A stretch of DNA of 32,268 nt, taken from NCBI GenBank assembly GCA_902776945.1, contig CACYSH010000045.1, positions 1-32,268 of the forward strand, in the 5' to 3' direction. Below, piece after piece: positions 1 to 32,268 of the stretch. The stretch comes from an uncultured Ruminococcus sp. GTDB taxonomy: Bacteria; Bacillota; Clostridia; Oscillospirales; Ruminococcaceae. The notes under the pieces were generated by a model. It did no database searches, was not told where the DNA came from, and was given only the letters and a program-made list of their open reading frames with translations. Both the position numbers and the translations under genes were made by a program. The stretch's first letter is position 1; each line of letters begins with the position of its first letter.

Positions 1-137
1 CGGTGAAAGCCGAGCAGCCCCTTACCCAAGTTTACGACCTGTGAATTATCGGGACCGCGTGAGATCGTAGCCGCAAAACCGCGCAGAAAAAGTTCTTCAT
101 CAAAACCGCTGCCGCACCAACCCATTATCGAACACAT
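1..137 (-). CDS. asnB: Asparagine synthase (glutamine-hydrolysing), N-terminal fragment
   Basis: The first 45 codons of this minus-strand gene lie in the window and the rest runs off the left edge. The protein begins MCSIMGWCGSG and continues with an ISRGPDNSQVV stretch and LGFH. This matches the start of AsnB, where Cys2 becomes the N-terminal nucleophile of the class II glutamine amidotransferase domain and the SRGPD block lies in the glutaminase site. AsnB transfers the glutamine amide nitrogen to aspartate using ATP. The start is fixed by GGAGGAATT just before ATG at 137-135. A promoter and a terminator-like hairpin lie upstream, suggesting attenuation. Only the glutaminase N-terminus is visible, so another class II amidotransferase such as GlmS or PurF is possible but fits less well. 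Confidence 0.85.
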   Translation of the reverse strand, partial: MCSIMGWCGSGFDEELFLRGFAATISRGPDNSQVVNLGKGLLGFH

Positions 138-153
138 TGTAATTCCTCCAAAC

Positions 154-195
154 AAAAAAACGGCATTCCTCTCCCACACCGAAAGGAACGCCGTT
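154..195 (-). terminator. Terminator-like hairpin in the asnB leader
   Basis: Read on the minus strand, a 12-bp stem (195-184 with 170-159, one G-U pair) with a 13-base loop is followed directly by a run of seven U (160-154). This is a textbook intrinsic terminator, but it lies between the asnB promoter and its ribosome site, so it should act on asnB itself. It may also stop read-through from the ABC gene ending at 452. Confidence 0.75.
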
Positions 196-216
196 GTCCA
201 TAATCTTTACTTAAAT

Positions 217-245
217 ATTATAACGCCGCCGAAGCGAAATGTCAA
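217..245 (-). promoter_or_regulatory. Sigma-A promoter of asnB
   Basis: On the minus strand TTGACA (245-240) is followed after exactly 17 bases by TATAAT (222-217), a full consensus match on both boxes. Transcription should start near 210, only about 15 bases before the leader hairpin. Confidence 0.85.
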
Positions 246-451
246 TCATCTTTTGCATAAATTAACGATATTTTAATAATTACGAAATAAAGCGCTCTTT
301 TCCGCCCTGCATCGGGTTTTGCGTGGATACATATTGCAGGGGCGCACCTGTGTGTGTGCCTGTTCCAACATTTAGCATGAATTGCGGGCGCTCACGCAGG
401 AGCGCCCCTACAATATATGTTACCCGCAAATTTCAATGTCGTTTACTTATC
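246..451. repeat. Intergenic region with REP-like repeat pieces
   Basis: No gene is seen here. It holds fragments of a GC-rich palindromic repeat (GGGGCGCACC at about 339-348 and GAGCGCCCCTAC at about 400-411). The 22 bases at 302-323 recur as a perfect inverted copy at 4481-4502 on the other side of the ABC exporter. Related pieces occur at 4380-4530. Confidence 0.6.
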
Positions 452-1222
452 TTACCAGCCCTGTTCCATAAGCCAGTTGTTAAGGTCGCGCTCCCTCGTG
501 CGCAGCTCGGCTTCATTGCCCTCATAATGCCCCATTGACTTCTCGCCGACTATCCCGCCGTCCACAAGATACAACACTCTGCTGCACTTCGCGGCTACTT
601 TGGGGTCATGTGTAACGCACATTATGGTCGTGCCGTCGCGGTTGAGCTTCGCAAGCTCGTTCATTACCTCGTCGGAGCTGTTGCGGTTAAGAGCGCCCGT
701 CGGCTCGTCGGCAAAGATCATCTTCGGCTCGTTTATCATGCTGCGGCAGATACACGCCCTTTGCAGCTGACCGCCCGAAACCTCGTTGATGTCGTTGCCG
801 CCCACATCGTCTATACCCAAACGGTGCATAAGCTCGCGCCCGCGCTGTTCGGTCTCGCGGCGGCTTTCGTGGTTCTTCTTCGACTTCACCGCAGGCAGAA
901 TGATGTTGTCAAGCACGGAGAGATTCTTCATCATGTACATCTGCTGGAAGATAAAACCCATTTCATCGAGCCGCAGCTGTGCCATTTCCTTGTCGCTCAT
1001 GTGCGCGGTCTCTCTGCCGTTAAATTCCACCTCGCCTGCGGTAGCCTTGTCCATGCCCGACACGCAGTACAGCAGAGTGCTTTTTCCCGAGCCGGAGGGA
1101 CCCATAATGGCGACCATTTCGCCCTCTTTTATTTCAAGGTCAACGTTTTTTAGTACGTTGTTCTGTCTCTTGTTCACGATGTAGGTCTTGCAAAGTCCTC
1201 TTGTCTTTAATACGGTGTTCAT
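452..1222 (-). CDS. ABC transporter ATP-binding protein, MacB/LolD/BceA type
   Basis: A 256-residue ATPase that should power the FtsX permease encoded upstream at 1892-4249. Walker A is GPSGSGKST (residues 41-49). The signature is VSGGQLQR, the Walker B is MIFADEPTGAL, and the switch histidine lies in CVTHDPKVA. The DEPTGAL form and the FtsX partner are typical of the MacB/LolD/BceA group, which works on substrates in or near the membrane, such as antimicrobial peptides or lipoproteins. The start has AAGGGG ten bases upstream. The C-terminus carries an extra charged tail of about 30 residues after the usual end. The 670-base gap to the permease is unusual for such pairs and is filled with repeats. 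The substrate cannot be told from sequence. Confidence 0.9.
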   Translation of the reverse strand: MNTVLKTRGLCKTYIVNKRQNNVLKNVDLEIKEGEMVAIMGPSGSGKSTLLYCVSGMDKATAGEVEFNGRETAHMSDKEMAQLRLDEMGFIFQQMYMMKNLSVLDNIILPAVKSKKNHESRRETEQRGRELMHRLGIDDVGGNDINEVSGGQLQRACICRSMINEPKMIFADEPTGALNRNSSDEVMNELAKLNRDGTTIMCVTHDPKVAAKCSRVLYLVDGGIVGEKSMGHYEGNEAELRTRERDLNNWLMEQGW

Positions 1223-1297
1223 AAAGATTCCCCTTTCTTATGTCTCGGTAAAAATATTTGATTTGTAAATATGGTATTAATCGGATTTTCTGTACAG

Positions 1298-1590
1298 TTG
1301 ATTCAAAACCCCACGCTATTACGTCACTTTTTTGTGGTATACATCGGGTATACGTCACATTTTTTGGACAGTTACGGTAAAACACTGCGTTATTATTGGA
1401 TTTTTGCCTGCGGTTGTCATGTATACATCACTTTCCTGTATTTAAACTTTTAAAAAATCAGAATATATATTTTTATAAAGTTTGCGAAAAGTGATGTCTC
1501 GATGTATACCGCGTATAAAACGCTGTAATTACGCGGGGTTTATGATTTACTGTCCGAAAAATGTGACGCATACCGATGTAACCTTCGTAA
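1298..1590 (-). repeat. Diverged structured repeat with GTATAC units
   Basis: This aligns by eye with the repeats at 29566-30110. On the minus strand GGTTACATCGGTATGCG (about 1584-1568) matches GGTTACGTCGGTATGCG at 29865. ACAGTAAAT is followed by TAAACCCCGCGTAATTAC (1542-1525). A CGCAAACTTTATAAAA block comes next, flanked by GTATAC-containing arms. On the plus strand two further relatives of the AAAACCC-ACGCTATTAC core lie at 1305-1322 and 1379-1396. The repeat unit here is GTGA(T/C)GTATAC, different from those of the 29.7-30.1 kb copies. Confidence 0.6.
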
Positions 1591-1684
1591 ATACGCCGCT
1601 TTTTTGTGCCTGCCGCGTTCGCTGCTTGTCTGTACGTCCGTGAAATTCCCCCGCCTTTGCGATTTTTCGAACCTTCGCGCTTTC

Positions 1685-1735
1685 TTTGCGAAATATCGTC
1701 TGTCTGAACTTTGTTCAGACCGCTCTTCTCGCAAA
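1685..1735 (-). repeat. 51-base double-stem repeat, copy 1
   Basis: The inner stem is GTCTGAAC (1702-1709) and GTTCAGAC (1713-1720). The outer stem is TTTGCGA paired with TCGCAAA. It differs at only a few positions from the copy at 10903-10953 and lies on the other strand. There is no U-run, so it is not an ordinary terminator. Confidence 0.7.
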
Positions 1736-1891
1736 CACTATCCACAACTTAAGAAAAAGATTGACGAAAATCATCTTTAAAAACCGTTCATTTACGGGCG
1801 GGAGCAATGGCTGCATTAACAAAGTTAATGCCAACAAGTTCGTGCAGCCGCCCGGTAGTGATTATCTATTTAACTATTATCTGTTTTAGGC

Positions 1892-4249
1892 TTATTCTAT
1901 GCTTGCCGCGTCCGTCGCCGTTATCGTCTTCATATAAAGCGCCGTCAGGAACGAACCTGCTATCGTTACCGATATGAGTATCGCAGGACAGGTGAAGAAT
2001 ATCTCAAAAGCGTCAAACGCCACATTTACCCCCCTTACACTGCCTATCATTGAGAAAATGAAGTTTATCAGCCACTTGCTTATAGGCAGAACCGCCGCCG
2101 ACGCAATGCCCGCCGCCGTCAGAGCCGCAATGCCGAACCGCATAACGTGCTGCCCGACAATGCTCCTGCTGCGTAAGCCTACCGCCTTCATAAGCGCTAT
2201 CTCGGTCTTTTCCTTCGAAATGAAGCTGCGCTCCATGAGTATCACGATAAGCGAGGTGACGATCACGGTCATGACCATCATTACTTTCTTTATGCCGTTC
2301 ATCGTGCCGGACATCGAGGTGAAGTAATCCACCAGCTCGGCGTTTGTCAGAACCTTTTCAATGTCGAATATCTCCTTTACCTTGTCGGCATTGCGGCGAA
2401 GCCCCGCACGGTCAGGCTGCCCGTCGAACTCAAACTGAAGCCCTAAGAAGTTCGAAAGCTGGTCGTGAGCTATCGGCGCGTTTTCACAGAGCCTTGCGGT
2501 ATAGCCGCCGTTCATGAACGAGGAGAACGTGCCTGTTATGATGAACTCCTTTTCAGCGCCGCCCACGTCTGCCTTTACTCTGTCGCCTATCTCCGCGCCG
2601 AGCTTTTCAAGCGCACGGTCGGTCATGGCGCATTCGTCCTCTTTGACGGGAGCGCTGCCGCTCAGGTAGGTGAAATTCTCCGCCGAAGTGTTCTTTGTTA
2701 CAATGTACTGAATATCGAACGAATTGTCGCCGCAGGTGGTCGTGTAGTCAAGACCGTAGGTAACTGTGGCTTTTCCGGGAATACCGTTTTCGGCGAGGGT
2801 CTTTTCGGTTTTGCTGATAAGCGATTCGTAGTCCGCGCCTTCGGTGAAAGCCTCGTTCATGCCGTCGATGTTGTCCATTATGGTAATGTCTGTCTGCGGG
2901 GAGATGCAGAAAAGCTCAATGGGCTTGTCGCTGCTTAACGTATTGGCGCTGTTTGACATAATTGTCATCATCAGTACGCAGAGGGTGAATATTATCGTTA
3001 TTATAATGAATTGCCTGGGAGCGCTTGCAATGTCGTTCACGGCGAGGAAGCCTGTCGCGGGAAGTCTTGAACGTCCCAGGTGCATAAGGCTCTTTTTGCC
3101 GAAGCGCTCGCCTGTCTGACCGTTTCTCACCGCGTCAATGGGCGAGAGCTTTTTCACTCTGCGGGTGCAGCCGTAGCAGAAAAGAAGTATCATAACAACG
3201 ACCGCCGCCGAGCCTGCCAGCGCCAGCAGTATATTTCCGCCGCCGCCGAACACGATATTTTTTGATACGGAATCGAGCAGAACGCCGCTTAAAGGTATCG
3301 AGCAGACAAAGCCTGTCGCCGAGCCGACAACCGCTATCGCCGCGTATTTGACGATATACAGCCCGCGAATGCTGCCGTTGTCGATGCCGACCGCCTTCAT
3401 TACGCCTATCTCGCGGAACTCCTCCGTGATAGTAAAGCCGATAGTGAATCGCAGCACCACGAAAGCCGTTATCAGCAGTACAACGCAGATCGCAAGCATA
3501 ATATAAGCCGTCAGCTTGTCGTAAAGGAAATTATCGCTCATTTCGGCGCGGGTTGTGACATTAACGCCTGTCATATCGCTTATGGCATCGCGCACCGCGT
3601 CGGGGTCGTCTGTCTTTACATAGAAATACTTGTATTTCGGCAGACCCGAAACCGCGAGCGGCTCTATCTCGTCGAAATCCGCCTTGTTCAGCATAATGCG
3701 GGGGCTGCCCTGATTGTTGGAAACGTGTGCAGCGTCCTTGAGAGTGCTTTCGTATCTGAAAGTGAATTTTTTGCCGCCCGCTTCAAGCTCCATAAGAGCG
3801 CCCTTTTCGGGAGCTTCGATACCGTCGAGGACGTTCGCGGTGCAGTAAAAGCTGCCCTTCGGCACTTTGGTTATCTCGTTGTCGGCGCTGTCGAAATATT
3901 TTACAGCAATATCCGAGTAAATGCAGGCGGCGCTGACGAACTTCATCGGCTCGCCGTCCAGCCTGAACGAATCGGACATGAGGAAGAAGTTCTCTTCGGT
4001 TTTTATCTCTTTTACCGAATCAATTCCGCCGAGAGTGTCTTCCAGTTCGTCTGCGGTCTCTGTTGCGGTACTGAGCATAAGTTCGGGCGCGTCGGCGAGG
4101 TCGAGGAATCTGTCTATACCCTTTGTCACCGCCGAGAGGTTATTCACCGCCGCCCCCGCGAACATTGCTGACATTACAACGAACAGCAGAAGTATGATGT
4201 TCATGGTCTTTTTGCGTTTCAGGTCTTTTTTTAGTATTCTGAAAAACAT
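1892..4249 (-). CDS. FtsX-like ABC transporter permease, large
   Basis: A 785-residue membrane protein forming the permease half of the exporter with the ATPase at 452-1222. A first membrane segment at about residues 15-37 is followed by an extracytoplasmic domain of about 200 residues and three membrane segments (about 250-380). A further segment near 415-435 leads to a second large extracytoplasmic domain and three C-terminal segments. The second-repeat motif SKEKTEIALMKAVGLRSRSI and the first-repeat EEFREIGVMKAVGIDNGSI are the coupling regions of a duplicated FtsX domain. The start has AAAGGAG ten bases upstream. Its extended -10 box is at 4306-4311. The two large outer domains suggest handling of a surface or membrane substrate, which remains unknown. 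Confidence 0.88.
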   Translation of the reverse strand: MFFRILKKDLKRKKTMNIILLLFVVMSAMFAGAAVNNLSAVTKGIDRFLDLADAPELMLSTATETADELEDTLGGIDSVKEIKTEENFFLMSDSFRLDGEPMKFVSAACIYSDIAVKYFDSADNEITKVPKGSFYCTANVLDGIEAPEKGALMELEAGGKKFTFRYESTLKDAAHVSNNQGSPRIMLNKADFDEIEPLAVSGLPKYKYFYVKTDDPDAVRDAISDMTGVNVTTRAEMSDNFLYDKLTAYIMLAICVVLLITAFVVLRFTIGFTITEEFREIGVMKAVGIDNGSIRGLYIVKYAAIAVVGSATGFVCSIPLSGVLLDSVSKNIVFGGGGNILLALAGSAAVVVMILLFCYGCTRRVKKLSPIDAVRNGQTGERFGKKSLMHLGRSRLPATGFLAVNDIASAPRQFIIITIIFTLCVLMMTIMSNSANTLSSDKPIELFCISPQTDITIMDNIDGMNEAFTEGADYESLISKTEKTLAENGIPGKATVTYGLDYTTTCGDNSFDIQYIVTKNTSAENFTYLSGSAPVKEDECAMTDRALEKLGAEIGDRVKADVGGAEKEFIITGTFSSFMNGGYTARLCENAPIAHDQLSNFLGLQFEFDGQPDRAGLRRNADKVKEIFDIEKVLTNAELVDYFTSMSGTMNGIKKVMMVMTVIVTSLIVILMERSFISKEKTEIALMKAVGLRSRSIVGQHVMRFGIAALTAAGIASAAVLPISKWLINFIFSMIGSVRGVNVAFDAFEIFFTCPAILISVTIAGSFLTALYMKTITATDAASIE

Positions 4250-4305
4250 AAGATCGTCTCCTTTCTTTATCTCCGTTTTGTTGTCCCTGTTCTTTTGATG
4301 TATTA

Positions 4306-4311
4306 ATTATA
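4306..4311 (-). promoter_or_regulatory. Extended -10 promoter of the FtsX permease gene
   Basis: On the minus strand TGCTATAAT is an extended -10 box (TATAAT at 4311-4306) about 60 bases before the start codon. No good -35 box at 17 bases is seen. Confidence 0.55.
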
Positions 4312-4370
4312 GCACATCAATTCTTAACAAGTCTTTAACTTTTGAAAATCGCCGCGAAGGTCAGGAAAAA

Positions 4371-4530
4371 TCATTCGGACGGTGCATTCACGGACGCGCA
4401 ATGTGCGCCCCTACAAATATATGTAATGTAGACAGACCGTAGGGGCGCACCTGCGTGTGCGCCCCTACAATATTTATCTGCGCAAAACCCGATGCAGGGC
4501 GGGGTACATATTGCGTAGGGGAGAGCTGCC
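4371..4530. repeat. REP-like GC-rich palindromes
   Basis: A perfect 12-bp inverted repeat GTAGGGGCGCAC / GTGCGCCCCTAC lies at 4439-4450 and 4457-4468 with a 6-base loop. A further half copy is at about 4401-4413. The 22 bases at 4481-4502 are the reverse complement of 302-323. The rest of the gap up to the promoter at 4638 shows nothing else. Confidence 0.7.
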
Positions 4531-4637
4531 CGTGAAATGAACGTATCTGTGTGAATTAAAGTATTCTGCGCAAACGCACGAAACTTGTTTCTCGGTCACA
4601 TCAAGTCTGAATAACCTGTCAGGAGTTCCCATGAACC

Positions 4638-4666
4638 TTGACAAATTTCAGAAGATGTGATATTAT
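4638..4666 (+). promoter_or_regulatory. Sigma-A promoter of the ABC-2 exporter operon
   Basis: TTGACA (4638-4643), 17 bases, then TATTAT (4661-4666) with an upstream TG (extended -10). It lies 80 bases before the ATPase start. Confidence 0.75.
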
Positions 4667-4745
4667 TATGATATCAAATATATCTTAATTACATATTGAG
4701 ATGTATCATAAAAGAGAACAGACCAAAGAAAGTGAGTGACAGACT

Positions 4746-5480
4746 ATGGCAAAAACTAACGCAATGCTCGAAATAAAGGGCTATTCAAAGACCTACGGCG
4801 AGGGCGGCGCAAAAGCCGCCGATAATGTGAACCTTACCGTCGAAAGCGGCGACATCTACGGCTTTATCGGACATAACGGCGCGGGAAAATCGACTACTAT
4901 CCGCGCTGTGGTGGGCGTGCTGGACTTCACGGAGGGCGAGATATTTATAGACGGTCATTCCGTAAAAACCGAATCTATGGAGTGCAAAAGGATAACCGCC
5001 TATATCCCCGATAACCCCGATCTTTACGAAAATCTTACGGGTATCCAGTATCTTAATTTCATAGCGGACATTTTCGGGATAAGCTCCGCCGAACGAAAGG
5101 AACGCATTTCCCGCTTTGCCGAAAGGTTCGAGATAACCGATTCGCTGGGCGACCTGATAAGCTCCTACTCTCACGGAATGAAGCAGAAATTAGCGGTCAT
5201 CTCGGCGCTTATCCACGAACCGAAGCTGCTCGTGCTTGACGAGCCGTTCGTGGGTCTTGACCCGAAGGCGGCTTTCACACTCAAACAGATAATGCGCGAG
5301 GTCTGCGAAAAGGGTACGGCTATATTTTTCTCGACCCATGTGCTTGACGTTGCCGAAAAGCTCTGCAACAAGGTCGCAATAATAAAACAGGGAAAAATAA
5401 TCGCGTCGGGAACAATGGAAGAGCTTACTCACGGCGAGTCGCTCGAAGAGGTATTTTTAGAGGTAATAGAAGGAAAATGA
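4746..5480 (+). CDS. ABC-2 type transporter, ATP-binding protein
   Basis: A 244-residue ATPase of the drug/antibiotic or bacteriocin exporter type. Walker A is GHNGAGKST (residues 42-50), the signature region is SSYSHGMKQKL, Walker B is LLVLDEPFVGLDP and the switch histidine is in FFSTHVLD. The GLDP D-loop and the HGMKQKL signature are typical of ATPases that pair with ABC-2 permeases. The gene shares an ATGA overlap with the permease at 5477, so translation should be coupled. The start codon has only a weak GTGAG-like ribosome site. Neither regulator nor substrate gene lies next to it, so the exported molecule is unknown. Confidence 0.9.
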   Translation: MAKTNAMLEIKGYSKTYGEGGAKAADNVNLTVESGDIYGFIGHNGAGKSTTIRAVVGVLDFTEGEIFIDGHSVKTESMECKRITAYIPDNPDLYENLTGIQYLNFIADIFGISSAERKERISRFAERFEITDSLGDLISSYSHGMKQKLAVISALIHEPKLLVLDEPFVGLDPKAAFTLKQIMREVCEKGTAIFFSTHVLDVAEKLCNKVAIIKQGKIIASGTMEELTHGESLEEVFLEVIEGK

Positions 5481-7075
5481 ACAGAAATATTGTGCTTTTA
5501 AGGAACCTGCTGCTTTCAACAAGTCTTACAAACAGATATAAATACTGCAAAGACAAGAAAAAGAAAAGTAAGATAGCCGGCGGCATGGTAGGAAATGTTA
5601 TTCTTTACATAATGCTTATCTCGTACTGCGTTGCCGACTGCGCGGGCTTCGGCTATTACGGCATGACGGAACAGATTCCCGCTGCGTGCGCGGCGGTCAT
5701 CTCGCTGCTTTCGTTCGTGTTTACGCTTTTCAAGACGAACGGCTATCTGTTCGCTTTCAAGGAATATGATATGCTGATGTCGCTGCCCTTTGAGCCGAAA
5801 AGCATTGCCGCCTGCAAGTTCATGTATATGTACGTCAAGAACCTGCCCTGGCTGATGAGCGTTTCGGTCTCGATGCTTGCGGTGTACGGATATTTCGCCA
5901 AGCCGTCTGCTGCGGTTTATCCCGTGTGGCTGATCCTTTCGCTTATACTGCCCGTTATACCGATGCTTTTAGCGGCGTTTTTGGGATTTATTATCGCAAA
6001 ATTAGGCTCGGGCTTTAAGAATAAGACGATAGCTCAGACCGTGTTTTCAATACTTACCATACTTGCCTGTTTCGGGCTTAGATTCTTCCTTGAGGATATG
6101 TTCCGCGAGAACAAGACCGAAGAGGTCATGACGTATATGTCCGATATGAACGTTAAGGCGGAGCGGCTTTATCCGCCGATAGAGTGGTTCAGGGGCGCGG
6201 CGGCAGAGCTTAAAATATCCGATATGCTGCTTATCGCGGGGCTTTCGGCGGTGCTTTTCGAAGTGATATTCCTTCTTGTCGGCAGGTCGTACCGCAGGAT
6301 AAATTCGGCGCTGAAATCGCATTCGGCACAGGGCAATTTTGTCATGACCGAGCAGAAGACCCGCAGCATTCTCGGCGCGATAGTTTTCAAGGAGTTCCGC
6401 CGCATGACAGGCTCGGCGATATACATGACAAACGCGCTTGTGGGAGAGCTTTTCTGCCTTATCGCGGGTATCGGGATAATGTTCGCGGACATTGACAAGC
6501 TGATAGCGAAGATGTTCAAGGGCGCTCCGCTGACGAAAGAAATGCTTTTCCCGGCTATCCCTTTCATCGTGTATTTCTTTGTGGGAATGATCTCGACGGC
6601 GGCTTTCACGCCCTCGCTGGAAGGAAAGAATTACTGGATCGTGCAGAGCCTGCCTATCTCAAAGAAGACGCTTTATCAGGGAAAAATGCTGTTTAATTTC
6701 CTGCTGATAACGCCGTTTGCGCTGTTTGCGGTCATTTCGTTCAGCGTTTCGGCTAAGGTTTCTGCGGTCAGTGCCGTTTTGTATGTAACGCTTATTGTAA
6801 TACTTTGTGCGTTTTCGTCGGCTTGGGGGTGTGCCTGCGGGGTAAAGCATATCCGCCTTGACTGGGAGAATGAGGTTGAGGTCATCAAGCAGGGGACGGC
6901 GGTAACGGTCTATCTTTTTCCGAATATGATCGTTACTATGGCGCTTACGGTGCTGGTTGTGTATCTTGGCACTAAGACAGAGCAGACGATCGTTACAGGC
7001 ATTATGGCAGGGATCGCGGCGGTGGCTACGTTGCTTGCATATTTAAGGGTAATGTCTTTGGCGAAGGAGAAATGA
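5477..7075 (+). CDS. ABC-2 type exporter permease, 532 residues
   Basis: A polytopic membrane protein with roughly a dozen hydrophobic segments, arranged as two halves of about 260 residues separated by a polar stretch (about 290-310). It partners with the ATPase whose stop codon it overlaps. The N-terminus starts with a cytoplasmic basic stretch (KYCKDKKKKSK), then membrane segments. The KEYDMLMSLPFEPKSI and NYWIVQSLPISKKTLYQGK stretches recall the cytoplasmic coupling region repeated in both halves of large Firmicute ABC-2 exporters. The family is recognised only in general terms; the substrate is not evident. Confidence 0.8.
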   Translation: MNRNIVLLRNLLLSTSLTNRYKYCKDKKKKSKIAGGMVGNVILYIMLISYCVADCAGFGYYGMTEQIPAACAAVISLLSFVFTLFKTNGYLFAFKEYDMLMSLPFEPKSIAACKFMYMYVKNLPWLMSVSVSMLAVYGYFAKPSAAVYPVWLILSLILPVIPMLLAAFLGFIIAKLGSGFKNKTIAQTVFSILTILACFGLRFFLEDMFRENKTEEVMTYMSDMNVKAERLYPPIEWFRGAAAELKISDMLLIAGLSAVLFEVIFLLVGRSYRRINSALKSHSAQGNFVMTEQKTRSILGAIVFKEFRRMTGSAIYMTNALVGELFCLIAGIGIMFADIDKLIAKMFKGAPLTKEMLFPAIPFIVYFFVGMISTAAFTPSLEGKNYWIVQSLPISKKTLYQGKMLFNFLLITPFALFAVISFSVSAKVSAVSAVLYVTLIVILCAFSSAWGCACGVKHIRLDWENEVEVIKQGTAVTVYLFPNMIVTMALTVLVVYLGTKTEQTIVTGIMAGIAAVATLLAYLRVMSLAKEK

Positions 7076-7292
7076 GCAAAGTGAAGGCTTTTTTTATTAG
7101 GGATCGCGGAACGAATCCTGCCGTCCCGCAGAACGTGAGCGAGCTTGCAGCACGAACTTGTTCGTGCCGCGCACCCGCGTAATCGCCCCCTGCGTAGGGG
7201 GCAGCGCACGGGCGCTGGATTCCGTGTCCGTTTCTCCGCCCACTTTTTTGTTTTTTTCGCTTTTCTTATTTACACAAATTTGCCTTTTTCTG
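7076..7292. other. Intergenic region with inverted repeats
   Basis: No gene is seen. It contains a perfect short palindrome GCACGAAC/GTTCGTGC (about 7148-7165), a CCCCC/GGGGG hairpin (about 7187-7202) and an imperfect outer inverted pair (CGGAACGAATCC near 7106 and GGATTCCGTGTCCG near 7217). It may be the remnant of a small mobile repeat. The ORF reading through it upstream of 7382 has no ribosome site and precedes the promoter. Confidence 0.45.
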
Positions 7293-7321
7293 TTGACCGC
7301 CGCCCTTATTTGTGCTATAAT
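7293..7321 (+). promoter_or_regulatory. Sigma-A promoter of the primase-helicase fusion gene
   Basis: TTGACC (7293-7298), 17 bases, TATAAT (7316-7321) with TG one base before the -10 box. It places transcription start near 7328, so translation must start at ATG 7382 and not in the open frame that extends back to 7145. Confidence 0.85.
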
Positions 7322-7381
7322 AATGTTATACCCGCCGCGCCCGGTCGGGTCTCGAATACTTTACAGATATTGGGTGTTTAT

Positions 7382-10300
7382 ATGAAGACTTTGATTTTAA
7401 ACGGCTCTCCCCGCCCCGAGGGAGATACTTCCTCCATGATCGAAATATTTCGCAAAAATCTTCACGGCGAAATAAAAATCGTAAACTGCCGCGACGTAAA
7501 TATTTCCCCCTGCACCGACTGCCGCGCCTGCCGCCAAAGCCCCTCCTGCACTATCGGCGATGATATGCGCGAAATATATGACTATCTCACCGAATGCGAT
7601 AACATCGTGATAGCCTCGCCCGTTCACTACGGCGAACTTTCCTCCATATTGCTCAAGGTCGCAAGCCGCTTTCAGGTGTACAGCTCGGCGACGATCTTCC
7701 GGCATGAAGCGCTCCCTGTCGCGCTGAAACGCGGCGCTGTGATACTTTCGCAGGGCGGCAGCGGCGGCGCGAAAAGGGCTTACGAGACAGCAATGCTCAT
7801 CTTCCGCAGTCTCGGCGTGAATAATGTATGTCCGATGATCTGCGCCGCCGCTACCGATATGATCCCCGCCGCGCAGGACGAACACGCTCTCGGCGAGATT
7901 ATCAAAATGGCGGGCTGGCTAAATTCCTGCGAGGTGAGCGCGGAAACGTTCCCGAACGCCGCAGTCACAAAGCAAAGCTCTCCGCAGGAAAAAATAGAAC
8001 TCTTCCGCTCGCTGTTCCGCGGGCGCGATGACGTTTACGCGCTGCGCTTTCAGAACACCACCACAGGAGCAAGCGGCTACTCTCCCGCCTGCAATAACAA
8101 GTGGACAAAGGGCGTGTGCGATATGCAGAAGGTGAAATGCGCCCTCTGCAAGAACCGCAGCTTCAAGCGCCTTACCGATAAGGAGATATTCGCGCATTTG
8201 AGCGGCAGGGACGAGCTTTGCCGCGATGTTATCGGCATTTATCCGATGCTTTCCGACGCTTCGACTTTCTTTCTTGCGATAGATTTTGGCGGCGCGGAAT
8301 GGCAGAGCGATATTGCCGCCGTGCGGAAGATCTGTAAAGATCATGATATTCCCTGCGCCGTCGAGCGTTCGCGGTCGGGCAATGGCGGTCATTTGTGGAT
8401 ATTCTTTAATGAGTCGGTCGCGGCGGATACGGCGCGGCAGCTCGGCAGTGCGATTATCACGGCGGCTATGAACGAGCGCCACGAGATAGATTTTAGCATT
8501 TACGACAAAATGTACCCGAGCCAGGACACCGTGCCGATAGGCACTCTCGGCAGCCTTATCGCGCTGCCGCTGCAAAAGCAGGCGGTAAGGTTCGGAAATT
8601 CGCTTTTCGTTGACGAAGATTTTCTGCCCTATATCGACCAGTGGGCGTTTCTTTCATCGGTCGAAAGGCTTGACGAACAGGAGATCGACAGCGCGGTTGA
8701 AAGGCTCTGCGGCGGCAGGGTGCTTGGCGAGCTTTACCGCGAAGAGCGTTCTGATAAGCCGAAAAACAGGCAGACGAAAAAGACCGCAAATCAGTTCCCG
8801 AAAAAGATACAGGCAGTTCTTTCCAATATGTTAGCTATTCCAAAGGAAGGCATCTCCGAGACAGGGCTTAACAGACTGAAACGGCTTGCGAGCTTTGAAA
8901 ATCCCGAGTTTAACAAGGCGCAGGCTATGCGTATGTCAACCTACGGCAAGCCGCGTATCATCAGCATTGCGGAGGAGACCCCCGCCGACGGCGAGGGAGC
9001 GGGCTGTATCATGCTGCCGCGAGGCTGTCTGCCGGCTGTTGAAACGCTGCTTGCGGAAAACGGCTGTAAGCTCTCCGTGAAGGACGAGCGCTTTGAAGGC
9101 AGGAGCATTGACGTTGCTTTTAACGGCGAGCTTCGTCCCGACCAGCGCAGCGCAACAGACGCGCTTACGGCTGACGATAACGGCGTGCTTGCGGCAACAA
9201 CGGCGTTCGGCAAGACCGTCACTGCGATAGGGCTTATCGCCGAAAGGCGGGTCAATACGCTTATCCTTGTGCATACGCAGGCGCTTTTGCAGCAATGGAA
9301 AAAATCGCTCGAACAGTTCCTTATTATAAATGAAGAAGTCCCCGAACAGCTGACCCCGACGGGCAAGAAAAAAAAGCCGCAGCTGATAGGTCAGCTGGGC
9401 GGCTCGAAAAACACTCTTACGGGCATTGTAGATATTGCCATAATGCAGTCGCTTATCTCGGACGACGGCGTAAAGCCTGTTATAAATGACTACGGCATGG
9501 TGATAGTCGATGAATGTCATCATGTTTCGGCGGTCAGCTTCGAGACTGTTCTCCGCGAGGCTCACGCGAAATATGTTTACGGGCTTACCGCTACGCCGAA
9601 GCGCTCCGACGGTCATCAGCCGATAATTTTCATGCAGTGCGGCGCGGTGCGGTACACGGCGGCGGCTAAGGATTATGCGGAAAAGCATTCGTTCGAGCAT
9701 ATCCTTGTGCCGCGTTCCACGCATTTCCGCCCCGAGGACACGGGCAAAAAGCCGACTATCACCGATATTTACCGCCAGCTTGCAGAGGACGACGAGCGCA
9801 GCACCATGATAGCGGAGGACGTAAGCAAGGCAGTCAAGGCGGGGAGAACGCCTATCGTCATTTCAGAACGAATGTCGCATATCGAAAGGCTGGCAGAATT
9901 GCTAAAGGATTCCGCCGACAATGTGATTATTTTAACCGGTCAGGGGACGCTGAAAACTAAGAAAGAGCTTCTCGAACAGGTGAAAAACGTGCCGAGATCG
10001 GAAACGCTTATCCTACTTGCAACGGGCAAATATGCGGGCGAGGGCTTTGATGAACCGCGCCTTGACACGCTTTTCCTTGCAATGCCTATCTCGTGGAGCG
10101 GCACGCTTGCGCAGTATGTCGGCAGACTTCACCGCGAATACGAGGGCAAGACCAAAGCCATGATATACGACTATATTGACCTCAACGTGCGTATGCTCGA
10201 AAATATGTACAAGAAGCGGCTGAGTGAATATGCAAATCTCGGGTACGCTCCCGCGCATACCTCGCCGACGGGCTACGGCTCGATATTCAAGGGAGATGCA

Positions 10301-10669
10301 GTCGCCGAAGTGTTTAAAAATATGTCTGAGGCGAAGAGAAATTCAATGGTGGTCGGCTCGAATTTTTCCGAAGAGAATTTTAAAGCGATAATCCGTGCGG
10401 GCGATGAATTTAAGAAAAGCGGCGTGAAATTTGCGGTCGTTCTGAAAAGATCACACGACGAGGTTTACTATAAATATGTGGATATGCTTATCACCCATAG
10501 GATAACATTTTTTGAAAAAAATGTTTTGTCGAGCAGTTTTGCTATGGTGGACGGGTCGGTTTTGTGGTATTCGACGGGGGAGCTTTTTGACGGCAGGGAT
10601 AATGACTGCGTTATGCGGATAGATGATAAGCCGTTTGTGAAGGAGCTTGTTTCCAATCTTGCCAATTGA
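7382..10669 (+). CDS. Fusion: flavodoxin-like FMN reductase, TOTE-type AEP primase domain, SF2 helicase
   Basis: A 1095-residue protein. Residues 1-190 are an NAD(P)H-dependent FMN reductase or iron-sulfur-flavoprotein fold: NGSPR at the N-terminus, cysteines C44, C47, C50 and C56, then ASPVHYGELS. From about 200 (EKIELFRSLFRGRDDVYA) it reads like the normal N-terminus of TOTE-type primase-helicases. It has a C237/C246/C253/C256 knuckle, the AEP motifs AIDFGG (D301), SGNGGH (H337) and YDKMYPSQD (D375), and SLIALPLQ. Residues 580-1010 are an SF2 helicase: RPDQ, TTAFGKT (606-612), DECHH (710-714), TAT, and QYVGRLHR near the end. The C-terminus (FAMVDGSVLWYS...VMRIDD) resembles a degenerate PLD-like module. 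The usual second metal aspartate of the AEP DhD motif is glycine (303). TOTE proteins are proposed conflict systems; the flavodoxin fusion is not one I know. Function unproven. Confidence 0.82.
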   Translation: MKTLILNGSPRPEGDTSSMIEIFRKNLHGEIKIVNCRDVNISPCTDCRACRQSPSCTIGDDMREIYDYLTECDNIVIASPVHYGELSSILLKVASRFQVYSSATIFRHEALPVALKRGAVILSQGGSGGAKRAYETAMLIFRSLGVNNVCPMICAAATDMIPAAQDEHALGEIIKMAGWLNSCEVSAETFPNAAVTKQSSPQEKIELFRSLFRGRDDVYALRFQNTTTGASGYSPACNNKWTKGVCDMQKVKCALCKNRSFKRLTDKEIFAHLSGRDELCRDVIGIYPMLSDASTFFLAIDFGGAEWQSDIAAVRKICKDHDIPCAVERSRSGNGGHLWIFFNESVAADTARQLGSAIITAAMNERHEIDFSIYDKMYPSQDTVPIGTLGSLIALPLQKQAVRFGNSLFVDEDFLPYIDQWAFLSSVERLDEQEIDSAVERLCGGRVLGELYREERSDKPKNRQTKKTANQFPKKIQAVLSNMLAIPKEGISETGLNRLKRLASFENPEFNKAQAMRMSTYGKPRIISIAEETPADGEGAGCIMLPRGCLPAVETLLAENGCKLSVKDERFEGRSIDVAFNGELRPDQRSATDALTADDNGVLAATTAFGKTVTAIGLIAERRVNTLILVHTQALLQQWKKSLEQFLIINEEVPEQLTPTGKKKKPQLIGQLGGSKNTLTGIVDIAIMQSLISDDGVKPVINDYGMVIVDECHHVSAVSFETVLREAHAKYVYGLTATPKRSDGHQPIIFMQCGAVRYTAAAKDYAEKHSFEHILVPRSTHFRPEDTGKKPTITDIYRQLAEDDERSTMIAEDVSKAVKAGRTPIVISERMSHIERLAELLKDSADNVIILTGQGTLKTKKELLEQVKNVPRSETLILLATGKYAGEGFDEPRLDTLFLAMPISWSGTLAQYVGRLHREYEGKTKAMIYDYIDLNVRMLENMYKKRLSEYANLGYAPAHTSPTGYGSIFKGDAVAEVFKNMSEAKRNSMVVGSNFSEENFKAIIRAGDEFKKSGVKFAVVLKRSHDEVYYKYVDMLITHRITFFEKNVLSSSFAMVDGSVLWYSTGELFDGRDNDCVMRIDDKPFVKELVSNLAN

Positions 10670-10682
10670 AATAATTACGGTT

Positions 10683-10712
10683 GCTCCGCTGTGTGCGGGG
10701 CTTCTGTTTTTT
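10683..10712 (+). terminator. Terminator of the fusion gene
   Basis: A 7-bp stem GCTCCGC (10683-10689) / GCGGGGC (10695-10701) is followed by a run of six T at 10707-10712, fourteen bases after the stop codon. Confidence 0.6.
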
Positions 10713-10806
10713 GCGTGAAAAGCACAAAGCGAGGGCATATCAAAAGTCTTAGGAAGGGGGTCTGGGGGGGCAAGTATCATGAGATAAGCAAGAATCTGAG
10801 CGGTCA

Positions 10807-10905
10807 AAATTAAAATCGGCAATTTCAAGAATGACTAACAAAAACAAGCAAAGTGATAAAATCAGCAAAACAGTACGGAAACGAGCAAATTGCCGATTTT
10901 AATTT
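10807..10905. repeat. Perfect 19-bp inverted repeat
   Basis: AAATTAAAATCGGCAATTT at 10807-10825 is the exact reverse complement of 10887-10905, with 61 bases between. The right arm overlaps the start of the 51-base stem-loop repeat by three bases. Confidence 0.8.
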
Positions 10906-10953
10906 GCGAAAGAGCGGTCTGAACCACAGTTCAGACAGGCGATATTTCGCAAA
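10903..10953 (+). repeat. 51-base double-stem repeat, copy 2
   Basis: Outer stem TTTGCGAAA (10903-10911) / TTTCGCAAA (10945-10953); inner stem GTCTGAAC (10917-10924) / GTTCAGAC (10929-10936). It is a near-identical copy of 1685-1735 on the opposite strand, with the differences mainly in the loop and one base at the outer stem. Confidence 0.75.
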
Positions 10954-11195
10954 CGAAAACGCGGGGCGGTCAAATTCTTACCGACAAGACAGGATTTGCG
11001 GGCAAACGTGCGGGAGCAAGCCCCCGCCCTGCAAAGCGTGAAAATCGACCGGGCGGGAAAATTTACGGTCGAGTTCGGGGCGAACAGGTCGAAATAAGCC
11101 CCCGACCCCGCAATCACGTTTTGCGCGTAGTCATTTGTTACAAAATTTTTAATAAACGGGCAAATTTGATTTTTGTTATAACAGTGCATATACTC

Positions 11196-11224
11196 TTGAC
11201 AAGCGGCGGAATCTGTGATACAAT
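11196..11224 (+). promoter_or_regulatory. Sigma-A promoter of tepA
   Basis: TTGACA (11196-11201), 17 bases, TACAAT (11219-11224) with an extended TG. The leader to the start codon is about 100 bases. Confidence 0.8.
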
Positions 11225-11329
11225 GTATGATAGGATAATATCCAAAAAAGCAGAACAAACGAAAAAAAGGGATATTATTGCGCCTTCGGGGAACAATCAG
11301 TAGAAATACTTGTTTCGGAGGCTGTTTTT

Positions 11330-11986
11330 ATGAATGAAGAAAATGAACGCGCCGACAGACCCGGCGCAGACGAACCCGCCGTTCCGCCCGTCGAGGAGGG
11401 CGGCAGGGGCATTTTTTGCCTTGATATAATCGGGCAGATCGAGGGGCATTACACGCTCCCGCCCGACAACAAGACCACAAAGTACGAACACGTTATCCCC
11501 GCGCTCGTTTCGGTCGAGCAGAGCGATGCGGCAAAGGGTCTGCTGGTGCTGCTGAATACGGTAGGCGGCGACGTTGAGGCGGGGCTTGCTATCGCGGAGC
11601 TTATCGCGGGCATGAAAACGCCCACCGCTTCGGTCGTGCTTGGCGGGGGGCATTCTATCGGTGTGCCGCTCGCGGTGAGCGCGAAACGTTCGTTCATCGT
11701 GCCGAGCGCTTCGATGACCATTCACCCTGTGAGAATGAACGGCCCCATTATCGGCGTACCGCAGACCCTGAGCAGGTTCAGGCGTATGCAGGAGCGCATA
11801 AACGGCTTTATCACGGCAAATTCGCGCATTGACGAGGGTGCGCTGAGAAGTCTGATGTTCGCGGAGGGCGAGCTTGTAACCGATGTCGGCACCGTTTTAA
11901 GCGGCAGAGAGGCTGTAGCCTGCGGGCTGATAGACTGTCTCGGGGGACTGAGCGACGCGCTGGAGTGGCTTGAAAACAATCAATAG
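11330..11986 (+). CDS. tepA: ClpP-fold serine protease, TepA family
   Basis: A 218-residue member of the ClpP/crotonase fold related to Bacillus TepA (YmfB), a cytoplasmic serine peptidase linked to protein export and sporulation. The likely nucleophile Ser109 sits in GGGHSIGVPLA and the histidine His132 in MTIHPVRM, spaced as in ClpP. LNTVGGDVEAGLAIAELI is the oxyanion-side helix region. A polar N-terminal extension of about 25 residues precedes the core. The ribosome site GGAGG lies eight bases before ATG 11330. The next gene is ftsK/spoIIIE, and tepA next to spoIIIE is the order seen in Bacillus, which supports the call. Its stop codon lies inside the first copy of a 23-base tandem repeat. 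Confidence 0.85.
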   Translation: MNEENERADRPGADEPAVPPVEEGGRGIFCLDIIGQIEGHYTLPPDNKTTKYEHVIPALVSVEQSDAAKGLLVLLNTVGGDVEAGLAIAELIAGMKTPTASVVLGGGHSIGVPLAVSAKRSFIVPSASMTIHPVRMNGPIIGVPQTLSRFRRMQERINGFITANSRIDEGALRSLMFAEGELVTDVGTVLSGREAVACGLIDCLGGLSDALEWLENNQ

Positions 11987-12363
11987 TTAAGTTAGTTAAA
12001 AGTGAACAGTTAAGTTAGTTAAAAGTGAACAGTTAAGTTAGTTAAAAGTGAACAGTGAATAGTGAATAGTTAAGGAGCCGCTGCGCGGCAAATTATGCAG
12101 AAGCTTCGCTCTGCACTAAATCACTATAAATGAGCGCTTTTTGTTAAACTGCATAAATAATTATTGTCAGGAAAAGTCTTGCGATAGTTTGGATTTGTGC
12201 AAATTAATAGTATCGCTAATTTATGGTGGATCATTTGAGTTTGACCGCAACCGTTATTTGCGGGGCGAAGCCTCCGCATAATATCGTGAGCGAAGCGAAC
12301 TCCTTAACTATTCACTGTTCACTATTCACTGTTCACTTATAAGAATTCACTGTTCACTTATAA
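11985..12363. repeat. MITE-like element with repeat arms, between tepA and ftsK
   Basis: The left arm has three tandem copies of a 23-base unit (11985-12007, 12008-12030, 12031-12053), then AGTGAAT heptamers ending in AGTTAAGGAG. The right arm (about 12298-12363) is the reverse complement: CTCCTTAAC, then TATTCAC/TGTTCAC heptamers. The core carries GC-rich hairpins (about 12072-12090 and 12268-12300) that match those of the element at 31152-31391. No coding capacity is seen. Confidence 0.75.
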
Positions 12364-12389
12364 GAAGCATTTGGGAGGGGAAGAAAGGT

Positions 12390-12611
12390 TTGGCTGTGAG
12401 CAAGAAAAAGACCGGAGAGGCGGCGAAATCAGCCGCCAAGCCGAAGGCTGCAAAGGCGGCTAAGGCAAAAAAAGTCGCTGCAAAAAAGCTGACTGCCGCA
12501 GAAAAGGAGACAATGCGGGCGCAGTTCAGGGAGCGGCGGAGATTCTGGTCGCTCATATTGTTTTTTTTCGGGATATTGAGGAAAGTTTCTGGGGAACGCT
12601 TTACCGCGTAA
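12390..12611 (+). CDS. FtsK/SpoIIIE N-terminal fragment, before a frameshift
   Basis: A 73-residue reading frame starting at TTG 12390 (or GTG 12396) with GGGAGGGG about ten bases upstream. It encodes a Lys/Ala-rich cytoplasmic N-terminus followed by RRRFWSLILFFFGIL, the start of a first transmembrane helix as in FtsK/SpoIIIE. It then goes out of frame and stops at 12609. The rest of FtsK continues in a different frame (next entry), where the upstream codons read ESFWGTLYRVNRGMLG, a sensible continuation. A run of eight T at 12561-12568 lies at the switch point. It is either a real or assembly frameshift, or the site of a -1 slip. About eight residues of the expected helix also seem missing. 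Confidence 0.7.
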   Translation: MAVSKKKTGEAAKSAAKPKAAKAAKAKKVAAKKLTAAEKETMRAQFRERRRFWSLILFFFGILRKVSGERFTA

Positions 12612-12619
12612 ACAGGGGT

Positions 12620-15328
12620 ATGCTCGGAATGTCCGTGTATGTTTTCGGATTTTTTGTGATCTACATGGCGTTTTCGATTGCGGGTGAAAGATCGCGCAGC
12701 GCCGTTATCGCACGCAGTATACAGGGCAACGTGATGTTTTTCCTTATCGCGGGCGCGGCGCAGATATTCTTCGGCGGAAAGGTCGAGGGCGCGGGCTTCT
12801 GGCTGAAAATAAAAGGGCTGTACGCCGACGGCATCGAGCTTCGCGGCGGCGGAGTTATCGGCGCTTTGTTTGGCTGGCCCATGCAGTCGCTTTTCGGGGC
12901 GCTCGGCTCGAAGATAATGATTGTTATTCTTATACTGCTTTTTGCGATGCTGCTTTCGAATCTTACGCTGCCGCAGGTGCTGAGGGCGCTTATCAGCCCG
13001 TTTGTCGGCGGCTTCCGTGCGCTTAAAGAAGACAGCAATTACAGAGCGATCCAAAGAAAACAGGCGGCGGAAAAAATTGCCGCACAGCCTGCTCCCGATT
13101 ATTCGCAATATAATGATTACGATCAGGATCCGGTCGAGTACAACGAAGAATATAACGATTATTATGACTATTACGACGATTACGAAGAAGATTACGACGA
13201 CGATGATTACCGCGAGCCTGAAAAGCCTATAAAAATGCGCGAGAACCGCCGCGCAAAGCCCAGACAGGAACGCCTTGAAGCGCTTCGGCGCGGCGCTGAG
13301 GCTCCCGAAATGGATACAGGAGCGGTAGTCCGTGCGATCAAGAAGAAAAAACGCAGCAGCATTGATTTTGCTAAGGTTCATCAGGCGGCGCAGGAGGATC
13401 TGAAGAACCGCGCAGAAAGCGCCGGAGAAGAGCCTAAGTCCGCTAAGTCTGCCAAGTCCAAAGAGGAGAGCGCGAAAACCGCCGCCGCCAAGCCCGATAG
13501 CAAGCCTTCAAAGGTAGTGCTTGACAAGGCTGCTGACAAGTCTAAGTCTGCTGATAAGGCTGCTGAAAAGGTTGCCGACAAGACCGAATGGGCGGAGGAG
13601 GTTCTTGAACCCGCCGAAGGCGCAGAGGAATCAGCGGCAGAGCCTGCCGATGAAAAGTCCAAAAAGAAAAAGCCGGACAAGCCTCCCACACGCGCCGAGA
13701 TAGTCGAAGAGGAAAAGCAGAAAATGGCGGAGCAGATAAAGCTCGACGAGCTTATCCGCAAGGCGGCTGCCGATTCCAACCGCAAGCAGGGAACAGGCGC
13801 TGCCGCCGCTGACACGAACGGCGAAAACAGCGTTCCCGCAGAGAACGCGACAGTCAGGTACGTTTATCCGCCCGTCGAGCTGCTGCACGAAGCAGAGCGC
13901 CGCATATCTGAGGAGGACATTCAGCGCGAGATACAGGACAAGTCGGCGCGGCTCGTCGAAACGCTGGAGACCTTCGGCGTAAAAACGCGCATTATCGGAA
14001 TACATCGCGGCCCCGCCGTTACGCGCTACGAATTGCAGCCCGCCGCGGGCGTAAAGGTGCGGCAGGTGACGAATCTTGCCGACGACATAGCGCTTAATCT
14101 CGCCGCCGACAGCATACGGATCGAAGCGCCCATACCCGGCAAGCCCGCGATAGGCATTGAGATACCGAACGTTCACCGCGACAGCGTTTCGATGCGTGAG
14201 CTTATCGACAGCCCCGACTACCGCCGCGCAAAGGGCAAGCTCTCGTTCGCGGTCGGCAAGGACATCGAGGGCAACATCGTTATCGGCGATATTTCGGCAA
14301 TGCCGCATATGCTGATAGCGGGTACTACGGGTTCGGGCAAGTCTGTGTTTACAAATTCTATCATACTTAACATACTCTTCCACGCAACGCCCGACGAGGT
14401 AAAGCTGATACTCATTGACCCGAAAAAGGTCGAGTTCCCGATGTACAACGGCATTCCCCACCTGCTGATACCCGTTGTCACCGAGCCGCTCAAAGCCGCA
14501 GGCGCTCTGGGCTGGGCGGTCAACGAGATGATGCGCCGCTACAAGCTGTTTGAAGCCAACGGCACCAAGAATCTCGACGACTATAACGAAATGGTTGAGG
14601 AAATGCTCGAAACCGACCCCGAATGCGGGCGCACCAGGCTGCCGCAGATAGTGATAGTCGTGGACGAGTTCGCCGACCTGATGCTCGCGGCAAAAAGCGA
14701 GGTCGAGGAATCGGTAATGAGACTGGCGCAGCTGGCGCGTGCGGCGGGTATGCATATGCTTATCGCCACGCAGTCGCCGCGTGTTGACGTAATCACGGGA
14801 CTTATCAAGGCGAATATCCCTTCAAGAACGGCGCTCATGGTGTCGAACATGAAGGATTCTATGGTAATTCTTGATAAAGTTGGCGCGGAAAAGCTGCTCG
14901 GGCGCGGAGATATGCTCTATCAGCCTGTCGGTATGCCGAAGCCGATGCGTATACAGAGCGGCTTTGCGTCTACTGCCGAGATTCGCAGTATTGTTGACTT
15001 TTTGAAGAACGAACACGGCGCGGACTACGATCAGGAGATAGTTCACGAGGTCGAGCAGAATATGCCGAAGCCCAAGAACGACGACGGCGCGGACATTTCG
15101 ATAAATCCCGACGACGACCTTGTAAATCAGGCGATAACGATAATCGTGGAGACTGGGAATGCTTCGACGGCGTATTTGCAGCGTAAGCTGAAGCTCGGGT
15201 TCCCGCGTGCCGCGAGGATAATGGACGATATTGAGGCTATGGGGATAATAGGACCGCAGGAGGGAGCCAAGCCCCGCAAGATCAACATTACGAAAGAGGA
15301 ATGGTACGAGCGCAAGGGACGAACATAA
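12620..15328 (+). CDS. ftsK: DNA translocase FtsK/SpoIIIE
   Basis: The main body (902 residues from ATG 12620) of a hexameric dsDNA pump that moves chromosome ends through the division or sporulation septum. The remaining membrane segments occupy about the first 130 residues. They are followed by a long disordered linker with a Tyr/Asp-rich patch (nt about 13110-13215) and a Lys/Ala/Glu-rich stretch (13380-13760). The motor has Walker A GTTGSGKS (nt about 14320-14345), Walker B IVIVVDEFADLM (about 14650-14685) and the SRTALMVSN region. The C-terminal gamma winged helix (NASTAYLQRKLKLGFPRAARIMDDIE) recognises KOPS/SRS-type sites. ATG 12620 has no well-spaced ribosome site, so translation probably depends on the upstream fragment through frameshift or re-initiation. 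Which of FtsK or SpoIIIE it is cannot be decided. Confidence 0.92.
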   Translation: MLGMSVYVFGFFVIYMAFSIAGERSRSAVIARSIQGNVMFFLIAGAAQIFFGGKVEGAGFWLKIKGLYADGIELRGGGVIGALFGWPMQSLFGALGSKIMIVILILLFAMLLSNLTLPQVLRALISPFVGGFRALKEDSNYRAIQRKQAAEKIAAQPAPDYSQYNDYDQDPVEYNEEYNDYYDYYDDYEEDYDDDDYREPEKPIKMRENRRAKPRQERLEALRRGAEAPEMDTGAVVRAIKKKKRSSIDFAKVHQAAQEDLKNRAESAGEEPKSAKSAKSKEESAKTAAAKPDSKPSKVVLDKAADKSKSADKAAEKVADKTEWAEEVLEPAEGAEESAAEPADEKSKKKKPDKPPTRAEIVEEEKQKMAEQIKLDELIRKAAADSNRKQGTGAAAADTNGENSVPAENATVRYVYPPVELLHEAERRISEEDIQREIQDKSARLVETLETFGVKTRIIGIHRGPAVTRYELQPAAGVKVRQVTNLADDIALNLAADSIRIEAPIPGKPAIGIEIPNVHRDSVSMRELIDSPDYRRAKGKLSFAVGKDIEGNIVIGDISAMPHMLIAGTTGSGKSVFTNSIILNILFHATPDEVKLILIDPKKVEFPMYNGIPHLLIPVVTEPLKAAGALGWAVNEMMRRYKLFEANGTKNLDDYNEMVEEMLETDPECGRTRLPQIVIVVDEFADLMLAAKSEVEESVMRLAQLARAAGMHMLIATQSPRVDVITGLIKANIPSRTALMVSNMKDSMVILDKVGAEKLLGRGDMLYQPVGMPKPMRIQSGFASTAEIRSIVDFLKNEHGADYDQEIVHEVEQNMPKPKNDDGADISINPDDDLVNQAITIIVETGNASTAYLQRKLKLGFPRAARIMDDIEAMGIIGPQEGAKPRKINITKEEWYERKGRT

Positions 15329-15440
15329 GATAGATAATAGTTAATAGATAATGGATAATAGATATTATATATTGTCCGCTGTTTTTGTGCCGGCAAAGTT
15401 TATCTATTATCTTTTATCTTTTATCTTTTATCTTTTATCT
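15329..15440. repeat. Small inverted element with heptamer arms after ftsK
   Basis: The left arm (about 15329-15371) has AGATAAT/AGTTAAT/GGATAAT heptamers. The right arm (about 15399-15440) has TTTATCTATTATC followed by four tandem TTTTATC units. The arms are largely complementary and enclose about 30 bases of core. Its design matches the elements at 11985-12363 and 31152-31391, but with a different heptamer. It begins right at the ftsK stop codon and could act as a terminator-like hairpin. Confidence 0.65.
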
Positions 15441-15496
15441 ATTTTTGTTGTCATAATCGCCGCCCCGCGTGCATATATTTGCGTGAGGTGGTTTTT

Positions 15497-15787
15497 ATGG
15501 TATGTACGCTGACTATGCTCAGAAATAAAGAGGTCATCGACGTGAAGAGCGGACTGCGGCTCGGCTACGTTGACGACATCGAAATAGACACCGAAACTGA
15601 GCGCGTGACTTCGCTGATCATCTTCGGCAGACCCCGCGTGTTCGGTCTTATGGGCAGAGAAAGCGACCTTATCGTGAAATGCACCGAAATAGCCCTTATC
15701 GGCGAGGATACCATTCTCGTCAAACAGGAAAGCCCCGCCGTGAACTCGCGCTCCCGTACATTTACCGTCGAGGATACGATGAAGTGA
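15497..15787 (+). CDS. PRC-barrel protein, YlmC/YmxH sporulation family
   Basis: A 96-residue protein. Its LRNKEVIDVKSGLRLGYVDDIEID start, followed by LIIFGRPRVFGLMGRESDLIVKCTEIALIGEDTILV, matches the small PRC-barrel family YlmC/YmxH found in spore formers. There the gene often sits near sporulation or cell-division genes. Its biochemical role is unknown; PRC barrels generally mediate protein contacts. ATG 15497 is chosen over the upstream in-frame TTG because GAGGTGG lies just before it. The position after ftsK/spoIIIE fits a sporulation context. Confidence 0.8.
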   Translation: MVCTLTMLRNKEVIDVKSGLRLGYVDDIEIDTETERVTSLIIFGRPRVFGLMGRESDLIVKCTEIALIGEDTILVKQESPAVNSRSRTFTVEDTMK

Positions 15788-15850
15788 ATGTGTATAAATT
15801 TGTACCGAAATGCGCCGGAAACTTCGTATACCTGCATAAACAAATTTCTC

Positions 15851-15879
15851 TTGCAAAATTCGGCGAAATGTGATATAAT
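15851..15879 (+). promoter_or_regulatory. Sigma-A promoter of rpsB-tsf
   Basis: TTGCAA (15851-15856), 17 bases, TATAAT (15874-15879) with extended TG. The leader to rpsB is about 130 bases and contains short GC-rich hairpins that could carry ribosomal-protein feedback control. I cannot match it to a known leader family. Confidence 0.75.
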
Positions 15880-16011
15880 ATATAGGCAATTCGCACGGAC
15901 GGCTTTCCGCGTGGTTCCCTCATCATCGGGGGTTGAACGGATAACACCCGCCCGGAGGATAGAATTTCTTTACGCGAAAGCGGAAACAAAAACCAAAAGG
16001 AGGTCGCTGCA

Positions 16012-16740
16012 ATGGCAGTAGTATCAATGAAACAGCTTCTTGAGGCTGGCGTTCACTTCGGACATCAGACAAGAAGATGGAACCCGAAAATGGCTCCGTA
16101 CATTTTCACCGAAAGAAACGGGATCTATATCATAGATCTCCAGAAGACCGTTAAGAAGCTCGAAGAGGCTTACAATTTCGTTCGCGAGCTTTCCGCAGAG
16201 GGCAAGGAGGTACTTTTTGTAGGTACCAAGAAGCAGGCGGGCGACTCGATCAAGGAAGAGGCTGTAAGAGCTGACGCTCATTTCGTGAACGCGAGATGGC
16301 TCGGCGGCATGATGACCAACTTCAAGACCATTCAGATGAGGATCAAGAGACTGGAGCAGCTGCATCAGCTCGAAGAGGACGGCACTTTCGATAAGCTCCC
16401 CAAGAAGGAAGTTGCAAAGCTCCAGCTCGAAATAGAGAAGCTCGAAAAGTTCATGGGCGGTATCAAGAACATGAAGAAGCTCCCCGGCGCTCTCTTCGTA
16501 GTTGACCCCCGCAAGGAAAAGATCGCTGTAAGCGAGGCTAAGAAGCTCGGTATCCCCGTAGTTGCTATCGTTGACACCAACTGCGACCCCGACGACGTTG
16601 ATTATGTTATCCCCGGCAACGACGACGCTATCCGCGCTGTTAAGCTGATCGCGGGCTGCATGGCTGACGCTATCATCGAGGGCAGACAGGGTTCCGACAA
16701 CGCCGAAGCTGAGGCTGTTGAGGAAGCCGCAGAGGAATAA
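16012..16740 (+). CDS. rpsB: 30S ribosomal protein S2
   Basis: A 242-residue protein starting [27 protein letters not shown], the highly conserved N-terminus of S2. It also has the [29 protein letters not shown] and [32 protein letters not shown] blocks. It joins the 30S subunit late and helps to recruit S1-like functions. The ribosome site AAGGAGG lies eight bases before ATG. tsf follows, the usual bacterial order. The C-terminal acidic tail ([12 protein letters not shown]) is common. Codon use is more biased than in the neighbours, as expected for a highly expressed gene. Confidence 0.98.
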
Positions 16741-16772
16741 TTCCTCATTATTAATTCCCACAAGAACTTTAG

Positions 16773-16804
16773 AAATAGGCAGGCATTATTTGTCTGCCTA
16801 TATT
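16773..16804 (+). other. Hairpin between rpsB and tsf
   Basis: TAGGCAG and CTGCCTA form a 7-bp stem (about 16775-16801) with an 11-base loop in the 96-base spacer, followed by only a weak U-rich stretch. It may give partial termination or protect the mRNA end. Confidence 0.4.
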
Positions 16805-16836
16805 TGAGATATGAATAATACAGGAGGTATATTACA

Positions 16837-17754
16837 ATGGCTGTTACAGTTAAGGATATAAAGGCTCTTATGGAGCGCACCGGCGTTGGCATGATGGACT
16901 GCAAGAGAGCGCTCGTTGAGACCGACGGCGACGCAGAAAAGGCTATCGAGATTCTTCGCGAGAAGGGTCTTGCTACTCAGGCTAAGAAGAGCGGCAGAGC
17001 TGCTGCCGAGGGTCTCGTAGTTGCCGCCGTTAAGGGCGAGGTTGGCGTTCTGCTCGAAGTAAACACCGAGACAGACTTCGCTGCCAACACCGACGATTTC
17101 AAGGCTTTCGTAAATGCGGTAGCGGACGTTGTTATCGACCAGAACCCCGCTGATGTTGAGGCTCTTAAAAATTGCAAGACCGCTGACGGCAAGACCGTTG
17201 ACGAGACTCTTACCGAGCTTGCAGGCATGAAGATCAGAGAGAACATCGTTATCCGTCGTTTCGTAAGACTCGAGGGTACACTGGCTTCCTACGTTCACAA
17301 CGGCGGCAGCATCGGCGTTCTTGTTAAGCTCGACACCGACCTCGCTGCGGACGCTGTTGCTCAGGTAGGCAAGGACGTTGCTATGCAGTCCGCTGCTTTG
17401 AATCCGGCTTATCTTGACAGAACTCAGGTTCCCGCCGATGTTATCGAGAACGAGAAGAAGATCATGCTCGCTCAGATGGCGGAAGACCCCAAGATGACAG
17501 GCAAGCCCGAGAAGGTCAAGGAAGGCATCGTAGCCGGCAAGATCAACAAGTACTACAAGGAAAACTGCCTGCTTGAACAGGCGTTCGTTAAGGACGACAA
17601 GCAGTCGGTTCAGCAGTATGTTGACGCTGAGGCTAAGAAGCTGGGCGGCAAGATCGTTGTTGCCGATGTTGTACGCTTCGAACGCGGCGAGGGCATCGAG
17701 AAGAAGGAAGAGAACTTCGCTGACGAAATCGCTTCTATGGTAAACAAGGGCTGA
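16837..17754 (+). CDS. tsf: Elongation factor Ts
   Basis: A 305-residue nucleotide exchange factor for EF-Tu. The N-terminal UBA-like domain reads IKALMERTGVGMMDCKRALVETDGDAEKAIEILREKG, which includes the TGVGMMDCK signature. The conserved VNTETDFAANTDDFKAFV motif contacts EF-Tu. The remaining dimerisation core ends with the typical FADEIASM tail. CAGGAGG lies nine bases before ATG. It is co-transcribed with rpsB, and pyrH and frr do not follow here. A weak hairpin GCACC/GGTGC at about 17780-17811 comes after the stop codon. Confidence 0.98.
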   Translation: MAVTVKDIKALMERTGVGMMDCKRALVETDGDAEKAIEILREKGLATQAKKSGRAAAEGLVVAAVKGEVGVLLEVNTETDFAANTDDFKAFVNAVADVVIDQNPADVEALKNCKTADGKTVDETLTELAGMKIRENIVIRRFVRLEGTLASYVHNGGSIGVLVKLDTDLAADAVAQVGKDVAMQSAALNPAYLDRTQVPADVIENEKKIMLAQMAEDPKMTGKPEKVKEGIVAGKINKYYKENCLLEQAFVKDDKQSVQQYVDAEAKKLGGKIVVADVVRFERGEGIEKKEENFADEIASMVNKG

Positions 17755-17842
17755 TCAAGTCTTAATCAAACTTATAAACGGCACCTCTGCTTTACGGCGG
17801 GGGTGCTGTGATAATATTAAAATTTTATTAACAGGAGATTTT

Positions 17843-17916
17843 TGTTTGAAGAATTACAGTGTATCGGAGATAGCAGGCTGACCGGGAGGTCGTCTGTGAT
17901 TTGTCCGACCTCCCGG
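17843..17916 (+). other. Short peptide frame and perfect hairpin upstream of the acetyltransferase
   Basis: AGGAG (17833-17837) precedes a TTG-started 11-codon frame (about 17846-17881, MKNYSVSEIAG, stop). It resembles the first residues of a MerR-type or similar HTH regulator. It is followed by a perfect 11-bp stem CCGGGAGGTCG (17882-17892) / CGACCTCCCGG (17906-17916) with no U-run. It could be a leader peptide or the remnant of a lost regulator gene. Confidence 0.35.
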
Positions 17917-17966
17917 CTGACGTTTGATTTTAGCTAAAATACAACGATTTTTCGGGAGGAAAAACA

Positions 17967-18593
17967 ATGAATATCAATGATGTTATTATACGCCATGAAA
18001 AGGAAAACGAACGCCGCGAGGTAGAAAACCTCATCAGAGAGGCGTTCTGGAACGTCTACCGTCCCGGGTGCAGCGAGCATTACGTTATCCATGTTCTGAG
18101 AGATGACCCTGCTTTTGTAAGTGAGCTGAATTTCGTCATGGAAAAGGACGGCAGGATAATCGGTCAGAATATGTTCATGAAGACCGTTATCGAAAAGGAC
18201 GGCGGCGGCGTGGTCGATGTCCTCACAATGGGTCCTATCTGCGTAACGCCCGAACTGAAACGCCGCGGCTACGGTAAGATTATCCTTGACTACTCACTCG
18301 AAAGGGCGGCGGAAATGGGCTTCGGCGCGGTGTTGTTTGAGGGAAATATCCTCTTTTACGGCAAGAGCGGCTTCACCTATTCGTCGGAATTTGGCATAAG
18401 ATACCACGATTTGCCGGAGGGCGCGGACGCTTCGTTCTTTCTCTGCAAGGAGCTTAGAACCGGCTATCTTGACGGCGTGACGGGCGTTTATCAGACCCCG
18501 CAGGGCTACTATGTCAGCGACGAGGACGTTGAGCGTTTCGACCGTGATTTCCCGCCGAAGCAGAAGCTCAAACTGCCCGGACAGCTTTTCTGA
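17967..18593 (+). CDS. GNAT family N-acetyltransferase
   Basis: A 208-residue acyl-CoA-dependent acyltransferase. The acetyl-CoA site is seen in GPICVTPELKRRGYGKIILDYSLERA, where RRGYGK is the Q/RxxGxG/A pyrophosphate loop. FGAVLFEGNILFYGKSGFTYSSEFGIRY is the following strand-helix unit, typical of GNATs annotated as predicted N-acetyltransferase YhbS-like. The N-terminal half binds the acceptor, which cannot be inferred. GGGAGGA sits before ATG. It stands alone between tsf and a convergent operon and ends at a strong terminator. Confidence 0.85.
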   Translation: MNINDVIIRHEKENERREVENLIREAFWNVYRPGCSEHYVIHVLRDDPAFVSELNFVMEKDGRIIGQNMFMKTVIEKDGGGVVDVLTMGPICVTPELKRRGYGKIILDYSLERAAEMGFGAVLFEGNILFYGKSGFTYSSEFGIRYHDLPEGADASFFLCKELRTGYLDGVTGVYQTPQGYYVSDEDVERFDRDFPPKQKLKLPGQLF

Positions 18594-18630
18594 AACGTTT
18601 GTTTTGAAATGGTAAATAATTAACAATACA

Positions 18631-18666
18631 GCCCGGAATCGGTTTAGATCGGTTCCGGGCTTTTTT
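18631..18666 (+). terminator. Terminator of the acetyltransferase gene
   Basis: A 10-bp stem GCCCGGAATC (18631-18640) / GGTTCCGGGC (18651-18660), with one G-U pair, is followed by six T (18661-18666). It abuts the stop codon of the convergent minus-strand gene. Confidence 0.9.
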
Positions 18667-19442
18667 CATTTGTTCTTTTTTATGCGGAAATGGTCGTCAA
18701 TAAAGTCGTTAAGTCTGCCGCTTTTTGCCATTTCACGCTGTTTTTCCATATATTCGGTAAGAAAATCCCTGATAGTATTCGGCAGGCTGATAATGCCAAG
18801 CCGCTGTTTGCGGAGCTTAACCGTAATACTGATGTGCTTTTTCAGTTCCTCGTAGCGAATTATCATGCGGTTTTCCTCCGCGAACGCCTTGATCTTCGCC
18901 GTCAGCTCGAACGAATACGCCACGTCGATAAGCAGTATGCCGTAAAACATTCCTATTAGGAACGCCGAAAGCGGGTGGTCGCGGAAAAGACCGATCAGCC
19001 GCTCAATGCGCGGGTGTATCAAAAAGTAGTAAAACGCCGCAAGCGCCGTCCAGTAAAGCGTGTACCTTACGCAGACGATGCCCTTGTAATTCAGCCGCAT
19101 ATCCGAATAATCCCATAGTTTCAGGTGCCTGTGGAGTATAAATATTTCCCCCGCCGCAAATTCCACAACGGTTATCGCAAGCGCCATAAGCGCGAAAAGC
19201 GCGGCTCTGCGCAGATACACGTTTTCAATGCCGAGATACCTTTCCGATAACGTCAGCAGGAAAAGCATTATCAGCGCAAAGCCGTAAAGCGGCAGGCAGG
19301 GACCCATCAGAAAGCCCGGATTTATCCATACGCGCTCCTTGTTGTCGGTCGAAAATCGGCGGAAGATCACCTCGATGCACCAGCCGATAATGCTGCCTGT
19401 GGAAAAAAGCAGTGCAAATACAAGAAAATAGTATACGCTCAT
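18666..19442 (-). CDS. Putative ABC-transporter type IV / CmpB-like membrane protein
   Basis: A 258-residue protein with about six membrane segments in the first 180 residues and a cytoplasmic basic C-terminal tail. The opening SGSIIGWCIEVIFRRFSTD, then WINPGFLMGPCLPLYGFALIML and ITVVEFAAGEIFILHRHLKLWDYSDMRLNYKGIVCVRYTLYW, match the Firmicute membrane family once named DUF1113 (CmpB-like). Its function is not known despite the ABC label. The start overlaps the VWA gene stop in ATGA, so it is translationally coupled as the last gene of the MoxR operon. It may therefore give that system a membrane link. This is inference. Confidence 0.75.
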   Translation of the reverse strand: MSVYYFLVFALLFSTGSIIGWCIEVIFRRFSTDNKERVWINPGFLMGPCLPLYGFALIMLFLLTLSERYLGIENVYLRRAALFALMALAITVVEFAAGEIFILHRHLKLWDYSDMRLNYKGIVCVRYTLYWTALAAFYYFLIHPRIERLIGLFRDHPLSAFLIGMFYGILLIDVAYSFELTAKIKAFAEENRMIIRYEELKKHISITVKLRKQRLGIISLPNTIRDFLTEYMEKQREMAKSGRLNDFIDDHFRIKKNK

Positions 19443-20620
19443 TTTGCGCCTTCACCGGTCGCAAAATGTTTCAGACTGTGCTTTTGCAACGCCGCCGCCA
19501 GCAGCTCGGGAAGGCGCTCGGGCGGGCAGGCAAAGCAGGGAATGTCCATTCCCGCCAGCTTGTTCGCCAGCTCCGAATCATAGCAGGGTTTGCCGCTGTC
19601 AGCTATTGCCAGCAGGATAATTACGTTCACGCCGTTCGATTTGAGCGTTTCGAGCCGCCTTTCGAGCTGTGCGCGGTTGCCGCCTTCGTAAAGGTCGGTC
19701 ACGAGGAAAAGCGTGGTCTTTGACGGCTCGGTGACAAGCTCCTCGCAGTAGGCGACAGACTTGTTGATGTCCGTGCCGCCGCCAAGCTGAATGCCGTAAA
19801 GCAAGTCAACGGGGTCGGAGCATTTCTCCGTCAGGTCGTAGACCGTCGTGTCAAAGGCTATAACGTGCGTTTTCAGCGCGGAAATGCTTGCCAGTATGCA
19901 GCCCATTATCGAGGAATAAATAGCCGACTGCGCCATTGAGCCGCTCTGGTCGATGTCGAGAATCACCGTGCGCGAGCCTGAGCGCTGTGCGTGGTCGAAG
20001 AAGTAGAAATGCTCGGGCAGCAGCCGCGAGCGCTCGCGGTCGAAGTGCTTTAAATTGCGGCGTATGGTCATTTTGTAGTCGAGCGCCGCCGCGGAGGGTA
20101 TCGGCGAATGTTCATGCTTGTTGAGCGAGCTTGTCACGGAGCGTTTCAGGTCGTCGGCGAGCAGACGGTTTATCTGCTCGACTATCTTTGCGATGTAAAT
20201 GCGGGCGTTGTCCTTTGCCTTTGCGGGTATCTGATCTTTCAGCATCAGCAGCAGCGAAGCCGTCGAGATGTCGGGTTCGAGCGAATCGAGCATTTCAGGC
20301 TCGAAAAGCAGCTGTTTCAAGCCGCGCCGTTCGATAGCGTCGTTTTGTATAACACGGATTTCCATTGGCGAGAAAAGTGTGCGCAGGTCGCCGAGCCATT
20401 TTGTCAGCTTCGGCGAGGACGGACCGTGCCCCGCGCCGCCGCCCTGACTGCCATCGCCCGAATTACCGCCGTAAATCTGACTTAGCGCCGAATCCATAAG
20501 CAGCTCTTCCTCGGAAAGCTCCATTCCCCCTGCCGCGCCCGAAAGCCTTTGCTGCGAATCCTCGCCCAGTATCAGCCGCCAGCGTTTCAGCAGGGCTTTG
20601 TTGTCGTTAGTTATCTCCAT
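19439..20620 (-). CDS. VWA (CoxE/YehP-like) domain protein of the MoxR operon
   Basis: A 393-residue cytoplasmic protein. The C-terminal von Willebrand A domain has a complete metal-ion-dependent adhesion site: D224-x-S226-x-S228 (LDIDQSGSMA), T283 (GGGTDI) and D309 (TDLYEGG). The N-terminal half is helical with a Gly/Ser-rich insert (about residues 50-70). MoxR ATPases normally work with such VWA partners to remodel or load metal-dependent clients. ATG 20620 is chosen because GGAG lies ten bases upstream; the TTG six bases earlier is too close. It starts two bases after the DUF5682 stop codon. It corresponds in type and place to E. coli YehP. Confidence 0.82.
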   Translation of the reverse strand: MEITNDNKALLKRWRLILGEDSQQRLSGAAGGMELSEEELLMDSALSQIYGGNSGDGSQGGGAGHGPSSPKLTKWLGDLRTLFSPMEIRVIQNDAIERRGLKQLLFEPEMLDSLEPDISTASLLLMLKDQIPAKAKDNARIYIAKIVEQINRLLADDLKRSVTSSLNKHEHSPIPSAAALDYKMTIRRNLKHFDRERSRLLPEHFYFFDHAQRSGSRTVILDIDQSGSMAQSAIYSSIMGCILASISALKTHVIAFDTTVYDLTEKCSDPVDLLYGIQLGGGTDINKSVAYCEELVTEPSKTTLFLVTDLYEGGNRAQLERRLETLKSNGVNVIILLAIADSGKPCYDSELANKLAGMDIPCFACPPERLPELLAAALQKHSLKHFATGEGAK

Positions 20621-20622
20621 AA

Positions 20623-22881
20623 TCAAATATCTCCAAAATCAAAATCATCGAGACCGTCAAGACTGTCGATAGCGGATTGCTCGTCTTCGGTCACGGCGGC
20701 GGTGATATATTCGTCGGCGTTGGTGCCGGAAACCCCGAGTATCTCGGTGATGTTCTCCGCGATGTCGGCTTTTTCGTTTGCAGAAAACTCGCCGAACGTG
20801 CGCCGCAGCGAGATAAGCACGCTTTTGAACTCCTCGCCGTCAAGCTCCGCGATGAACGAACACAGCTTTTCCCACACGCTTAAACGGATTATCAGCGCAC
20901 GGTGATTGCGCTTTGAAAAGCCCTCGAACCAGTCGGCAGCCTCTGACGGCGGAGTTCCGCGTGACAGGCGGCGCGAGATAAGCTCGGACAGCTTTTCGGC
21001 GGTGATCTTCCCGCGCTCGGCAAGCAGCGAGCAGGCGTAGCCCGAAACGAGCATACTGATGTCGTCGCTGTCGGAAAGTCCGGTCAGCAGATTTAAGAAT
21101 CTTTCGGTGTCGAGGAAATCATGCGCGGTGCAGGCATCGTTCACTATCGCAAGCGTCGAGGTGAGCCTTGCCGCCGCATCGGGAGCGCACTTTGCTTCGG
21201 TCGGCAGCTGCAAGCAGATACGCAGGAAAAGCTGCCTGATTATCGGCACGAGCGGCTCGGGGTCGATGCGGCGGATATTGCCGAAACGCACTATCCCCGA
21301 AAGCTCCGAAAGCGCCGCGCCCTCGTCGGGAACGGAGCTGCATTCCGCTGCAAGCTCGGTCAGCCGCGCCGACGCGCTTTTCACGCAGTCCTGCAAGCCG
21401 CATTCGAACGAGCTTGTGACGAGCTGCGAAATTTCTTTGAGCGACTGCGATTCGGTCAGCTTCAGCCCCAGCGTGTTCCGCGCCGCCTGAACGACCGTGC
21501 TGCCTGCCAATGAAGCCTCGACTATCTGAATCTCGGTCTCGGGTACCCAGCGCAGCTCCCACTTTTCAGCCCATGTCGCGTTGTCCTGCTGCCGCCGCTG
21601 CTTTTCGCCGAAAAGCACCCCCGCCGCCAAAAGACGGTGCAGGAAGTACGAACGGTTCAAGTCCAGAAAAGCGGACTTTTCCGACTTCACGCGGATATTT
21701 TCGCGCAGGTCGAGTTCAAGGGTCTGCGCGGTCGGCGTGCGGAAACGGTCAAGTTTAAGCTCTTTCAGCTGCCGCATGAAATCGTCCTGAACCGATGTGC
21801 ATACCGAGCCTTCGGGCAGTTCGCCAATTCTCGTGCCTATCTCAACGTCCGCGCAGGCAAGCGAGACCTCGCCGAAGCTGCCGTGACCCATGCAGGTGAC
21901 AGCCGCGTCGCGCAGGTCGGCAAGGCAGGGATTTTTTCCGCCGCGCAGCGCCGCAAGGGTATCCGCAAGCCGCACCGCTTCGATGACCTCCGCGCTCGAT
22001 GCCGCAAAGCCGTTTTTTCGCTGAAACGCCGCTATCCTCGAAAGATACTCGGCGGGCGTGTTTTCCTTTACGCCGCGGCAAAGGTTTTTGTACATTATCT
22101 CGTGATAGCCCGGTGCTTTCGCCCCCGCGCCGTAGCCCGACCGCGCCGAAAGCCGGTAATTGCTGTAAGGCATGAGTGTCGCCTTTGTCGGCACGGTTTT
22201 AAGCCGGTTCGTGAGCTTTTCGTCGTCTGCCGAATACGGCACGTTCTCCAGCCCCGCCGTGTGGAACGCGCCCGTTATGACCGCCACGCGCCCGTATTTT
22301 TTCTCGGCTTCATTGATGCGGCGGCGCATATATGCCTCGCGCAGCTCGTTGTGCTTATCCTCCGGCGAGAACTCGCGCAGCGAACGCCCGTACTCCTTTG
22401 CGGCGGCAAGATAATCGTCCAAGTCACGCACCTGCTCGAAATTGTATTCCCAGAAAACGTCGTCGTCATGCCCCGCCGCTTTTTCGAGCATATCGTAAAC
22501 GGAGGGCTTTTTCGGCGCGTTTTCGTCCGAGCTGTCCTCTTTTTCGGATTGTTCTTCCAAAGCATGATACAGCGCCGCTTCGCCCGGCAGGTCGCAGAAC
22601 TCCACGGGAATATCCCCGTGCTGCCGCGCCCATTTCATCGCGTTAAGCTCGGGCGAGTGCTGCGCCAGCGGGTAAAGCACGGTCTTTACGGGCGAAGTCT
22701 CGGTGTAGGCGAGTATCGCGACGGGAAAGCGCACCTCGTCCCGCATAAGCGGTTCGATAAGCCCCGAAAGGTCGGAGGGACCCTCGATAAGCACGGCATC
22801 GGGCTTCACGCGGTCGAGAAACTGCACGACCAGGTGCGAGCATATCGGCGAGAAATGCCGCACTCCGAAATATTCAGCCAT
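20623..22881 (-). CDS. DUF5682 (YehM-like) protein
   Basis: A 752-residue protein. The N-terminus YFGVRHFSPICSHLVVQFLDRVKPDAVLIEGPSDLSGLI and the VAVITGAFHTAGL stretch near residue 210 match the DUF5682 family, of which E. coli YehM (similar length) is a member. The GP/GAFH pattern recalls the TraB/ChaN/EreA superfamily of putative hydrolases, but catalysis is not shown. The rest is largely helical. Its ATG overlaps the stop codon of moxR in TAATG, with AAGGAG upstream. DUF5682 genes typically sit with a YehL-type MoxR and a VWA gene, as here. No molecular role is established. Confidence 0.78.
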   Translation of the reverse strand: MAEYFGVRHFSPICSHLVVQFLDRVKPDAVLIEGPSDLSGLIEPLMRDEVRFPVAILAYTETSPVKTVLYPLAQHSPELNAMKWARQHGDIPVEFCDLPGEAALYHALEEQSEKEDSSDENAPKKPSVYDMLEKAAGHDDDVFWEYNFEQVRDLDDYLAAAKEYGRSLREFSPEDKHNELREAYMRRRINEAEKKYGRVAVITGAFHTAGLENVPYSADDEKLTNRLKTVPTKATLMPYSNYRLSARSGYGAGAKAPGYHEIMYKNLCRGVKENTPAEYLSRIAAFQRKNGFAASSAEVIEAVRLADTLAALRGGKNPCLADLRDAAVTCMGHGSFGEVSLACADVEIGTRIGELPEGSVCTSVQDDFMRQLKELKLDRFRTPTAQTLELDLRENIRVKSEKSAFLDLNRSYFLHRLLAAGVLFGEKQRRQQDNATWAEKWELRWVPETEIQIVEASLAGSTVVQAARNTLGLKLTESQSLKEISQLVTSSFECGLQDCVKSASARLTELAAECSSVPDEGAALSELSGIVRFGNIRRIDPEPLVPIIRQLFLRICLQLPTEAKCAPDAAARLTSTLAIVNDACTAHDFLDTERFLNLLTGLSDSDDISMLVSGYACSLLAERGKITAEKLSELISRRLSRGTPPSEAADWFEGFSKRNHRALIIRLSVWEKLCSFIAELDGEEFKSVLISLRRTFGEFSANEKADIAENITEILGVSGTNADEYITAAVTEDEQSAIDSLDGLDDFDFGDI

Positions 22882-23966
22882 TATGCGTTCCGCTCCTTAC
22901 ATTCTGCGTAAAGCCCCGAGTAGCCCTTGCCCTTTTTGCGCATTACGTTTTCGAGGTACTCTGTCCACGCGGCTTTGTCCTTGTCGTCGTCTTTTACTAT
23001 CGCGCCCTGCAAAGCGGCGGCAAGCTCGCTGTCCGTCACCTCGCCGCTGCCGAAACTGCCCGAGATCGCCATGCTGTTGACCATGAGCGAGATAGCCTCC
23101 GCCGCCGAAAGCACGCCGCTCGTCGGCTTTATCTTCACCTGACCGTCAAGCGTTTTGCCCTGACGCAGCTCGCGGAAGATAGTAACTACCTTCTCAAATG
23201 CGCTGTCGTCGGGGAGCTTCGAGGTCAGCTTCAGGTCGCGGGACATCTGCGCCACGCGGCTCTTGACAATATCAATTTCGGTCGCCATATCGGAAGGCGC
23301 GGGAAGTATCACGATGTTGAATCGCCTTTTGAGCGCCGAGGACATCTCGTTTACGCCCTTGTCGCGGGTGTTGGCGGTGGCGATTACCGAGAATCCGCGC
23401 CGCGCCGCTACTTCCTCGCCAAGCTCGGGGATAGATATGCGCTTTTCGGAGAGTATCGAGATGAGCGCGTCCTGCACCTCGCTGGCGCAGCGGGAAATTT
23501 CCTCCACGCGGGCGATAGCGCCCTGCTCCATTGCGGTGTAGATAGGGCTTTTCACGAGCGAATCAAAAGAAGGCCCGTTCGCCAGGAGCATGGCGTAGTT
23601 CCATGTGTAGCGAATCTGCTCTTCGGTGGTGCCTGCCGTGCCCTGTATCACGCGGGAGGAATTGCCGTTTATCGCGGCGGTGAGATGCTCCGAGAGCCAC
23701 GATTTCGCCGTACCGGGTTCGCCTATCAGCAATAGGGCGCGGTCGGTAACGAGGGTCGCTATGCAAATTTCCACCAAACGGCGGTCGCCCAAGTATTTCG
23801 GCGTAATAACGGTCTTTCCGACCTTGCCGCCCATGATGTAGGTCAGCACCGAGCGCGGGGACATCTGCCAGCCTTCGGGTATCGGGTCTTTCTCGGCGGC
23901 GATAAGCGCGTCTATTTCGGTTTTGTAAAGCTGCTCGGCGGGCAGGCGTAAAATTTCCTTTGACAT
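22881..23966 (-). CDS. MoxR-type AAA+ ATPase, YehL-like
   Basis: A 361-residue AAA+ ATPase. Walker A is GEPGTAKS (residues 82-89). The Walker B region reads GAIARVEEISR, with glutamate pair E155-E156 where most AAA+ proteins have DE. Sensor 1 is VIATANT (194-200), and ALKRRFNIVILP contains the arginine-finger region. MoxR ATPases remodel protein complexes together with VWA partners. The neighbours DUF5682, VWA and SWIM put it in the YehL subfamily rather than the MRP subfamily represented by the gene at 30186. The ribosome site AAAGGAA lies ten bases before ATG. Clients are unknown. Confidence 0.85.
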   Translation of the reverse strand: MSKEILRLPAEQLYKTEIDALIAAEKDPIPEGWQMSPRSVLTYIMGGKVGKTVITPKYLGDRRLVEICIATLVTDRALLLIGEPGTAKSWLSEHLTAAINGNSSRVIQGTAGTTEEQIRYTWNYAMLLANGPSFDSLVKSPIYTAMEQGAIARVEEISRCASEVQDALISILSEKRISIPELGEEVAARRGFSVIATANTRDKGVNEMSSALKRRFNIVILPAPSDMATEIDIVKSRVAQMSRDLKLTSKLPDDSAFEKVVTIFRELRQGKTLDGQVKIKPTSGVLSAAEAISLMVNSMAISGSFGSGEVTDSELAAALQGAIVKDDDKDKAAWTEYLENVMRKKGKGYSGLYAECKERNA

Positions 23967-23987
23967 TGTTGTTCGTTCCTTTCTTTA

Positions 23988-25811
23988 TTACAGATCGTTT
24001 CTTTTGATAATATCTCCGATAAGTCTTATAGCTCCTCTGATAACGGCAAGTCCGTCATTTATGACCTGTTCGGAGAACTTGTTCTTCATCTCGGGGAGCT
24101 GTTCGGCGGCAGTACAAAATTCGTTGTATACCTGCCTTGCAAGCTCGTAGCGCAGCGAACCCAGCGTATAAAGCGTGGTCGGCAGCTTGCCTTTATTTTC
24201 GAGCGTGAATAACAGCATTCTGACTATCGTGCCTTCGGGCAGGGTATTTCCGCAGGTTATCATCTCCTCAACGGCTGTCTTGTTCGGATAATACTTGTCG
24301 CATATCATAGCGTATTTCAGCGAGGCGGCTTTTCCCTTGTCATAATCTTCCTTTTTCTTCATGTAAACGCCGTACAGATGCCGCAGCATAAGGCAGTTGT
24401 TTTCGGGGTCGTTTCGCTTTATCGGCTCAACTTCGGTGAGCAGTTCAAGCAGCTTGTCGGGGATATGGTCGCAGAAGGTCATTCGCGGCATATCGGTGTA
24501 ATACATACTGAGATAAATTTCCCCTGTTGTATAATCGCGCTCTATCATGTGTACGAATCGGTGCAGAGTTTTAATATCCTTGCGCAGGTCGTCGGCGAGA
24601 ATTTCAAACGCCTTTCCGCCGCTGCGCCTGTATTCGAGTATCAGCCGCAAAAAGAGCATTTTGTCGGGATAGCGGCGGTAAAGCTGTTCTATCATAAGCG
24701 CGTAATCGTCGGCGTATTTATCGTCAAGAAGCAAGTCCTTGATAAGCGTTCTTTCGACATAATAGGTCATGTCATGGAAAGTGGTATTTGCTTTAAGGCG
24801 CTCGGCTGATGTCTTTAAGATAAGCTCAAAGCAGTCGTAAACGTCGTTTTTGTTGCGGAGCAGTTCTTCAATATCGGGGTCAAAGCCCTTGTCGGGATTT
24901 TCGGCGAACCATTTTTTCAGCCTTTCCCGCGTATACTGCGAGCAGACGGGGTATCTTGCCAGCGAGAATGCCGTGCGGTAGGCTGCCTTGTATTTCTGCG
25001 CGAGTTTTTCGAAGATCGGCTCCGCCTGCGGGGGGCTTATCCTTGCTATCGCTTCGAGAGCGGCGGTGGCTACCTTGTTCTTGCTCGTCCGGAAAAGCTC
25101 GATAAGGTCGTCTGCGGATCCGTCAAAGCGCCCGAGCGCGTTTATCGCGTTGATACGCACGCCCGCGGGGGCGTTCTCGTCGAAGGCAAGCTCCCTGAAA
25201 CGCTCTGTCTGTTCGCTGCCCGAAATATCAGCGATAAATTCTATCTGCCTGCCCGTCGCCTTTGCGTTCGACATATCAATGCTGTCATACAGCGGCTGAA
25301 CGAGCGCTTTTCCGCATTTCTTGCAGAATACCTTTGCCAGCTTGCCTAAATTCTCGCCGTTGCCGTCACAGTTTTCGAGGAAAGCGCGTACAAGCCGCGG
25401 GTCGTCGGCGAGGTCTGCAAGCTCGTCGGGGAGATACATAGTGCCGCCTTTTGCTTTTGTTATAGTATCGTTAAGCTCGCCGAGCTTTGAATAGGGAATA
25501 TCATGCGGAGTAAAGCCTTCGGCTTTGACGGGCTTTGTCTCGGAGCTGTCCGAAAAACTTCCCTGCGTTACGGCGAGCGCTTCGGCAAGGGCAAGGCAGT
25601 CGCCAAGCTGCGCGGGAGCGTTTTCGCCCGTCAGCAGGTCGGCGCACATCTTGTGCAGCTTTGCAAAGACCTTGTTTTTCTGCGCCAGCGGCGCAAAGCC
25701 GTCAACAGCGCGTTTTAGCCTGAAATCTTCGGGGATAACGGCTGTTCCCGCCGCCGCCGCCGCGTAGAGCCGGTCGTAAAGCTCGTAGAACGGATTTGTC
25801 CTGTTTTCCAT
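23988..25811 (-). CDS. HEAT-like repeat protein of the MoxR operon
   Basis: A 607-residue protein that I do not recognise as a named family. It is almost wholly alpha-helical. Residues about 210-300 (FRELAFDENAPAGVRINAI, NALGRFDGSADDLIELFRTS, KNKVATAALEAIARI) read as HEAT-like repeats, suggesting a scaffold. A CKKCGK pair near residue 168 could bind metal but lacks an obvious second pair. It starts with a strong AAAGGAGG site, 15 bases after the SWIM gene, and is followed by moxR after 21 bases, so it belongs to the same transcript. E. coli yehLMPQ has no counterpart I recall, so it may be a Firmicute-specific subunit. Confidence 0.65.
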   Translation of the reverse strand: MENRTNPFYELYDRLYAAAAAGTAVIPEDFRLKRAVDGFAPLAQKNKVFAKLHKMCADLLTGENAPAQLGDCLALAEALAVTQGSFSDSSETKPVKAEGFTPHDIPYSKLGELNDTITKAKGGTMYLPDELADLADDPRLVRAFLENCDGNGENLGKLAKVFCKKCGKALVQPLYDSIDMSNAKATGRQIEFIADISGSEQTERFRELAFDENAPAGVRINAINALGRFDGSADDLIELFRTSKNKVATAALEAIARISPPQAEPIFEKLAQKYKAAYRTAFSLARYPVCSQYTRERLKKWFAENPDKGFDPDIEELLRNKNDVYDCFELILKTSAERLKANTTFHDMTYYVERTLIKDLLLDDKYADDYALMIEQLYRRYPDKMLFLRLILEYRRSGGKAFEILADDLRKDIKTLHRFVHMIERDYTTGEIYLSMYYTDMPRMTFCDHIPDKLLELLTEVEPIKRNDPENNCLMLRHLYGVYMKKKEDYDKGKAASLKYAMICDKYYPNKTAVEEMITCGNTLPEGTIVRMLLFTLENKGKLPTTLYTLGSLRYELARQVYNEFCTAAEQLPEMKNKFSEQVINDGLAVIRGAIRLIGDIIKRNDL

Positions 25812-25826
25812 TTGCTTTTTCCTCCT

Positions 25827-27254
25827 TTAAAGCCTTGCTATGCCGTTTTCGGTCACGGCAGAGACAGCCGCCGCCTTTATCTCGTGCGCCGTGCCGTCGT
25901 AGAACAGGGCGCAGAGCATAGCGCCGTTTGTAAGCCCGCCCGCAATGAGTTTAAGCGTTCCCAATGTGCCGGGATAATGCGGGTGTTCCGTCAGCCGCAC
26001 GCGCTCCTCGCCGTGGATAAGCACCGCCGTTCCGTCGTCGGTATATTCTATGCGGTCAAAGGGCAGCAGCAGAACGGCGTATGGCGCGGCAAGAGTGTTT
26101 TTAAGCTCGTTTTTGGCTTTCTTTGCTGCGTCGGCTAATGTCGGCTCGGCTTTGGAAATTATCGTTTTGTATGTATCGGCGGTGCAAGGCGAGGCAATAA
26201 AGCTCTCCCAGCGCACGCGCCTGTTCATCGTGCCGGGATAGAGATACAGCGTTTCTATCGAATATACGCCGAATGCGGAATCCTCCTGCTTGATGTGCTT
26301 CACCGCTTTATACGGACGAGGGTTCTCGGTGGTGAATATCTCGCCGCTGTCAAGGTCAGCCCAGCAGCCAACGTCGGTAAACATCTTGCGCGTTCTGTCG
26401 TCGATAACGGTGAACGAGAGCTGCACAAGCCGTGCGTTCTCGCGGAAAAGCCCTATCTCTTTAAGCTGAGTGAGCTTCCAGACACCGCCCATTGCTTCGT
26501 AAAGCACGCTGTCTTCGGGGAGAACTTCGCCGTTTTCGAGCTTGCGGTCGATGTACTCGCGGCACTTCTTCACCGACGACGAAAGCCTTACGCACTTGTG
26601 TATCAGCTCGCGCAGGGCGGAATCGTCATGCTCGCCGACGCGGCTGAATTTCTCTGCGGCACCGACTATCTCGTAAATAAGCTGCTGCGGCTCGGGCAGG
26701 TAGTAGTCGCCGAGCTGCTTGGCAAGCTGCAAATACTGTTCCGCCGCCGCCTTGCTTACCGCCGACGCGCCGTGCGAGAAAATATCGTTCACAAAGCTCT
26801 CGGCGAGGTCAAGCCCTTCGCGCTGCTTTTTGAGCTTTTTGGCGGCTGCGGCGGCATTCTGCTTTGGAGCGGGTTTGTCTGCGTTTTCGGCTGCCTTTTC
26901 CGCTTTCTGCGCTATTTTGCTGCGTTTTCTTTCAATGTCCTCGGGAACCGCCGCCTTTTCGAACGTCTTTCCCGCAAGGTAATCGTACATAATAGCGACG
27001 GCGTGTTTGCAGGGGAACTGTCTGCTCGGGCAGGAACAGCGGTACACGGGCGCGTCGCCGATGAAATCGACTGAGGTGTAGTAGGGATTCTTTCCGCTGC
27101 CCTTGCATTCGCCGAAGATAAGAGTTTCATCGTCGTTTATGCAGAGCTTCTGGAAGCCGTTCTTGTCGGATATTTTTTTCGCGTTCGAGAGCGCGGCGGC
27201 GTTTGGCGCGGCGCTCCTGATAAGCTCTTCTGTTATCATGCTTGCTTTCTGCAT
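25827..27254 (-). CDS. SWIM zinc-finger protein of the MoxR operon
   Basis: A 475-residue protein with a SWIM zinc finger C73-x-C75-x6-C82-x-H84 (CSCPSRQFPCKH). The finger follows a short N-terminal domain and is followed by a Lys/Ala-rich helix (about 110-150) and a long alpha/beta C-terminal part. SWIM fingers bind DNA or proteins, and SWIM proteins such as YehQ accompany YehL-type MoxR systems. ATG 27254 is chosen because AAAGGAG lies nine bases upstream; the frame extends back to 27311 without a ribosome site and would overlap the promoter. It is the first gene of the six-gene operon. Confidence 0.82.
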   Translation of the reverse strand: MQKASMITEELIRSAAPNAAALSNAKKISDKNGFQKLCINDDETLIFGECKGSGKNPYYTSVDFIGDAPVYRCSCPSRQFPCKHAVAIMYDYLAGKTFEKAAVPEDIERKRSKIAQKAEKAAENADKPAPKQNAAAAAKKLKKQREGLDLAESFVNDIFSHGASAVSKAAAEQYLQLAKQLGDYYLPEPQQLIYEIVGAAEKFSRVGEHDDSALRELIHKCVRLSSSVKKCREYIDRKLENGEVLPEDSVLYEAMGGVWKLTQLKEIGLFRENARLVQLSFTVIDDRTRKMFTDVGCWADLDSGEIFTTENPRPYKAVKHIKQEDSAFGVYSIETLYLYPGTMNRRVRWESFIASPCTADTYKTIISKAEPTLADAAKKAKNELKNTLAAPYAVLLLPFDRIEYTDDGTAVLIHGEERVRLTEHPHYPGTLGTLKLIAGGLTNGAMLCALFYDGTAHEIKAAAVSAVTENGIARL

Positions 27255-27287
27255 GGAATAAAGCTCCTTTCGTTTTTTGATAATATT

Positions 27288-27306
27288 ATTATAGCACACT
27301 AAGTGT
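27288..27306 (-). promoter_or_regulatory. Promoter of the SWIM-MoxR operon with a palindrome
   Basis: On the minus strand TGCTATAAT is an extended -10 box (TATAAT at 27293-27288). Directly upstream is the perfect palindrome ACACT-A-AGTGT (27296-27306), in the promoter spacer where a repressor could bind. The -35 box is poor. Confidence 0.55.
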
Positions 27307-27355
27307 ATCAAAAACGGAACAATAAGAAATATTTTTTACGGCAAAATAACTGCGG

Positions 27356-27754
27356 TTATTTAAGCTCGAAGCGTTTCGGCAGGAAGTCTTTCAGGCGGTA
27401 TACGCCGCTTGTCAGGACTATTTTGAAATCATCGCCGCAAAATTCGCTCATTACCTGCAAGCAAGCGCCGCAGGGGGTGCAAGGCTCGGAAAAAATCCCG
27501 TCGATGCCGCCGACTATCGCAATGGCGCGGAACTTGCACGACGCATTCGTGCCGCAGCCTTCCGAGACCGCTTTGAAAATGGCGGTACGTTCGGCGCAGA
27601 CCGTCAGCGAATAGGAGCTGTTTTCGATATTGCAGCCGGTAAATATGCGTCCGTCGTCGGTGAGAAGTGCCGCGCCCACCGAAAAGCCCGAGTATTTTGA
27701 GTAAGCGTTTTTGGCAGCGTCGAGAGCGAGCCGCAGTAATTCCTTGTCGGTCAT
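27356..27754 (-). CDS. cdd: Cytidine deaminase
   Basis: A 132-residue enzyme that deaminates cytidine and deoxycytidine to uridine and deoxyuridine in pyrimidine salvage. The zinc site is complete: C53-A-E55 (TVCAERTAIF), with Glu55 as proton shuttle, and C95/C98 in PCTPCGAC. The substrate motif FSVGAALLTDDGRIFTGCNIENSSY is conserved. The length is that of the small tetrameric Cdd. The start follows AAAGGAG. It has its own promoter and is not part of the neighbouring operon. Confidence 0.96.
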   Translation of the reverse strand: MTDKELLRLALDAAKNAYSKYSGFSVGAALLTDDGRIFTGCNIENSSYSLTVCAERTAIFKAVSEGCGTNASCKFRAIAIVGGIDGIFSEPCTPCGACLQVMSEFCGDDFKIVLTSGVYRLKDFLPKRFELK

Positions 27755-27800
27755 AAGCTGTAACTCCTTTCATTTTGTTTCGTTATGGATAATATATATA

Positions 27801-27829
27801 ATTATACTATATAAAGAGCCGCTTGTCAA
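27801..27829 (-). promoter_or_regulatory. Sigma-A promoter of cdd
   Basis: On the minus strand TTGACA (27829-27824), 17 bases, TATAAT (27806-27801): consensus at both boxes. Confidence 0.85.
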
Positions 27830-27962
27830 GCAAATTATACAAAGCAAAAAAAGTTTATTTGGGCGGGTCGAAATGTCACAAGCCCCGCCCCTGCAATATC
27901 GTGTGGTTCAATAAAGTTAGTGGGCAAGTCTGTTGATTTCTGCGTAAATTTTCCGAAAAACA

Positions 27963-27991
27963 TTGACTAAACCGCCGCCTTGTGCTATAAT
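27963..27991 (+). promoter_or_regulatory. Sigma-A promoter of the HTH gene
   Basis: TTGACT (27963-27968), 17 bases, TATAAT (27986-27991) preceded by TTGTGC. The region resembles the promoter at 7293-7321 (same GCCGCC in the spacer and TGTGCTATAAT). Confidence 0.82.
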
Positions 27992-28025
27992 AGTCAACAG
28001 ATGTGATTAATACGGGGTGAATTAT

Positions 28026-29465
28026 ATGTCAAGGTTCTCGGAGCTGCTTAAAGGCTATACCGACCGCAGCGGCGTTTCCGTCGCGGCTCTCTCCAAACGC
28101 TGCGGTATCGACCGAACTACTCTGCATAAGATAATCAGCGGCGAAAGACGACCGCCGAATGAGGATTTCGTCGTGAACCTCTGCCAGATACTCATGCTGT
28201 CGGCGACCGAACGCGACACTTTTCTCGAACAGTACGAGATTTCCCTCGTGGGCGACGACCTCTACCGCAGGCGCAGGAACGTGAAGGCGATGATAGAAAA
28301 GCTCTCCGAAGTCGGCGAAAAGGAATACTCCGCGCTAAAAAGCCCTTTCGCAATAGGCGATCTTCCGAAAAACGGCGTTACAAATCTGTATCTCGAAAAG
28401 CATGAGCTGTTCAGGCGGCTGTACTCGGCTAATGTCGAAGCGTTTGAAAATAAAAGCATAGTAAGGATAATCGCCCAGCCCGATGATGATTTTGTCGATT
28501 TCATGCGTTATGCCTTCGGCTACTACAAGGGCAGCGAGATTCGGCATATCTTCTGTCTTGACAACAGCACGGGTCCCGGCGGCGCAAATGACTATAATTT
28601 AGAGCTTTTTCCCCGCGTCTGCGAGCTTTCGGCGATGTACGGCAATTACCGCCCTATGTTTTATTACGACCGCGTGGAATCGCATATCAACGAATCCTCG
28701 CTGCTGCCCGTGCTGGCGGTCAGCGATAATTTCATGTTCCGTGCGCCGTGCGACGTTCAGTCGGGTATCATAAGCCGCAATCAAATCGCCGTCGATTATT
28801 CCGTAAGCCAGTTTGATAAGCTCGAAAAAAAATGCTACCCGCTTATCGTGCGTGCGGACGATATTTCGGGAATGCTCGGCAACGGCAGAGATTATCACGA
28901 TTATCTGTACACTATCGACGTGCAGCCCAGCTTTATTCTGCTTGCAACCGAAGTCGGCGTGCAGAACAATATGAATCTGTCGCAGGAGCAAAAGAATATA
29001 CTGCTCGAAAGAATGAAGTTTGTGCAGCAGAGGTACGCAGGCAGAGAATATTCCAACATTTTTACGGAAAACGGGCTTATCTATTTTATGAAAACGGGCG
29101 TTATCAGCGAGCTTCCGGAAAGAGTATACAATATCGTGCCGCCCGAAAGAAGGCTCTACGCCCTCAGAAAAATGATAGAGTGCAGCGAGAAGGGCGTTTA
29201 TGATTTCCGGCTTATCGACGGCGACTGCGCTCCGAAGAATAATCTGCGGATAAATATAGGCGAGGAAGGAACTGTGCATTTCGTTATGCGGCTGAGAACG
29301 GGGCTTGTTTTCCTTGCGGTCAGCGAACATAGTATGAGGATAGCCGTTGAGGACTATGTTACCTCGCTTATCGAAAGCGGGAAGATATACAGCCGCGAAC
29401 GCTCGGTCAGCATAATGAAGAGGATTCTCTCCGCCGCCGAAAGGGAGCTTTCGGGCAGTCCTTAA
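28026..29465 (+). CDS. XRE-type helix-turn-helix protein with large C-terminal domain
   Basis: A 479-residue protein. Residues 1-65 form a Cro/C1-type helix-turn-helix (VSVAALSKRCGIDRTTLHKIISGERRPPNEDFVVNLCQIL). The remaining roughly 400 residues are an alpha/beta region I do not recognise. It includes VRIIAQPDDDFVDFMRYAFGYY, IRHIFCLDNSTGPGGAND, and a later IDVQPSFILLATEVGVQNNMNLSQEQ stretch. No membrane segment is seen. ATG 28026 is chosen because GGGGTGA lies just before it; the GTG nine bases earlier would sit on that site. It is probably a DNA-binding regulator with a sensing domain, transcribed alone and divergently from cdd. The targets are unknown. Confidence 0.72.
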   Translation: MSRFSELLKGYTDRSGVSVAALSKRCGIDRTTLHKIISGERRPPNEDFVVNLCQILMLSATERDTFLEQYEISLVGDDLYRRRRNVKAMIEKLSEVGEKEYSALKSPFAIGDLPKNGVTNLYLEKHELFRRLYSANVEAFENKSIVRIIAQPDDDFVDFMRYAFGYYKGSEIRHIFCLDNSTGPGGANDYNLELFPRVCELSAMYGNYRPMFYYDRVESHINESSLLPVLAVSDNFMFRAPCDVQSGIISRNQIAVDYSVSQFDKLEKKCYPLIVRADDISGMLGNGRDYHDYLYTIDVQPSFILLATEVGVQNNMNLSQEQKNILLERMKFVQQRYAGREYSNIFTENGLIYFMKTGVISELPERVYNIVPPERRLYALRKMIECSEKGVYDFRLIDGDCAPKNNLRINIGEEGTVHFVMRLRTGLVFLAVSEHSMRIAVEDYVTSLIESGKIYSRERSVSIMKRILSAAERELSGSP

Positions 29466-29499
29466 ACTTTAATAAAGTGTAAATAATATGTTATCATAC

Positions 29500-29528
29500 T
29501 TTACTTATTTATCTTTATTTGATATAAT
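29500..29528 (+). promoter_or_regulatory. Probable promoter of the repeat-bearing moxR leader
   Basis: TTTACT (29500-29505), 17 bases, TATAAT (29523-29528). It would give a leader of about 650 bases carrying the two structured repeats before moxR at 30186. Confidence 0.55.
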
Positions 29529-29592
29529 AATATAGTATGCTTTTGAACGAAATGCTTAAAGCGGCGCACTGCCGGAGGATATATCGGCTGTC

Positions 29593-29787
29593 ATGTCGCA
29601 CAAGGGCGATTATTTGGACAGCAAATACAAAATCTTACGCTATTACAGCGAAAAATCAAAAGGTAGACAGGTAGACGGCAGATTTCGTAAACTTTATAAA
29701 ATACTTATCATTCATTTTTGTAAAGTTTATGATTTTTACTGTCTACCTGTCTACCAAAGCCCGCAAACCATTGATTTTCAAGGGTAA
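29593..29787 (+). CDS. Possible small protein overlapping the structured repeat
   Basis: A 64-codon frame beginning MSHKGDYLDSKYKILRYYSEKSKG, with GGAGG (29575-29579) 13 bases upstream. Its second half is encoded by the repeat with inverted arms. In the related sequence at about 1370-1400 (plus strand) a similar LDSYGKTLRYY peptide can be read, and near 29890 a different frame gives EQLNENPTLLLH. The conservation may therefore be of nucleic acid rather than peptide. The spacing of the ribosome site is poor. I list it only as a possibility. Confidence 0.25.
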   Translation: MSHKGDYLDSKYKILRYYSEKSKGRQVDGRFRKLYKILIIHFCKVYDFYCLPVYQSPQTIDFQG

Positions 29788-29833
29788 AACGGTAGACAGT
29801 ACTTTCTGATTCTACTGTCTACCACTGTCTACC
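29662..29833 (+). repeat. Structured repeat copy A, CTGTCTACC units
   Basis: The first stem is a perfect 15-bp inverted repeat, GGTAGACAGGTAGAC (29662-29676) and GTCTACCTGTCTACC (29741-29755). It encloses a second perfect stem TAAACTTTA (29688-29696) / TAAAGTTTA (29721-29729). The second hairpin is a perfect 11-bp stem GGTAGACAGTA (29791-29801) / TACTGTCTACC (29813-29823) with an 11-base loop, followed by one more ACTGTCTACC (29824-29833). Confidence 0.85.
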
Positions 29834-29952
29834 TTGCTTTCGGCAGGGTAATACTCATATCGGCGGTTACGTCGGTATGCGAGAATATATTTGAACAGTT
29901 AAATGAAAACCCTACGCTATTACTACATAATTATTGCTGTATTAAGGTATTA

Positions 29953-30110
29953 GGCAGATTTCGCAAACTATATAAAATACTTATCATTCTTTTTTTTGAA
30001 AGTTTACGATTTTTACCGTATACCCGTATACCAAAGCCCGCAAACCATTGATTTTCAAGGGTAAAACGGTATACGGCACTTTCTGATTTTGCCGTATACC
30101 GCCGTATACA
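29953..30110 (+). repeat. Structured repeat copy B, CCGTATACC units
   Basis: It aligns along its whole length with 29677-29833; for example the 35 bases at 30033-30067 are identical to 29756-29790. The units, however, read CCGTATACC and CGTATACC (30016-30032) and the hairpin is GGTATACGGCA (30068-30078) / TGCCGTATACC (30090-30100), again 11 bp with an 11-base loop, then GCCGTATACA. The left outer arm present in copy A is degenerate here. Confidence 0.85.
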
Positions 30111-30185
30111 CCTAATGCAAAGAAATAAATACCCGACGTTTACGAGAGAACGCCGGTTCTACATATATCAAGGAGGAACACGCCA

Positions 30186-31121
30186 ATGCCAATGAACAAA
30201 CAGATAGCGGCGCTTATCAATAATATAGAAAAGGTCATCGTGGGCAAGCGCGAGCCGATAACGAAGGTGGTCTGCGCCATGCTTGCCGAAGGGCATATCC
30301 TTATCGAGGATGTTCCCGGTGTTGGCAAGACAAGGCTTGTGGCTTCGCTTGCAAGCTCCGTTGAGGGCGCTTTCAACAGAATACAGCTCACTCCCGACAT
30401 AATGCCCTCCGACATCGTGGGTTTTTCGATGATAGACCCCAAGACCCGCGAGCTTGAATACAAGGCGGGCGCTGCGATGTGCAATTTTCTGCTTGCCGAC
30501 GAGATAAACCGCGCTTCGCCGAAGTCGCAGTCCTCGCTGCTCGAAGTAATGGAGGAGCATCAGATCTCGCTTGACGGAAACACCATGCCGCTGCCCTCGC
30601 CGTTCATGGTACTGGCAACGCAGAACCCCGTCGAGACCTACGGCACCTATCACCTTCCCGAAGCGCAGATGGACAGATTTATCATGAAAATATCAATGGG
30701 CTATCCCTCGCCCGAGGAGGAGCTTGATATAATCACGCGCTCGGAGAACCCGCAGTTTTCCGAAAAGCTCCCCGCCGTAATGACGATAGAGGAGCTTAAT
30801 TCGCACATAGAAAATGTAAAGACCGTCCGCTGCACCGACAGCGTAAAGCAGTATATCGTGTCGCTGCTGAACGCCTCGCGTATGTCCGACCTTGTAAAGC
30901 TCGGCGCGTCGCCGCGTGCGGGTATCGCGCTGTTAAAGGCGGCAAAGGCTTATTCGTATATAAACGACCGTGATTATGTCGTCCCCGACGATGTAAAGGC
31001 TGTTATGTCGGCGGTGCTTTCCCACAGGCTCATGCTCTCGCCGAAGGGCAAATCGGCATACCCCGACGCAGAGGCGGTAATGGAGCAGATAGCAATGACA
31101 GTCCCCGCGCCGCTGAAATAA
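30186..31121 (+). CDS. MoxR AAA+ ATPase, MRP type
   Basis: A 311-residue AAA+ ATPase. Walker A is PGVGKT (residues 44-49), Walker B is FLLADEIN (D105-E106), sensor 1 is VLATQNP, and EAQMDRF precedes the arginine-finger region. The C-terminal helical lid ends in the usual SHRLMLSPKGKSA tail. It is of full family length. A DUF58 gene follows, the standard partner of MRP-type MoxR in operons often continuing with transglutaminase-like genes, where it is thought to act as a chaperone for envelope-linked or metal-dependent complexes. AAGGAGG lies nine bases before ATG 30186. The stop codon and the 29 bases around it are tandemly duplicated (31108-31136 and 31137-31165). Confidence 0.93.
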   Translation: MPMNKQIAALINNIEKVIVGKREPITKVVCAMLAEGHILIEDVPGVGKTRLVASLASSVEGAFNRIQLTPDIMPSDIVGFSMIDPKTRELEYKAGAAMCNFLLADEINRASPKSQSSLLEVMEEHQISLDGNTMPLPSPFMVLATQNPVETYGTYHLPEAQMDRFIMKISMGYPSPEEELDIITRSENPQFSEKLPAVMTIEELNSHIENVKTVRCTDSVKQYIVSLLNASRMSDLVKLGASPRAGIALLKAAKAYSYINDRDYVVPDDVKAVMSAVLSHRLMLSPKGKSAYPDAEAVMEQIAMTVPAPLK

Positions 31122-31151
31122 AAAGAGTTAATAGTTCGCCGCTGAAATAAA

Positions 31152-31391
31152 AATAGTTAATAGTTAATAGTGAATAGTTAATAGTTAAGGAGCGCCTGCG
31201 GCGCATATTATGCGGACGCTTGCACGAGCTTCGCTCGCGCCAGCGCCGCACTAAATGATAATTCGGCTCAAATGTGATAAAATGAGTGCGCGGCGAAGCC
31301 TGCGCATAATCGCCGCGAAGCGGCTCCTTAACTATTCACTATTCACTATTCACTATTCACTGTTCACTGTTCACTGTTCACTGTTCACTTT
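31152..31391. repeat. MITE-like element with heptamer arms between moxR and the DUF58 gene
   Basis: The left arm has AGTTAAT/AGTGAAT heptamers ending in AGTTAAGGAGCG. The right arm (about 31324-31391) reads GGCTCCTTAAC, then four TATTCAC and four TGTTCAC heptamers. The core has GC-rich hairpins, and the pieces GCGAAGCCTGCGCATAAT and ATTATGCGGA match the element at 11985-12363. It interrupts an otherwise standard moxR-DUF58 operon. Confidence 0.75.
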
Positions 31392-31414
31392 TTATTAGCT
31401 GAAAGGGTGATAGA

Positions 31415-32268
31415 ATGGCTTCTGCCGCCAACAACACTGCGGAGGAGGAAATCAATCCTTCGTTTTACAGCCGACTTATGGATAACAGGTATTTCCGCTC
31501 GTTCCGCTCGGTACTCAGCTATCTCGGCTGTATCGTGATAACGCTGGGCGTTACCTACTATCTCGACGGCACGGCGGGGATAATGCTTACCGCCGCGCTT
31601 ATCTGCGCGTTTGTTATCTCGCTTATCCTTACGCTTGCGGTAATGGGTACTATAACGGTAAATATAAGCGCCGACAAGGATATTCTGGTCAAGGGCGAAA
31701 CGCTTTCCTGTATCGTCCGGCTCGGCAATAAGATAATCCTGCCCGCGCCCGTCATCGAGATAGAGACCGACTGCACCCCTCAGCTGACGATAGGCACCTC
31801 GCCTATCTACAAGGGAGCGCTCGCGGGCAGAACCGCCAATGTGATAAAGATACCCATGACCGCCCGTTACAGCGGCACGGCTCACATTATGATAAAGCGG
31901 GTAACGCTTACGGACTATCTCGGGATATTCGCCTTCAGGCTGAAAGTCCCTGCGGACGAGCTTGATTTCACGGTCTCGGTCTACCCGAATATCCCCGACG
32001 TTGAAGCGCAGACGGATTTCCTTAAAACGACGAACAAGTTTTCGAGCGACGACGACGAGGAAGAGGAATCCGATGAAATTTCGCTCACCTCAACGGGTAT
32101 GCCCGGTTACGACCACAGGCAGTATTATCCCGGCGACCCGATAAAGCGCATAAACTGGAAGCTCTCTTCCAAGCGCGATATATACATGATTCGCCTTGAC
32201 GAGCAGATACGCGGCGCGGGACAAATGTTCTTCCTTGACTGCCCCGTCTGCGATGAGGACGAGCATAT
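31415..32268 (+). CDS. DUF58 domain protein, partial
   Basis: The first 284 residues; the gene runs off the right edge. Two membrane segments at about residues 33-50 and 55-80 are followed by a beta-rich extracytoplasmic-like domain (ADKDILVKGETLSCIVRLGNKIILPAPVIEIET). The DUF58 signature follows: YDHRQYYPGDPIKRINWKLSSKRDIYMIRLDEQ. DUF58 resembles a VWA domain and works with the MoxR ATPase encoded just upstream. An acidic insert (SSDDDEEEESDE) lies just before the signature. GAAAGGGTG precedes ATG 31415. Confidence 0.9.
   Translation, partial: MASAANNTAEEEINPSFYSRLMDNRYFRSFRSVLSYLGCIVITLGVTYYLDGTAGIMLTAALICAFVISLILTLAVMGTITVNISADKDILVKGETLSCIVRLGNKIILPAPVIEIETDCTPQLTIGTSPIYKGALAGRTANVIKIPMTARYSGTAHIMIKRVTLTDYLGIFAFRLKVPADELDFTVSVYPNIPDVEAQTDFLKTTNKFSSDDDEEEESDEISLTSTGMPGYDHRQYYPGDPIKRINWKLSSKRDIYMIRLDEQIRGAGQMFFLDCPVCDEDEH

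Follow-up and report, generated by a model that had tools for sequence, protein, structure and literature searches.

The window analysed here, the whole stretch of 32,268 nucleotides from an uncultured Ruminococcus sp., contains two adjacent repeat elements, A and B, which are flanked by the gene for an HTH protein (28017-29465) and by moxR. Element A (29662-29833) is built from seven short units that all contain the word GGTAGAC, at 29662(+), 29670(+), 29741(-), 29749(-), 29791(+), 29817(-) and 29827(-). A forward pair and a reverse pair stand on either side of an AT-rich arm, and after them come a 35-base segment, one forward and one reverse unit, and a trailing reverse unit; the sixth unit pairs with the fifth as an 11-bp hairpin, and the second unit of the first pair reads GTAGACGG. 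Seven of the nine GGTAGAC occurrences in the 32-kb window fall in A, compared with a mean of 1.5 and a maximum of 4 in the window for 100 shuffles. Element B (29939-30109) follows the same plan with another word, GTATACGG, which is found five times, at 30016(-), 30024(-), 30069(+), 30092(-) and 30102(-); all five occurrences in the window belong to B (shuffles: mean 0.57, maximum 4). The features are collected in Table 1, including a third, decayed copy near the start of the window, which scores 32 bits at 1359-1520 (minus strand) with the covariance model described below and the units of which are not above chance in a register-free count. This copy has left blocks in both orientations, like the array C128 of the same genome, and there they look like terminal inverted repeats.

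Table 1. Features of the repeat elements in the window (iteron designations are putative)
Feature	Position	Strand	Remarks
Left block, element A	29616-29646	+	GGACAGCAAATACAAAATCTTACGCTATTAC; pattern search, alignment
Iterons 1-2, element A	29662-29676	+	Forward tandem pair, unit GGTAGAC; sequence, word count
AT-rich arm between the two iteron pairs, element A	29682-29740	+	Alignment; proposed melting region by analogy with PICI origins (available part of PMC6092414)
Iterons 3-4, element A	29741-29755	-	Reverse tandem pair; pairing list, word count
Constant segment, element A	29756-29790	+	Same in B; aligns with AACCATTGATWTTACGGGG of several other copies
Iterons 5-6, element A	29791-29833	+	11-bp hairpin 29791-29801/29813-29823; includes trailing iteron 7 (29827-29833)
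Left block, element B	29893-29923	+	GAACAGTTAAATGAAAACCCTACGCTATTAC; left terminus about 29868-29892; pattern search, alignment
Decayed first iteron pair, element B	29939-29954	+	Reads GTATTAAG GTATTAGG
AT-rich arm, element B	29955-30015	+	Sequence, alignment
Iterons 3-4, element B	30016-30031	-	Unit GTATACGG; word count
Constant segment, element B	30033-30067	+	Equals 29756-29790 of A; sequence
Iterons 5-6 and trailing iteron 7, element B	30067-30109	+	Hairpin 30067-30078/30090-30101; trailing iteron 30102-30109
Third, decayed copy	about 1292-1562	-	Blocks at 1292 (+), 1366 (+) and 1525-1557 (-); units near GTATACATC

The two elements had been noticed in a sequence-only reading as nearly identical outside their short units, and the alignment bears this out, since A and B have the same base in 99 of 105 core columns outside the units and in 46 of 67 inside them, and the 35 bases between the second unit pair and the hairpin are indeed the same. 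The claim that the units changed in concert holds for the seven GGTAGAC copies of A and the five GTATACGG copies of B; it went too far in stating this for every position, as the first pair of B reads GTATTAAG/GTATTAGG. The limits of the elements also had to be extended: the forward pair at 29662-29676 lies ahead of the start originally given for A (29677), and similarity between the two repeats reaches further left, to blocks with a spacing of 277. The likeness of these left blocks between A and B (0.63) is below that of the core, and they end with TTACGCTATTAC in A and CTACGCTATTAC in B. Among third copies, C1 is the closest: it shares 92 of 104 core columns with A and 95 of 105 with B, and its word, GTAGTCGG, is again a different one. 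Outside the units, the three are 88-94% identical.

About 20 relatives, which use at least a dozen different words, occur in three genomes from a single genus (probably Ruminococcus). When 100 genomes were searched at the DNA level, two matched, the own genome (G000) and G010. Across 13 genomes of the genus, the left-block pattern occurred at 13 places in G000, four in G010 and one in G003; on reading, the G003 place and two of those in G010 (C241, C154) had no full array. The same pattern matched two genome contigs, both of the MAG RUG12685, and none of the viral contigs. A covariance model was built from 13 genus arrays (C269 excluded; no vapE helicase in the fetched flanks) and, run on the same 13 genomes, found 16 places in G000, five in G009 and two clear ones in G010 after removal of opposite-strand duplicates; 15 of the 16 places in G000, all except G000:C84, were read. 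Weak matches at G010:C255 and G002:C108 were rejected on reading. With a second block pattern, a further array was recovered at G009:C32, which has a word of its own, GGTAGTAATG, and whose arm contains an insert. Other matches of this pattern, at G009:C18, G000:C205 and G010:C140, were discarded, as no array follows there. The family-wide search with the model, which was insensitive with eight candidates scored per genome, matched at least two of 297 genomes, G000 and G317. Words are common to C29 and G010:C190, to C220 and C269, and to the left half of C76b and G010:C115; C1/C230 and G009:C70/C75 are nearly alike.

Where tested, the arrays sit among ordinary chromosomal genes. They lie between rapZ and whiA (C76), beside the genes for EPSP synthase and 3-dehydroquinate synthase (aroA/aroB-type, C24), the small chain of carbamoyl-phosphate synthase (C147), a Cys/Met enzyme (C1), SpoIIGA (C29), a DUF4430 protein (C220) and UxuA (C132), and, as in A and B, beside moxR. 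At G000:C200 (L134), GTGACA occurs six times between genes for a GH3 glycosidase and an esterase and no left block is seen by eye; this array is an orphan from a different lineage. Several further observations were made on reading. Different arrays in opposite orientation lie, by eye, downstream of apparently the same gene in G000:C220 and G010:C190 (L035 and L047), namely the DUF4430 gene in C220. A left terminus (TATACGTCAC / TATGCGTTAC) precedes GGACAG in many copies, e.g. at about 1440 in L112 and about 5145 in L041; it resembles a GTATAC-type iteron and does not vary with the other units. Further short hairpin repeats (of the GCACGAACT..TTCGTGC type, and CCCCTACAA) are found near several arrays (L041, L036), and repeats on either side of the C1 array are found dozens of times in G010.

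The sequence-only reading had proposed to check whether units agree inside elements while differing between them, and this is what was found. Mean within-array identity was 0.705 in 13 arrays with seven slots, compared to 0.423 (sd 0.012) when the slots were re-dealt (0 of 5000 trials reached the observed value), and 0.712 compared to 0.453 in the 11 arrays left after two near-duplicates were dropped. These values were calculated with fixed columns, hence arrays with slipped register score low, as seen for C128 (0.42), C76a (0.50), C76b (0.51), C147 (0.53) and C24 (0.53). In a register-free count, unit sharing exceeded single-base shuffles (reached in at most 2 of 500) in 19 of 22 arrays. Free disagreement inside elements, which had been named as the refuting outcome, is seen only in part. 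It applies to three of 22 arrays, C147 (53 of 500 shuffles), C76a (441 of 500) and C45a (449 of 500), in which sharing is not above chance. It applies further to C76b (L039) and G009:C13 (L108), where the words of the left pair set differ from those of the right set, as would result from recombination of two origins midway. No control window from the same locus reached the count of the array in 13 of 19 arrays; one window each did so for B (of 311), C128 (of 62), G010:C115 (of 129) and G009:C13 (of 21), and nine of 69 for G010:C190, in a comparison that left out G009:C32 (0 windows counted). Covariation of the units, also a proposed check, is strong: in the two hairpins, 28 of 30 pairs have changed on both sides, with a covariation score of 0.588 and at most 0.204 after sliding.

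Selection on pairing had been offered as one cause of the concerted change, and the elements had been placed in a long leader upstream of moxR. The strong pair covariation and a promoter-like TTTACT-17-TATAAT at 29500 (one of eight such sites in the region, with 2.7 expected) would fit a structured moxR leader RNA, a riboswitch or attenuator in which stem changes are compensatory. However, agreement between slots in 12 arrays was 0.738 for hairpin partners, 0.762 for direct neighbours and 0.742 for the trailing unit with the others, with 0.710 for all non-partners and 0.43-0.47 after shuffling. Agreement among unpaired units is thus close to that of hairpin partners, which favours a DNA-binding protein over RNA pairing. 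Moreover, Rfam gave no match at the gathering score, copies stand beside such unrelated genes as rapZ-whiA, aroA/aroB-type, carbamoyl-phosphate synthase, uxuA and GH3 genes, and G010 has moxR without arrays. The leader or riboswitch reading was rejected on the empty Rfam result and the equal agreement of unpaired slots, and we regard it as very improbable. As far as the sequences tell, the agreement of words follows a common reader rather than base pairing alone.

The other option raised in the sequence-only reading, a copying process that rewrites units together, needs consideration as well. Template switching between inverted units is known as quasipalindrome correction, and together with short gene conversion it might homogenise the units mutationally, with no selection by a protein. 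All units lie within about 170 bp and in both orientations, and the halves of C76b and G009:C13 differ as blocks, as local copying would yield. On the other hand, hairpin partners agree no better than direct neighbours or the trailing unit, and similar arrays with other words recur beside initiator genes in other genera. Homogenisation is unlikely as the main cause; it may still help the change along and could speed it.

A candidate for the common reader is found in the same genome. An array with the unit GGTCGTAA lies in C269 directly 3' of a gene for a 421-residue VapE-domain helicase (PF05272, E 2e-41), which is preceded by a CHC2 primase gene (PF01807, E 9e-19). The 3.2-kb contig starts inside the array, which is cut off in the arm, and its two searched frames show VapE and CHC2 domains only. 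Altogether 19 VapE-type loci were collected, including C269, from family and order searches and one viral contig. Within 300 bp past the vapE stop (116 bp for C269), one 6-mer occurs 4-11 times on both strands at 12 of the 19 loci, counts that single-base shuffles reach in at most 1 of 200; of 353 control windows, 23 reach four copies and two reach five. The weakest of the 12, L066, has four copies and is equalled by at least one of its own control windows. Seven loci (L054, L055, L057, L058, L059, L060 and L064) show no cluster by count; by eye, pairs flank an AT-rich stretch on each side at L055 and L060. The words 3' of vapE mostly differ (GGTTACA, GGTGAACA, GGGGTAGG, GGGGGAAC, GTGCACA, AGGTTGCAAG, CGTAGACGCA and others), and TAGTACATGA is the word at two vapE loci of one genome. 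The model of the 13 genus arrays also finds the vapE-adjacent origins L063 (E 2e-7), L056 (8e-5) and L066 (2e-4), as well as an array with nine copies of GCGGAAC that lies in another genus, within a phage-like region (G317:C235). The latter array is found on the 3' side of a D5-type phage primase fragment, at a distance of about 1 kb; a second phage-family frame lies between the two, and a sigma-like phage regulator beyond.

With the C269 VapE as query, nothing was found in viral or genome contigs, while the L055 VapE gave one locus in viral contigs; a VapE alignment (A1) had no matches in viral contigs, a DNA search of phage records with part of L053 had none, and no VapE match exists beside A and B in the window. 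The occurrence of like arrays with other words directly 3' of initiator helicase genes, together with unit agreement that is independent of pairing, supports the earlier suggestion of a co-evolving recogniser, and on these sequence comparisons the reader of A- and B-type units is likely a VapE/PriRep-type initiator. It is highly improbable that the units instead serve as operators for a regulator encoded in the chromosome and co-evolving with them. The repeated words do lie in the intergenic region behind a gene for an HTH-domain protein, but an equal layout with other words exists at many unrelated loci and beside vapE, and the AT-rich arm is conserved.

The structural model of the VapE protein is compatible with such a role. 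An AlphaFold2 prediction from a 14-sequence alignment (mean pLDDT 84.6) places a strand, helices and a two-strand wing in residues 359-413, which we read in the model as a winged helix at the C-terminal end. The best match among solved structures is 7pds, PriRep1 with double-stranded DNA (E 1.3e-18, TM 0.64), also the sole PDB match of phmmer at E 0.001; we take PriRep1 to be a staphylococcal island protein. Among 13 others, the helicase of L070 is nearest to L069 (193 of 275 columns; L065: 173 of 274), whereas its winged helix is nearest to L065 (34 of 37; L069: 20 of 37), from the same genome, and its iteron is that of L065. In sequence terms, this triad shows a word that follows the winged helix. 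Mantel tests on the 12 VapE loci gave correlations with the iteron of 0.43 for the winged helix (0 of 2000) and 0.41 for the helicase (1 of 2000); both fail without L070 (0.18 with 148 of 2000, and 0.20 with 114 of 2000, respectively), so that the correlation between winged helix and iteron depends on one pair.

The layout has several known counterparts. Iteron words differ between PICI islands. According to the available part of PMC6092414, PICI origins lie 3' of rep and have two iteron sets around an AT-rich region, and the accessible text of PMC7581432 describes that SaPI Rep reads its iterons through the C-terminal domain. Similar to this pri-rep-ori arrangement, two iteron sets flank an AT-rich region in A and B (with the first pair of B decayed), and the predicted C269 VapE combines a PF05272 helicase domain with the modelled winged helix. 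The position of the origin 3' of the initiator gene is found for C269 and not for A and B; the copies described here are mostly without an initiator gene, about 190-240 bp long, and most share the left block. With regard to the further genes of whole islands (int, a divergent repressor, xis and packaging/interference genes), the search for domains on the 3.2-kb C269 contig covers the CHC2 and vapE frames. In the record of phage P4, crr lies directly 3' of alpha and has two 120-bp repeats in which 8-bp type 1 repeats are ordered ++ -- + around an AT-rich stretch, the same arrangement as in units 1-5 of A. In contrast, A has two further reverse units, and both crr repeats use one word whereas A and B use different words. 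The P4 order is found in C269/C220 (the ++ pair of C269 being known from the near-identical C220 only) with the gene beyond the last +, although -- is added before the gene. The P4 word GGTGAACA is used by L053, but BLASTP of the L053 VapE, the only one compared, gave no match to P4 alpha (best E 1.1); on this one comparison, the likeness to P4 would be one of plan rather than membership.

Tandem and inverted iterons near a hairpin that are specific to the cognate Rep are also known from geminiviruses. Those use an HUH nickase and rolling-circle replication, whereas the searched proteins of C269 show VapE and CHC2 domains only. The constant segment (29756-29790; also L063, L148 and others) has a conserved core near TTGATATTACGG, which in some copies lies in a stem AAAACC...GGTTTT, is reversed in orientation in C29/G010:C190 and recurs in the distant vapE origin L063. 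The core presumably resembles the geminivirus loop and is a possible priming or nicking site. Other comparisons are the pRN1 plasmid, with its origin 3' of a primase-helicase that has a C-terminal winged helix (available part of PMC4234260), which differs by a 100-base stem-loop without iterons in that text, and the PLE satellites. As far as the accessible sections of PMC8263062 go, PLE1 differs by three semi-palindromic iterons of about 30 bp bound by RepA, and restructured iterons and exchanged replication modules serve PLEs to escape Odn, a nuclease that mimics the initiator.

In the chromosomes, most copies have little besides the origin: as a rule a conserved left block, and no more than about 53 vapE codons; in G000, one of the 15 places read has an intact vapE (C269). 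The fetched loci other than the VapE loci L052-L070, most with flanks of 1.5-5 kb and with less at contig ends, were searched by tblastn with VapE and CHC2. This detected only the last 20-53 VapE residues, beside C230, C29, C1, G009:C75, C56 and C126, and no helicase or primase segments in orphan loci at E 0.01. Shorter vapE tails were seen by reading at G009:C13, C70 and C32, and no tail was seen in alignments of the remaining orphans. The freshest orphan case is C220, the origin of which is identical to that of C269 at 107 of 108 bases; the similarity ends at the outermost iteron, and C220 has neither vapE nor a left block. Identity is 90% between C29 and G010:C190 and 84% between C76b and G010:C115, while the 1.5-kb flanks of these arrays do not match one another. 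At the C1 locus, G010 has 86 bp where G000 has about 690 bp including the element; at the A/B locus G010 has moxR and a block-like remnant only, and the comparison at G010:C115 was not clean. Since no helicase or primase segment was detected in the fetched orphan loci, captured or transposed origin fragments seem likelier than decay of full copies, and short origin cassettes rather than full replicons may have moved, as judged from draft assemblies and a single outgroup.

These short dispersed copies with a common left end, the alike pairs in unmatched flanks and the left blocks that bracket C45a and C128 in inverted orientation would also be expected from a MITE-like transposon, with the units as transposase sites at its ends. 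However, most copies have one block and C220 has none, no target duplication was seen by eye at C220 (the one copy looked at), and in other genera the array alone stands 3' of vapE. We consider the transposon rather improbable; it may explain the spread, but not the units.

Collectively, it is very probable from the comparisons above that A and B are iteron-type origins that derive from a family of small replicons with a primase and a VapE helicase, be they phages, satellites or integrated plasmids, and that were stranded upstream of moxR without their genes. The layout, the agreement inside elements and the vapE adjacency in C269 and other genomes can be read directly from the sequences; beyond these, we infer that the iterons are bound, that the origins are active and that coevolution of initiator and iterons lies behind the concerted change. 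Each origin would consist of tandem iteron pairs around the AT-rich arm, the conserved 35-base segment, the iteron hairpin and the trailing iteron. The winged helix at the C-terminus of the cognate VapE-type initiator would bind all iterons of one origin, and the protein, loaded as a ring-shaped helicase, would open the AT-rich arm. One protein would read all iterons, so that the set changes together: once the winged helix shifts its specificity in a lineage, the whole iteron set would have to follow, while the sequence in between need not. This type of origin is already known; a limited literature search found no orphan iteron origins in print, and the novelty lies in its dispersed, gene-poor occurrence with many different words.

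More tentatively, and on balance doubtfully, the chromosome might keep gene-free origin cassettes with many words that act in trans, either as minimal parasites copied by any VapE replicon able to read their word or as decoys that titrate initiators. In the latter case, incoming initiators could be titrated and the cell would become incompatible with those replicons. Cassettes with a vapE tail could further be a store of ready-made specificity modules for recombination, because the winged-helix codons adjoin the iterons. The arrays provide closely related natural origins that differ mostly in the iteron word, beside initiators with modular winged helices, and the joint change of an initiator and its six or seven binding sites becomes directly testable. 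If the orphans do act in trans, they would represent a gene-free form of satellite or an immunity against replicons.
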